Below are positions 1 through 46,011 of a stretch of DNA of 46,011 nt, piece by piece. The stretch spans positions 1 through 46,011 of IMG/VR virus record IMGVR_UViG_3300009285_000960; one strand, written 5' to 3'. Under the pieces are notes generated by a model that saw only the letters and a program-made list of their open reading frames with translations, was not told the DNA's origin and did not search any database. Made by a program: the position numbers and the translations under genes. Positions within the stretch are counted from its first letter, which is position 1. Every line of letters begins with the position of its first letter. The stretch is from a virus.

Positions 1-6
1 ATATTG

Positions 7-390
7 TCAATACCCAAACGTTACTAACGCTTTGAGGTTTCTTTCTTTTAAGTTTTTAAGCAATATCTGATAGTCTTCTGGTATCCTTTTTATGATTTTA
101 TTTCTATTTTCCATTAAATATGAATATCTTTCTGGATACTTCTCGGAAAACCACCGCATAGCTTTTAACGGGTCGGAGTGCCAGACTCGAATATGACAAA
201 AATAGCAAAGTGAGAGGCCATTAAATATATCCCACCTTAAAGTTTTATTAGTTCGGGGAATAACATGAGAGCATTGAAGCATACCCGCCCTATTACCGCA
301 CCACTCACAAAATCCTTTCTCCCTTATAAGCTCCGAATAGGCCTCATCGCACTCTTTAATCCAATATTTTACTCCTGTGGCTTTTCGCAT
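7..390 (-). CDS. NinG/HNH-like recombination nuclease
   Basis: 127 aa. Two CxxC pairs (CEWCG near residue 28, CYFCH near 62) bracket a QCSHVIPR segment and LRWD, the layout of lambda NinG-type HNH proteins, which process recombination intermediates. The start overlaps the end of the upstream gene by 22 nt, so the two are translationally coupled. Its TGA stop lies inside the TTGACA of the promoter that spans the contig junction. The family call rests on the cysteine/histidine pattern only; a generic HNH endonuclease is the alternative. Confidence 0.6.
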   Translation of the reverse strand: MRKATGVKYWIKECDEAYSELIREKGFCEWCGNRAGMLQCSHVIPRTNKTLRWDIFNGLSLCYFCHIRVWHSDPLKAMRWFSEKYPERYSYLMENRNKIIKRIPEDYQILLKNLKERNLKALVTFGY

Positions 391-815
391 GAGCAGTGAA
401 GTATTTTATGACAACGTGGACATTTAATTTGACGTTTTGAGGGTTTCCGTATCATCAAAAGACGCATCACCTCTGCTCCTGAAGCTCCACCTTGTATCAT
501 TCTTATATAATCTAAGGGTACATCAGCAGATAAAATTGCTCTTATTGTTGTATAGGGTACGTCTTCGGGGATATCATAATCTTGTGTCATCTCATAAATG
601 TAAGCGTATTGACGGAGTGTGTTGTAGCTTCTGGTAAGACCGTAGGTTTCTTTGAGGTTATCTGCAAACTCTTTTAAGCCTTGGCCTCCAAACTCTTTTT
701 TAATTTCGTAGGAGATTTGCCAAAGTTTGCGTTTATCTTTTTCTTCCTTTTCGATGATTAAAAATGCGGCTTGAAGTGCCTCATCCCAAGCGGTGTTGTC
801 TGGTCTGTCATTCAT
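369..815 (-). CDS. Hypothetical protein with C-terminal zinc ribbon
   Basis: 148 aa. I do not recognise the family. The N-terminal 100 residues look helical, with a possible helix-turn-helix around LTRSYNTLRQYAYIYEM. The C-terminus ends in CPRCHKILHCSC, a likely zinc knuckle, suggesting nucleic-acid binding. It is the first gene after the promoter at 827-856 and its ATG lies about 5 nt from the predicted transcript start, with no Shine-Dalgarno. The downstream partner is the NinG-like nuclease, so a replication/recombination or regulatory role is inferred. Confidence 0.6.
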   Translation of the reverse strand: MNDRPDNTAWDEALQAAFLIIEKEEKDKRKLWQISYEIKKEFGGQGLKEFADNLKETYGLTRSYNTLRQYAYIYEMTQDYDIPEDVPYTTIRAILSADVPLDYIRMIQGGASGAEVMRLLMIRKPSKRQIKCPRCHKILHCSCEKPQE

Positions 816-826
816 AGTGTGATACT

Positions 827-856
827 ATATTAGCAGACCAGTACACCTTTTGTCAA
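827..856 (-). promoter_or_regulatory. Promoter TTGACA-18-TAATAT with GTATCA-type motif
   Basis: Read on the minus strand: TTGACA (851-856), 18-bp spacer, TAATAT (827-832), directly followed by AGTATCAC, a variant of the motif shared by the other early promoters. The predicted start point is about 5 nt before the ATG at 815, so the message should be nearly leaderless. Confidence 0.7.
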
Positions 857-857
857 C

Positions 858-1220
858 TTACGAATTCATTATTTCTTCTGCTACATCTGCAATATCCTTA
901 TCTGGAGTTGCAACTGCTGTATCTGAATCATAAGAAAAATCAAAGTTGTGGTATGTTCTGCCACCTTTCTTGGATTTCTCCTTTCCCTTGTAAGTAACTT
1001 CTATCATTGAACCTACAGGGATATTCTTAAAAAATGAATCAAGCATAGCCTTTCCCCAAACATCTACCAATTTGCCACCGCCTTTGTCTACGGTATACAT
1101 ATTGCTATCTCCGTTCTCGGTGGTTATTACTCTACTTTGCATATAAACACCTTTTAAGACCTTATCTGCTTCCCAATCGTGGGTTTCATTACGTTCCGCT
1201 ACCCACTTTTTCATTGGCAT
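858..1220 (-). CDS. Putative single-stranded-DNA-binding (OB-fold-like) protein
   Basis: 120 aa. The pattern of a strand-rich core (YMQSRVITTENG, MYTVDKGGGKLVDVWG), a VGSMIEVTYKGK segment and an acidic tail (DKDIADVAEEIMNS) resembles small phage SSB-like OB-fold proteins. The acidic C-terminus is the usual partner-docking tail of SSBs. A strong Shine-Dalgarno (GGGGGTGA) precedes the ATG, and the gene follows 1223-1477 by two bases. Its position in the replication block fits. Sequence identity to a named family is not certain. Confidence 0.5.
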   Translation of the reverse strand: MPMKKWVAERNETHDWEADKVLKGVYMQSRVITTENGDSNMYTVDKGGGKLVDVWGKAMLDSFFKNIPVGSMIEVTYKGKEKSKKGGRTYHNFDFSYDSDTAVATPDKDIADVAEEIMNS

Positions 1221-1222
1221 AA

Positions 1223-1477
1223 CTATTCACCCCCTTTCTTGCTTTTTATCACCGTCTTATATTCGTTTTTGAGTTCTGTAGTTGTAATCCACGAAGCATC
1301 TGTTCCCTGACTTTGAATATCTAATTGTTGATTTATTTTGTCCCACATGGCATCAAAATCTGGTTCTTCGGTTTCAAGCAATTCCCAAGTAATATCACAT
1401 CTCGCAGATACATTTGAAAAATTAGGAAGCCCTTTCTTGAACTCCTTGCCTAAACTTATTGTTTTTATTTTTGCCAT
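1223..1477 (-). CDS. Hypothetical small protein, replication block
   Basis: 84 aa, begins MAKIKTISLGKEF. Short strand-rich N-terminus and acidic middle (ETEEPDFDAMWDKINQQLDI). Small proteins of this shape often sit beside SSB-like genes in phages, but I cannot name the family. It shares its first five residues (MAKIK) with the next gene upstream, which may be chance or a small duplication. Confidence 0.55.
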   Translation of the reverse strand: MAKIKTISLGKEFKKGLPNFSNVSARCDITWELLETEEPDFDAMWDKINQQLDIQSQGTDASWITTTELKNEYKTVIKSKKGGE

Positions 1478-1482
1478 TTTTA

Positions 1483-1638
1483 TTATATAAACTTAATCTT
1501 TATTTCATACATCCAACCATCTATCTCATATACTCTTAACCTACCCTTTTGATTACGCTTCTTAAATTCTTCCTTCCAAAATTCCTGTATAATTTCATTT
1601 CTAACCCAGTTTTTTATTATCTCTTTTATTTTTGCCAT
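1483..1638 (-). CDS. Small basic hypothetical protein
   Basis: 51 aa, rich in Lys, Glu and Trp (MAKIKEIIKNWVRNEIIQEF at the N-terminus). ATG at 1638 lies inside the end of the 1626-1757 gene, a 13-nt overlap typical of this operon. No domain recognised. It fills the gap between the YopX-like and SSB-like genes. Confidence 0.4.
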   Translation of the reverse strand: MAKIKEIIKNWVRNEIIQEFWKEEFKKRNQKGRLRVYEIDGWMYEIKIKFI

Positions 1639-1757
1639 ACTTTTCTAGTTTTATTTATTATTTTCATGGTTGCCTCATAACAAGCCTGACATTTTTCGCA
1701 ACAAATCCGATAATCGTAACCGTGTTTATCGCATTGAGGTAATATTTTATTCTTCAT
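1626..1757 (-). CDS. Small cysteine-rich (zinc-binding) peptide
   Basis: 43 aa with the pattern C-x2-H-x6-CC-x2-C-x2-C (QCDKHGYDYRICCEKCQACY), a probable zinc knuckle. ATG at 1757 and stop at 1626 overlap neighbours on the same strand. Function unknown; nucleic-acid or protein binding is likely from the cysteines. Confidence 0.45.
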   Translation of the reverse strand: MKNKILPQCDKHGYDYRICCEKCQACYEATMKIINKTRKVWQK

Positions 1758-1766
1758 AGTCTTTTT

Positions 1767-2207
1767 TCACTTTAATAATTTTGGGTTTTCGTAAATATTC
1801 CCGATAATTTCAATGTCAAAATCATTTGATAATAAATATAGCGTGGATTCATTCTCACTAGTCGGTTGTTCTATATAATACCCAAACCCACACCCACAAT
1901 CTTGAAAAATAATTTTTCCTATAAATTGTTTTTCATCATCATCCATAATATTTTCAAATTTAACAATATCCCCCTCATATATTTCTTTTCCTAACCCGTC
2001 AGACAAACCTGTGAATTGCATTAGAGTTATCCAAGGTTTTTCTTTAAATTCGGCAGTCTGTATAAATGGAGCAAACAGACTTTTTGCGGGATTAAGTTCT
2101 GATTCTAGATTTTCGACCATGTTTTCCCATGAGTACATACCTTTTTTCATTCTTTTACCAGTATTCCAAGCTCTAAATTTTATTATTCTCATAATTTTCT
2201 GTTTCAT
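1767..2207 (-). CDS. YopX-family phage protein
   Basis: 146 aa. Has the YopX hallmarks in order: IKFRAWNTGKRMKKGMYSW at the start, MQFTGLSDGLGKEIYEGDIVKF in the middle (read as MQFTGL and GKEIYEGDIV), and the terminal IIGNIYENPKLL. YopX proteins are common phage proteins of unknown biochemical role. A Shine-Dalgarno (GAGGGAG) 6-7 nt upstream supports ATG 2207 rather than the in-frame ATG at 2192. The start overlaps the upstream gene by 35 nt. Confidence 0.85.
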   Translation of the reverse strand: MKQKIMRIIKFRAWNTGKRMKKGMYSWENMVENLESELNPAKSLFAPFIQTAEFKEKPWITLMQFTGLSDGLGKEIYEGDIVKFENIMDDDEKQFIGKIIFQDCGCGFGYYIEQPTSENESTLYLLSNDFDIEIIGNIYENPKLLK

Positions 2208-2364
2208 AAAAATCTCCCTCGTCCATCATGTGATATACCGCATACCAGTTTTCTGTTCTTATAAGGTCTTGAGCTGAGTCCTCATCTAAGTAACCCTCTT
2301 TGACCGAGAAGTTAAGATAATCTTTACACTCTTTGATTTGCTCAGGGCTATATTTTTTTGTCAT
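2173..2364 (-). CDS. Small acidic hypothetical protein
   Basis: 63 aa, acidic and aromatic (many Asp, Glu, Tyr). The N-terminus MTKKYSPEQIKECKDYLNFS looks helical. Overlaps both neighbours in the replication operon. Not recognised. Confidence 0.5.
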   Translation of the reverse strand: MTKKYSPEQIKECKDYLNFSVKEGYLDEDSAQDLIRTENWYAVYHMMDEGDFYETENYENNKI

Positions 2365-2548
2365 GTTTTAATTCTAAAAGTTGGTCTGATAAGATATCGC
2401 CTAAAATATGGTCATCTGCAAGTTCTCCTTTAATATGTTTATTAAGTTTATTGCGAAGCACGTCTATCCCGCAAATAGGACATCTGGCATAATCTATTAA
2501 GTGTTTGAGAAGCTTATCTCCTGTTGTGATTGGTTTTATCTTAATCAT
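2348..2548 (-). CDS. Small zinc-finger-like protein
   Basis: 66 aa. CPICGIDVLRNKLNKHIKGE has two cysteines followed by a spaced histidine, a C2H2-type finger pattern. It is the first gene after the promoter at 2557-2585. The ATG at 2548 lies only about 2 nt from the predicted transcript start, so the message should be leaderless. Role unknown; a small DNA-binding regulator is possible. Confidence 0.55.
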   Translation of the reverse strand: MIKIKPITTGDKLLKHLIDYARCPICGIDVLRNKLNKHIKGELADDHILGDILSDQLLELKHDKKI

Positions 2549-2556
2549 ATTATCTT

Positions 2557-2585
2557 AATCTAACATGATGATACGAAATTGTCAA
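2557..2585 (-). promoter_or_regulatory. Promoter TTGACA-17-TAGATT with operator-like motif
   Basis: Minus strand: TTGACA at 2580-2585, spacer ATTTCGTATCATCATGT, TAGATT at 2557-2562. The spacer matches that of the junction promoter at 15 of 17 bases. The TGA of the -35 hexamer is also the stop codon of the upstream ATPase gene (2582-2584). Confidence 0.75.
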
Positions 2586-4072
2586 GTAGATGTTTTATTT
2601 CCAAATATATCTTCTATATCTTTATCACTACAGGGTACATTGTCTGCTACCGTTGCGTCCTGTGCTACTCTATATATCGAAGAAGATTTATATAGATTAT
2701 TAGAATTTAGACCATAATAATTTGCAAGGTCGTCTAATTTTTCTTCCATATTTTCTAAAACTATAGTGCGTATATTTTCGTGTCCAACCCTGTCAATATC
2801 AAACCCTAAAATGCTTCTTATAATGCCACCTATTTTTCTTTCTGTAATAACTCTCATTTTATTACCAGCATTAAGATAATCAAATATCATAGCAATAGTT
2901 ACGTCTTCTTCTTTATGTTCGTAAATAAATTCAAATATTTTTCCATCTAAACCTTCTCTCCTCTCTCTTTTAGTTTCTTCTTCTTGTTGAACAGCAAATG
3001 TTAATATTTCTTTCTTAGTTTCGTTATCAGAAAAATAATAAATAGGAGTAATTACCTGCTGGACACGCCTATCAAATGATTTTAGTTCTTCAAAACCAAA
3101 TTCAATATCTTTAAGGTTTATCTTATTAAAATTTCTCAATCTCCAAAGAAGAAGTTTATTTCTAATTGCTTCTGCTTCTTTATAATAGTGCTGAAGTCTA
3201 AAAAGAGGAAGTTTTCTTTTACTTTTTTCCATTTTAACTACTAAGGTACGAGATTGAAGCCCAGCATCATTTATGGGATTTTCGGAAGTGAATATTTTAG
3301 GAGCTTTAACTATATAAGCTTTAACATCTTTCTTGACATCTCCCTCTGTTCTTAACACAAGCCTGTCTGACACCCCAGATTTTAAGAAAGAAACTATTTC
3401 CCTACTATTTTCTCCAACTTGTTCAAACTCGTCAATTAAAAGAGTTCCCTTCCATAAAGTAGCCATTCTAAACATAGAAGCTATTGTAAGCGAACCTGTA
3501 GTGTCTATTGGTTTATAGGAAATAGAGCCAACTACTTCCATAGCCGTACTCTTGCCTGTGGCGGTTCTACCAACAAATTGTAGATATGGTATAAATGGAA
3601 ACTTCTCATAAACCCAATAAAATAAAATAAGGTTCGGGACAAATGCTTCGTAGAATGTAGGTAGTTCTATGTTCTCATGCAGAAAGTCTTTAATCTGGTT
3701 TATTATCTCGGCAGTATTTTTATATTCTGTAACTCCAGTTGGAAGAATAATTCCTCCTTTGAGATATGCCTCATCAACTATCGGAAGGTATCTTTTGCCC
3801 TTAAATTCAAATTCATTAACAATATCCCAAGTATCATTTTCTTTTGAGTATCTTATAAATGCTGCTCCCCCCTCGCGATTTGAAGTCGCATCGGTTGCAT
3901 CGGTAGCACTCATCTGTTCATAAATATATCCTTCTACCTCAAAGAATGACACATGAATATCTTTATCTCCCTCTTTTTTATTAGTCTTACTAGAAATTTT
4001 TGGTTCATTTTCTGGAGGAAAACCACCATCAATTTCCCTTTCTGCATCTAGTAATTTTTCTCTATCGTTCAT
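2582..4072 (-). CDS. AAA+/P-loop ATPase, replicative helicase-like
   Basis: 496 aa. Walker A GRTATGKST (168-176), Walker B LLIDE (211-215), and a conserved SENPI...QSRTLVV segment near residue 275 that probably carries the sensor/arginine finger. The N-terminus has a low-complexity linker (SATDATDATSN). This is the D5/DUF927-like class of phage and plasmid replication ATPases without a recognisable primase zinc finger in the same chain. No DNA polymerase is encoded in the window, so it probably loads host replication machinery. ATG 4072 overlaps the stop of the upstream gene (ATGA). Confidence 0.7.
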   Translation of the reverse strand: MNDREKLLDAEREIDGGFPPENEPKISSKTNKKEGDKDIHVSFFEVEGYIYEQMSATDATDATSNREGGAAFIRYSKENDTWDIVNEFEFKGKRYLPIVDEAYLKGGIILPTGVTEYKNTAEIINQIKDFLHENIELPTFYEAFVPNLILFYWVYEKFPFIPYLQFVGRTATGKSTAMEVVGSISYKPIDTTGSLTIASMFRMATLWKGTLLIDEFEQVGENSREIVSFLKSGVSDRLVLRTEGDVKKDVKAYIVKAPKIFTSENPINDAGLQSRTLVVKMEKSKRKLPLFRLQHYYKEAEAIRNKLLLWRLRNFNKINLKDIEFGFEELKSFDRRVQQVITPIYYFSDNETKKEILTFAVQQEEETKRERREGLDGKIFEFIYEHKEEDVTIAMIFDYLNAGNKMRVITERKIGGIIRSILGFDIDRVGHENIRTIVLENMEEKLDDLANYYGLNSNNLYKSSSIYRVAQDATVADNVPCSDKDIEDIFGNKTST

Positions 4073-4266
4073 TTAGATAATTCCCTTCCAGCCTTATCGA
4101 GATATTCTAAAGCATCTCTCATAAAAATTTCTCTTTTAAGTTTACACACTTTCCACTCAGGAGAGTTGTGTCTAAACTTCCAACTCTTTATAGTCCAGTC
4201 AATCGCCTTATTGGAGAGGTCTTGGAACTTGTCGTGATTGATATAAAAATCAGTTAGTTTTTTCAT
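4069..4266 (-). CDS. Small basic hypothetical protein
   Basis: 65 aa from ATG 4266 (MKKLTDFYINHDKFQDLSNK). The longer reading from 4344 would run deep into the neighbouring gene and is less likely. Helical, basic, with two Trp in TIKSWKFRHNSPEWK. Immediately precedes the helicase-like gene, with a 4-nt overlap. Not recognised. Confidence 0.45.
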   Translation of the reverse strand: MKKLTDFYINHDKFQDLSNKAIDWTIKSWKFRHNSPEWKVCKLKREIFMRDALEYLDKAGRELSK

Positions 4267-4456
4267 TTGATATGCTTTTATATAACTTACCCTTAAAAGT
4301 AAAGAACTCTTTTTCCAACTCAGCACATTTTTCTGGATTCTCAAAAGTGAAGTAATACGAATCTGAAGTTATTGATTCTGGGCCTAAGTATTTTATACCT
4401 TTACTCCAGAGGAAAGTTGCGAAAGATAACTCCTTAGTCCTGAAAACATTAGTCAT
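4250..4456 (-). CDS. Small hypothetical protein, first gene of operon
   Basis: 68 aa from ATG 4456 (MTNVFRTKELSFATFLWSKG). A GTG at 4477 is in frame but lies within the promoter, so the ATG is preferred. It begins about 5 nt after the predicted start point, giving a leaderless message. Resembles small phage proteins of unknown function; no motif recognised. Confidence 0.5.
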   Translation of the reverse strand: MTNVFRTKELSFATFLWSKGIKYLGPESITSDSYYFTFENPEKCAELEKEFFTFKGKLYKSISNEKTN

Positions 4457-4467
4457 AGTAATAATTA

Positions 4468-4496
4468 AAACTATCACTACGATACGAGATTGTCAA
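4468..4496 (-). promoter_or_regulatory. Promoter TTGACA-17-TAGTTT with operator-like motif
   Basis: Minus strand: TTGACA (4491-4496), spacer ATCTCGTATCGTAGTGA, TAGTTT (4468-4473). The spacer carries the same CGTATC core as the 2.57-kb and junction promoters, between -35 and -10, where a bound repressor would block polymerase. Confidence 0.7.
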
Positions 4497-4525
4497 GACA
4501 TCAAACCCTATCAGTTTTCACCGCT

Positions 4526-5470
4526 TTACTTACTCATTAACTCACTTCCATTCTGAAGGTCGTACACTACCTCAAACGTATGCCTATCTCCCCATAAAAC
4601 GATGCCTTGTCCGATAGGTTCTCCGTCTTTACCAAAATTATTTCTGGCCCACTTATCGTGAGTTTTACAAGTTCCTGACGAAACAACTGCCGTATCTTTC
4701 TTATAAGGATAGTTATACCTGTTTGACCTTCCGACTGCTGCTTGATGTAAATGAGAGGTAAATACTATTTCTGCATCTACTACTCTATCCATGACTCTAT
4801 CTCCGCCGTGGGTTTTGTTAAACTGACTCCAATAAGGGGTTTTGTGAAACAAGGCTAGTCTATATTTTTGGTCTTGAATATCTACATTTAAGTATCCGCC
4901 ATTTAAGATTAAAGGTACATCTATTCCTTCAAACAACTCTCTATAAATAGCCCAACCTGTTTTACGTTTAGTCCAACCTTCATGGCAACTTCCATCTCCA
5001 ATTCCACCTAATAATTTATTCATCTTATATAGTTTCTGAAGTTTATCTCTAAAAGTATAGACCTGTTCCTGTGCGGTCTGACCTGACCACATCACACCAT
5101 CGGGAAACTGTGCTGGTATAGCTGCATCTAGTAAGTTCCAACCTACAACTGCGTAAGCATCTGGAGTTTTTTCTATCAAGTTAAAAAGATTATCTACGGA
5201 ATTATAGTCTGTGTCGTAGTGTCCCCAATGAACATCTGATACATTTACAAGGAGTGCTTTATTACCTCTAGGTTCTAGTTTAACCTCTCCTACTTCCTGA
5301 GTAAAACTTACAGCCTTGTCGGCGTGTTCTTGAGCCAACTTATTCCACTCCAAGCCTTCTTCATAAGATTCTATTGTAGGGCGTTTAATATCAAAGGGGA
5401 TAATGGTGTTGTTGTCGGGGAAGCATTTTCTAATTTCACCAGAAGAGTCGATAATTAGTTCATGGCTCAT
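4526..5470 (-). CDS. Calcineurin-like metallophosphoesterase
   Basis: 314 aa. Metal-site motifs in order: VNVSDVHWGH (D79xH81), VVGWNLLDA (the usual GDxxD position, here GWN..D), GIGDGSCHE (GNHE-like, H163-E164) and TSHLHQA (GHxH-like). The family hydrolyses phosphodiesters or phosphomonoesters with two metal ions. Two motifs deviate from the textbook form, so activity is likely but not certain. It sits at the border of the replication and lysis genes; its phage role could be nucleotide, tRNA-end or DNA processing. Confidence 0.75.
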   Translation of the reverse strand: MSHELIIDSSGEIRKCFPDNNTIIPFDIKRPTIESYEEGLEWNKLAQEHADKAVSFTQEVGEVKLEPRGNKALLVNVSDVHWGHYDTDYNSVDNLFNLIEKTPDAYAVVGWNLLDAAIPAQFPDGVMWSGQTAQEQVYTFRDKLQKLYKMNKLLGGIGDGSCHEGWTKRKTGWAIYRELFEGIDVPLILNGGYLNVDIQDQKYRLALFHKTPYWSQFNKTHGGDRVMDRVVDAEIVFTSHLHQAAVGRSNRYNYPYKKDTAVVSSGTCKTHDKWARNNFGKDGEPIGQGIVLWGDRHTFEVVYDLQNGSELMSK

Positions 5471-5663
5471 TCTTCATCTCCTTTAATTCTTGCCTTAATT
5501 GTCCTAACTTCTCACAATCACCACCTTCAATTAAATCTACCACTTCTTGCCAAAGTTTATCTGGTAATGTACCAACATGGATGCCCTCCTCTTGGAGGCG
5601 TTGAAGCATACTTATTCTTTGGATTAAATTATCTACCGTTATTTGTCCTTTGTCTTTTTCCAT
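5460..5663 (-). CDS. Small coiled-coil hypothetical protein
   Basis: 67 aa, helical, with heptad-like Leu/Ile spacing (ITVDNLIQRISMLQRLQEEG) and an acidic C-terminal half. Overlaps the phosphoesterase start by 11 nt. No family recognised. Confidence 0.45.
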   Translation of the reverse strand: MEKDKGQITVDNLIQRISMLQRLQEEGIHVGTLPDKLWQEVVDLIEGGDCEKLGQLRQELKEMKNEP

Positions 5664-5769
5664 GTTTGTCTTCTATCCAGTCATCCCCCATCGAGTCCCG
5701 ATTTTTAAAGAACAAAAAGAAAACTATATTTCCGACTATCAAAATCAGTAAGGCGAGCAGTATTTTCAT
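5629..5769 (-). CDS. Small single-span membrane protein
   Basis: 46 aa: MKILLALLILIVGNIVFFLF forms a signal anchor or transmembrane helix, followed by a charged tail (KNRDSMGDDWIEDKHG). Overlaps the next gene by 35 nt. Lies in the lysis block beside the holin candidate and could be an inner-membrane spanin-like or accessory lysis peptide, which is inference from context. Confidence 0.45.
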   Translation of the reverse strand: MKILLALLILIVGNIVFFLFFKNRDSMGDDWIEDKHGKRQRTNNGR

Positions 5770-5772
5770 ATC

Positions 5773-5985
5773 TCATTTATTTTTTAATGCCTGTATCATA
5801 CCTTCCTTATCGAGTTCAGTTTTAATCGTATAAATAACATAGTTAATTGCTGGTGCAAATATGATTGCCAATTCTGGTTTGTCTGCCAAAAGTGCTAATC
5901 CATAACCTAATCCACCTGATACTAAAAGATAAACAACGATTTTTAACTGCTTCTTAAATACATCTGATAAAACTATTTTTGTCAT
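5773..5985 (-). CDS. Holin-like two-helix membrane protein
   Basis: 70 aa with two hydrophobic segments (LKIVVYLLVSGGLGYGLALL and AIIFAPAINYVIYTI) and a charged C-terminus. Size, two spans and position four genes before the CHAP endolysin in transcript-opposite order fit a phage holin. Strong Shine-Dalgarno AGGAGGTGA, which is also the 3' end of the preceding small ORF. Exact holin class is not recognisable. Confidence 0.6.
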   Translation of the reverse strand: MTKIVLSDVFKKQLKIVVYLLVSGGLGYGLALLADKPELAIIFAPAINYVIYTIKTELDKEGMIQALKNK

Positions 5986-5991
5986 ATAATT

Positions 5992-6117
5992 TCACCTCCT
6001 CTTATAAGTTATCTGTATTCTTCTGGCCCCCAACCGCTTTTTGAGCATAGAAATAAACAGATTATCAAGAGCAATTTTTACTCCAAACTTTTTAACTAAC
6101 CAAATAAAATTTTTCAT
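5992..6117 (-). CDS. Small basic hypothetical peptide
   Basis: 41 aa, strongly basic (ends AGG AGG TGA encoding RR-stop, where the codons double as the next gene's Shine-Dalgarno). Starts MKNFIWLVKKFGVKIALDNL. May be a real coupling ORF or a leader; no function recognised. Confidence 0.35.
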   Translation of the reverse strand: MKNFIWLVKKFGVKIALDNLFISMLKKRLGARRIQITYKRR

Positions 6118-6122
6118 TTAAT

Positions 6123-6365
6123 TCACTCCCATATGCCTTTTAAGGCAAAGAAAATAATAATAATTTTTACCCACCACACACCCTCGTACCACCACTGGTC
6201 TAATCTATCTTTAGGTTTTTTACCATATATCATATTGTCTTTTTCTTTCTTTACTTCCAACTTAAATCTCTCCCAAAACTTAATAAATTTCCTCTTAGAT
6301 GCACGAATAGCTAAGTCCCACTCTCTTTCTTTTGACTCAATGTTTCTAAAGTCATGTTTTGTCAT
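6123..6365 (-). CDS. Small tail-anchored membrane protein
   Basis: 80 aa. Charged, helical N-terminal 60 residues and a C-terminal hydrophobic span (WWVKIIIIFFALKGIW). Follows the endolysin by 10 nt. Tail-anchored topology in a lysis cassette suggests an accessory lysis protein; this is inference. Confidence 0.5.
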   Translation of the reverse strand: MTKHDFRNIESKEREWDLAIRASKRKFIKFWERFKLEVKKEKDNMIYGKKPKDRLDQWWYEGVWWVKIIIIFFALKGIWE

Positions 6366-6375
6366 CGTTGTTGCC

Positions 6376-6969
6376 CTACTTCGGGAGCAACTCCTTTAAT
6401 TTGTTCATACGACTCCAAACAAATCCTTTGCCCCAAATCACCTTTCGTGTTCTTTCTGCTAATTCATCTGACCATTCTATTTCTGATTTAAGTTGAGTAA
6501 CCTCGCTAGTAAGTGCCACGACCTCACCAGACAAATCAGGAGGGCATACAACTGGCGGAGGTGGCTCTATGGATGGTTTTACTCTAAGCCAGCCTAAAAC
6601 ATTATTATAGTTATGCTTTTGGAAATGACAAAGTGAACCTACTGGCCAGTTTTGTTCAAAGCTGGTAAATTCTGCTTGTGTCCCATCTTTACAAATTGCT
6701 ATGTGTCCATACGGCCCTGCACCTGCTCCCCAAATAACAATATCTCCTTTAATGGGTACTGCTTCTATGGTATTTAATATGCGGACAAACTTATCCTGAA
6801 GGTAGGTATCCCAAACGTCTTTTGCTCCTGTTACTGGAGGGCTTTGAGGAAATTCCAAACACTCTTTGACAAACTGCCTGTAAAGGTCCATGCATTGGAA
6901 GCCGTAATAATTATCATAATCAATACCTTTACCGTCATACTTGCCGAAAAATTGGTCGGGTGTAATCAT
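6376..6969 (-). CDS. CHAP-domain endolysin
   Basis: 197 aa. CHAP cysteine peptidase/amidase: catalytic Cys26 in YGFQCMDLYRQF, His89 in GPYGHIAIC and the Glu/Asn pair in FTSFEQNWP (105-107). The KGDIVIWGAG strand typical of phage CHAP lysins is present. The C-terminal 60 residues form a short proline linker (PPPPVVCPP) and a coiled coil rather than a cell-wall-binding repeat. It cleaves peptidoglycan cross-bridges or the amide bond, implying an exposed or Gram-positive-type wall. Next to holin-like genes. Confidence 0.9.
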   Translation of the reverse strand: MITPDQFFGKYDGKGIDYDNYYGFQCMDLYRQFVKECLEFPQSPPVTGAKDVWDTYLQDKFVRILNTIEAVPIKGDIVIWGAGAGPYGHIAICKDGTQAEFTSFEQNWPVGSLCHFQKHNYNNVLGWLRVKPSIEPPPPVVCPPDLSGEVVALTSEVTQLKSEIEWSDELAERTRKVIWGKGFVWSRMNKLKELLPK

Positions 6970-6973
6970 AAGT

Positions 6974-7219
6974 TTACTTTAATGCCCTAACTTCTGCTCT
7001 TAAACTTGTTATCTGCGTTTCTAATTGGCTTATTTTATCATCTATTGTCTGAAATTTTAAGATGAAAAAATCCTGACTTGGATATTGACTTACCTTAGCC
7101 TCTAAAGTAGACACTCTGGCCTGAAGTAAAGCAAATCCCACTAACCAACCCGCTATAACTACAATTAAAGGCCATGCGTTTTGTTTTAAGATGTTAATTG
7201 CTCCGTTTTGTTTTGTCAT
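6974..7219 (-). CDS. Membrane-anchored coiled-coil protein (lysis accessory)
   Basis: 81 aa. One transmembrane helix (AWPLIVVIAGWLVGFALLQA) followed by a long coiled coil (VSTLEAKV... DDKISQLETQITSLRAEVRA). Lies directly upstream of the endolysin. The layout resembles XhlA-like or spanin-like proteins, but no signature proves it. Confidence 0.55.
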   Translation of the reverse strand: MTKQNGAINILKQNAWPLIVVIAGWLVGFALLQARVSTLEAKVSQYPSQDFFILKFQTIDDKISQLETQITSLRAEVRALK

Positions 7220-7440
7220 TATGTTGGTTCTTTAGGACTCATATCTCTCAATTTTTGGATGAGAGCTTTAATTATTAACAGTTCCTTATCTTCTGGAGCA
7301 TTTTTTATTTGATTAACTAAAGGAGAACCACCAGCCATATTAGGAGGCCGTTGCGGTTGTGCCGTTGGCTGTTGCCCTTGCCTACGACTTAAGGCTTCTT
7401 TAATTGCATCGTTGTCCATATATTGACTATTATACAACAT
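7219..7440 (-). CDS. Small Gln/Pro-rich hypothetical protein
   Basis: 73 aa. Middle section is low complexity (RRQGQQPTAQPQRPPN); the C-terminus is helical. A TATAAT box at 7431-7436 lies inside the first codons, so the second ATG (7419, MDNDAIKEAL) may be the real leaderless start. It is the first gene of the lysis operon and diverges from the plus-strand cassette. Function unknown. Confidence 0.45.
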   Translation of the reverse strand: MLYNSQYMDNDAIKEALSRRQGQQPTAQPQRPPNMAGGSPLVNQIKNAPEDKELLIIKALIQKLRDMSPKEPT

Positions 7441-7469
7441 TTGACAAAGTAAAGTGGGTATGATACGCT
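7441..7469 (+). promoter_or_regulatory. Divergent promoter TTGACA-17-TACGCT with operator-like motif
   Basis: Plus strand: TTGACA (7441-7446), 17-bp spacer, TACGCT (7464-7469), with ATG at 7479, again nearly leaderless. The -10 overlaps the minus-strand motif TGACAATAGCGTATCAT (7460-7476), so one regulator could control both directions. Confidence 0.5.
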
Positions 7470-7478
7470 ATTGTCAGG

Positions 7479-7796
7479 ATGAGAATAACTATCAAAATAC
7501 CTCCAACCTCAAACGGTAAATGGTTGCTTCTCAAAGGTTCTGGTGGACACCCATTAAAGAAAAAGAGTGCTACTTATACCTTTTTAGCGTTAGAACGATT
7601 TTTAGTTAAGAGTCTAGGCACGAAAAAGATGGAGAACTACACAATAAAGGTCTTATACCCAGATAAAATGAAAAATGAAACCTTGCCCTCAAAAGATATC
7701 AGATATTTATTATATGCAACTGCGTGTTTTATGGAAGATTGGTTGCCTGAAAAGACATTAAATGATAAATATAAAAAATATGATTTACTATGTTAA
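7479..7796 (+). CDS. Hypothetical protein, first gene of plus-strand cassette
   Basis: 105 aa. N-terminal strands (MRITIKIPPTSNGKWLLLKG), basic middle, helical C-terminus with YLLYATACFMEDWLPEKT. Not recognised. Starts 10 nt after the promoter, without a Shine-Dalgarno. Likely co-transcribed with the next small gene. Confidence 0.55.
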   Translation: MRITIKIPPTSNGKWLLLKGSGGHPLKKKSATYTFLALERFLVKSLGTKKMENYTIKVLYPDKMKNETLPSKDIRYLLYATACFMEDWLPEKTLNDKYKKYDLLC

Positions 7797-7971
7797 TTTA
7801 GGTAATGGTATTATTGCGACTAATTCTTATGAAGTTGAAAGACAAATATGGAAACAACATAATACTAGAACGGAAGAATGTGTGGTCTTTGAATTCATTG
7901 ACTTCAATAAATCAATTCAAAATATGCTTGAGAGAAGATTTCCTGTTCTAAACAGTAAAAGTAACTATTGA
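7780..7971 (+). CDS. Small hypothetical protein
   Basis: 63 aa from ATG 7780 (MIYYVNLGNGIIATNSYEVE); the in-frame ATG 7762 is an alternative. Overlaps the upstream gene. The TGA stop (7969-7971) is part of the TTGACA of the next promoter. No motif recognised. Confidence 0.5.
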   Translation: MIYYVNLGNGIIATNSYEVERQIWKQHNTRTEECVVFEFIDFNKSIQNMLERRFPVLNSKSNY

Positions 7972-7995
7972 CATTATAATTAAGTATGATAAGAT
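7968..7995 (+). promoter_or_regulatory. Promoter TTGACA-16-TAAGAT for the RAMP-like cassette
   Basis: Plus strand: TTGACA (7968-7973), 16-bp spacer, TAAGAT (7990-7995) followed at once by AGTATCAATAAG, the GTATCA core seen at other early promoters. A leader of about 30 nt precedes the ATG at 8034. The stop codon of the upstream gene is embedded in the -35. Confidence 0.6.
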
Positions 7996-8033
7996 AGTAT
8001 CAATAAGAATAATGTGAAAGGTATTGAAAGAAT

Positions 8034-8630
8034 ATGGGATTAAGAGAAATAAAAATTAACATACCAGCACCCAACATACAAAGTATGAAAATTAAAATTC
8101 TTGGAACTTCCCCACTAATTTGTCATCAATGGAGTGAAAAAGCAAAAAGAGAGTTTAGAGAAAGACAGGCTGGCAAGAAAAAGAAAGTAAGAGAAATTAG
8201 AAATCCGAAAGAGGAGTATGAAGCTTCTTATTATCGTAATTCTGAAGGTAAAATTGCGTTTCCCGCATTGTGTATTAAACAAGCTATGGTTAATGCTGCT
8301 AGAAACATAGAAGGAGTAACAATGACATTGTTAAGAGGTTCCGTGTTTGTAGCAGGAGACAAAGATGGTTTAATTACAGTTCAATATGGTAAAGAAAGAA
8401 TGAGAGAGGATATGGTGAGACTTGGTGGTATTAGTAATCCAGCCGATTTCAGATACAGAGGAGAATTAAGTGATTGGTCTATGGAATTCATAACCAAATT
8501 TAATGCTGATGTGATTTCTGCAGCAATGGTAGTCAATTTGATACAAACGGCAGGATTTGCTTGTGGAATAGGGGAATGGAGACCTGAAAGAAAAGGAGAC
8601 TTTGGAACATTTCAGGTAAGTCAAGAATAG
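8034..8630 (+). CDS. RAMP/Cas7-superfamily-like phage protein
   Basis: 198 aa. RAMP-like layout: an N-terminal strand with KIKILGTSPLICHQW, a middle AFPALCIKQAMVNAAR resembling the RAMP 'IPGSSLKGALR' helix start, and a C-terminal glycine-rich loop AGFACGIGEWRPERKGDFG (173-191), which matches the G-loop position of Cas7/Cas5/Cas6 proteins. The basic stretch RQAGKKKKVREI (45-56) is a likely nucleic-acid-binding loop. Cas7-like proteins coat RNA or ssDNA. No other cas gene or CRISPR array is present. The gene runs straight into a GGNNN pentanucleotide array. The fold assignment is inference from motifs; the gene itself is secure. Confidence 0.6.
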   Translation: MGLREIKINIPAPNIQSMKIKILGTSPLICHQWSEKAKREFRERQAGKKKKVREIRNPKEEYEASYYRNSEGKIAFPALCIKQAMVNAARNIEGVTMTLLRGSVFVAGDKDGLITVQYGKERMREDMVRLGGISNPADFRYRGELSDWSMEFITKFNADVISAAMVVNLIQTAGFACGIGEWRPERKGDFGTFQVSQE

Positions 8631-8743
8631 GTATGGCAGGTAAGGTTCGGTTCGGTTGGGAGTGGTAAGGTGGGTTAGGTTAGGCAGGTGGGGTTTGGTA
8701 CGTTCCGGTGAGGCAAGGTTTGGCTTGGTTCGGCTCGGCAGGC
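8630..8743 (+). repeat. GGNNN pentanucleotide array (about 22 units)
   Basis: From the last base of the upstream stop codon, GG recurs every 5 nt (occasionally 4) for about 110 bp, with three variable bases between. Units include GGTAT, GGTTC, GGTTA, GGCAA, GGTTT, GGCTT and GGCTC. From 8687 to 8738 the phase is exactly 5 with one degenerate unit at 8702. The strand is G/T-rich in an otherwise AT-rich genome. Stops occur in all three plus frames (8641, 8666, 8676), so it is not coding on that strand. It lies in the sense orientation of the RAMP-like gene's transcript. Confidence 0.85.
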
Positions 8744-8765
8744 GATAGATTGAAGGTGAAATATA

Positions 8766-9206
8766 ATGATTAAAAAAGATATAGTATTAGAAACATTACA
8801 GGGATTAGTTAGAAATGGTCAAATAAAACCAGAAGACGTTGTTGAGTCAGCAAAAAATGAAGATTCTCCAATTCACAATAACTTTGAGTGGAATAATACG
8901 AAAGCTGCTCAAGAATATAGACTTTGGCAAGCAAGACATTTAATTGTTTATAAATTCAAAATTGATGGTCAAACAGAACAACAGTTTTATAATATTAAAT
9001 TTATCGTCAACGATGTTCCAGTTCAGGGATACTTTACTAGAGAGAAAATATTATCTGATAAAGAAATGTATTTACAACTCTTAAAAGACGCTATTGATGA
9101 AATCAAATACTGGGAAAAGAAATATAAGCAAATTAAAGAACTTAATGGTATTGTCAATGATACCAAGATAAAAAAGTTGTCAGATAAATTATATAAACAA
9201 AAATGA
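8766..9206 (+). CDS. Partner protein of the RAMP-like/GGNNN cassette
   Basis: 146 aa. The segment around residues 35-60 (SPIHNNFEWNNTKAAQEYRL followed by WQARHLIV) resembles a motif I associate with phage proteins near such RAMP-like genes: short acidic/aromatic 'H..FEW....AA.EYRL.QAR'. The C-terminal half is a helical coiled coil (LQLLKDAIDEIKYWEKKYKQ). Good Shine-Dalgarno GAAGGTGA after the GGNNN array. Function unknown; its place suggests it acts with the RAMP-like protein. Confidence 0.6.
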   Translation: MIKKDIVLETLQGLVRNGQIKPEDVVESAKNEDSPIHNNFEWNNTKAAQEYRLWQARHLIVYKFKIDGQTEQQFYNIKFIVNDVPVQGYFTREKILSDKEMYLQLLKDAIDEIKYWEKKYKQIKELNGIVNDTKIKKLSDKLYKQK

Positions 9207-9298
9207 AGAAACTTTATTATATGTTCAAAACCGCATTTAATCTAAAAACTATATTAAGAAATTGGTTATCTAATATATATTTGAATAGACAAAAATGA
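9203..9298 (+). CDS. Small basic peptide
   Basis: 31 aa, ATGA overlap with the upstream gene and another ATGA overlap with the next. Basic, aromatic (MKKLYYMFKTAFNLKTILRN). The two overlaps argue for real translation, but there is no independent support. Confidence 0.35.
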   Translation: MKKLYYMFKTAFNLKTILRNWLSNIYLNRQK

Positions 9299-9414
9299 AA
9301 GAGGAAACAGTAAATATAATTTTATGGATAATAGTTATTACTTTGTTTGTAGCTTTTGTGTTACCATCACTTCCAAATGATTGTTATAATTGTGATTTCT
9401 CTGCTTACCCTTAA
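9295..9414 (+). CDS. Small membrane peptide with terminal Cys pair
   Basis: 39 aa. One transmembrane helix (VNIILWIIVITLFVAFVLP) then a short tail with CYNC. ATGA-coupled to the preceding peptide. Its stop overlaps the stop of the convergent 816-residue gene by 4 nt, leaving no room for a terminator. Confidence 0.4.
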   Translation: MKEETVNIILWIIVITLFVAFVLPSLPNDCYNCDFSAYP

Positions 9415-11861
9415 TCTTTAGGAACAAAGTATCTTTCAAATTTGCTAACCTCACCCTTTCGTACCATAGGTAATAGTTGTTCTTCTTCAATTTCCTTTTC
9501 TTTGAAATATCTTGCAGTTTCAACATCGAAAGAATATGTTTTAACTCCAGTTAGAGAGTTCATCACTTTTTCAAACCAACCAATATCTTCATCTGTAATT
9601 TTTTCACCAGTAGAAATAAACCTACCAATAATTGATTTTAACCAAAACATTCTTTGAGGATTGACCACCCACCCATTTTTACCTTCTTCCGCCTGAAGAT
9701 ACTGTTTAAGTATTGGCACATTAGCTACAATTTTAGTAGTTTTGTAAAAGAACGGGTCTTCTTTAATCTTTTTCTTGGTAAAAAAACTTGTTCCTATTGT
9801 TAGTTCAAGGGGAATCTTTAATAGAGGAGACAGCATTTCAGTTATTTTTTCTCCAGTTAACCCTGGTCTGGCTAAAACCTCAACAGGGAGACCCATACTT
9901 GAAAGAAATCTTGCTTCCCCATTTTCTGTTCTACCTAATTGAATAGCAAAAGTATTTTTAATATATTCTGGTAATAGGGCTTTTTCTGCTTCTGTTAAGT
10001 CTTCATCTTTTAAATTTCTAACAATATCAAAGATTGGTTTGAACTTTCTAGGTTGCTCAACCAACTGGCCTATCATTAAAGGAATTGCTTTCCGTGTCCA
10101 AGTGTAAAATGGAAATATTCTTTTCATTACTGTCTGTTCAAAATCTGTTAAATCAGAATAGTCAAACAAAAACTTCTTAACTGTTTCTGCTGCTTTGGCT
10201 GGGTCAATTCCTTTTTCCAACTGATTTATGAATAATGCCATACGAGCATTATTTTCAATTCCCGTTCCAGCTTTTCTGCCTAAATCTAATAATTCTCCTA
10301 TTTTATTTTGTTTACCCAATTCTTTTGCGAACAATTTAGTTATATCTCTTTCCCAAAATCCTTGATTCAAGACTCCGTATCTTTTTGATAAATCCAATAT
10401 GTTCTCAAAAGTTTTGCCAGCTATCTCGCCTACCCCTTCGTGCATGACATCCCACGCTTTTTTATAATCCATTGGGTTATTCACCCCTGCTAAGTAATTA
10501 ACAAATATGTTTGAAACAGCGTTTCTCGCATGGTAGGCTGGAAAGTAAGAAGTTACTGAAGCTTTCCATAGGTTTTGCACTTTATCAAATAATCTGAATA
10601 CGCCAGCTACTTCCTCTGGATAATTTATAGTTTTCATTATTTTAGTCATGTCTTCTGCAATTTCTTTGGGAAGAAGAAATGTCTTTACTCTCCTGGTTAT
10701 GCTGGGTACTACCTTACCTCCTTCGGTTGTAACTGGGAAAAACCTAAACCCCCCCTCTGGTTTAAATGGAACATAATCAACTCCATCTATTATCTTTGCT
10801 ATTTTGCCCTTGACACCAAAACTCTTTTCTATGTCTAATAGAAAATCTCTACTATTTAATGCTTTTTTGGAAGCCAAACCTCTTAATGTAGCAATCATCG
10901 CTGGATTTTCTTCAAATATTTTATCTCCCATCGCATCCTTGAGTTCACTTATAAGTCCCTGTTTTGACCTCTTTTTTGCAGCACCCAAGAAGGGATTTAT
11001 CTTTTTAAATCCAAACATATCTTTGTTACTTTTTAATATATGTGCAAAGTAATATTGAATATCCTTTTTTAGTAATCCACTTGCCATTTCTGCTTCTTTC
11101 ATCCCTCTCATATAGGTAATCAATTCGTCTGCTACTGGTTTTAAACTTTCGTCTAATTCTGTTTTCCCACCTGTTTCAATCCAATCGGTTACTTTATTAA
11201 AACTTGCTTCATCTGGAAGTTTCTTTGCAAAAGCGATTCCCTGTTCTCTTACTTTATCTTGTTCATATTTTAGTAAATCTTTATAGAAGGTCTTTTTGCT
11301 GTTATATGCTGGTATTTTTGTACCTGGTATAAAAGCTTTTCTCATTACATCTGCCAATTCATCACCAGTTCCTAATAACTTTTTGCCAACGTCAAAATTC
11401 TCAGCTATTCCCCTCAATCCTTTTCCAGCATATTTAAGTCCTTTTACTCCAGTTTTAAATAAACCTACTAGTAATAAATTACCTGGGTCTAAAAATATAT
11501 CTCCAGCAGTACCTAAGATATCATCCCACGGCCCTTTCTTAGACATACCTAAAGTATTCAATACTTCCCTAAATCCTTCTCTGTTTTCTGCTAATTCATT
11601 AGGTTTTGTATATACGTCTAAAAACGGAATGACGCTACCTAAACCTCGTGCTGTTTCTGAAACATATTGCTTCACAGACCTACCTAAATCACCTGTTTTC
11701 AAAAAAGTATTTATTTCGGCACCAATTTCAAATGGAGTGAATAGATTACCTATTCTTGTAAGAATGTTAACCTTTTCTTTAGGGGATTCTTGTTGTGCAA
11801 CTAAATCTTCTAACTTAGTTCTTGAACTACTGCTTTTTGAAGTTCTATATACAATAGACAT
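9411..11861 (-). CDS. Large internal virion protein
   Basis: 816 aa. Predominantly helical, with amphipathic stretches. The segments SYFPAYHARNAVSNIFVNYL and FDYSDLTDFEQTVMKRIFPF (followed by YTWTRKAIPL) match those seen in large internal or polyvalent virion proteins of podovirus-like phages, which are ejected with the DNA. No protease, glycosidase or polymerase motif recognised. It is the last gene of the virion module. Its ATG is preceded by TAGTAT/TATAAA boxes rather than a Shine-Dalgarno. Confidence 0.6.
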   Translation of the reverse strand: MSIVYRTSKSSSSRTKLEDLVAQQESPKEKVNILTRIGNLFTPFEIGAEINTFLKTGDLGRSVKQYVSETARGLGSVIPFLDVYTKPNELAENREGFREVLNTLGMSKKGPWDDILGTAGDIFLDPGNLLLVGLFKTGVKGLKYAGKGLRGIAENFDVGKKLLGTGDELADVMRKAFIPGTKIPAYNSKKTFYKDLLKYEQDKVREQGIAFAKKLPDEASFNKVTDWIETGGKTELDESLKPVADELITYMRGMKEAEMASGLLKKDIQYYFAHILKSNKDMFGFKKINPFLGAAKKRSKQGLISELKDAMGDKIFEENPAMIATLRGLASKKALNSRDFLLDIEKSFGVKGKIAKIIDGVDYVPFKPEGGFRFFPVTTEGGKVVPSITRRVKTFLLPKEIAEDMTKIMKTINYPEEVAGVFRLFDKVQNLWKASVTSYFPAYHARNAVSNIFVNYLAGVNNPMDYKKAWDVMHEGVGEIAGKTFENILDLSKRYGVLNQGFWERDITKLFAKELGKQNKIGELLDLGRKAGTGIENNARMALFINQLEKGIDPAKAAETVKKFLFDYSDLTDFEQTVMKRIFPFYTWTRKAIPLMIGQLVEQPRKFKPIFDIVRNLKDEDLTEAEKALLPEYIKNTFAIQLGRTENGEARFLSSMGLPVEVLARPGLTGEKITEMLSPLLKIPLELTIGTSFFTKKKIKEDPFFYKTTKIVANVPILKQYLQAEEGKNGWVVNPQRMFWLKSIIGRFISTGEKITDEDIGWFEKVMNSLTGVKTYSFDVETARYFKEKEIEEEQLLPMVRKGEVSKFERYFVPKD

Positions 11862-11877
11862 AATTTATACATACATA

Positions 11878-13101
11878 CTATTTTATTCCGATTAACCCAC
11901 CAAACACCTTATTTTTTTCTGTCTGGTATTCAACAAATTTATTAACTGCTTTCTTGGCAGTTTTCTTAAACCAATCTCCACCCTCTGGGTGAGATTCCTC
12001 AACTTGTTTATATAATTCGGTTATATTTACGTTCTCTTTTTCTAATACTGCTTTAGCTTTTTCTAATAAACTAAGAGCTTCTTCTCTCGACCCAGCATCC
12101 TTTATTTCTTGTTTATAACTGGCCATTGTTTCATCTGGTTTAATATCCCGAATAGTGCCTTTGGCTAATTCGTTCTTAGCAAATTCAGACAACGTTTCTT
12201 GACCATATACATTTGCGTCTTCATAGACCTTTTCAACCAGTGGTACGCCAAAGTCAACTCCATATTTAGAATATAAGTCTTTTGAGGTTACACCACTTGT
12301 TGCGTCTTTCTTCAATTCACCAAACAGCAATTTCTTTACTGGGTCTTTCTCAAATAAACCTTCTGTAGATATATCCATTCCTTCTTGAGTTTCTCTTGCT
12401 TCTATTCTGTCTGAAATATCTTCAACGTCTTCTGCTTTTTTCTTTCCAGTCTTAATTTCATATCTATTACCAGCCCAATCCACAAATTCAGCAGTTCTCT
12501 TTGCGTTCCAACCCTTAGATTGTGCAAATCTTATTGCTTTTGCTTTTTCTTTTTGCCATTCTGTATCCATATTTTTATCCGTACTTCCTGTATTGGTGGT
12601 TGCATACCCGCTAACGCTTGTATTAACTCCTTCGTCTGCTGCTGCTATTATCGGCTTATCAGCATACCTTGAACTTAATACATCTTTCAATGTTCCCTTA
12701 CTGTCAAAATATTCTACGTCTAAATGTTGTCCAGTTTTACCTGCAACATTCCCAGTTGCTCCTGTTAGTCCTACTACTTTACCAGAACTTACTGTTTCTC
12801 CTGGTTTAACTCCTACCCTACTAAGATGGGAAAATCTCATCTTTTCTCCCGTGTCAAGGTTCTTAACAACTACCGAGTTTCCATACCCTTTATTTGCTCC
12901 CCGTTGTCTATTATTAGGACCTGACGCACTCGCTTTGTTAAAGGTTTCTACTACTTTCCAGTTTCCTTCAGGAATCGCAACTGGTGTTCCTGTTTTAACT
13001 GCGAAATCCGTACCTCTATTTATTCCTTTACTATACTTTTCAACACGGTTTCTTACCCCAAATTTCTGGCTGACTAATTGTTTCTTTAATATTGTATCCA
13101 T
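11878..13101 (-). CDS. Virion protein with degenerate M23 peptidase domain
   Basis: 407 aa. Residues 20-135 form an LytM/M23 fold: RGTDFAVKTGTPVAIPEG, RFSHLSRVGVKPGETVSSGK, GLTGATGN and GQHLDVEYF. Of the zinc ligands, Asp32 and His126 are in place and His92 (FSHLS) is kept. The first His is Asn28, and the HxH pair is H126-L-D128. It is therefore either a weakened or non-catalytic wall-binding module or uses altered ligands. The rest is helical. A particle-borne wall-opening role is inferred from its place among internal proteins. Confidence 0.75.
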   Translation of the reverse strand: MDTILKKQLVSQKFGVRNRVEKYSKGINRGTDFAVKTGTPVAIPEGNWKVVETFNKASASGPNNRQRGANKGYGNSVVVKNLDTGEKMRFSHLSRVGVKPGETVSSGKVVGLTGATGNVAGKTGQHLDVEYFDSKGTLKDVLSSRYADKPIIAAADEGVNTSVSGYATTNTGSTDKNMDTEWQKEKAKAIRFAQSKGWNAKRTAEFVDWAGNRYEIKTGKKKAEDVEDISDRIEARETQEGMDISTEGLFEKDPVKKLLFGELKKDATSGVTSKDLYSKYGVDFGVPLVEKVYEDANVYGQETLSEFAKNELAKGTIRDIKPDETMASYKQEIKDAGSREEALSLLEKAKAVLEKENVNITELYKQVEESHPEGGDWFKKTAKKAVNKFVEYQTEKNKVFGGLIGIK

Positions 13102-13108
13102 TCATTTT

Positions 13109-13879
13109 TTATCCATTAAAATTATCGTATTCATTTCTGTAATTATCAAAATCTACTGTTCCTGCCGCATTTGAACCTATTTTACTCAACAAATCTGTAT
13201 AACTTTCATTACCGCTTATACTCACTCCTGCATTAAGTGCCATTTTCTGAAGTGTATTTATATATGATTTCTCATCTCTTGCCAAGAGAGCTATTTGTTG
13301 ATAATCTCTGTCTTCTATAGTATTAGTTCTCTGCCAATTATTAAGTAGTTGTGTCAACAGTGTTTCTCTGTCTTCCGTAAATCCTGTTGTCAATCTTGCA
13401 TTTCTATCAACTTTGACCGCATACGCAAACTCTAAAGGTTTTAATTCTAACTCCTGACCTTGTAAGGCTAATGCAGTTTTGGTTGAAACATCCTCTCTTG
13501 CTAGCCCTAGTCCTTCCATAACCCTACCCAAACTTGTACCTAATTTAGTTAATTTCTCTGTCCAGGGTTCACTCTTGGCTTGGACTATCCCACGTCTTTG
13601 TGCTTCTGTAACTAAACTCTCTCTTGTTCTTGCTGATACGTCAGGCTCAATACTGGATAATATATCTTCTACGTTTCCTACCTCTTTCATTAAAGTTCCT
13701 GCTGTAGTTCTTAATTGAGGAATACCTGCTTCAGTTTCCAGTTTAGAATAAATATCTAAAGGTTTCTCCTGTGAAGCATATTTACTTAAAATAGCTTGAA
13801 CATAGGGGTCTTCTCCAGTTATTTGATTCTGGACATATCCTTCTGTTGATGGAACTGATGATAAATTTAAGTCTGCCAC
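13109..13879 (-). CDS. Virion-associated hypothetical protein
   Basis: 256 aa, helical, Ala/Gln/Leu-rich with repeated TR and LT motifs, no recognised domain. Start is GTG 13879, directly after the box TATAATTATAAAT. An ATG one register away (13881) gives only a few codons. Position between tail and internal proteins suggests an internal or tail-tip component. Confidence 0.55.
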   Translation of the reverse strand: MADLNLSSVPSTEGYVQNQITGEDPYVQAILSKYASQEKPLDIYSKLETEAGIPQLRTTAGTLMKEVGNVEDILSSIEPDVSARTRESLVTEAQRRGIVQAKSEPWTEKLTKLGTSLGRVMEGLGLAREDVSTKTALALQGQELELKPLEFAYAVKVDRNARLTTGFTEDRETLLTQLLNNWQRTNTIEDRDYQQIALLARDEKSYINTLQKMALNAGVSISGNESYTDLLSKIGSNAAGTVDFDNYRNEYDNFNG

Positions 13880-13886
13880 ATTTATA

Positions 13887-13892
13887 ATTATA
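13887..13892 (-). promoter_or_regulatory. Extended -10 (TGGTATAAT) fused to a stop codon
   Basis: TATAAT with TGG immediately before it, seven bases upstream of GTG 13879. The TAA of the hexamer is the stop of the upstream gene (13888-13890, ATG GTA TAA). Predicts a leaderless transcript. Confidence 0.6.
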
Positions 13893-14136
13893 CCATTTTT
13901 GACTTGCCTCTTTTTCTCATTTCTTCTGCAACCAATTCACTTGGAACTCCTGGAGGAACAAAAGGATGAATAACTTTATCACGAGGTAATTTTTTCATTT
14001 TAAGTTTATCCCTCAATTTAAGAATACCAACTGGAACTTTTGGTCTTACACTAAAACTTTCTTCTCCATCATCACTATAGACATTAACCCTTCCATAAAT
14101 TCTATCTATTATTTTTTCTTTAATTGATTTATCCAT
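13888..14136 (-). CDS. Small basic virion-module protein
   Basis: 82 aa, Lys/Arg- and Pro-rich (VIHPFVPPGVPSELVAEEMR). No family recognised. Its last codons GTA TAA form the -10 of the next promoter. Confidence 0.5.
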   Translation of the reverse strand: MDKSIKEKIIDRIYGRVNVYSDDGEESFSVRPKVPVGILKLRDKLKMKKLPRDKVIHPFVPPGVPSELVAEEMRKRGKSKMV

Positions 14137-14137
14137 A

Positions 14138-14392
14138 TTATGTTAATACTTCACTCACCCATGCCACACCATTCCAAATATACAAAGTGTCTGTATCAGT
14201 AGCGAAAAAAGCATAACATTTAGAGTTGTTTCCGTTTGTAGGTAAATTAGCAAAAACATCTCTACGGATTACTGCTCCGTCTATATGTCTTTGTTTAATA
14301 GCACCATTGAGAACATCAAATTGATTTATGAGTTCTTTTAACTCATTTTCCATTAACTCTTTGACTATTGATTTTAATTCTTCTTTATTCAT
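14138..14392 (-). CDS. Small tail-tip or fibre accessory protein
   Basis: 84 aa from ATG 14392 (MNKEELKSIVKELMENELKE). Helical N-terminus, then LPTNGNNSKCYAFFATDTDT followed by LYIWNGVAW, a short beta module common at the ends of phage fibres and baseplate proteins ('ATDTDTLYIWNG'). The longer frame from 14446 overlaps the tail gene and is less likely. Confidence 0.6.
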   Translation of the reverse strand: MNKEELKSIVKELMENELKELINQFDVLNGAIKQRHIDGAVIRRDVFANLPTNGNNSKCYAFFATDTDTLYIWNGVAWVSEVLT

Positions 14393-14396
14393 ATTT

Positions 14397-17300
14397 CTAC
14401 GTTCTTCGTTCCCTATCAAGCGAGTCCAACTCAGTTGTAATTCCAAAGAAGGATGGGGAGATTGTATTAGTTGTTGCCATAGTTACCTGCATTTGGAACT
14501 CATCAAACCTTCCCCCTTTAGTTGGAATGTTTAATCTTGCTTCTTTCTTGTCTGCGGTTGTGACTGCTGTGCCATCTACCCATGCAGACTCTCTATCTAT
14601 TTTGTAAGAAAGTTGGATACTATCACCGCTTGATAATTTACCAAAAAGTCCCCTAAGAGTTAATGCTTGTTTTTCCTGTCCTATATCTCCCGTATCACTA
14701 ATTAGCGATTGATACTTTCCTTCCGAGAAACAATCATTTGAAGGTTTAACAGCATCAACTCCGTAGTTAGTTCCATACTGCCAACTAATCATTAAATTAG
14801 AACCCAACGGATATATTAACCCAATCTTTAATCCAGTATCTTGAGTAATACTGGTTGAGGTTGGATAGTCAAAAGACAGGGTTTCACTAATGCCCTCATG
14901 TAATGTTCCATATGAATAGACACCCTGAAATATGTCCGAAGAATCGGTATTATATGACATACCTATATGTAGTAATGCTCTCCAAGTATTGAGTGCGTGA
15001 GGAGCTATTTCAAGATATTTCTTAGTAGAAACAAAAGGCATACGTCTAATCTTTTTAGGTTTCCCTCCTTCAAATTTCATTAAATCTCCTGAATAACCTG
15101 CTACAAAATAAAGAGGGTCGCCTGAACACATTGAATTTATTCCGCCTTGAGGTACAACAATATAGTCATTATAAGTTGTGTTATACCCATCCCAGAAGAA
15201 AATATATCCAACATCATAATCATAGATGTTAGTTCCAAGAGTAACTCCTATTGCCAAAAACCCTTTCCAGACACCCAATGTTCTGATGTTATATCCAGAA
15301 GGCAAGGTCAGGGCGTGAGGATTATAGGTAACTCCATCCCAAGTTGCTAAGTATCTTTCGTTTCCTATACAAAGTTTTTCTGTATGGTGAACTATTGGGT
15401 GAAAATCACTCTCAACTAATATCTGATAATAGGTATGGAAATCTACTGTTTCTAAATCTGTAGTAGTTGTAGTAATCACCGCAGGTGCTCCTGTAGTTGT
15501 GGTTGCTGTTAAATGGAAATGGTATGTACCTCCTAAAACTGGCCTCCATACACTACTAAAAGTAAACTCCATATCTCCTGTATTAAGTTCTGCGTGAGTT
15601 AATGTTTTAGAAACAATCACTTTATTCATAGCATCGTGAACCGTAAGTGTCCAATCGCTGTCATCACCAGTATCAGATATATTTACTTGAACTGATTTCT
15701 GCGGGTCTTTGGTGGGAACAAAAGTCTGCCTATGGGTTGCTCCCTCATCTATTGCCGTAGTTAAGGCATAAACCTGTCCTGATGTTTCTAATTGCTGGTC
15801 TAAGTCTGCTCTACTTGAAGTTGCAGGAAAAGGAACATCTGTTGAATAGGTAGGAGTATTTACCAGAGTTAAATCATTATTGTTGGCAGTAATGTCATCA
15901 TCGTCATTATCTAGTGTCCAATAACCCTGTAAACCTGCTGTTGAAGCACCAAGTTCGGTTTCCTTAAAAGTTAATAGTTCACTTTCAGTTCTTATGTCAT
16001 TAAATAGTCTGACATCATCAACTTTTCCGTCTAAGAAGTTCTCTGCTGTTCCCGCGGTATCATCATTACAACCAAGTTGAAGAAGTGCTGTTGAATCATA
16101 AATAGCTGTCTTTGACCCTGTTGCAGTTCCTAAACTAACTCCATCTACATAAAATGTTGCAGTTGAGGCAGAAGCATCCCACGTTACTGCATATCTATAC
16201 CACTTTGCTAAAGTGGGGTCTGCGGTTAATGTTTTTGCTAATGTTTCCTGATTAGTAGTAGTTCCATCAGAAGATACCCAAAATCTTAATTGGTAAGTTG
16301 TTGTAGTAACTAAACCAGAGTCTAAAACTACATCTAAAGTTGGAGAGGTTGTGCCTGTATAAGCGGTGTAGTAATTAAGGTGAATACGTCCAGTTCCACC
16401 ACTTCCACCAGCAGGAGAAGAAGAACCACCTGAACCGCCAGTTGCTGTAACCAAAGTTGTTCCAAGTGTTGCTGTTTGAGCATTTATTAAAATAGAACCT
16501 CCAGCACCACCGCCACCGCTACCGTTTCCAGAACCACCATCCCCTCCAAGAGATTTAATATATCCAGCTACTGTAGTCGTTGCTCCAGTAATAAATATTG
16601 CTCCACCCCCAGTTCCACCGCTTCCTGTGCCAGAATCGGCATCATTATATCCTCCACCTCCTCCACCACCAAAAACCATAGTAGTCAAATCTGCTGTTCC
16701 AACACTTTCTCCTCCAGGGCCACCATAACCAGAACCAACATAGCTACCAGTTGAACCCCAAGCACCATTTCCTCCACCTCCTCCACCACCATCACCAGAA
16801 GAAGGGCCTCCACCCCCTCCACCACCATTTCCATTATTGTCTTGATAAACTATTCCTCCTGCACCTGATGTTCCTTCTCCCTGATAAGCATTTCCGCCAC
16901 CAGTTACTCCCGCCCCCCCCCGATATCCACATCCGCTAGCAGTTATTGTTCCAGTAACCGTAACTGTTCCACTTGCCAAGAAAGCAAGAATTCCTCCAAC
17001 TGTTCCGTTCCAAGCCTTAGTGGTATAGGTAATTCCAGTATTTATGGTTACATTTGTATATTCTTTTAAGACTCTAACTTGTGCTCCTGAAGTATATGAA
17101 TTGGTTAAAGCATCTGCCAAAGTAATAGTTCCTGCTGTATAGGAAGCAATTTCATTTCTTTCCCACTTACCTGCACCAGTACCCCTTGATTGATGAATTA
17201 AAATCTTCTGACCTGTTGCAAAAGAGGTATTAGTGGCTGTTAAAGCATAAGCCGCAGCAGTTCCCGTACAAGCAGAATCTATAGGTGCTTCGGTAGTATT

Positions 17301-17984
17301 TGATGAAATAGTTAATGCTCCATCGCTTCCATCTCCAAATTTAGCTGATACTCCCGCAATATCAAATCTGTAACTTCTTTCATCGCTTAATCCATCCCAT
17401 TTAGCGAGTATAGTCATACTTGAACCTGACGCTGGCAGGGATTCGTGTTGAACACACGCTTCAATAGATATATCACCCGTAATTGAAAGGGTTGCTGAAT
17501 CTGCTCCTGTGGCATACATTGAAGAACCTGATTCTAAATCAAGTGAGTGGGTATTTGCAGGAGTTCCTCCCTGTGAGCCAAAATAATCATCTACAAACTG
17601 CGGACTTTCTCTCATTGGCCCATACCTGCCTAAAACCGTATCGCTAGTAAAATAGGTATATCCGTCTTCTCCAAAGTAGCATATTCCGTTACCGTGAGAA
17701 TCTGGTGCAGTATGAATATCTGTCCAAATCTCACTAGAATCTCTTTTATAAATATGTCCTGCGTTACCTTGAAAGTAAGTATCTGTAGAATACCTTGTAG
17801 CATCTACTGGTAAATCAGATAAGATAGAACCCGATACTTTTGCGGTTTTGGGGAGCAAAGTAATTTTTGATGAATCTTGTCGGTGGTCAATTTTCTCTGC
17901 CCAAAGAAAGGAAGCCTTTAATCCAGATTTTTCACCTGTACTAAGTCCGCCTTCAAATGAGTTAATTTGTAAGTGTGTTCGCAT
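14397..17984 (-). CDS. Large tail protein with LamG and Gly-rich insert
   Basis: 1195 aa from ATG 17984 (MRTHLQINSFEGGLSTGEKS), one base after the adaptor's stop. N-terminal about 150 residues and C-terminal about 450 residues (with propeller-like repeats such as NERYLATWDGV and GDPLYFVAGYSGD) look like a podovirus tail/nozzle protein. Between them lies a LamG-type concanavalin fold. Its two halves (SIEACVQHESL...YRFDIAG and YQLRFWVSSDG...ATFYVDGVSLG) are split by a roughly 310-residue Gly-rich domain. The gene contains a nine-G run (16913-16921, minus strand). Carbohydrate binding at the host surface is inferred. Confidence 0.75.
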   Translation of the reverse strand: MRTHLQINSFEGGLSTGEKSGLKASFLWAEKIDHRQDSSKITLLPKTAKVSGSILSDLPVDATRYSTDTYFQGNAGHIYKRDSSEIWTDIHTAPDSHGNGICYFGEDGYTYFTSDTVLGRYGPMRESPQFVDDYFGSQGGTPANTHSLDLESGSSMYATGADSATLSITGDISIEACVQHESLPASGSSMTILAKWDGLSDERSYRFDIAGVSAKFGDGSDGALTISSNTTEAPIDSACTGTAAAYALTATNTSFATGQKILIHQSRGTGAGKWERNEIASYTAGTITLADALTNSYTSGAQVRVLKEYTNVTINTGITYTTKAWNGTVGGILAFLASGTVTVTGTITASGCGYRGGAGVTGGGNAYQGEGTSGAGGIVYQDNNGNGGGGGGGPSSGDGGGGGGGNGAWGSTGSYVGSGYGGPGGESVGTADLTTMVFGGGGGGGYNDADSGTGSGGTGGGAIFITGATTTVAGYIKSLGGDGGSGNGSGGGGAGGSILINAQTATLGTTLVTATGGSGGSSSPAGGSGGTGRIHLNYYTAYTGTTSPTLDVVLDSGLVTTTTYQLRFWVSSDGTTTNQETLAKTLTADPTLAKWYRYAVTWDASASTATFYVDGVSLGTATGSKTAIYDSTALLQLGCNDDTAGTAENFLDGKVDDVRLFNDIRTESELLTFKETELGASTAGLQGYWTLDNDDDDITANNNDLTLVNTPTYSTDVPFPATSSRADLDQQLETSGQVYALTTAIDEGATHRQTFVPTKDPQKSVQVNISDTGDDSDWTLTVHDAMNKVIVSKTLTHAELNTGDMEFTFSSVWRPVLGGTYHFHLTATTTTGAPAVITTTTTDLETVDFHTYYQILVESDFHPIVHHTEKLCIGNERYLATWDGVTYNPHALTLPSGYNIRTLGVWKGFLAIGVTLGTNIYDYDVGYIFFWDGYNTTYNDYIVVPQGGINSMCSGDPLYFVAGYSGDLMKFEGGKPKKIRRMPFVSTKKYLEIAPHALNTWRALLHIGMSYNTDSSDIFQGVYSYGTLHEGISETLSFDYPTSTSITQDTGLKIGLIYPLGSNLMISWQYGTNYGVDAVKPSNDCFSEGKYQSLISDTGDIGQEKQALTLRGLFGKLSSGDSIQLSYKIDRESAWVDGTAVTTADKKEARLNIPTKGGRFDEFQMQVTMATTNTISPSFFGITTELDSLDRERRT

Positions 17985-17985
17985 G

Positions 17986-18906
17986 TCATGTAATTGTTCC
18001 AGGTGGATAATTCGGATTCCACATTCCACCTCTTTTAAGATAAGACTTGTCGTGAATTATGTTCGATGAATCTCTGTTTGACCAATTCTTTCGTGCTTCT
18101 ATCACTCCCTCTTTCCACATTCTTTCATATTCTCTTGCAAGTTGAACATCTTTTCTAAATAAAGCCCATCTCCAAACCGCATAATATACTGGTAAATCGT
18201 GAGTATCGGGAGGAAGATTAGGCATTTCTCCAATCGTGTAAGTTTCTGTTCCTGCTGCGATGGAAACTCCCTGATATTCTTCCGCTAAGGTTAAAGTAGT
18301 AGTTGTCCCAAAAGCAGAGATTTTGTACCAACCCCCATCACTATCTATCTTGAAATATCTTCCTACCATCGCAGAAGTAAAGGTTGAACCTGATGCTGTT
18401 ACCGCACTTGCACCATTCGTTAAAGTTGTTATTGTGCCTGTTGTGTAGTTATCATTAACTAACTGTTTATCTATAGTTCTATAAATTATTGTTGCAGTAC
18501 AAGCAGATGAGGGAATAGGCCACAAAAGAATCCTATCGTTCATTATAAATACAAACTCTACATAATCGCTGGTTGATTGGGTTGTGGTAGCGTTTATTTG
18601 TCGCCATAGTTCATAATCTTGGATTAAGTCTGCTCTATATTGAGTCGTGCCTACTGTAACGTAGAAATCTGATAAGGTTCTGAAGTTTTCTGGTAATCTA
18701 TATCCCTGATAAGAAGTTCCCGAAATAGCATCAGTTTTTGTGGTAAAATTTCTTTCTGTTTCGTTCCAGTATCTCCCAAGTATTGCCTGAAGTTTGGCAT
18801 TACCTTGTCTAATTAGGGTTTTACCCATAGCAAGATTTGTAGCATCGTCATCACTACAAAGTTGCTCCCATAATTCGTACTGTTCTTGCCAAGTCATTCC
18901 TTGCAT
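17986..18906 (-). CDS. Head-tail adaptor/connector protein
   Basis: 306 aa from ATG 18906 (MQGMTWQEQYELWEQLCSDD). Helical core, then YRTIDKQL, an inserted beta domain (residues about 175-240, GTITTLTNGASAVTASGSTF and MVGRYFKIDSDGGWYKI), and a helical end with YYAVWRWALFRKDVQLAREY. This is the layout of podovirus-type adaptor proteins with an Ig-like/beta insert. It immediately precedes the large tail protein. The leader carries the hairpin at 18920-18935. Confidence 0.65.
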   Translation of the reverse strand: MQGMTWQEQYELWEQLCSDDDATNLAMGKTLIRQGNAKLQAILGRYWNETERNFTTKTDAISGTSYQGYRLPENFRTLSDFYVTVGTTQYRADLIQDYELWRQINATTTQSTSDYVEFVFIMNDRILLWPIPSSACTATIIYRTIDKQLVNDNYTTGTITTLTNGASAVTASGSTFTSAMVGRYFKIDSDGGWYKISAFGTTTTLTLAEEYQGVSIAAGTETYTIGEMPNLPPDTHDLPVYYAVWRWALFRKDVQLAREYERMWKEGVIEARKNWSNRDSSNIIHDKSYLKRGGMWNPNYPPGTIT

Positions 18907-18919
18907 TTTAATAAAAATA

Positions 18920-18935
18920 ACCAGCACTTGCTGGT
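18920..18935 (-). promoter_or_regulatory. Leader hairpin of adaptor gene
   Basis: Minus-strand RNA: ACCAGC-AAGT-GCTGGT, 14 nt before the ATG, followed by a U-rich run. An almost identical element precedes the capsid gene at 27198-27213; the surrounding 28 bp match at 25 positions. Confidence 0.7.
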
Positions 18936-18956
18936 CTAATAGACTCTTATGAAAAC

Positions 18957-18962
18957 ATTATA
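18957..18962 (-). promoter_or_regulatory. Extended -10 promoter for the adaptor gene
   Basis: TGTGGTATAAT with no good -35. Gives a leader of about 45 nt containing the conserved hairpin. Confidence 0.5.
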
Positions 18963-18977
18963 CCACAGAAAGATATT

Positions 18978-19748
18978 TTATGAAGATGCTTCCAAACTCT
19001 GTAGAGCTTTTTCAAAAGCTGCATCCATTGACCTACCTGCTATTTCTGAATACTTCCTTGTTTTGGTTTCTCCCCCAGTTCCGCTTCCTCCGCCTATCTT
19101 TTTAGCTAAATCCTCTTTGTCTTCTTCTTCTTTTTCTTTAGTTCCTTTTTTCATTTCCATAATCCTGTAAGCCTCATCCATACTTCTAAGACTTGGGAAA
19201 TCTATAAATGTCTGTGCCAGGTCTTTCTCCCATTTTTTACCTTCATCTGAATCTCCTTTAGGAATGTCTGCATGAGCTTTCCTAAGATTGGCTACTTCAG
19301 TATCTATTTCTTCATTTATCTTTTTCTTCTGTTCTTCTCTGTCTTTTTCCGTAAGTGTAATCTCCTCTTTAACGGTTTCTTTAATCTTAGGATTTTTAGA
19401 AATGAAATCTACAATTTTAGGTAAAACTGCTTTTGTATAATCGTTCCAGTCTTTAGGTTTATAATCTTTGTCAAAGAAATCTGGAACAGTGTCTTCGTCT
19501 GGTTTCTTATCTTCCTCTTTCTTGGGTAATTTAGCATCAACAAATCTGTCTAAGTAATTATCAAGTTCTTCCTGATTCTTAAAAGAGAAGCCTTTGTCTT
19601 CTTCTTTCTTTTCCTCTTTCTCGGTTATTATATCTTTGTAGGTTTCTTTTTCTGTTTCTTCGAGTTCTTCTTTGTGTTCTTTAAGATAAGCCTTTTCTTT
19701 ATCATCCAACTCCCCGATATCCTTCAAAAGTAAATCATCTAAATTCAT
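18978..19748 (-). CDS. Scaffold-like capsid assembly protein
   Basis: 256 aa. Extremely Lys/Glu-rich, helical coiled coil with EEKKEEDKGF-type stretches, a central folded patch (DYKPKDWNDYTKAVLPKIVD) and a C-terminal TRKYSEIAGRSMDAAFEKAL typical of scaffolds. Shine-Dalgarno GAGGAG 5 nt before ATG. Scaffold genes normally sit just before the major capsid gene; here it lies about 6 kb downstream of it. Called from composition and tail motif. Confidence 0.6.
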   Translation of the reverse strand: MNLDDLLLKDIGELDDKEKAYLKEHKEELEETEKETYKDIITEKEEKKEEDKGFSFKNQEELDNYLDRFVDAKLPKKEEDKKPDEDTVPDFFDKDYKPKDWNDYTKAVLPKIVDFISKNPKIKETVKEEITLTEKDREEQKKKINEEIDTEVANLRKAHADIPKGDSDEGKKWEKDLAQTFIDFPSLRSMDEAYRIMEMKKGTKEKEEEDKEDLAKKIGGGSGTGGETKTRKYSEIAGRSMDAAFEKALQSLEASS

Positions 19749-20416
19749 ACTTTCTCCTCATCTAGCGGATATTGTAGTTCCGCAACTAAATCTGAGATTT
19801 TCATAGTTGTATAAATCTGTCTTAATGTCTTACCCTCTTTATTGGGTTCATCTAAAACTAGGTTCTGTTTAGCCGCATAGTCTAATAATTCGGTTCTTGT
19901 TGGCATAGGCATCACCTTTTTTGCTTCTTCTTCTACCTTTTTAATCTCATCTAACTTTTCATCTACTTCATTCTTTTCTAAACCTTCAAACTTTTCAGTA
20001 ACGTCTTCAGGTCTAGCGGGAGTTTCTACTGGTGTTTCTTCCTTCTTTTCTTCTTTTTCTGCTTTGCGTCTTGCTAATATCGCATCAAGAGTAGAAGATT
20101 TATTTAATTCTTCAACCTCTTTCCTTAATCTTTCTACTTCGGTTGGTTTGGGTTCTCCTCTAATTGATTCTGCACCAATAACAATTTGGTTAGCAACTTC
20201 TGTTCTTGCTATTTCGTTATTTGTTTTAACACCTTTTTTAGTTAAGATTTTATCTATTAAGTGTTTAAGTGCGTGGTCTGCTAAGAATTTGGGGTATCTG
20301 GCAACTTCTCCGCAGGGCATCACATAAGGAGAATTGCCTTCAGATTTGTTATATTCAAATACAAAATCCTCATCATCTATATTGTGAAGGGTTACTATTG
20401 TTGAAAAATCTTCCAT
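19745..20416 (-). CDS. Acidic hypothetical virion-module protein
   Basis: 223 aa. N-terminal folded part (residues 1-95, including DEDFVFEYNKSEGNSPYVMP), then a long charged coiled coil and a C-terminal helical domain (LLDYAAKQNLVLDEPNKEG). ATGA overlap with the scaffold gene. Probably a capsid assembly or head protein; not recognised. Confidence 0.55.
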   Translation of the reverse strand: MEDFSTIVTLHNIDDEDFVFEYNKSEGNSPYVMPCGEVARYPKFLADHALKHLIDKILTKKGVKTNNEIARTEVANQIVIGAESIRGEPKPTEVERLRKEVEELNKSSTLDAILARRKAEKEEKKEETPVETPARPEDVTEKFEGLEKNEVDEKLDEIKKVEEEAKKVMPMPTRTELLDYAAKQNLVLDEPNKEGKTLRQIYTTMKISDLVAELQYPLDEEKV

Positions 20417-20631
20417 TAGTTTTTTAATTCCTCCTTAATTTCTGGCTCTGTTTCACCATTCTTTTTAGGTTCTTCTTTTTTATCTTCCATCCCTACAAGT
20501 TCCATAGCAGGAAAAACGCCTTGTAAGGTATATTTCAAAGTCAGGGAAATTTTAAGACCATATTTAAGGAGTAGTTTGTTTAACTCTAATGAGAAGTCTT
20601 CTGCTTTTTTCTTGTCGTATATAGAAGCCAT
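20416..20631 (-). CDS. Small hypothetical protein
   Basis: 71 aa, helical then charged tail (KKEEPKKNGETEPEIKEELK). First gene after the consensus promoter at 20655-20683, but without a clear Shine-Dalgarno. TAATG overlap with the next gene. Confidence 0.5.
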   Translation of the reverse strand: MASIYDKKKAEDFSLELNKLLLKYGLKISLTLKYTLQGVFPAMELVGMEDKKEEPKKNGETEPEIKEELKN

Positions 20632-20654
20632 AGGTTTTATTAACTCTGAAAATT

Positions 20655-20683
20655 ATTATATCTCTTATATAACATCGTGTCAA
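20655..20683 (-). promoter_or_regulatory. Consensus promoter TTGACA-17-TATAAT
   Basis: Perfect consensus on the minus strand (-35 at 20678-20683, -10 at 20655-20660). The TGA in the -35 is the stop of the upstream gene (20680-20682). It lacks the GTATCA-type motif of early promoters. Confidence 0.85.
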
Positions 20684-21360
20684 CTACCCACCCCCATTAA
20701 AAGTAATCCTCCTTTTACATAATTTATTGTTAGTATTGGAGTATTTGCTCCGTCTGCTGTTGAAAATCCTCCCAAAGTTCTTCCATCACCGGTTCCTGCT
20801 GGTTCAGCGTTGTCAAAATCTGCTTTAGATAAAATACCAAATTTGACAATTCCATCTATACCCAACCTAGTCTTAATATAGGTAATTCCAGCAGCATTAA
20901 GAGTCCAAGTATTATAAGCAGGAATTGTCATGTTAGTAATTAAAATATCTGTTGCCAATCTAGTAGAACCGAATTTAGTAGCTATATTAAAATCTCCTAC
21001 AACCAAATCTGTATTACTTGCAGGTAATGCTTCACAAATAGTTACAGAGTCAGCAAAATTATTTATATTAAAGTTATTTACATAGAGTTGTAAAGTTATA
21101 GAACTTATTCCTTTAACACTTCCTAGCGGAAATGCGGATATGTCAAACAAAGCCATACATCTTCTTGTGTCTACCCAATTATTAGCACCATCTCGTCTAA
21201 TTCCTAAATCCATTTGTGCTCCTGTTGGGTCGGCATTACTTCCTGAAGTTTTTGCTCTTATTGAAGCCCAAGTAGTAGTATCACCAGTATTATATTCTAT
21301 ATCACCATCTACTGAAGTAGTTTCTACATGAGCATTAGGATTATAAGTTAAAACGTGCAT
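20680..21360 (-). CDS. DNRLRE-like beta-sandwich virion protein
   Basis: 226 aa. Pattern of a strand-rich domain with CMALFDISAFPLGSVKGISS and ITLQLYVNNF ('R...LFDISA.P....I.SA.L.LYV'), as in DNRLRE/disaggregatase-type carbohydrate-associated domains. Probably a decoration or fibre protein. TAATG overlap with the upstream gene. Confidence 0.6.
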   Translation of the reverse strand: MHVLTYNPNAHVETTSVDGDIEYNTGDTTTWASIRAKTSGSNADPTGAQMDLGIRRDGANNWVDTRRCMALFDISAFPLGSVKGISSITLQLYVNNFNINNFADSVTICEALPASNTDLVVGDFNIATKFGSTRLATDILITNMTIPAYNTWTLNAAGITYIKTRLGIDGIVKFGILSKADFDNAEPAGTGDGRTLGGFSTADGANTPILTINYVKGGLLLMGVGS

Positions 21361-22598
21361 TATACCTTTGATTGAAAACCACTGACACTTAAAAATGTAG
21401 TTGTAATTGCCCCACTAACGTCGAACGAAAGGGCATCTCCCACCACTGTCTTAAATAATGGTGTTGTTGAAGATATACAAGAACCTCCTAACGCTGGAAG
21501 TGGCATTGTCCATAATACCGCTCCATCTGTACTACTTCTAAAATCAACATATCCATCTGTAGTTGAAGAATTATAAACCGTAATTGCAGTAACGTAATTA
21601 TAAGTCGAAGCAACTGCACTAAAATTAGTAAAATCTGTTGAAGTTCCATTTGTATTAGAAACCCTTTCTGAAATTAAGTCCGCACCTGAAGTATTTACTT
21701 TAACCATTTGCATACCATCCGCATCTGCATAAGCATTAGTTCTGTCTGCATCAGCACAAACAGTAATTCCTTTAGGCGAGGTTTCTACCTTAAATCCTAT
21801 TTTTACAGGTTCTCCTGCATCGGCAGCGTCATGTGCGGTATCTCCTGAAACGCTTGCACTATCAGAAGCTGCACTATCCCAATCATCCATTATCGCTAAG
21901 GAAGTTTCTGTTGCTGAATCTTGTACAGCAAACGTACCTGCGTTGGTAACTGCGTGAGAAGGTACTGAAGCTAACGAAACGGGTTGGGTAGCCTGATAAA
22001 AAGTACCAGTTACGGCAGTAGTAGGTGCGGTATCTACAACTACATGAAGATTAGTTCCCGTTGCTTGTTTTACTTCAACGGAATCACTTGCCGAAGTTAA
22101 ATCACGAATGTCTAAATTTGTAGCCGTAACCGCAGGTAAGGTTAAAACATCAACCTGCATCTCAGAACCTGATACAGCTCCTGCAATAGTTGTAATCCCA
22201 GCATTAGTAACTGCTATGGTTTGTCCTGCGGAAACATTTATTGTACCTATTACCTTAGTTGTTTCTGCACCTAAAGTAGCTTGAACCGCAAAAGTTCCCG
22301 TATTAGTAACGGCCATTGAGGTATCTTGTAAATCAACTAAAAGATGACCACTTGAATTAACGGCTAATGCCTGATAGTTTGACCCATCAGTTCCCATCAA
22401 TAAAGCACCTTTATCTGCAGCATTTACTAATTCTCCATCTGTTACTCCAGTTAAATCCGTAACTCCTGCTAAAGCAACGTCAACCAAAAGTCTGTGAGTG
22501 GTTTCATCCGCATAAACAACTATTGGAGTAGAACCGTCTGTACTGGAAACACCAATTAAACCAGGAACACGATTTGGGGTTCTTTTTTCTGTTGCCAT
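21360..22598 (-). CDS. Virion fibre/head-fibre protein, paralogue of 29381-30034
   Basis: 412 aa, Ala/Thr/Val-rich beta protein with repeated TNTGTFAVQ / TNAGTFAVQ units and VIGTINVSAGQTIAVTNAGI. The N-terminus (PNRVPGLIGVSSTDGSTPI) matches that of the 217-residue protein at 29381-30034 (PNRVPTLMGVSSVDGETPT). Both start after the box GGTATAATTAAGTA, so gene and promoter appear duplicated together. The C-terminal 130 residues look like a globular surface domain. Confidence 0.65.
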   Translation of the reverse strand: MATEKRTPNRVPGLIGVSSTDGSTPIVVYADETTHRLLVDVALAGVTDLTGVTDGELVNAADKGALLMGTDGSNYQALAVNSSGHLLVDLQDTSMAVTNTGTFAVQATLGAETTKVIGTINVSAGQTIAVTNAGITTIAGAVSGSEMQVDVLTLPAVTATNLDIRDLTSASDSVEVKQATGTNLHVVVDTAPTTAVTGTFYQATQPVSLASVPSHAVTNAGTFAVQDSATETSLAIMDDWDSAASDSASVSGDTAHDAADAGEPVKIGFKVETSPKGITVCADADRTNAYADADGMQMVKVNTSGADLISERVSNTNGTSTDFTNFSAVASTYNYVTAITVYNSSTTDGYVDFRSSTDGAVLWTMPLPALGGSCISSTTPLFKTVVGDALSFDVSGAITTTFLSVSGFQSKV

Positions 22599-22603
22599 AC
22601 TTA

Positions 22604-22609
22604 ATTATA
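22604..22609 (-). promoter_or_regulatory. Extended -10 (TGGTATAAT), leaderless, stop-fused
   Basis: TATAAT five bases before the ATG at 22598; TAA of the box is the stop codon of the upstream gene (GTG GTA TAA). No -35 seen. Confidence 0.6.
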
Positions 22610-23351
22610 CCACTTTAAGTTCAGCCATTTTTCTTTCAAATGCTCTTTCTCTGTCGCCTTGTGCCCTCTCTCTCTTTTTAAGTTTCTCCTCTTTGCCTTT
22701 ATACATCATTTTCATGCTTCTAAGCTCTGCTCTTTCAATTTCAAGTTTATCATCTTTCCTTTGCCACTCTTTTTTCTTCTGGTCTATACCTTCCTCAACT
22801 TCTTTTAATAGGGTGTCTGACTTAGTATGTTTTCTTTCAGCAACTTCCAGCAACTCTTTTGTAGTTTTCTCTCTTTCCTGATAGTCTTTGATGTATTTTT
22901 TGAGTTCTTTTTCCTTCTTAGACGTATCATTAGTCAACTTTTTACTTTCCTCAAGTTTTACCTCGTAATCCACGCACAAACTTTCCATGATAGGCATGAG
23001 ATTTTGAGCATAATCGAACATTTCCTCTAAGAAAAGCTGGTCTTGGTCTAAATCCTGTGACCTTTTCTTCAAAACTTCCGCTTCTTCGTCTAACTCAAGG
23101 TTTACTTCTTTCCCTAACGCTTCCAAAGTTTCAATTCTATCTGTTTCAAAACCAACTATATCTTTCTTAACTTTCTCTGAACCACTTTTAAGAGAAAAAT
23201 AGATGTTTGAGAGTTTGTTGATTTCTGTTAAGAGTTTAGATTTCTGTTCTATGAGTTCTCCTACGGTCTGGGAAGTTTCTGCCATGCGGTATTCCTGTCC
23301 TCTAAATAAGGGGTCTTTAATCTTCTTTAATGAAGTAAGCGGTCTGTCCAC
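22605..23351 (-). CDS. Long coiled-coil virion-module protein
   Basis: 248 aa from GTG 23351; ATG 23285 (MAETSQTVGELIEQKSKLLT) with a weak AGGA upstream is an alternative. Almost all heptad coiled coil (KKEKELKKYIKDYQEREKTT and similar). Similar composition to the 122-residue protein at 30104-30472, each placed just upstream of one copy of the duplicated fibre gene. Probably a structural or assembly partner. Confidence 0.55.
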   Translation of the reverse strand: MDRPLTSLKKIKDPLFRGQEYRMAETSQTVGELIEQKSKLLTEINKLSNIYFSLKSGSEKVKKDIVGFETDRIETLEALGKEVNLELDEEAEVLKKRSQDLDQDQLFLEEMFDYAQNLMPIMESLCVDYEVKLEESKKLTNDTSKKEKELKKYIKDYQEREKTTKELLEVAERKHTKSDTLLKEVEEGIDQKKKEWQRKDDKLEIERAELRSMKMMYKGKEEKLKKRERAQGDRERAFERKMAELKVV

Positions 23352-23352
23352 A

Positions 23353-23583
23353 TTATTTTAATTTGAATTTGATTAGTTTAAGTCCACCGAACTCATGGAA
23401 TATCTGTCTCATAAGTTCAGCAACTTCACTAAATCTTTGTAGGGTTGTATCTTTAACTGGTTCTGACCATGAAGTTATTTTATATGATATTTTACCGTCA
23501 GTATTAAATTCTATATCTCCTTCGATGAATTGTCCCCCATCTCCTATTTGGAATTTGAAATCATGTGTTAGTCCGTCTGCCAT
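23353..23583 (-). CDS. Small virion-module protein
   Basis: 76 aa, beta N-terminus (FKFQIGDGGQFIEGDIEF), helical C-terminus. No family recognised. Short intergenic gaps (1-2 nt) to both neighbours. Confidence 0.5.
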   Translation of the reverse strand: MADGLTHDFKFQIGDGGQFIEGDIEFNTDGKISYKITSWSEPVKDTTLQRFSEVAELMRQIFHEFGGLKLIKFKLK

Positions 23584-24093
23584 TTAAGTTGTTGTTGCTA
23601 CAATACTAGCATTGCTCGAAATTGGTTTATAGATGCAATAGAAGTCAAGAACTCCGCTTTCAATATCAGCAGTACCAGTCGATAAAATAATATTTCTGCC
23701 ATTGATGGCATATTCAGGAAGATTGCTTGTTGCGGCACTTTCAGCCCCTATAATTCCATAAGTGGCGTTTCCAGCATCGTTAAACCAAATCTGGCCTGCA
23801 TCTATTTGAGTGGCTGTTTCTGAAGGCATAAACAAGGTCGCTGAATCAGCAGTTCCTACGGAAAGAGTACCAGCTCCAGCACTACCAAGACTGGTCGTAC
23901 AGACTGCAATTAACTTTACGAAAACTAAACCCGTAACCGTATAGATAGCCGCTCCATCCATAGTTCCCGCCTCATCTCCCCAAGTATTATCAGTTGCACC
24001 AGTAAAAGTAATAGTTCTTTTAACTATACAAGGAAAATCTCCTCCGAAGGCTTCTCTATTAACATCTCTATCTACAGCAACAGAATATTTAAT
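23584..24093 (-). CDS. Virion beta protein with probable ATT start
   Basis: 169 aa if read from ATT 24091-24093. The conventional ATG (23961) gives 125 aa, but the frame stays open upstream for 44 codons (KYSVAVDRDVNREAFGGDF... TITFTGATDNTWGDEAGT). A Shine-Dalgarno AAGGAG stands 9 nt before the ATT, and no ATG, GTG or TTG lies between. Typical beta-rich phage surface/decoration sequence (GTLSVGTADSATLF). Alternatives: translation from ATG only, or a start altered by a sequencing error. Confidence 0.6.
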   Translation of the reverse strand: MKYSVAVDRDVNREAFGGDFPCIVKRTITFTGATDNTWGDEAGTMDGAAIYTVTGLVFVKLIAVCTTSLGSAGAGTLSVGTADSATLFMPSETATQIDAGQIWFNDAGNATYGIIGAESAATSNLPEYAINGRNIILSTGTADIESGVLDFYCIYKPISSNASIVATTT

Positions 24094-24119
24094 TTTAGTA
24101 TGCTCCTTTCAATAAAGAT

Positions 24120-24125
24120 ATTATA
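24120..24125 (-). promoter_or_regulatory. Extended -10 (TGTGGTATAAT)
   Basis: TATAAT preceded by TGTGG. Transcript would start near 24113 and include the AAGGAG Shine-Dalgarno of the ATT-start gene. No convincing -35. Confidence 0.5.
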
Positions 24126-24154
24126 CCACAAAGAGGAAAGGAAGATTAAGAAGA

Positions 24155-25198
24155 TTAGTCTGTTCTGTTTACAAAGTTATTATTTTTATCACTACTTCCA
24201 ATCGCAGATTCAGCAAAATTGCCAGCCATTCTAACCGTAGCTGGAATCTTACAGGCTGTATGAGTGCTTGCTCCGAAGGATAAAGGTGTGTCATCTTCTC
24301 CACCTTTACAAGCAAATGTGTTGCCAGTGATTAAACCAGTGCTTCCTGCTCCCAATTCAATATAATGTGCAATATCTCCACTTGTACCTGCACATCCATC
24401 GACTGTTGCAAAGACATTATTCCTAATAACAATTCCTAACACTCCATCAATCTTTGCGTATATATCCGCATCAACTTCAGTATTGGCCGAAGAACTAAAT
24501 ACATTGTCTTCAATAATCCAATCTTGGGGAATTGCTCCCGATGTTCCTACAGAAATTACCCCTCCGAAACATTTGTAAAATCTATTCCCTACAACATGAA
24601 GTTGCCACGCACCTCCATCTGAACTTGTATAAATTGCTCCTCCTGCTGATGCTACTGTTGAAACCTTGCAATTCTTAAAATGACAATTAGAAATGGTTGT
24701 ACCAAATGCTACCTCTGTCGTACCATTATCATCTAAAAGTATTCCGCCCCCTGTTGAAGAAGCTCCGTTAATACCCAGATTGGCAATTAAACAACCAGGT
24801 GCTCTCACTGTAATCATTGCTGTTGAACCAGCCCCAATTTTCATTTGAGGAAGTCCGCCTTGAGTTCTGCCTCTTGAAACTCCAATTAGAGAAAGTTGAG
24901 CTTTGTCGTTTGGAATAATAACGGTTTCAGCATAAGATATTGGGTCGGTTGCTGTTGCTGTAATTGTTCTCCCAGCAATCAGGACAACATCTCCAGCTAA
25001 GGAGGCGGTTACTGCTTCTTGAATAGTTTTATAAGCATCTGACCATGTAGCACCTGCTCCTGAAGCACTTTTATCTCCATCTACATACCAAACCCGACCT
25101 GTTTCTAAAGGAAGTCCCATTGGAATAACGTCATCTAAGCCCCAAGTGAGGCTTCTTTTTCCCTGTCTAAAACCTGGATAATATCGTGACGCATCCAT
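24155..25198 (-). CDS. Right-handed beta-helix virion protein
   Basis: 347 aa. Opens with RVWYVDGDKSASGAGATWSD and AYKTIQEAVTASLAGDVVLI, the standard entry to parallel beta-helix (pectate-lyase-like) folds, followed by rungs with repeated G..I..N.F motifs (WIIEDNVFSSS, IVIRNNVFATV, GLITGNTF). Phage proteins of this kind are tailspikes or surface decorations that bind or cut polysaccharide. I cannot see a clear acidic catalytic pair. Shine-Dalgarno GGAG. Confidence 0.7.
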   Translation of the reverse strand: MDASRYYPGFRQGKRSLTWGLDDVIPMGLPLETGRVWYVDGDKSASGAGATWSDAYKTIQEAVTASLAGDVVLIAGRTITATATDPISYAETVIIPNDKAQLSLIGVSRGRTQGGLPQMKIGAGSTAMITVRAPGCLIANLGINGASSTGGGILLDDNGTTEVAFGTTISNCHFKNCKVSTVASAGGAIYTSSDGGAWQLHVVGNRFYKCFGGVISVGTSGAIPQDWIIEDNVFSSSANTEVDADIYAKIDGVLGIVIRNNVFATVDGCAGTSGDIAHYIELGAGSTGLITGNTFACKGGEDDTPLSFGASTHTACKIPATVRMAGNFAESAIGSSDKNNNFVNRTD

Positions 25199-25199
25199 A

Positions 25200-25295
25200 T
25201 TACTTATTCTCCTTTTCTTTCTTAGCTTTTAGATAATCCTCATAATCAGGATAATCTTCTGCCTTAACTTCTACTTTTTTTACTTTCTTTTTCAT
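25200..25295 (-). CDS. Short Lys-rich peptide upstream of beta-helix gene
   Basis: 31 aa (MKKKVKKVEVKAEDYPDYED, then YLKAKKEKENK). Its last codons contain the GGAG used by the beta-helix gene. Lies just after an intrinsic terminator. Could be a coupling leader peptide. Confidence 0.4.
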   Translation of the reverse strand: MKKKVKKVEVKAEDYPDYEDYLKAKKEKENK

Positions 25296-25301
25296 TCTAT
25301 T

Positions 25302-25327
25302 AAAAAAGACCTCGTAAAAGAGGTCTT
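25302..25327 (-). terminator. Intrinsic terminator after the capsid-associated gene
   Basis: Minus strand: perfect 8-bp stem AAGACCTC/GAGGTCTT with loop TTTTAC and then six Ts. It separates the 25377-26099 transcript from the beta-helix region. Confidence 0.8.
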
Positions 25328-25376
25328 AATCTCCCTTACGCTTCTAATCCTTTCGGAAAAATGCTTACGCAAAGCG

Positions 25377-26099
25377 TTACTCGATTGTCAAAAATATCGG
25401 TTCCCAATAATTCTGTGCTCCTGCAATCTGATAACCTCTACCGATTGATGGGTTGACTACCCAATCTGCTTCTACCATAGGGTTTAAAGCTCCTGCTACT
25501 GAATCATCATTCTCTGCTGCTCCACCTGCTGGAATTGCTCCGTCTGAGAATATTGCACAAACTCCTCTGGTCTGAAGCCATCCATAGTATTGGGTTGTGT
25601 AGGTAATCATAGATGCTCCTACTGGTTCAAAGGTTGCTGTCGTACCCATTAAAACCTGAGAGTAAGGATTTTGGACTAATCCAAGTTTTGTGGTTGTATC
25701 TAATGCTATTGCGATTGGGTCTTCAATATAAACTGTGCTTGATGCTCCTGATACTAAAGCGGGAAGGCTTCTTATCTTCCAAGTCTGTCCTGCTCCTGTT
25801 GCGTAAGAAGAAAAAGCATAACCTTCATCCCAATATTTAGCTGTGGTTGTGGTTGCGGCATTAGTAAAGGTAATTACTTTTGCTCCTGCTGCTCCAACTA
25901 AGACTGCCATATTAGTTAAGGTTGCGTTGATAGCTGGGCCTTGTACTAATCTACCTGGGGTAATTGCTTCACCCATCCAAGCATATCTGAATACCCTTCC
26001 GTCTGATGTTTCTGCTCTTTGTCCAAGATTGTGCATCTGAACAGAGTTCTCATCGTATGGGTTTAGGTCAAAGATTGTTGCTGCTGCTGATAGTTTCAT
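25377..26099 (-). CDS. Capsid-associated (decoration/accessory head) protein
   Basis: 240 aa, begins MKLSAAATIFDLNPYDENSV. Beta-rich with EPIFLTIE at the end. Directly downstream of the major capsid protein, where decoration or minor head proteins usually sit. Its ATG lies 8 nt after a TATAAT that includes the capsid stop codon. Confidence 0.6.
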   Translation of the reverse strand: MKLSAAATIFDLNPYDENSVQMHNLGQRAETSDGRVFRYAWMGEAITPGRLVQGPAINATLTNMAVLVGAAGAKVITFTNAATTTTAKYWDEGYAFSSYATGAGQTWKIRSLPALVSGASSTVYIEDPIAIALDTTTKLGLVQNPYSQVLMGTTATFEPVGASMITYTTQYYGWLQTRGVCAIFSDGAIPAGGAAENDDSVAGALNPMVEADWVVNPSIGRGYQIAGAQNYWEPIFLTIE

Positions 26100-26106
26100 A
26101 TTTTAT

Positions 26107-26112
26107 ATTATA
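26107..26112 (-). promoter_or_regulatory. -10 box fused to the capsid stop codon
   Basis: TATAAT overlapping GTA TAA, the last sense and stop codons of the capsid gene; ATG follows at 26099. AGGAG upstream could alternatively be a distant Shine-Dalgarno, so promoter function is only likely. Confidence 0.45.
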
Positions 26113-27178
26113 CTCCTGTTATTCCAGTTAATCTGCCATGTCTTTTCGGATTGAAAGATACTAAGTTGCCCAAAAGGTAAATGTGTGCTACTTCTCCATA
26201 TTGATTGATTGGTCTCATAAAGCCTGTCCATTGAAATCCAATGTTCTTGGAAGGAGCATCTGCGTAAATTCCATCTATATCTCCAGTTCCAAGAGAGATT
26301 TGTTTCAAATCTGGGTCGCTAAGTCCGTACCAATCAATGTGATTTTCATTCAAAGCCCAAAGGGTTTGTGCTGTTGATTTCTCATCAGCTACCCAAGGAA
26401 TACCTCTATAAGTAAGTGCGTTAAATCCTGCTGCTCCTTTAAGTTCTGCTGCCCTTACTGGAGCCTTAGAATTCATTGTTACCATCGGAAGACCGAATGA
26501 TTCATAATTTGCCCTTACCGTGGGGGTAAGTAACGATTCATACAAATCCCAAACTGTTTCATTTGATACAAAGATTGTTGGTCTTTGTCTTGCAGCTGAA
26601 CCTGCTGAAACTGCTGTGGTTAAAGTTGCTAATTTATCAAGGTCAAGGGTTCCGCCTGATGCTGTTCTGGTAGAATCCAAAACTGGGTCATAGGTCGTTC
26701 TTGAAAGACCTCCGAAAGTAACTACTGAAGTTCCATCGTCATCAATCGCATCAAGTCCTAAGAAATCTTTTGAGGAATTTCCTGTTCCATCTCCATAAAG
26801 CATATCTCCGATGTCATCAAGTGCGTCTTCTTGTGCTGATTCTACTTCTACTTTGACTAGATTAAGAACCTGTGCTGGAGTTCTATTTACTGCTTTCTCC
26901 ATTCCTGGGATTGCAACTGGCATTTCATATCCCCTGACATCAAAACTCATCATCACTCTTGTATCGGTTGTTGCGGTTGAATGAGTATCTAATCCTGAGA
27001 ATGAACCACCTAAGGTAGATTTTACATATTTAATGGGTTTCTTGAGTGTTTCACCAGACCACCTTTTTGCTTGAGAGAGAAATCTGAAAGTTATGAAGTT
27101 GCCTCCTAAAATAGTATCAACTACCTGAGGTAGTATCTCGTCTTGTGTTATTGTCGTTATCCTTGCTCCAAATGTCAT
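26108..27178 (-). CDS. Major capsid protein (HK97-fold type)
   Basis: 356 aa from ATG 27178 (MTFGARITTITQDEILPQVV); the longer frame to 27205 runs into the leader hairpin. Motifs match phage major capsid proteins: an E-loop-like SGETLKKPIKYVKSTLGGSF, DALDDIGDMLYGDGTGNSSK, FLGLDAIDDDG followed by TFGGLSRTTYDPVLD, and a C-terminal RPINQYGEVAHIYLLGNLV. It has its own consensus promoter (27233-27261) and a leader hairpin, in keeping with very high expression. Confidence 0.85.
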   Translation of the reverse strand: MTFGARITTITQDEILPQVVDTILGGNFITFRFLSQAKRWSGETLKKPIKYVKSTLGGSFSGLDTHSTATTDTRVMMSFDVRGYEMPVAIPGMEKAVNRTPAQVLNLVKVEVESAQEDALDDIGDMLYGDGTGNSSKDFLGLDAIDDDGTSVVTFGGLSRTTYDPVLDSTRTASGGTLDLDKLATLTTAVSAGSAARQRPTIFVSNETVWDLYESLLTPTVRANYESFGLPMVTMNSKAPVRAAELKGAAGFNALTYRGIPWVADEKSTAQTLWALNENHIDWYGLSDPDLKQISLGTGDIDGIYADAPSKNIGFQWTGFMRPINQYGEVAHIYLLGNLVSFNPKRHGRLTGITGV

Positions 27179-27197
27179 ATATTTGTTAAAACAAAAA

Positions 27198-27213
27198 ACC
27201 AGCACTTGCTGGT
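27198..27213 (-). promoter_or_regulatory. Leader hairpin of capsid gene (terminator-like)
   Basis: Minus-strand RNA: ACCAGC-AAGT-GCTGGT then six Us, between the consensus promoter and the capsid ATG. The form is that of a short intrinsic terminator, an attenuator or a stabilising 5' hairpin. Twin of 18920-18935. Confidence 0.7.
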
Positions 27214-27232
27214 CTTTTTGACTCTAGTTGGC

Positions 27233-27261
27233 ATTATAAAGACTTCTACACCCCTTGTCAA
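27233..27261 (-). promoter_or_regulatory. Consensus promoter TTGACA-17-TATAAT for capsid gene
   Basis: Perfect consensus (-35 at 27256-27261, -10 at 27233-27238). Predicted start near 27226, leader about 48 nt. No GTATCA-type motif. Confidence 0.85.
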
Positions 27262-27304
27262 GTGGATGTCTCAATTCATACCACTTTCTCCTTAACCCCA
27301 TATC

Positions 27305-27454
27305 TCAACTCTTCTTTTCTTCTTTTGCTGTATTCTTGTTTATAAACTCTCTAAGTATTTCAACCGCCTGTTGTAATTTAACATGAACCTCACGGTTTGC
27401 CGATAACTGACTGACTGCTTGGTCTAAAAGTTGTAATGCTTGATTTTCGTCCAT
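27305..27454 (-). CDS. Small helical protein in recombinase cassette
   Basis: 49 aa (MDENQALQLLDQAVSQLSAN then REVHVKLQQAVEILREF). Strong Shine-Dalgarno AAGGAGGTGAG, unlike the leaderless virion genes. Amphipathic helix pair, unknown role. The gap 27262-27304 contains nothing else obvious. Confidence 0.5.
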   Translation of the reverse strand: MDENQALQLLDQAVSQLSANREVHVKLQQAVEILREFINKNTAKEEKKS

Positions 27455-27482
27455 AATTACTCACCTCCTTATAATTTCTCAA

Positions 27483-27731
27483 TTATAATTCTTTTACCTC
27501 TAATTTAATAGTTTCCCACATTTTCTTTTCTGCGGTCATACTATCAATATTGGATTGAGCGTTAGCGATACGGCTGTCAATATCTTCTAAAGACAAGACC
27601 TCTTTTCTTTCAACTACGCTAACCATTTTACCATCAACACCCTCGGTTTCTTTTAAGAATTTAATCTCAAATCTTTCTTGTGCTGGCTCTGGTTTGGTGT
27701 TTACAATTTCTTTTGATACTAAATAATTCAT
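27483..27731 (-). CDS. Small coiled-coil protein next to recombinase
   Basis: 82 aa. N-terminal strands, C-terminal coiled coil (LEDIDSRIANAQSNIDSMTA). Shine-Dalgarno GGAGGTGA. With the recombinase and the 49-residue protein it forms a block with a translation style different from the flanking virion genes. Confidence 0.5.
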   Translation of the reverse strand: MNYLVSKEIVNTKPEPAQERFEIKFLKETEGVDGKMVSVVERKEVLSLEDIDSRIANAQSNIDSMTAEKKMWETIKLEVKEL

Positions 27732-27748
27732 TTAACTCACCTCCTTCC

Positions 27749-28561
27749 TTAAATATAGTTGGGTTTATAATAATTATACTCGTCTTGTATTCTTTCTGGA
27801 AATGAACGGATATAAATTTGCGTAGTTTCTAGTTTTTCGTGTCCTAGTTGTTTTTGCACAGTTAATATATTAGCACCTCTTTTTATCAGATTAGTAGCTA
27901 GAGAGTGTCTAAAAAGATGAGGGTAAACTCTCTTGAGTATTCCTGCTTTTTTGGCTACCTTTTTAACTAATTTTCTCAATGCCCAAGTAGTATATCTCAC
28001 CTTTCTTTGCAGAGTTTTGAATAAATGCGGATTTGCTTCATATTCTTTTAGATATTCATTCACCATTTTACAACATTCTCTTGAAATATAACAAACTCTA
28101 TTCTTGCCCCCCTTACCATTTATTATTTTTAATATCCCATTATCTAAATCAATATCTTCAACTGTCAAATTACACAACTCATTTGCCCTGATGCCCGAAT
28201 ATGCCAAAATGCCAATCATTGCTTTTTCTCTATTATTTTTAGTTGCCGCAAGTATTCTGGCAATTTCACCCTCTGTAAGAGTATCTTTTATAGACGGTTT
28301 TGGTTTTTTAACTCTGTCTAGTTTTACCTTTTTACCTATAAACTTAATATATTTTTCTAAAATGTTGGCCGTATTGTTAATGTGACTTGCCGATAATTTT
28401 CTCTTTTGCATATTGAATATCCAGTTTTTTGCTTGTTTTGGTTTAACTTTTAATGTATCTAAGTCTCTAAATATCTTGTTAAGAACACGTTTATATCCTT
28501 CTATTGTGTAGGGCATAAGTTGTAATTTATACTGTAAGTATTCATTAAACCTATCTGGCAT
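27749..28561 (-). CDS. Tyrosine recombinase (XerC/D-like integrase)
   Basis: 270 aa. Full catalytic set: Arg125 (SGIRANEL), Lys in GKGGKNR (150-153), His215-x-x-Arg218 (HLFRHSLATNL), His241 (QLGHEKLETT) and Tyr250 (TQIYIRS). N-terminal SAM-like core-binding domain in residues 1-85. Length and lack of an arm-binding domain fit Xer-like or simple integrases. Placed inside the virion module between a fibre gene and the capsid gene rather than in a lysogeny cluster. Possible jobs: integration, dimer resolution or DNA inversion; no att or inverted repeats were found by eye. Confidence 0.9.
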   Translation of the reverse strand: MPDRFNEYLQYKLQLMPYTIEGYKRVLNKIFRDLDTLKVKPKQAKNWIFNMQKRKLSASHINNTANILEKYIKFIGKKVKLDRVKKPKPSIKDTLTEGEIARILAATKNNREKAMIGILAYSGIRANELCNLTVEDIDLDNGILKIINGKGGKNRVCYISRECCKMVNEYLKEYEANPHLFKTLQRKVRYTTWALRKLVKKVAKKAGILKRVYPHLFRHSLATNLIKRGANILTVQKQLGHEKLETTQIYIRSFPERIQDEYNYYKPNYI

Positions 28562-28562
28562 A

Positions 28563-29378
28563 TTAAACTAAGGTGTATATAGGTAAGTAGTATGCTTGGT
28601 CGGTCAATTGGTTTCCCTCATCATTTACATAAATTTTAAGGTATCCTGCAATAGTAGCGGTAGTTACATCTGCCGCTTCTACAATAGATTGAGTTAAAAC
28701 AGCATTAGCAGATGTACCGATAAATCTGATAAATTCTTCACTTACATCGGCTTGGTCAACGGTTAAAACGGGGACTGCTCCTGTAGTGGAGGATTGGTCT
28801 ATATGAAGTTTTGCCAAAGGTGCAGTAATCCCGATGCCGACGTTGCCAGTTGTTGCTAAAACAGTTATTGCCGGGGTCGTTCCGCCATCGGTAAAGAATT
28901 TCATTGTGGAGGCTGTCAGCAAGCCGACACCAGATGAACTGTTTGCAAAAAGATCGATATTTATAGAACCAGAACTAATCTTATTTGCGGTATATCCTGA
29001 AGAATTGTAGATGTTTAGCTTTGCCCCCGGTCCCGTCGTCCCGATGCCGACGTTGCCTGTGTCTCCTTCAACAACTAATTTACTGGTATCTACCGTAAAG
29101 TCGTCTCCTGCCGCAGAACCTATATCAATGTTTAATACTCCTCCCGTATCCACCGTAATTGCTCTTGAACCATAAAGAGTAGTTGCTCCTAAATCTAACG
29201 AAGTACCAGTAGCTACTCCGATTATGGGTGTTATTAAAGTTGGAGAGGTATCTACTACAAATTTCGTTCCCGTTCCTGTTTGGGAAGCAATTGAGGTAGC
29301 ATTACCAACTGAAGTTACTACACCCGTAAGATTAGCGTTAGTAGTTGGTTTTGATGTTACAGCAAATGTTTTTGGCAT
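28563..29378 (-). CDS. Tail/head fibre protein with NVGIGT repeats
   Basis: 271 aa. Two copies of the fibre motif GNVGIGTTGPGAKLNIYN / GNVGIGITAPLAKLHIDQ and repeated GVATGTSLDLGATTLYG-like beta units, typical of trimeric phage fibres. No endosialidase-type chaperone domain at the C-terminus. Three bases downstream of the duplicated fibre gene. Confidence 0.7.
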   Translation of the reverse strand: MPKTFAVTSKPTTNANLTGVVTSVGNATSIASQTGTGTKFVVDTSPTLITPIIGVATGTSLDLGATTLYGSRAITVDTGGVLNIDIGSAAGDDFTVDTSKLVVEGDTGNVGIGTTGPGAKLNIYNSSGYTANKISSGSINIDLFANSSSGVGLLTASTMKFFTDGGTTPAITVLATTGNVGIGITAPLAKLHIDQSSTTGAVPVLTVDQADVSEEFIRFIGTSANAVLTQSIVEAADVTTATIAGYLKIYVNDEGNQLTDQAYYLPIYTLV

Positions 29379-29380
29379 AT

Positions 29381-30034
29381 TTAATTAATACTAATGTACG
29401 TTACACCTTCCCCGTCAACACTACTATCCAAATAAATGGTAGCTAAATTTCCTATATCTAAACTGATACTATCTCCCGCCACCAAAGCAAAACCATTAGC
29501 GGCAGCAACCGTACTGTCACCAACATAAATAGTTCCCGTATTGGCTATTAAAGCCTTAATTGTAACCGATTTAACCGCCTGAGATGAAGCTAATGCCACC
29601 CTTGTCGTTGCCGTAGTAACCGTCTTTTTCCCATTGTAAATAGTTGTGGGAGCTACTTCTACGGTATTAACATTATTTGTAATACCAGTTAGAGTTGCCA
29701 AGGTCTGAGCAGCAGATAAATTTACCGTACCTATTACTTTAGTTGTTTCTGCTGCTAAAGTAGCGTTTGCCGTTACGCTTCCAGTTACCGTTACATCGTT
29801 ATTTGTCCCCAAATCAACACTCAATCCCCCTGCTCCTACTGTTGCTCTGGTATCATCTGTAGAGTTTTTAATTTCTACTGCACCGATTTGGATGTCTGAA
29901 GTTGATAAATCTCCTTGGACTAAAACTTCTCCTGTTGCTGGGTCAACAGCAACTCTTGTAGGAGTTTCCCCATCAACACTACTTACGCCCATTAAAGTGG
30001 GGACACGATTTGGGTCGTGTTTAGCCTGACTCAC
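29381..30034 (-). CDS. Head-fibre-like protein, paralogue of 21360-22598
   Basis: 217 aa, GTG start at 30034 supported by a purine-rich GGAAGGGGG. N-terminal 25 residues and the VIGTVNLSAAQTLATLTGIT segment align with the larger paralogue. C-terminal domain (TIYVGDSTVAAANGFALVAG) resembles small phage head-fibre or decoration modules. Confidence 0.65.
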   Translation of the reverse strand: MSQAKHDPNRVPTLMGVSSVDGETPTRVAVDPATGEVLVQGDLSTSDIQIGAVEIKNSTDDTRATVGAGGLSVDLGTNNDVTVTGSVTANATLAAETTKVIGTVNLSAAQTLATLTGITNNVNTVEVAPTTIYNGKKTVTTATTRVALASSQAVKSVTIKALIANTGTIYVGDSTVAAANGFALVAGDSISLDIGNLATIYLDSSVDGEGVTYISIN

Positions 30035-30086
30035 TTTTTATTCCCCCTTCCTTATTTTTATTTAGAATTCCTCTTGGTCTTGTCAT
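30021..30086 (-). CDS. Possible 21-residue leader peptide
   Basis: ATG follows the box GGTATAATTAAGTA exactly where the paralogous fibre gene starts at 22598, but the frame (MTRPRGILNKNKEGGIKSES) ends after 21 codons, overlapping the GTG-start gene by 14 nt in another frame. Either a leader ORF or the remains of the ancestral start. Confidence 0.35.
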   Translation of the reverse strand: MTRPRGILNKNKEGGIKSESG

Positions 30087-30092
30087 TACTTA

Positions 30093-30098
30093 ATTATA
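30093..30098 (-). promoter_or_regulatory. Extended -10 (TGGTATAAT), copy of the 22.6-kb promoter
   Basis: Shares AAGGTGGTATAATTAAGTA with AAAGTGGTATAATTAAGTA at 22.6 kb, giving evidence that promoter and gene were duplicated together. Confidence 0.6.
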
Positions 30099-30103
30099 CC
30101 ACC

Positions 30104-30472
30104 TTAGAACTTACTCGGTTTCTCTTTATTCTCAAGCATCATCCTTTTATTCTCGAGGATTTTATGAAGTTCTGCATCATTCTTTTCCCTTTCTGCTACT
30201 TCTTTTTCTCTTTTGGATATTTCTTCTAATCTTTTATTCCCTGCAATAAGTTGTGCATTTAAGGAAGTAATTTCTTTTTCTGTTCCTTCGTAATCTTCCC
30301 TCATTTTGATTGCTTCTTTATTAAGATTTACAACTTCTTCTACAAATTCTTTTATCTTTTCTTCTATTTTTGCAATAAATTTCTCAAAACCTTCCTTAAT
30401 AAATAGAGTGCCAACCGCACCCTCATCCCTTATCTCCTCTTTGAGCTGGTGGATTTTATTCGTATTCAACAA
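30104..30472 (-). CDS. Coiled-coil virion-module protein, TTG start
   Basis: 122 aa. TTG at 30472 with Shine-Dalgarno GAGGTGA 6 nt before it. Long heptad coiled coil (KEFVEEVVNLNKEAIKMRED and KRLEEISKREKEVAEREKND). Counterpart of 22605-23351 upstream of the other fibre paralogue. Possible assembly partner or fibre chaperone. Confidence 0.6.
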   Translation of the reverse strand: MLNTNKIHQLKEEIRDEGAVGTLFIKEGFEKFIAKIEEKIKEFVEEVVNLNKEAIKMREDYEGTEKEITSLNAQLIAGNKRLEEISKREKEVAEREKNDAELHKILENKRMMLENKEKPSKF

Positions 30473-30483
30473 TTTATTTCACC

Positions 30484-32424
30484 TCACTTCTTGAACTTAT
30501 TGGTAATTGATTTAACAACTTTACTTAATAAGTTTTCATTCTCTCCTACAGAACTCTTACCTTCCTTCATATTCTTTTTAACAATTTCAGTAGTTTCCCT
30601 TAAATGGATTACGTGTAACCTTTGAACTTCTGGGTCTAATTGAGCAAATTCAGGTGCTTGCATAAATTGTCCATACGCACTTAGATATTGAGGGGTAGCA
30701 TCTTTCTTTCCTTCTACAAATTCTCCTGCGTTTATTTTACCTATTGTTTGTAAGGCTTCTTCCATACCTTCAGGTTGACCTAGTTTGAGTATCTCTGTTG
30801 CATATTTATCTGGTGCAAAAGCCCAGTAGAAAGCTCTCTTTGCTCCTTCGATTGGTTTAGCAAGATGCCACTTTTCTGCAAATGTTAATGGGTCAATTAT
30901 TTTACCTGTCTTTGCCAAATCTACCGCTTCGTTTCTATCCGTGATTTTATCTTCTGGTTCAAGACTTCCCGCTCTTACTCTGATTTCTACACCGTCTTCA
31001 ATCTTATCATTTGAGAATTTTATAAAACCTACTTTACCATCTTCACCTGTATATTTAATAATATGTTCTTTTTTAGCAAACACCTTATAAAGTTGAGTTA
31101 TAAGTTGGAACACTCTTGAAGAACCTTCCTCGATGGCTTCTGATAAAGATACAGTCCTACCCAAATCTCCTCTTTGAGAAAGAACTTCCTGTCCTAATGT
31201 CGGAGAAGAACTCTGTTCTCCACGAATGGGTGCGTGAGTTCCAAAGATATTATCTATTTCTGCCCTAGCATCTGATTTATCTATTAAAACATATGAGGGC
31301 AGGTTGGGAGCAGGAACTCTCGCAAATGCCATTCTGACATCTCCATTAACTAAAATATTATCATTGGGGTCGCCTGTATATTTCTCTGCGTCTTTAGCAT
31401 CTATCAATTCAGTATTAAAGACTTTTGCGGTATTGGCCTGGTCTGCGTTATCTACAATCTGATGTCCACGTTTGTTTAAGATATCCTGTAGAGGAGCTGC
31501 CTGTTCGGTCAAACTTGTGTCATCATATACCCAACGGCCTATTCTTAGGAAATTGAAAAATACATACGGTTTAACAGGTTTATCAAAGAAGTTAACTCCA
31601 CTATAATTATAATAAGGATTAAGACCGAAGCCTAAGATAAGGTCTTCCATCTTCCACGCCAGTCCTTCTCTTTTTTTACCTTTACTGTCAAAGAACGTAA
31701 ACCAGACTTCCCAATAAGATACTGGTCTTCCTAAATCAATACTATCTGCTGTTTTTCCATACCTCGTCAAAATCTCCTCTTTTTTGTCTGGGAACTTTCT
31801 AATTAAGTCTTCTAAAGTACAACTTATATTTTCTGCTATTAAAGGAATATCAAACGGGTCTGTTGCATCTCTGTCAATTACAATTTTTTGTGGTCTGACG
31901 TAACTTATCTTAATTCCGCCTAAAGGATTACCGTTTGCTCCGTCTATACCTCTGTCAAAATCCCACTCCAATTTCATTATTCCGCACCTGTAGCCCATTA
32001 AGATATGTCTGACTACCATTCTTAGTTTTGATTTCAATAACTCATCCTCTGCGGTTCTTTGAAGAACTTTCTCATAATTAACTGCTAGTTCTTGGGAAGC
32101 GTGAGTGTCTTGTGCTGCGGTTACTTCGGGTACTGGTATACGTGGTACTAGAGATGCTGCTAAAGTTTCTACTGATACAAATATTCTATTGTCTTCGTAA
32201 GGAGTTTGGTAATCATAGGTTTTTTGTCCTGAAACTTCTCTATTCTTACCCATCCATCTTTTTTCGCAATCTTCTCTGGATTTAGTTAGGTTTAATTTTG
32301 AGTCATAAAAAGCGATTCCATTTGATATTCTATTGGCAATAACTCTTTTAACAAGGTCTTCTGTTAAATCTAAACCTATTCTTTCTGAATAGTCTGTAAT
32401 ACCTTCTGATAATTCAATATCCAT
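30484..32424 (-). CDS. Portal protein
   Basis: 646 aa. Portal-type sequence: NRISNGIAFYDSKLNLTKSR, VRHILMGYRCGIMKLEWDFD, a stem/wing region with YNYSGVNFFDKPVKPYVFFN, APLQDILNKRGHQIVDNADQ, then GEQSSSPTLGQEVLSQRGDLG and a C-terminal helical barrel-like tail. Forms the 12-subunit DNA gate. Located right after TerL and a small zinc protein, the usual order. ATG 32424 is 6 nt from a TATAAT box. Confidence 0.8.
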   Translation of the reverse strand: MDIELSEGITDYSERIGLDLTEDLVKRVIANRISNGIAFYDSKLNLTKSREDCEKRWMGKNREVSGQKTYDYQTPYEDNRIFVSVETLAASLVPRIPVPEVTAAQDTHASQELAVNYEKVLQRTAEDELLKSKLRMVVRHILMGYRCGIMKLEWDFDRGIDGANGNPLGGIKISYVRPQKIVIDRDATDPFDIPLIAENISCTLEDLIRKFPDKKEEILTRYGKTADSIDLGRPVSYWEVWFTFFDSKGKKREGLAWKMEDLILGFGLNPYYNYSGVNFFDKPVKPYVFFNFLRIGRWVYDDTSLTEQAAPLQDILNKRGHQIVDNADQANTAKVFNTELIDAKDAEKYTGDPNDNILVNGDVRMAFARVPAPNLPSYVLIDKSDARAEIDNIFGTHAPIRGEQSSSPTLGQEVLSQRGDLGRTVSLSEAIEEGSSRVFQLITQLYKVFAKKEHIIKYTGEDGKVGFIKFSNDKIEDGVEIRVRAGSLEPEDKITDRNEAVDLAKTGKIIDPLTFAEKWHLAKPIEGAKRAFYWAFAPDKYATEILKLGQPEGMEEALQTIGKINAGEFVEGKKDATPQYLSAYGQFMQAPEFAQLDPEVQRLHVIHLRETTEIVKKNMKEGKSSVGENENLLSKVVKSITNKFKK

Positions 32425-32430
32425 GTTTCT

Positions 32431-32436
32431 ATTATA
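32431..32436 (-). promoter_or_regulatory. -10 box fused to stop codon, portal gene
   Basis: TATAAT containing the TAA stop of the upstream gene (GTA GTA TAA), 6 nt before the portal ATG. No clear -35 or TGn extension. Confidence 0.5.
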
Positions 32437-32695
32437 CTACATTTGTGACCCTGAATTTAATCTTACATAAATGACAAAGCACATCTAAGACCACTTTTTC
32501 TTTAGGGATAATTGCTCCATCATAGATTTGAACCACATCTCCACTGTATTGAAATGAGATACGGCCACATTCAGGACATCTAAAATTATGGATTGTGCTG
32601 GTATTATCTCTAATAAATACTGATATTATTCTCAAATGGTTATCATTCTCCATTGGGGGAAAGTCAATATCTGCTGAAAAACAATATATTTTCAC
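32432..32695 (-). CDS. Small zinc-ribbon protein between TerL and portal
   Basis: 87 aa with CPECG and CHLCK pairs (residues about 40 and 77), a zinc ribbon. ATGA-type overlap with terL. May assist packaging or head completion; function unknown. Confidence 0.6.
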   Translation of the reverse strand: MKIYCFSADIDFPPMENDNHLRIISVFIRDNTSTIHNFRCPECGRISFQYSGDVVQIYDGAIIPKEKVVLDVLCHLCKIKFRVTNVV

Positions 32696-34299
32696 CGCAT
32701 AACCTTTCTAAGACTACGTTTCAACACATCCCTTAAATCCAGTGCTCCTACCCGTTGGTCTTCTGAAACAATCGGGTGTCCTTCTTCTTCTCCGCCTGGT
32801 CTGGGGCTACGCACAATACCTCCAAATGACATAGTTTTCTCTAATGCTATTCTAAATAAAAAGTGTGCAAAAGCAAAATGGTCAGGTCTTCCTTCAATCG
32901 TCTGCCATCTGGGTTTCATTGTTCCCATCGGAGTCTTCTCAATTACTCTAAACATCTGTTCCCAATGATGAATGTAATCTTCCATCTGGGTTTGGGTTAA
33001 GTTAAATGTTACATCTCCGCTATTGATTTCTGCAACAACTGCGTCTATGATTTTTGTTCTATCGCTTTTAACTACCCTCCCATCCCACCTGATTGTTCCC
33101 ATACTTTTCTTGTCTGCTTGAAAGAAATGAATAAATACCTTGCCTGGATACTTTTCCGCTAATTGAGTAGGAGTATTAGGATATGGTAAAGCATCTATCA
33201 CCATAACTGCACTATATCTGTTTCTTAATTTCTCTATTTCTTCCCAATCTCTGGTAACCCCCATTTCAAATATGCCATGACGATTACCAATTACATAGTG
33301 TTTTTCAATGCCATTATCTACACCTATCGCTACAGCAGTTCTTGGATTAAAACCTGGTGAAAGACATTTAATTATCGCTTCACGGGTTACGGAAGTGTCT
33401 TTGGAAACATATGGCAATCCTAGTGTAAAGTTATGGAATATCTCCTGGTCGCCTCTTGAGTCTTCAATTATCTTTTCTGCTGAAATCCAGGGAACAAACA
33501 TTTGGGAAATCCAGTAGCCAGATATCTTTCTATCGTTATATTTTTTAACCCATCTTCCGCTTGTTTGAGTTTCTCTATCAAAGATGCCACCGCATTTAGC
33601 ACAGACTTTTTCCTGAGTATCCATATTTATATTGTCAGGCCACTTCATATAAAAATCATAACCGCAGTGAGGACATTTAATAAACCAGTGTTTCTGGTCA
33701 CTCATCTGCCACCAGACATCCACTCCGTAACCAGGAATTGAAGGGTTGCTAAACTGCCACTCCCACCCTAATTCAGGTCTTTCTCTTTTAGCATCATCCA
33801 ACCTACTTCTGTAAGTTTTTAAGATTTTTTGGTCACTTCGGTCATATTCATCCATAATTAAAATATGAGCTGAAATTGAAATTGCTTCCTGTTCTGACCA
33901 CGAACCCCTGTAATAAATAAATCTTCCGTCTATTTCTTTTAAGGATGAAGTATCTGTTTTAATCATACTTCTGATAACAGGATTGCGGGAAATTAGAGGG
34001 TCAACTTTAGGAACAACAAATTCCCTGCTTACACTTCTTGAGGGGAAGCTGTGGATGATATTTGCTCTTGCGTACTTTGCAAGATGAAAACTTCTAAGAA
34101 TAGCAAGGGTGCTCCAACCGACCTGCGAGGCTTTCATAATTACTTGTTTCTCGGAGTTATCTATATAGGGGTCTATTAAGAAGGTGTGGTCTTTGAATTC
34201 TATAGGCGTTCCATTTTCATTCACAATATTATTGTATTTGACAAAAGCAAGAGCGGAGAATGATTGTGCTCTATCAAGACCTAATAGGTTCTTTGGCAT
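32692..34299 (-). CDS. Large terminase subunit (GpA-like)
   Basis: 535 aa. Walker A-like KASQVGWST (56-64), Walker B ILIMDEYD (146-153), a zinc pair CPHCG...CAKCG (209-236) as in lambda GpA-family terminases, and a nuclease domain with GVDNGIEKHYVIG and MVIDALPYP. Pumps DNA into proheads and cuts concatemers. Leaderless start: ATG 34299 is 6 nt from TGATATAAT. The small-subunit candidate is about 4 kb away. Confidence 0.9.
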   Translation of the reverse strand: MPKNLLGLDRAQSFSALAFVKYNNIVNENGTPIEFKDHTFLIDPYIDNSEKQVIMKASQVGWSTLAILRSFHLAKYARANIIHSFPSRSVSREFVVPKVDPLISRNPVIRSMIKTDTSSLKEIDGRFIYYRGSWSEQEAISISAHILIMDEYDRSDQKILKTYRSRLDDAKRERPELGWEWQFSNPSIPGYGVDVWWQMSDQKHWFIKCPHCGYDFYMKWPDNINMDTQEKVCAKCGGIFDRETQTSGRWVKKYNDRKISGYWISQMFVPWISAEKIIEDSRGDQEIFHNFTLGLPYVSKDTSVTREAIIKCLSPGFNPRTAVAIGVDNGIEKHYVIGNRHGIFEMGVTRDWEEIEKLRNRYSAVMVIDALPYPNTPTQLAEKYPGKVFIHFFQADKKSMGTIRWDGRVVKSDRTKIIDAVVAEINSGDVTFNLTQTQMEDYIHHWEQMFRVIEKTPMGTMKPRWQTIEGRPDHFAFAHFLFRIALEKTMSFGGIVRSPRPGGEEEGHPIVSEDQRVGALDLRDVLKRSLRKVMR

Positions 34300-34305
34300 T
34301 AACCA

Positions 34306-34314
34306 ATTATATCA
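34306..34314 (-). promoter_or_regulatory. Extended -10 (TGATATAAT) for terL
   Basis: TATAAT (34306-34311) with TGA just before it; that TGA is the stop codon of the small upstream ORF. ATG of terL follows after 6 nt. Confidence 0.65.
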
Positions 34315-34386
34315 TTTTGCGTCTTTCCAAATTAAGGAGAAAACTATTCCTATAAATACACCAAAAATAAAAAATGTCATAGCCAT
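34312..34386 (-). CDS. 24-residue membrane peptide
   Basis: MAMTFFIFGVFIGIVFSLIW then KDAK: one transmembrane helix. ATG overlaps the preceding stop. Very small; translation is likely from the coupling but unproven. Confidence 0.35.
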   Translation of the reverse strand: MAMTFFIFGVFIGIVFSLIWKDAK

Positions 34387-34387
34387 A

Positions 34388-34546
34388 TTATTTTTTATAT
34401 TTATAGCTTGTATGTATTCGTTTGACGCCTATATCCTTTAATAAATTGGCTGATAATTGCCATATTAAATTTTGTATAGCAACTTTTGTCCCTTTATTTT
34501 TTTGGTCAAACTCAAAGTTTTTAACAGTTATTCTATTTACTTTCAT
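34388..34546 (-). CDS. Small basic hypothetical protein
   Basis: 52 aa (MKVNRITVKNFEFDQKNKGT...). Shine-Dalgarno AGGTGA. Fills the gap between terL and the small-gene cluster. Not recognised. Confidence 0.45.
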   Translation of the reverse strand: MKVNRITVKNFEFDQKNKGTKVAIQNLIWQLSANLLKDIGVKRIHTSYKYKK

Positions 34547-34743
34547 CGTATATCACCTACGCTTTCGTTAATTAACTCTTTCATTTTTCTGAACGCACAT
34601 TCATCTGTTTCAAATTTATCCTTGTGATGCCAAAAACAAACCGCCTCTTTTGGAATGGCAATTAAGGCATGAGCTTTCCTAATAGTTCTAATAACATATC
34701 CCTGATATTCTTCAATTCTTTCTGGTTTACCTTTTAATATCAT
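34543..34743 (-). CDS. Small hypothetical protein
   Basis: 66 aa, basic strand-rich N-terminus and an amphipathic C-terminal helix (FRKMKELINESVGDI). ATGA-type overlaps on both sides. Not recognised. Confidence 0.5.
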   Translation of the reverse strand: MILKGKPERIEEYQGYVIRTIRKAHALIAIPKEAVCFWHHKDKFETDECAFRKMKELINESVGDIR

Positions 34744-34931
34744 ACTTTATTTCCTGCACCATAAGCCCATATATGAGGAGCTTTGGATGTTATAGAACCG
34801 CAATAATCTGGATTACAATTTATATAAACAGGTTCATGGTAAACAGCATCTTCTTTTAACCACCTCTGATAAACTGCATCTTTGGTTACTTTACCTCCGT
34901 TCTTTAACTGATAATCTTGAGAAACAATCAT
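34740..34931 (-). CDS. Small hypothetical protein
   Basis: 63 aa, aromatic-rich with two Cys (YINCNPDYCGS). Shine-Dalgarno GGGGGTGA. No family recognised. Confidence 0.5.
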   Translation of the reverse strand: MIVSQDYQLKNGGKVTKDAVYQRWLKEDAVYHEPVYINCNPDYCGSITSKAPHIWAYGAGNKV

Positions 34932-34946
34932 AATTATTTCACCCCC

Positions 34947-35147
34947 TTATCCGAACATTTTATATTCATGGTAAACAAAAACTGCACAGTTATAACTTAA
35001 TAATTCAATATCTTCTTTTGTCAAACCTATTCCATATTCTTCGTTATCAAAAGAGATAGAACTTTTAATTTGGTTTCTGTACCAATCAAATGTTACTTTA
35101 TCTAATTTGATTTTTTTACCATTTATTCTTAAAGTAGGATATCTCAT
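34947..35147 (-). CDS. Small hypothetical protein
   Basis: 66 aa (MRYPTLRINGKKIKLDKVTF...). Shine-Dalgarno GAGGTGAG. ATGA-type overlap with the RHH gene, so co-expressed with it. Not recognised. Confidence 0.5.
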   Translation of the reverse strand: MRYPTLRINGKKIKLDKVTFDWYRNQIKSSISFDNEEYGIGLTKEDIELLSYNCAVFVYHEYKMFG

Positions 35148-35425
35148 ATTTCACTCACCTCATTTCTTTTGTCTGATTCTTTTTTGTGTGCTTCGCAAAG
35201 AAACTTCTCTGTTGAAGTCATACCCAAATTCTCATCATAATAGGATACCTCAAATTTGCCTATGGCTTCTTTGTAACAAAACTCACATTTAGATATTTTA
35301 CCCTTATTAACTATTGCCATAGCTCCCATTGTTAATAATCTGCTTCTTTCAATCTTATTTTCTTTACAGTAGAGGTCTATACGACTAAGTTTCATGGCTG
35401 GTATGGAGATATTAACTCTTGTCAT
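35144..35425 (-). CDS. Ribbon-helix-helix repressor with zinc-ribbon tail
   Basis: 93 aa from ATG 35425; the first codons of the longer frame are operator repeats, not protein. Residues 1-40 (MTRVNISIPAMKLSRIDLYC, then RSRLLTMGAMAIV) fit a CopG/Arc-type ribbon-helix-helix DNA-binding domain. The C-terminal half has CEFC...C..H, a probable zinc site. The promoter overlaps three 12-bp tandem repeats, as expected for autoregulation by an RHH protein. Predicted leaderless message. Confidence 0.75.
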   Translation of the reverse strand: MTRVNISIPAMKLSRIDLYCKENKIERSRLLTMGAMAIVNKGKISKCEFCYKEAIGKFEVSYYDENLGMTSTEKFLCEAHKKESDKRNEVSEI

Positions 35426-35461
35426 ACACAACACTATACACAACACCATACACAATGTCAA
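35424..35461 (-). promoter_or_regulatory. Promoter with three tandem 12-bp operator repeats
   Basis: Plus-strand repeats TACACAACACTA, TACACAACACCA, TACACAATGTCA cover the region from the ATG through -10 (TATAGT, 35433-35438) to -35 (TTGACA, 35456-35461; 17-bp spacer). A tandem array with one helical turn per unit suits cooperative binding of RHH dimers. Confidence 0.75.
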
Positions 35462-36074
35462 GTAATATCAAATAAAAATTATAAATCCAGGTGTGGGTGG
35501 TATTTGATTAGGTACTTATCCGAGGGTAAATCTTTAACCTAGGGAGGGAATCATATTACATCTTTAGATGGAACCTTATTGTGGGGTAGTGCCCCCTTCT
35601 TCCCATACACACGACCATAATTGTATGACGCACAATGTATATTGTATGACGCATAGCAGTATATACTCATGCATATAATGAGTACTTGGAGTGCATACGC
35701 TTTGAGTGCTATTACATATAGTATAGTGCTATATAACGTGTTCTACTCACTAATGCACGCACGAACTAAGAGGTACATGATGTAGTCTAACTCTCCAAAC
35801 AGGGCTTAGCGTTGATTAAGTGAGGTTTGGTAATAGTGTTTTGAGTAAGGTTATCTATATACAAGCTCAACAACACTTCCTATAACCTAACCTCTTTACT
35901 TCTTAACCTTGTCTTTCTTCTTCTCTTAAAATGGCAAACAAAACTTACTATAAATATGCGGTTCATAAATGGGTTACTATAATACTATTGTGCTATATTC
36001 TAGCCTTGTAGAAACTGCTACTTTTAGGGCATTATTAGTCGTGTATTCGGCTTCCTTATGCCTAGGCAAAACGC
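35462..36074. other. Gene-free region: candidate replication origin
   Basis: About 610 bp between divergent operons with no credible ORF. Holds a direct repeat ATTGTATGACGCA at 35620-35632 and 35641-35653 (21-bp spacing, two helical turns). It also holds a palindrome ACTCAT-7-ATGAGT (35665-35683), related GAGTGC/TAGTGCTAT words around 35690-35735, and a long imperfect inverted repeat (35822-35845 with 35866-35894). Such iterons plus a large stem-loop are usual for origins or packaging sites. No replication initiator gene lies beside it, so the role is inferred. Confidence 0.5.
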
Positions 36075-36104
36075 TTGACAGATGATGTACATATTTGGTA
36101 ATAT
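36075..36104 (+). promoter_or_regulatory. Promoter TTGACA-18-TAATAT with GTATCA motif
   Basis: Plus strand: TTGACA (36075-36080), 18 bp, TAATAT (36099-36104) followed by CGTATCAATAT. Same -10/motif arrangement as the 0.84-kb promoter on the other strand. ATG at 36123, no Shine-Dalgarno. Confidence 0.7.
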
Positions 36105-36122
36105 CGTATCAATATAACTAAC

Positions 36123-36329
36123 ATGACCGAGCAACAACTAAATATGAATACAAGACAATGCTGTAAATACAAAGACCATACTTTTTGCCATTGGTGTCTT
36201 AAAGATTTACATGATGACCAAATCGACCAAAAAGGTTGTGACCGAATAGGCTCAATTGAAGCATTATGTAAAAAATGTGTATTTGAAATAGAACACCCAT
36301 TTGAAGCATTTTTCAAGATACGAATATGA
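36123..36329 (+). CDS. Small cysteine-rich zinc protein
   Basis: 68 aa with CCKYKDHTFCHWC (near residue 13) and CKKC (near 50), a probable zinc-binding fold. Starts MTEQQL, as does the next ORF. First gene of the plus-strand early operon; function unknown. Confidence 0.55.
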   Translation: MTEQQLNMNTRQCCKYKDHTFCHWCLKDLHDDQIDQKGCDRIGSIEALCKKCVFEIEHPFEAFFKIRI

Positions 36330-36466
36330 CCGAACAACAACTACATCACGAAGTCAGACAATTTGAAAGTTATCTTGATAATGTATATCCAATAGATTTA
36401 GAGGCAAGAGATTATGAAATAGAACACTTGAGAGAGATTGAGAGAGAATTGAGAGGGGGTGAGTAA
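36326..36466 (+). CDS. Small acidic helical protein
   Basis: 46 aa (MTEQQLHHEVRQFESYLDNV ... EIEHLREIERELRGGE). ATGA overlap with the upstream gene. Its 3' end GAGAGGGGGTGAG supplies the Shine-Dalgarno of the next gene. Acidic, amphipathic; unknown role. Confidence 0.45.
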   Translation: MTEQQLHHEVRQFESYLDNVYPIDLEARDYEIEHLREIERELRGGE

Positions 36467-36469
36467 ATT

Positions 36470-36793
36470 ATGAAGAATATATACGAAACTAGCTGGGGTT
36501 ACGATATGACCATAAACGATTACATTAAAGTTTTAGAAATGGGAAGTAAAACGGCTAAGGTCGTAATGATCGGTTCAAAAATAGTTGATGACAATGGAAT
36601 GGGTTCGGGTAAAAGTTACCCAGCACCAGAAATTGTGAAAAGTGAGCCATTCAGATTGAGAGTCAAAGCTGGATACGACAATAAACTATGCTTGAGGGGT
36701 TCATATCCTTATGTTGACGGAAGCACAAGCAAGAGAATGGGAACATTTTACCAAAGTGATGGAAATGGAAGCTACTATAATACGTGGGATTAG
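36470..36793 (+). CDS. Conserved-type phage early protein (ETSWGYD family)
   Basis: 107 aa. N-terminus MKNIYETSWGYDMTINDYIK followed by a strand-rich body (KTAKVVMIGSKIVDD) and a tail (RMGTFYQSDGNGSYYNTWD). Similar small early proteins occur in phages of Gram-positive bacteria ('YETSWGYDQTN...Y.V'), but no function is known to me. Good Shine-Dalgarno. Confidence 0.6.
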   Translation: MKNIYETSWGYDMTINDYIKVLEMGSKTAKVVMIGSKIVDDNGMGSGKSYPAPEIVKSEPFRLRVKAGYDNKLCLRGSYPYVDGSTSKRMGTFYQSDGNGSYYNTWD

Positions 36794-36803
36794 TTTTCTT
36801 TCC

Positions 36804-36827
36804 CTGCCCCTGATAATACGGGGGCAG
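36804..36827 (+). other. Intergenic RNA hairpin 1
   Basis: CTGCCCC-TGATAATACG-GGGGCAG, 7-bp GC stem, 10 nt after the stop and 31 nt before the next start. No U-run, so not a terminator. Loop and stem resemble hairpin 2 (37055-37083). Confidence 0.7.
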
Positions 36828-36857
36828 TATAAAGAGAATTTAGAAAGGAGGAAAAAC

Positions 36858-37040
36858 ATGTTATATACGATTAAAAAATTAGGTAACGGCTGGTATGATT
36901 TTAAGAATATACCGCAAGGCTATATTAAAATTCATGGCTTAAATTGTGGAAGTGATAAAAAAGCTATAAAGCAAGGTTGGAGTATATTAAAAAGTCAAGA
37001 AATTGACGTTACAAAAAATGCCTTATGTTTTAAAGAATAG
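36858..37040 (+). CDS. Small basic early protein
   Basis: 60 aa from ATG 36858, chosen because AGAAAGGAGG lies directly upstream; the longer frame from 36711 runs through the previous gene and the hairpin. Body YTIKKLGNGWYDFKNIPQGY. Not recognised. Confidence 0.55.
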   Translation: MLYTIKKLGNGWYDFKNIPQGYIKIHGLNCGSDKKAIKQGWSILKSQEIDVTKNALCFKE

Positions 37041-37054
37041 CTTAACTTTTAACA

Positions 37055-37083
37055 CTATGCCCCGGCAATAGGCGGGGGCATAG
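37055..37083 (+). other. Intergenic RNA hairpin 2
   Basis: CTATGCCCC-(GGCAATAGGCG)-GGGGCATAG, 9-bp stem. Aligns with hairpin 1 as TGCCCC..G..AATA..CGGGGGCA with different outer base pairs. Confidence 0.7.
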
Positions 37084-37113
37084 CAGTTAGAAGCTGAAAG
37101 AAGGTGATGAATA

Positions 37114-37332
37114 ATGACAGACAAAAAATTTAACGCAATACTAGCCAAAAATGGTATAGCCAGAGAAATACGAAGCTATATGGATAGTGCAAACGATAGT
37201 GAAGATAAAAGTCGAGAGCCTATATTCATTCAATACATTATCAGAGAATTAAAGGAGATTGAGAAGTATTTAGGAGAGGCAAATCAACCAAGTGTTGAAG
37301 AAATTATAACGAGTGAAAGAACGGATATTTAA
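37114..37332 (+). CDS. Small helical early protein
   Basis: 72 aa, charged and helical (FIQYIIRELKEIEKYLGEAN). Shine-Dalgarno AAGGTGATG. Between hairpins 2 and 3. Not recognised. Confidence 0.5.
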   Translation: MTDKKFNAILAKNGIAREIRSYMDSANDSEDKSREPIFIQYIIRELKEIEKYLGEANQPSVEEIITSERTDI

Positions 37333-37338
37333 TAATAG

Positions 37339-37368
37339 CCTTGTATTACATCGTGAATGGATACAGGG
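37339..37368 (+). other. Intergenic RNA hairpin 3, conserved loop
   Basis: Stem CCTTGTAT/ATACAGGG (8 bp, one G-U) closing the 14-nt loop TACATCGTGAATGG. Hairpin 4 has the same loop on a different stem. Confidence 0.75.
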
Positions 37369-37391
37369 TACTAGAGAGAAGGTGAGATAAG

Positions 37392-37619
37392 ATGAAATTA
37401 TACTATCACAAAACAGACGGAGGAGCGGAATATCTGACAGATGCTTATATTCTATGCGATTATTGTGATAATTGCGGTATTGAAACACCAAATGACGGGA
37501 GTGAACATTGTGCGGTATGTGGAAACGAAAAACATAAAGAGGGAATTTTCGAGGGTGCGAAATATGTCGTAAGAATTGACGGGGATATTACCAAAGATGC
37601 GGAATTGAATATCAGATGA
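37392..37619 (+). CDS. Small double-zinc-ribbon early protein
   Basis: 75 aa. CDYCDNCG (near residue 23) and CAVCG (near 40) make a zinc ribbon between an N-terminal YYHKTDGGAEYLTDAYIL and a C-terminal strand region. Shine-Dalgarno GAAGGTGAG. Probable nucleic-acid or protein binder. Confidence 0.55.
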   Translation: MKLYYHKTDGGAEYLTDAYILCDYCDNCGIETPNDGSEHCAVCGNEKHKEGIFEGAKYVVRIDGDITKDAELNIR

Positions 37620-37625
37620 GTTTTA

Positions 37626-37657
37626 GCCTTCCTATACATCGTGAATGGTGGGAAGGC
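37626..37657 (+). other. Intergenic RNA hairpin 4, conserved loop
   Basis: Stem GCCTTCCTA/TGGGAAGGC (9 bp, one G-U) closing the loop TACATCGTGAATGG, identical to hairpin 3 over all 14 loop bases while the stems differ. Confidence 0.75.
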
Positions 37658-37678
37658 ACATGGAAGGCGGTGAGATAT

Positions 37679-37849
37679 ATGAAAGCTGAATTTATTAAAC
37701 AAAAAAAGACTAAACGCTATCAATACATGAGTATTCTAATAGCTGATAAAAAACTATTTGATTATGAGCTAGTCAAAGTATGGAACTATGGCATTGATTG
37801 TAAGAAGTCGGGGAGTGCGATATCAATAATGTTGAGAAAGACCCTTTAG
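37679..37849 (+). CDS. Small basic early protein
   Basis: 56 aa from ATG 37679, which follows GGCGGTGAG; the frame upstream to 37616 passes through hairpin 4 and is rejected. MKAEFIKQKKTKRYQYMSIL then a strand-rich end. Last gene before the terminator. Confidence 0.5.
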   Translation: MKAEFIKQKKTKRYQYMSILIADKKLFDYELVKVWNYGIDCKKSGSAISIMLRKTL

Positions 37850-37868
37850 AATTGATTGTAGTCGCAAG

Positions 37869-37903
37869 GCGTACTTCAAAATTAAACGAAGTACGCTTTT
37901 TTT
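37869..37903 (+). terminator. Strong intrinsic terminator of the plus-strand operon
   Basis: Perfect 9-bp stem GCGTACTTC/GAAGTACGC, 10-nt loop, then seven Ts. Ends the 36.1-37.85 kb operon. Confidence 0.9.
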
Positions 37904-37924
37904 GTTAAAATCAGCTTGTAAAAT

Positions 37925-38197
37925 ATGAAAAAAGTTATAATAGACAATAGAGAAGTGGTAGTCGATGATTACCAGCCAATTATAAGATGTCCGAAGTGCG
38001 GAAGGCGGTTGTTTATGGGATTTATCAAGAAAGCATACAGGAGATTGAAAGCTTCGGAGAGGCAAGGCAATTCTTACTATGTGGAACTTGGGCTAAAGGG
38101 AATGGCGAAAAGGTGGGGGAAATCTGTGGAACATTTAAGGAAGATGTATTTAAGACGTAAAAAAAGGCTATCTGAAGTCAATAAGGCAGGAGTATGA
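37925..38197 (+). CDS. Small basic zinc-finger protein
   Basis: 90 aa: strand N-terminus, CPKCGRR (residue 22), and a very basic helical C-terminus (YRRLKASER, LRKMYLRRKKRLSEV), suggesting DNA or RNA binding, perhaps sigma/HTH-like in the last 50 residues. Lies beyond the terminator with TAAAAT boxes upstream, so probably separately transcribed. Confidence 0.5.
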   Translation: MKKVIIDNREVVVDDYQPIIRCPKCGRRLFMGFIKKAYRRLKASERQGNSYYVELGLKGMAKRWGKSVEHLRKMYLRRKKRLSEVNKAGV

Positions 38198-38224
38198 GTG
38201 AAGACATTTCTACTCCTAGCTTCT

Positions 38225-38363
38225 AAGGCGGTTTGCTATCGCCTTCTCCATTTGCTTTAGCCCTATTCAAGAACAGTCTTTATTTGAGAACCTATTTTGG
38301 TAGGTTACAAGAAAGTTCAGCGGGCAGGTATCGTGGAGGTGAGTCCATTGAAGAAACCTGCCC
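38225..38363. other. Three tandem hairpins between convergent operons
   Basis: AAGGCG-9-CGCCTT (38225-38245), AACCTA-6-TAGGTT (38289-38306) and GGGCAGGT-26-ACCTGCCC (38322-38363). No clear U-run on either side. The third has GGAGGTGAG in its loop. Could be a bidirectional stop region or a structured non-coding RNA. Confidence 0.5.
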
Positions 38364-38366
38364 ACG

Positions 38367-38819
38367 TCAACCTTCTTGTCTGATAAATTTGATAAAGTTC
38401 TTGTTGAAATTGTCCGTATCTTCTTTATTAAATGAAAAGAAATTGACCTGCGTTTTATCTCCTGTTTCCTTCTGTTGCATATATCCCTTCATTTGTGCAA
38501 TTGTGTCTGCAAATTCTTTTCTTACTTTGTGGTCTTTATCTCCTCCGAATTTACCTGTGGTTTTAGCATCTAAGCCATCTAAATATACGTCCATTAGCTT
38601 ATCATCAAGCGAAACACCGAATTTAACCAAGGCTTTCTTCTCAAAACCTGCTATATAAGTCTGAACACCTTGCGATTGAAGGAAAGCTGGAACTGAGGAA
38701 GTTACACCTGCAGAAACAAGGGCTTGTTTATTGGACTTGAACTTGCCTGACATTATATTATCAACTGCAACTTTTTGTTTATGGGTTGGTAACAGGCCAC
38801 CGCCTTGTATGATTTTCAT
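38367..38819 (-). CDS. Small terminase subunit candidate
   Basis: 150 aa. N-terminal HTH-like region (THKQKVAVDNIMSGKFKSNK, then QALVSAGVTSSVPAFLQSQG), where the 'SNKQALVSAGV..S...FLQS.GVQ' pattern is typical of TerS-like proteins. A helical oligomerisation part follows (DHKVRKEFADTIAQMKGYMQ). The acidic/charged C-terminus would contact TerL. It lies about 4 kb from terL across the origin-like region, an unusual split. ATGA overlap with the HTH gene. Confidence 0.6.
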   Translation of the reverse strand: MKIIQGGGLLPTHKQKVAVDNIMSGKFKSNKQALVSAGVTSSVPAFLQSQGVQTYIAGFEKKALVKFGVSLDDKLMDVYLDGLDAKTTGKFGGDKDHKVRKEFADTIAQMKGYMQQKETGDKTQVNFFSFNKEDTDNFNKNFIKFIRQEG

Positions 38820-39079
38820 AATTCTACTTTTGTTGTAAATGTTTCTATTTTTGTTTTAGTATCCATATCTATATATTTAGACTTGAACTTAGGCGGAGGC
38901 ACAGGCTTTCCTCTTTGTATTCCCTTCCAGCCTCCTAACGATTTAACTACACTAGGCTGGTTGATATTGTACCTCTTGGCAATTTGACGAATAGAAGGCT
39001 TTAAGCCTTGAGCTGAACCTTCAAACCAAAGTCTTATATCCTCAATCTCCTCACCCGTGAGTCTTCTTTTGTGTTTCAT
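38816..39079 (-). CDS. Small helix-turn-helix protein
   Basis: 87 aa. SIRQIAKRYNINQPSVVKSL is a clear homeodomain-like helix-turn-helix (residues 29-48). The tail is basic, then beta. Coupled to the TerS candidate, so it may help recognise packaging DNA or act as a transcription factor. Confidence 0.65.
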   Translation of the reverse strand: MKHKRRLTGEEIEDIRLWFEGSAQGLKPSIRQIAKRYNINQPSVVKSLGGWKGIQRGKPVPPPKFKSKYIDMDTKTKIETFTTKVEL

Positions 39080-39224
39080 ATTTTAATTTCAATCTTAAAA
39101 TTAAATTTAGGGGGAACTTCTCATAATAAGAACCGAAGTCGGTAATTGATTTGGAAACAAAGCCGTATCCGAAAGGGATTTTGAAACCTGTTTTACCTTT
39201 GGCGAAGTTTGGTACAAAAATCAT
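39051..39224 (-). CDS. Small hypothetical protein
   Basis: 57 aa (MIFVPNFAKGKTGFKIPFGY...). ATGA overlap upstream and 29-nt overlap downstream. Aromatic, basic; not recognised. Confidence 0.4.
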   Translation of the reverse strand: MIFVPNFAKGKTGFKIPFGYGFVSKSITDFGSYYEKFPLNLILRLKLKYETQKKTHG

Positions 39225-39526
39225 GTTTTTTCTAAGTCTTTGCGGACATTATAATTCTTTATTTGGTCTGGGTAAAGTTTGAAGAAATCTGGATTGGGTT
39301 TTGTGCCTGAAAATGGCTGTATCATATCCTTTGAGTGCAAATCACGCTGTCTTTGAACTCTACTCATTTTATTAATTGAATAGAACTCTGGGGATTTGGT
39401 TATGTTTATATTCTTATTTTGACAGGCAAGACAATGGATAACGCCAAGAGTCGGGTCGGAAATCGCATCATTTATCTGACACGAGGGACATTTAAGCGAG
39501 TGGATTTTTAGGGAGGTTTTCTTCAT
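39221..39526 (-). CDS. Zinc-ribbon hypothetical protein
   Basis: 101 aa from ATG 39526. CPSCQ (residue 12) and CLACQ (residue 32) form a zinc ribbon of the replication/transcription type (SLKCPSCQINDAISDPTLGV). C-terminus basic and disordered. Overlaps the upstream gene by 35 nt. Confidence 0.5.
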   Translation of the reverse strand: MKKTSLKIHSLKCPSCQINDAISDPTLGVIHCLACQNKNINITKSPEFYSINKMSRVQRQRDLHSKDMIQPFSGTKPNPDFFKLYPDQIKNYNVRKDLEKT

Positions 39527-39728
39527 TTTGTTTATGCTTTCTAAGAATACCACTTAATGAGAAATCTGGCTTACTTTCTTTTTCTATTTCAACTTCATCT
39601 GGAGTGGGTTGCTTGGTTATCTTGCCTACTTCTTGGGGTTTATGGGGGATTGTAACTTCTACTGGATAAAATACTTTCTCTTTGGTTTCACTATCAAGGC
39701 ATAAAATGCCTACTGGGATTATAGTCAT
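39492..39728 (-). CDS. Hypothetical protein coupled to groEL
   Basis: 78 aa: short beta N-terminus (MTIIPVGILCLDSETKEKVF) and a disordered charged tail. ATGA overlap with the groEL stop, so translationally coupled to the chaperonin. Could be a client or cofactor, but there is no motif. Confidence 0.45.
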   Translation of the reverse strand: MTIIPVGILCLDSETKEKVFYPVEVTIPHKPQEVGKITKQPTPDEVEIEKESKPDFSLSGILRKHKQNEENLPKNPLA

Positions 39729-41317
39729 TTTCGTTTAGTCTTATCATCTTCTGTCGTAGGGTCAATAGCAATTAAAACCTCGGTTGTTAAGATACTCGTG
39801 CCTACACTAAAACTATTCTCAATTGCCTTCCTAATCACTTTACTAGGGTCTATAATTCCATTCTCTACTAAATCAATTACTTTACCGCTATTTACCTCAT
39901 AGCCGAAGTTTCCATCTTTCTTCATAATTTCATTAACTATCTTGTCTGGGTTTTCTTCTGCACAATTTTCAAGTATTTTGTAAATAGGGCTTCGTAGAAC
40001 CGATTTTAAGAGGGCTTTGGTGTCGTCAGATACATTAGCATCATCTAAAACAGGTAACAATCTAAGGAAGGCTGTGCCTCCACCAGCTACGATACCTTCT
40101 TCCCTGGCGGCGGTAGCGGCTCCGATTGCATCTTTTACCCTCTCAACTTTTTCTCTCATATCTATATCTGTTTTTGCTCCTACTCTAATAACAGCTACTC
40201 CTCTGGTCATTCTGGCTAATCGTTGTTCTTCCTTCTCTTTTTCAAATTGTGATTTCTCTCTTTCCATCATAGCCTTGATTGACTTGACTCTTTCTTTGAT
40301 AGCTTCTGGGTTTCCTTTACCGCCTATTACGATTGTTGTATCCCTGTCTGAGATAACTTTTTCTGCATGACCTAGCCATTTAAGGTCATCTGTTGCGTCT
40401 TGCTCGGTATTTATTACTCTACCGCCTGTCATTACCGCTAAATCATCTAAGAAATTGTCTGTATCGTAGCCTGGAGCTTGAATTGCTATTGCATTTATAT
40501 TGCCTTTGTATTTATTAACTCCCATTGTAACTAGGGCATCTCCTGTAATATTTTTGGCTATAACTATAATGTTTTTGGTTTCTTTGGCTATAACTTCCAA
40601 GAGTGGGCCTATTTCTGTACCTAATGAAATCTCCTTTTTAAGAATAACGATTGCGGGGTTTTCTACAACCGCTTCCATTCTTGAAGGATTGGTTACAAAT
40701 ACAGGAGTACCACCAACTAATAAATAACCTTTATTAAACTGCATACCTTCCGTATAATCTACTTCTGTTTCAAATTGTGTGCCTTCTTCGGGTACAACTA
40801 AGCCGTCTTTGCCTACTTTGTCCATAGCAATTGATACTTTTTCTCCTATTTCTTCATCTGCGGAGGATATTGTGGCTACTCTAGCTATTTCTTCTTTGTT
40901 TTTGATGGGCTTAGATAATTCTTTGATTTTATCTATTAAAAGAGGAAGGACTTTGTAGATTTCTGTTCTTAAAACCATTGGGTTTACACCCTTGTCTATC
41001 AATTCTAACCCACCCTTAACAAGCTCATAAGCCAATAGAGTAACAGTTGTAGTTCCGTCTCCGACTTCAAGATTATTTTTTTCAGCAGCCACACGAATTA
41101 AATCTATCCCAATCTTTACAAGCGGGTCATTAGAGTTAACCTCTTTCATTACGGTTACTCCGTCATGGACAACAAGCGGTATTCCCCATTCTCTCTGAAT
41201 GGCCACATTTCTACCTTTAGGGGATAGGGTTGTGCAAACCACATTAGCCGCCAACTCAACCCCTTCAAATAATTTCTCACGAGCCTTTTTTCCTTGTGCG
41301 ATTATCTTGTTAGCCAC
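39725..41317 (-). CDS. groEL: Phage-encoded GroEL-like chaperonin
   Basis: 530 aa, full chaperonin length. ATP site GDGTTT (86-91), TLSPKGRNV (30-38), catalytic Asp52 (HDGVTV) and Asp396 (RVKDAIGAA, equivalent of E. coli D398), EGMQFNKGYL (190-199), and EEGIVAGGGTAF near 407. The Gly-Gly-Met C-terminal tail is missing. Sequence is strongly diverged from bacterial GroEL but all ATPase residues are kept, so it should be active. Starts at GTG 41317 with GGAG inside the end of the HNH gene. Probably folds phage capsid or tail proteins. Confidence 0.95.
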   Translation of the reverse strand: MANKIIAQGKKAREKLFEGVELAANVVCTTLSPKGRNVAIQREWGIPLVVHDGVTVMKEVNSNDPLVKIGIDLIRVAAEKNNLEVGDGTTTVTLLAYELVKGGLELIDKGVNPMVLRTEIYKVLPLLIDKIKELSKPIKNKEEIARVATISSADEEIGEKVSIAMDKVGKDGLVVPEEGTQFETEVDYTEGMQFNKGYLLVGGTPVFVTNPSRMEAVVENPAIVILKKEISLGTEIGPLLEVIAKETKNIIVIAKNITGDALVTMGVNKYKGNINAIAIQAPGYDTDNFLDDLAVMTGGRVINTEQDATDDLKWLGHAEKVISDRDTTIVIGGKGNPEAIKERVKSIKAMMEREKSQFEKEKEEQRLARMTRGVAVIRVGAKTDIDMREKVERVKDAIGAATAAREEGIVAGGGTAFLRLLPVLDDANVSDDTKALLKSVLRSPIYKILENCAEENPDKIVNEIMKKDGNFGYEVNSGKVIDLVENGIIDPSKVIRKAIENSFSVGTSILTTEVLIAIDPTTEDDKTKRK

Positions 41318-41757
41318 GCTGGTGCAACTCCTTTCTTACTTTGCCAATAACAGGGTAAAGAACAAAACTTGTGGTGAAATTCAGACCCTGAAACATAAAA
41401 GTCTTTCTCACATATCTTACACTCAAAATATTTACCATTCTTATTTTGTGCTATTCGTCCTTTCTTAAATCTAGTTCTTTCTCCAATCAAAGAATGAACC
41501 CTCTTGTGTTTAGCCCTATTCATAATTTCTAAATTCTCTAACCGATTATCAAGGGTATCGCCGTTTTTGTGATGTACAATCTCACTATCTCTTAAATATC
41601 TACCAAGAAACTTCTCCATTACTAAATGGTGTTCTAGTACGTAACCCCCCTGGTCGGCATTGGGATGATTGGTGTTTACAACAGATAGATACTTACCTTG
41701 ACGTATCCGCCTGCCCCCATTCCATCTAGGATTATTTTTACCTATCCAGTTTTTCAT
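41302..41757 (-). CDS. HNH homing-type endonuclease between groES and groEL
   Basis: 151 aa. HNH core IVHHKNGDTLDNRLENLEIM (about 79-98), preceded by EHHLVMEKFLGRYL and followed by a CKIC...CSLPC zinc-binding tail. This is the HNH_3/NUMOD-like class of free-standing homing nucleases. TAATG overlap with groES and 16-nt overlap with groEL; its 3' end carries groEL's Shine-Dalgarno. It has spliced itself into the chaperonin operon without breaking expression. Confidence 0.85.
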   Translation of the reverse strand: MKNWIGKNNPRWNGGRRIRQGKYLSVVNTNHPNADQGGYVLEHHLVMEKFLGRYLRDSEIVHHKNGDTLDNRLENLEIMNRAKHKRVHSLIGERTRFKKGRIAQNKNGKYFECKICEKDFYVSGSEFHHKFCSLPCYWQSKKGVAPAWLTR

Positions 41758-42011
41758 TAGTTTATAATTCCCAAAATATCTGAAAATCCTACGAACAAAT
41801 AGTTTTTGCCCTGAAAGAGTAACTTATCTTCTCCGTAGCGTCTGTAAGCTACTATGTCACCTTTTTTCATTTTAAGGGGTCTTGTGCCTTCTCCTATAGC
41901 CACAACCCTACCAGTTTCCTGCTTCTTTTCTTGGATTATCTCAATCGTGTTGCCTGTTTGGACTTGTATTGGCTCTATGACTACTATTTTCTTTGAGGGT
42001 ACTATTGACAC
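41757..42011 (-). CDS. groES: Phage-encoded GroES-like co-chaperonin
   Basis: 84 aa, GTG start at 42011 backed by AAAGGAGG five bases upstream. Fold hallmarks: VIEPIQV, ETGRVVAIGEGTRPLKMKKG and YLFVGFSDILGII (the canonical ESDILAII end). The mobile loop that docks to GroEL is altered: the usual GIVLP is replaced by TIEII (residues about 22-26). It caps the GroEL-like ring. The altered loop suggests co-evolution with the phage GroEL or host GroEL variants. Confidence 0.9.
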   Translation of the reverse strand: MSIVPSKKIVVIEPIQVQTGNTIEIIQEKKQETGRVVAIGEGTRPLKMKKGDIVAYRRYGEDKLLFQGKNYLFVGFSDILGIIN

Positions 42012-42033
42012 ATAAACCTCCTTTTAGTATAAT
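42005..42033 (+). promoter_or_regulatory. Consensus promoter of the plus-strand HNH gene
   Basis: TTGACA (42005-42010), 17 bp, TATAAT (42028-42033), ATG at 42041, so the message starts at the ATG (leaderless). It overlaps the start region of groES on the other strand. Confidence 0.85.
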
Positions 42034-42040
42034 AGAACCC

Positions 42041-42514
42041 ATGCCATACAAAGACCCCATCAAAGACAAGCGATGTAAGGCGGAGTGGTATCAAAAACAT
42101 AAAGAATCTTCTAGGCAAAAACGGCATGAAAATAGTAAAAGATACTATGAACGAATTAAGGCTGACCCCGAAAGGTTGAAAAAATTTAATGAAACGAGAA
42201 GAAAATATTATCATAAACTTAGAGCAGAACATCCAGAAAAAATCAAAAGTTACACGGAAAAAACTAAAAATAAAACCATGTTTGGAGGTCATAGAGGAGA
42301 AGTCCTTTTGAGAGACAGTTATAAGTGTAGAATTTGCAATTCTACTGAAAGGCTTAATATACATCACATTGACGGCAAAGGATATGGACTCAAGAATCCC
42401 AATAATTCTGTTGAGAATCTTATTACTCTGTGCCACCTTTGTCATAGGTCTATTCATTCGTTTTCAAAAATCAAAAATAGTTCTTTAGCTAAGGTTCTAG
42501 TAAACCTTTTATAA
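42041..42514 (+). CDS. HNH endonuclease inserted upstream of groES
   Basis: 157 aa from ATG 42041 (MPYKDPIKDKRCKAEWYQKH), preferred over 41993, which precedes the promoter. A basic helical N-terminus, then CRIC, INIHHIDGKGYG-type HNH core (LNIHHIDGKG), NNSVENLITLCHLCH with the second zinc pair. Opposite in direction to the chaperonin operon and lying between that operon and its motif-bearing promoter. Looks like a second mobile HNH gene. Confidence 0.85.
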   Translation: MPYKDPIKDKRCKAEWYQKHKESSRQKRHENSKRYYERIKADPERLKKFNETRRKYYHKLRAEHPEKIKSYTEKTKNKTMFGGHRGEVLLRDSYKCRICNSTERLNIHHIDGKGYGLKNPNNSVENLITLCHLCHRSIHSFSKIKNSSLAKVLVNLL

Positions 42515-42538
42515 TTTGCTGGTTTTATCATTTCAATT

Positions 42539-42567
42539 ATAATAACGTATCATTATATATCTGTCAA
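42539..42567 (-). promoter_or_regulatory. Promoter TTGACA-17-TATTAT with GATACG motif, upstream of groES operon
   Basis: Minus strand: TTGACA (42562-42567), spacer GATATATAATGATACGT, TATTAT (42539-42544). Transcript would run antisense through the HNH gene for about 500 nt before reaching groES. Confidence 0.65.
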
Positions 42568-42568
42568 G

Positions 42569-42709
42569 TTATTTTTTCTTCAACCAACCTTTAATTAGTT
42601 TCTGTAATTCTTTGTCGCACTTTTTACAAATAAAACTCATATAAGGCCCGAAATAGAGAGGTCTTTTCTTGTTGCACTTCATGCAGGCGTTAGGCATAGC
42701 TATTAACAT
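42569..42709 (-). CDS. Small zinc-ribbon peptide
   Basis: 46 aa with CMKCN (residue 9) and CKKCD (residue 28) and a basic tail (LQKLIKGWLKKK). Stop lies just before the TTGACA promoter. Unknown function. Confidence 0.5.
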   Translation of the reverse strand: MLIAMPNACMKCNKKRPLYFGPYMSFICKKCDKELQKLIKGWLKKK

Positions 42710-42717
42710 ATAATCAT

Positions 42718-42891
42718 TTAACTTCCTAAATTTAATTTGTCTGTTTTTCCCTCTAGTTCAAACCAATTTTTTATTTCCTCCTGACTCATTAATTTAGTTT
42801 GTTCGTTTCTAACACGACCACAATGCCTCTTAGGATAATCCGTCTCCTTTTCTGGTTTCTCTTGTTTAATTGGTGGTTGTTTTTCTTTCAT
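42718..42891 (-). CDS. Small charged hypothetical protein
   Basis: 57 aa, Lys/Glu-rich N-terminus (PPIKQEKPEKETDYPKRHCG) and helical end. ATGA overlap with the upstream gene. Not recognised. Confidence 0.45.
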   Translation of the reverse strand: MKEKQPPIKQEKPEKETDYPKRHCGRVRNEQTKLMSQEEIKNWFELEGKTDKLNLGS

Positions 42892-43199
42892 TTCTTCAAA
42901 TACTCAATAACTTCCTTAATCATCCTTTTACTTTGTGGATTGTGAACAAAATCCTGACTTGCATCTATATTTGATTTAATTATTTCAAATTTTGGTAATA
43001 TATTTTTAATCATTTCTTTCCTTTGGTCTTTGAGGGCTTGGTCAATCCAGTTCCAAAGTTCTTTAGGAAAAGGCGGTCTTGATTTTATGTAATCTTTAGT
43101 TTTCCACTCCACAATATCAAAAAATACTTTACCCTCACCCTTTACGGTGAACTTTTTATTAAACTCTTTCTTTAACTTCCTTACTAATTTATCTGTCAT
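42888..43199 (-). CDS. Small basic hypothetical protein
   Basis: 103 aa, Lys-rich and helical (SRPPFPKELWNWIDQALKDQ; IKNILPKFEIIKSNIDASQD). ATGA-linked on both sides. Not recognised. Confidence 0.5.
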   Translation of the reverse strand: MTDKLVRKLKKEFNKKFTVKGEGKVFFDIVEWKTKDYIKSRPPFPKELWNWIDQALKDQRKEMIKNILPKFEIIKSNIDASQDFVHNPQSKRMIKEVIEYLKK

Positions 43200-43432
43200 T
43201 TAAGTAATTTCCTCATCCTGATTTCGTTTAAGATATGCTTTTCAATAGTTCTATATGCATCAGCCATTCTGTGAGCATCTTCTTGTAACCTATTATTAGC
43301 AAACCAACCCGACTCTCTTGGTCGTGAAGCTACTTGCTCCATACTTTCAGCCATATGCCTAGAAAACTCCAATATATCTATATGGATTGGCGTTTCCCAA
43401 TTAAACTTTATCTTCTTCTTTATTTGGTTCAT
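43196..43432 (-). CDS. Small helical hypothetical protein
   Basis: 78 aa, helical and Arg/Glu-rich (FSRHMAESMEQVASRPRESG; RMADAYRTIEKHILNEIRMR). Looks like a small regulatory or toxin-immunity type protein, but nothing decisive is seen. Confidence 0.5.
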   Translation of the reverse strand: MNQIKKKIKFNWETPIHIDILEFSRHMAESMEQVASRPRESGWFANNRLQEDAHRMADAYRTIEKHILNEIRMRKLLK

Positions 43433-43433
43433 T

Positions 43434-43718
43434 TTAATTTTTCAAAATCAACTTAACGAATGTCCACATGTCTCCAAAAAACTCCCTACCTTTTCTAAAC
43501 TCTTCGTTGCATTCTTCGGTACAACCCTGATGTAAATCCCCCAAGCAATTATCACATCCATGTGTTGGAAAATACTTGTCGCTTAATCTAAACAACTCTA
43601 ATCTTATTTTGGCACAATGGTCAGAACAAATTACCGAGTTCTTTTTTGATGGTTTGCCACAAACTTCACATTTAATCCACTTCTCATATAATTTCTTTTT
43701 CTTTATTTGGTTTTTCAT
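43434..43718 (-). CDS. Cysteine-rich zinc-binding protein
   Basis: 94 aa with two cysteine clusters, CEVCG...CSDHC (residues 18-35) and CDNC...C..EC (residues 55-70). At least two zinc sites expected. The N-terminus is strongly basic. Early gene of unknown function. Confidence 0.55.
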   Translation of the reverse strand: MKNQIKKKKLYEKWIKCEVCGKPSKKNSVICSDHCAKIRLELFRLSDKYFPTHGCDNCLGDLHQGCTEECNEEFRKGREFFGDMWTFVKLILKN

Positions 43719-43752
43719 ATTCCTTATATACTAATCAATTATTGGGTATTAT

Positions 43753-44094
43753 TCATTTATGTCCACTCTCATATTTTGCGGGAATACCATTTTTCATTAT
43801 TTCTTTTTCTAAAAGTTTTACTATCAATTTGTCCTCTTTGCAATTTAAATACCAATCTGGTTGAGCTAAGTGTTTATTTATATAATCAACTAGGAACTTT
43901 ATAAGAGTATCTTTTTCTTTAATCTTTACTCTAAGAGCTTTTGAGTAATCTGAAAGAGTTTTTTTCAAATCAAGTTCTGCATAACACAAATCAGGATACC
44001 TATATGCAAATACAATCGGTGTTTTGAACGGTATCCACGAAATGTTTTCTTCAAGATACTTTACCCACTTATTTATTTTTACTTTTGTATTCAT
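43753..44094 (-). CDS. Hypothetical early protein
   Basis: 113 aa, helical with several Trp/Tyr (INKWVKYLEENISWIPFKTP). No motif. Follows the repeated leader CAATAATTGATTTACTAAG, shared with two neighbouring genes. Confidence 0.5.
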   Translation of the reverse strand: MNTKVKINKWVKYLEENISWIPFKTPIVFAYRYPDLCYAELDLKKTLSDYSKALRVKIKEKDTLIKFLVDYINKHLAQPDWYLNCKEDKLIVKLLEKEIMKNGIPAKYESGHK

Positions 44095-44123
44095 TCTTAG
44101 TAAATCAATTATTGGGTGTTATT

Positions 44124-44288
44124 CTATTCACTGTTTCTGGCTTTTATTACATCTTTAGAGTCTGCCCAACCGTTTATTGTCATCCATTCTTCTTTGCCAC
44201 AACTTTCAATTGTAGGGATTGGTGCTTCGCAAACTCTCACATTACTACCATCGTATTTCCAAATATGTTTGTGTTGTTTCTTTTTCAT
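44124..44288 (-). CDS. Small early protein
   Basis: 54 aa (MKKKQHKHIWKYDGSNVRVC ... EEWMTINGWADSKDVIKARN). Two Cys and two His could bind zinc. Leader shares GATTTACTAAGA with the next gene. Not recognised. Confidence 0.45.
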   Translation of the reverse strand: MKKKQHKHIWKYDGSNVRVCEAPIPTIESCGKEEWMTINGWADSKDVIKARNSE

Positions 44289-44298
44289 TCTTAGTAAA

Positions 44299-44583
44299 TC
44301 AGGGTGTTAAACCTTTCTTTGTTTCTTTCTTGTCTTCAATTACAAACATTAACGAATCTTCCGTTTCAAAGGCTCTATAATATCCACCCTGACACTTGGC
44401 AATCTGATATTTTATATGGCTGCTATTATCATCTCCAAAACTCCCCCAACCAATCCTATATTTACTTACAACTTTTAACTCATCGTCTGGAGCAATAAAT
44501 TTCAAAGCCTCTTTCTCCACCTTTGTTTCAGGTGTCATCATAATCTGCTTTGCTCCTTCTGTAATTACAATACTTATTTTCAT
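44299..44583 (-). CDS. Hypothetical early protein
   Basis: 94 aa, strand-rich (MKISIVITEGAKQIMMTPET; YRIGWGSFGDDNSSHIKYQI). Linked by ATG/TGA overlap with the upstream ORF. Not recognised. Confidence 0.5.
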   Translation of the reverse strand: MKISIVITEGAKQIMMTPETKVEKEALKFIAPDDELKVVSKYRIGWGSFGDDNSSHIKYQIAKCQGGYYRAFETEDSLMFVIEDKKETKKGLTP

Positions 44584-44678
44584 ATTGTTTTCTTGTGTGA
44601 TACCTTTAATAAACTAAAATCAAGTTTGAACTTTTTATCAAATGCTTTTTTGTATTCTATCTTTTTCTTTGTGTTCAT
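44580..44678 (-). CDS. Small basic early peptide
   Basis: 32 aa (MNTKKKIEYKKAFDKKFKLD...), coupled on both sides by 4-nt ATGA overlaps. The overlaps argue for translation. Confidence 0.4.
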   Translation of the reverse strand: MNTKKKIEYKKAFDKKFKLDFSLLKVSHKKTI

Positions 44679-44830
44679 TTTAGGTTTTTTCTTAACCATT
44701 GATTTATTCCCGAACCTCTAAAAATATAGTCAATAAGGTTCTTGGGTTCTAATTCTTCAATTTCTTTCAACATCTGCCTAATACTAATAGTTCGTTTCTT
44801 AAATATCTTCTTTTTCTTTGTGTTAGTCAT
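44675..44830 (-). CDS. Small basic early protein
   Basis: 51 aa (MTNTKKKKIFKKRTISIRQM ... LIDYIFRGSGINQWLRKNLK). Basic and helical; possible DNA or RNA binder. Not recognised. Confidence 0.45.
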   Translation of the reverse strand: MTNTKKKKIFKKRTISIRQMLKEIEELEPKNLIDYIFRGSGINQWLRKNLK

Positions 44831-44853
44831 ATATTATTTCTTAATCTCTAAAC

Positions 44854-45012
44854 CTATTTTATATATTTTGTCTTTCCTTTTCCGACCTTAGTTGTCAAAA
44901 TTGTATATGATTCATTTTCAAATCTAAGTTTTCTACCAACCTTCAACTTGTTAAACTCAATTAACTGAACCCCCGTTGAGTTAAGTCTTGATATTGTTAT
45001 TCTGTATTTCAT
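44854..45012 (-). CDS. Small basic beta protein
   Basis: 52 aa, strand-rich and basic (MKYRITISRLNSTGVQLIEF ... TTKVGKGKTKYIK). Shine-Dalgarno GGAAG. Not recognised. Confidence 0.45.
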   Translation of the reverse strand: MKYRITISRLNSTGVQLIEFNKLKVGRKLRFENESYTILTTKVGKGKTKYIK

Positions 45013-45067
45013 TTTCTTCCTTTCTTAATCTCTTAAAAATTATCCTTAATCCACTCTGACGGACATT

Positions 45068-45148
45068 CTATCTTCTTACCCACCAAATACACCAAATCAA
45101 AAGTATAATACTGAGCCAGAATAGGTATTTTTGTACTTTTATATTCAT
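45068..45148 (-). CDS. 26-residue membrane peptide
   Basis: MNIKVQKYLFWLSIILLIWC then IWWVRR: one transmembrane helix flanked by basic residues. ATGA overlap upstream. Small; moderate support. Confidence 0.35.
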   Translation of the reverse strand: MNIKVQKYLFWLSIILLIWCIWWVRR

Positions 45149-45333
45149 AATGTGCTTGCTTTTAACATTAACTTAGCTATGTTTTTAATTACTTCAGGGT
45201 CACTATTCTTAAACCAAAATTTATCATGTTCATCCCAAGTAGTTAGGGTTATTCCTTCATCACCCACACTTGCGAATATCTCGTATTGTTTATTCTTTAA
45301 GTGATATAAAGTTGATAATTTAGTTATTTTCAT
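45145..45333 (-). CDS. Small early protein
   Basis: 62 aa, beta N-terminus (LYHLKNKQYEIFASVGDEGI), helical end. No motif seen. Coupled to the RlpA-like gene by a 4-nt overlap. Confidence 0.5.
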   Translation of the reverse strand: MKITKLSTLYHLKNKQYEIFASVGDEGITLTTWDEHDKFWFKNSDPEVIKNIAKLMLKASTL

Positions 45334-45758
45334 AATTTAACATATTTAACTTTTATAACACCCACACTAGGGTCAGCAAACCACTTAAAAAGACCGAGAG
45401 AAAAATCAAAGGTTCTACCATATTTGGCGAAGTTTCCCCTATCGGTACAGACTGCTTCAATACATTTATCCAAATAACACAGTTGAAAGTGACTACCAAG
45501 AGGAATGTCATTGCTACACGCCATAGTAAAACTATCTTCGTTGAAAACATCTCCGTTTGCTGTTTTACAGGTTTCTCTGTATATTCTTGAACCACAAGCC
45601 GACCTGTCATAAAATGATGCTTGAGCAACTTGGAAAGTTTCTTCAGGTAAGCTGGTTGGTCTTGGGGAAACAACCACTTGTCCCTGATTTCTGGTTTCAG
45701 TTTGTTGAGTATTTGCGTATTTGTAAACATTTAATAAAAATATTAGAGTTTCAATCAT
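45330..45758 (-). CDS. Exported RlpA-like double-psi beta-barrel protein
   Basis: 142 aa. Short hydrophobic N-terminus (IETLIFLLNVY) acts as a signal or anchor. The domain (residues 46-141) shows the RlpA pattern: ASFYD...TANGDVFNEDSFTMA, IPLGSHFQLCYL, VCTDRGNFAKYGRTFDFS with catalytic-type Asp106 (DRG) and Asp118 (FDFS). RlpA proteins are lytic transglycosylases acting on peptidoglycan. Seven or so Cys suggest disulphides outside the cell. It sits in the early operon rather than in the lysis block. Confidence 0.8.
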   Translation of the reverse strand: MIETLIFLLNVYKYANTQQTETRNQGQVVVSPRPTSLPEETFQVAQASFYDRSACGSRIYRETCKTANGDVFNEDSFTMACSNDIPLGSHFQLCYLDKCIEAVCTDRGNFAKYGRTFDFSLGLFKWFADPSVGVIKVKYVKL

Positions 45759-45979
45759 AAAGAGTGTGGCTCCGCCACTTCCTGTATAGCCGAACCACCT
45801 TCTTTATGAACGATAGTAGTAATATCTTTTAAGAGTGCTGTTACGCACATCAAAACTTCGTAATAGCTTTCTTCATACTTTCTATATAATTCTTTAGTAT
45901 TCTCAAATGCCATCTTGAAATCTTTTGCGATTTCGTTCTGGTCTTCTAGGGCTAGTTCTAGCTTCTCTAACGTATCCAT
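45755..45979 (-). CDS. Small coiled-coil early protein, first gene of right operon
   Basis: 74 aa, helical and acidic (LEKLELALEDQNEIAKDFKM ...). ATG 45979 coincides with the predicted start point of the junction promoter, so leaderless. ATGA overlap with the RlpA-like gene. Not recognised. Confidence 0.55.
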   Translation of the reverse strand: MDTLEKLELALEDQNEIAKDFKMAFENTKELYRKYEESYYEVLMCVTALLKDITTIVHKEGGSAIQEVAEPHSL

Positions 45980-45985
45980 AATATA

Positions 45986-46011
45986 ACAATACCATGATGA
46001 TACGATATTGT
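45986..46011 (-). promoter_or_regulatory. Junction promoter (right part)
   Basis: TATTGT (45986-45991) and the spacer with CGTATCATCATGG lie here; the TTGACA is completed by bases 5-10 of the window when the shared ATATTGT of the two ends is merged. Full form TTGACA-17-TATTGT. Confidence 0.7.

Follow-up and report, generated by a model that had tools for sequence, protein, structure and literature searches.

What kind of system is encoded where a short phage gene runs directly into a series of GG dinucleotides at five-nucleotide steps? This question is raised by a locus in a 46,011-base virus record of IMG/VR, the whole of which is called the window here. A preliminary description of the DNA took the locus for an undescribed system made up of a RAMP/Cas7-like gene, a GGNNN array and a partner gene. 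However, such a system was already described in April 2026, with its repeat code, targets and function, under the name of VIPR (PMC13142463). VIPR (Viral Interference Programmable Repeat) consists of a phage-borne RAMP protein, Vipr, and of the vrRNAs of ~100 nt that it binds (PMC13142463, bioRxiv 2026.04.26.720920). The vrRNAs are made of 9-16 YNNGG repeats, in which the NN pairs determine the DNA target under a 1-nt-skip rule, and the effect is the silencing of competing mobile elements (PMC13142463). The experiments were done on the SUSP1 and P. fulva systems, and array architectures differ between VIPR types (PMC13142463). A literature search found no second paper on VIPR. We consider it very probable that the locus in the window is a VIPR cassette of a tailed phage, that is, an RNA-guided DNA-binding system, and a new, unrelated system is ruled out by the homology to SUSP1 Vipr. 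The support at this locus and its relatives comes from homology, a predicted RAMP fold, array statistics, linkage, turnover and the guide of one relative that obeys the skip rule. RNA expression, RNP formation, DNA binding and silencing are what we infer for the window from the experiments on SUSP1 and P. fulva.

The vipr and vap genes

The two open reading frames that had been claimed, of 198 and 146 aa, are both present on the plus strand (Table 1), as is the glycine loop GIGEWRPERKGDFG in the 198-aa protein. This protein is a clear member of phrog_4652 (E 7.8e-33), a PHROG family listed with unknown function. Compared alone with all PDB chains, it gave one match up to E = 10, namely 36pp (phmmer, 8.7e-7), whose chain D is the 'SUSP1 Vipr protein'. 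A profile of 16 relatives (alignment A1) found 36pp again (5e-10) and no other significant PDB match. The sequence-level homology to SUSP1 Vipr is limited to the C-terminal third of the 198-aa protein. Pfam, NCBIfam and PADLOC returned nothing useful for vipr or vap, and there was no Cas match in PADLOC. Furthermore, when the AlphaFold2 model of Vipr (pLDDT 81) was compared with the PDB by Foldseek, the best 50 listed matches were all CRISPR-Cas effector entries (Csm, Cmr6, type VII, Cas7-11), with E-values of 1.9e-5 to 6.5e-4 and moderate TM-scores of 0.36-0.56. The proposal of a RAMP/Cas7-like protein was borne out by these fold matches and by the homology to SUSP1 Vipr; an unrelated fold would have spoken against it, and the model instead resembles CRISPR RAMP effector subunits. 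The G-loop itself was modelled at low confidence, so its assignment rests on the alignment and not on the model. In A1, G174, C177-G178, G180-E181, R183 and G191 are invariant, and the loop GFACGIGEWRPEK is largely so. Two marks of a Vipr protein are thus found here: a RAMP fold with a glycine-rich loop (from the predicted fold and the alignment) and homology to a known Vipr (36pp).

Table 1. Features of the vipr-vap locus, with positions in the window.
Feature	Position	Strand	Sequence or description	Basis
Possible sigma-70-type promoter	7968-7995	+	TTGACA-16-TAAGAT, TG before the -10	Consensus match only
vipr	8034-8630	+	198-aa RAMP protein (phrog_4652)	Homology to 36pp, Foldseek
vipr motifs			Conserved EDMVR-G; C-terminal G-loop GFACGIGEWRPERKGDFG	
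Predicted vrRNA array	8630-8745	+	GGYNN units with GGCA dividers, 116 bp	Chain score, parse
First divider	8635-8638	+	GGCA (register shift)	Also in nearly all homologous arrays
Guide A	8639-8682	+	9 units, one only 4 nt: GGTAA GGTTC GGTTC GGTTG GGAGT GGTAA GGTG GGTTA GGTTA	
Second divider	8683-8686	+	GGCA	
Guide B	8687-8736	+	10 units: GGTGG GGTTT GGTAC GTTCC GGTGA GGCAA GGTTT GGCTT GGTTC GGCTC	
Guide B, predicted target			GGxTTxACxCCxGAxAAxTTxTTxTCxTC	Target rule from PMC13142463
Array end	8737-8745	+	Terminal GGCA (8737-8740) and GGCGA	
Shine-Dalgarno-like sequence of partner gene	8752-8759	+	GAAGGTGA	Read directly in sequence
vap	8766-9206	+	146-aa putative accessory protein (phrog_15946)	Homologues at vipr loci

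Class 1 CRISPR-Cas RAMP effectors (Csm3, Cmr6, type VII Cas7, Cas7-11) share with Vipr the predicted RRM-type RAMP fold, the glycine-rich loop and, presumably, the coating of a guide RNA by protein at regular steps. However, the window lacks a repeat-spacer array, its information lies in dinucleotides and not in contiguous spacers, and there is a single small RAMP. The array consists of GGYNN-type units only, a tandem-repeat search with a finder not dedicated to CRISPR detected no long direct-repeat array in the window, and a cas gene set (Cas1/2, several RAMPs, a large subunit) was not found among the flanking proteins, vipr and vap. The predicted fold does resemble type III and type VII RAMPs, which bind RNA targets, and function has been measured only in other VIPR systems; both points would suit a Vipr-like system whose target is RNA or ssDNA, or whose role is that of a decoy or scaffold against host CRISPR, and not one that silences DNA. 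We regard this as very unlikely, given that the published VIPR RNPs attach to dsDNA and can silence whichever strand is targeted (PMC13142463) and that there is no hint of an RNA target or a nuclease at the locus. Among the roles suggested earlier for the array, those of decoy, nucleation scaffold and ssDNA are without support at the locus, whereas the guide-like one, with one repeat per protein step, was right, and the system matches VIPR (PMC13142463). The suggested G-quadruplexes are not required to account for the array.

The 146-aa protein is a clear member of phrog_15946 (2.1e-21), again of unknown function in PHROG. Of the first 22 vipr loci compared, 21 have a homologue, Pseudomonas phage LESphi2 being the only exception. 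It is this linkage to vipr that marks the gene as a vap in the broad sense, and not specifically as one of the vap1-6 of PMC13142463. The fold of Vap had no significant match in the PDB, and its weak matches include several winged-helix proteins. Vap would be an accessory protein and is probably DNA-binding.

The window also holds phage genes for a terminase, a portal protein, a major head protein, a CHAP endolysin and GroEL, and no tRNA genes were found in it. The GroEL-type chaperonin lies on the minus strand at 39725-41317 (phrog_5725, E 5.8e-114). The neighbours of vipr and vap are two unmatched short ORFs, the CHAP endolysin and a large protein with weak matches of tail or structural type. 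The short ORFs (7479-7796 and 7762-7971) are located on the plus strand directly upstream of vipr, in a region that is otherwise minus-strand; neither had significant database relatives or counterparts in the homologous loci. Because of these ORFs, the cassette may not be wholly self-standing, as had been thought. The possible promoter is a decent consensus match, with 10 of 12 positions matching in the -35 and -10 boxes and a TG, but such matches in the AT-rich stretch (15 found) were not clearly above those in shuffles (9.6 +/- 4.1). No Rfam RNA, hammerhead included, was found in the window and nine related loci.

The GGYNN array and its dividers

As first described, the array starts at the vipr stop codon (on its last base, 8630), contains stops in all three plus frames and differs sharply in composition from its surroundings, with a G+C of ~56% in a region of roughly 30% and a jump in G skew. 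A chain of 22 GGs, mostly spaced by 5 nt, extends over 8630-8741. Its score is 33, while 20,000 first-order Markov shuffles that kept the composition of the array reached 20 at best and the best chains elsewhere in the window 5-7. The 5-nt rhythm is therefore far beyond shuffles, but it does not form the one run that had been perceived: two guides are split by a 4-nt GGCA. The units were delimited by a dynamic-programming parse, which reads GGTAT, GGCA, guide A, GGCA, guide B and GGCA GGCGA. The idea of GG followed by a free triplet also had to be corrected. What stays constant is GGY, with 19 of 20 units having a pyrimidine at position 3, and what varies is the NN of positions 4 and 5. With guides of 9 and 10 units, a constant GGY and hypervariable NN, the array has the 9-16 YNNGG repeats of VIPR. 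It is short and slightly degenerate, with a 4-nt GGTG in guide A and a deviant GTTCC in guide B. Single-sequence folding of the array found no structured element and no unusual predicted fold. A structured 3' tail as in SUSP1 vrRNAs is not visible either; the guides pass directly into GGCA and from there into the next one.

The GGYNN grammar with its GGCA divider recurs in phages of Gordonia, Mycobacterium and a cyanobacterium, and also in many IMG/VR contigs and bacterial genomes, Firmicutes and proteobacterial elements included. The 624 clade units in 58 in-frame guides had G in 94%, G in 85% and C or T in 94% at the first three positions, followed by all four bases at positions 4 and 5. The guide length between dividers was a whole multiple of five in 58 of 76 intervals. 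Since the divider recurs and guide lengths are multiples of five, we infer that the GGCA unit would mark the ends and starts of guides. As a positive control, the parser was applied around SUSP1 vipr and returned four repeat tracts, which is the number of vrRNAs in the preprint (PMC13142463); each of them runs into a separate non-repeat tail and not into GGCA. A very long array was seen in locus L005 (1396-2280), with ~14 GGCA-divided blocks. Its units are GGNNN with a weaker pyrimidine rule, often GNNNN right after a divider, and possibly represent a variant repeat consensus.

Linkage, position and turnover of the array

The array belongs with the RAMP-like gene, as originally supposed. The search for homologues yielded an array within 1.5 kb and on the same strand in 58 of 65 vipr-homologue loci, phage and bacterial; a lack of adjacent arrays at the homologues would have spoken against the link. 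Three further arrays were found in 310,709 bases of more distant sequence, and none on the opposite strand. Of the seven array-less loci, two stop at vipr itself, and in a third no more than 535 bases follow the gene. The closely spaced GG runs, with one broken and one deviant unit, could also be seen as a degraded or simple pentanucleotide repeat, or as a G-quadruplex-forming tract, unlinked to the neighbouring protein. The probability of this is negligible. The simple repeat was rejected on the linkage, which holds in 58 of 65 loci and on the same strand only, and on the strict GGYNN and GGCA grammar across Gordonia, mycobacterial, cyanobacterial, Firmicutes and proteobacterial elements. Furthermore, a constant GGY with a variable NN is unexpected of slippage repeats or G-quadruplexes.

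The position of the array bears on another explanation, in which the array would act in cis within the vipr/vap mRNA, e.g. as an autoregulatory leader of vap to which Vipr binds, and would not be a source of trans-acting guides. Its location between vipr and vap, in the window and in Firmicutes-type loci, would suit such a role. However, in Brocalys and LESphi2 the array precedes vipr, in alphaproteobacteria and loci L003/L004 it follows vap, and in L010/L011 arrays flank vipr on both sides; an mRNA-only element was rejected, as the position is not fixed. In the IMG/VR contigs L010 and L011, the NN bases have turned over while the genes are nearly identical (vipr 96.7%, vap 96.9%): the 5' arrays are 67% and the 3' arrays 74% identical. 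This divergence is expected if guides are replaced faster than genes. In addition, one guide, when read with the skip, fits vipr genes that belong to other elements (see below). We therefore hold a cis-acting role to be very improbable and return to the array as a probable set of VIPR guides. Two adjoining guides of L010 (4624-4732) have a seven-unit core in common, GGCAT xGTCT GTCGG GGATA GGCTC GGCAA GGCGA, which points to the duplication of guides and their subsequent drift.

The nearest relative, L002 (68% amino-acid identity), shares DNA with the window over the vipr cassette only, in the 9.5 kb of L002 compared, which suggests that the cassette is transferred as one piece. Vipr and Vap homologues are annotated as hypothetical in 32 Mycobacterium and Gordonia phage records (e.g. 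NC_031262.1, NC_031249.1, OP820472.1), and arrays were seen in the three loci of these phages that were examined. These phages are cultivated, and thus laboratory-tractable hosts exist. Pseudomonas phage LESphi2 encodes a distant homologue of Vipr, and array-like tracts precede its gene.

Guide targets and the proposed role

The predicted target of guide B had no exact match in IMG/VR or in GTDB genomes. Without the deviant unit, guide B gave 2 matches, against 0 for one permuted control and an estimated ~2 by chance. One, in L028, is in frame in an ORF of another AT-rich phage, named from its sequence by eye as a FEN/T4-RNase-H-like exonuclease; the other, in L027, is outside any long coding ORF. 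Both were rejected as targets in view of the ~2 chance matches expected. Guide A, read with its 4-nt unit, had 4 matches, all of which lie antisense and in frame within ORFs from other phages, including a pair of ORFs homologous to each other. They were likewise rejected, as their number is at chance level, and a strict-register reading of guide A gave 0 matches. The window's own guides therefore have no convincing target among the IMG/VR and GTDB searches. Target matches were also absent for the guide of the closest relative, L002, and for a Sphingopyxis guide that was compared with 349 genomes from the same family. Guides in general, compared with all loci, showed no clear general excess over shuffled guides.

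The 1-nt-skip code was observed for the guide of one relative, Sphingomonas soli (L032), while the guides of the window, L002 and Sphingopyxis were without significant targets. The first guide of L032 (5051-5090) has the NN pairs GA GA AT GT CG GT GG AT. Read with the 1-nt skip, it matches 16 of 16 bases in 13 other vipr genes, always in frame and with the skip at the wobble base. The match covers the conserved vipr codons EDMVRVGM, and the guide's own vipr matches at only 13 of 16. Among 4,700 shuffled guides, not one matched a vipr gene at 95% or more. In the 349 family genomes the pattern occurred 3 times (estimated expectation ~0.5; reversed-pattern control 1), one occurrence being the vipr of Sphingopyxis indica. 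This is a single case, one guide in 235, and guides as a whole were not seen to match vipr genes more often than expected.

On the model of the known VIPR systems, the array would be transcribed into short RNAs, and would supply two guides, 9 and 10 repeats long and delimited by GGCA. Along each guide, every 5-nt GGYNN repeat would be coated by one Vipr subunit, which would hold its constant GGY and present its variable NN pair. The RNP would then bind dsDNA by reading NNxNNxNN, with one skipped base per repeat, and once bound would keep a competing phage, satellite or prophage from being transcribed. Vap would assist, probably through DNA binding. By analogy, the cassette is probably used to silence competing viruses. 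A further idea, which combines two parts and which we put forward tentatively and with some doubt, is that GGCA acts as punctuation that shifts the 5-nt register, with Vipr filaments stopping and starting and tail-less guides packed head to tail, and that in addition some guides aim at the EDMVRVGM codons of rival vipr genes, wobble-skipping giving one guide a broad spectrum and the owner's gene keeping protective mismatches.

The closest described system is the type II VIPR of the Escherichia phage SUSP1 (PMC13142463). Both have a small phage RAMP protein (198 aa in the window, 195 aa in SUSP1) with significant homology, runs of 9-16 tandem GGYNN units in which NN varies, and an accessory gene alongside in a compact two-gene locus. 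In contrast to SUSP1, the guides of the window stand head to tail, set off by GGCA and without a structured tail per guide, the array lies between vipr and vap, and Vap has no detectable homology to the neighbouring 146-aa gene of SUSP1. The architecture of the window may be the variant that the preprint calls 'staggered arrays with overlapping vrRNAs' (PMC13142463).

The locus was recognisable as VIPR-type from raw sequence by an independent reader. It is of minimal size (one ~22-kDa protein and two guides) and is therefore convenient for bench work. The GGCA-divided guide architecture and the anti-VIPR guide are both outcomes that can be tested. Through the two proteins of the window, the PHROG families phrog_4652 (Vipr) and phrog_15946 (Vap), both listed with unknown function, are now tied to VIPR, together with the 'hypothetical' genes of the 32 Mycobacterium and Gordonia phage records.
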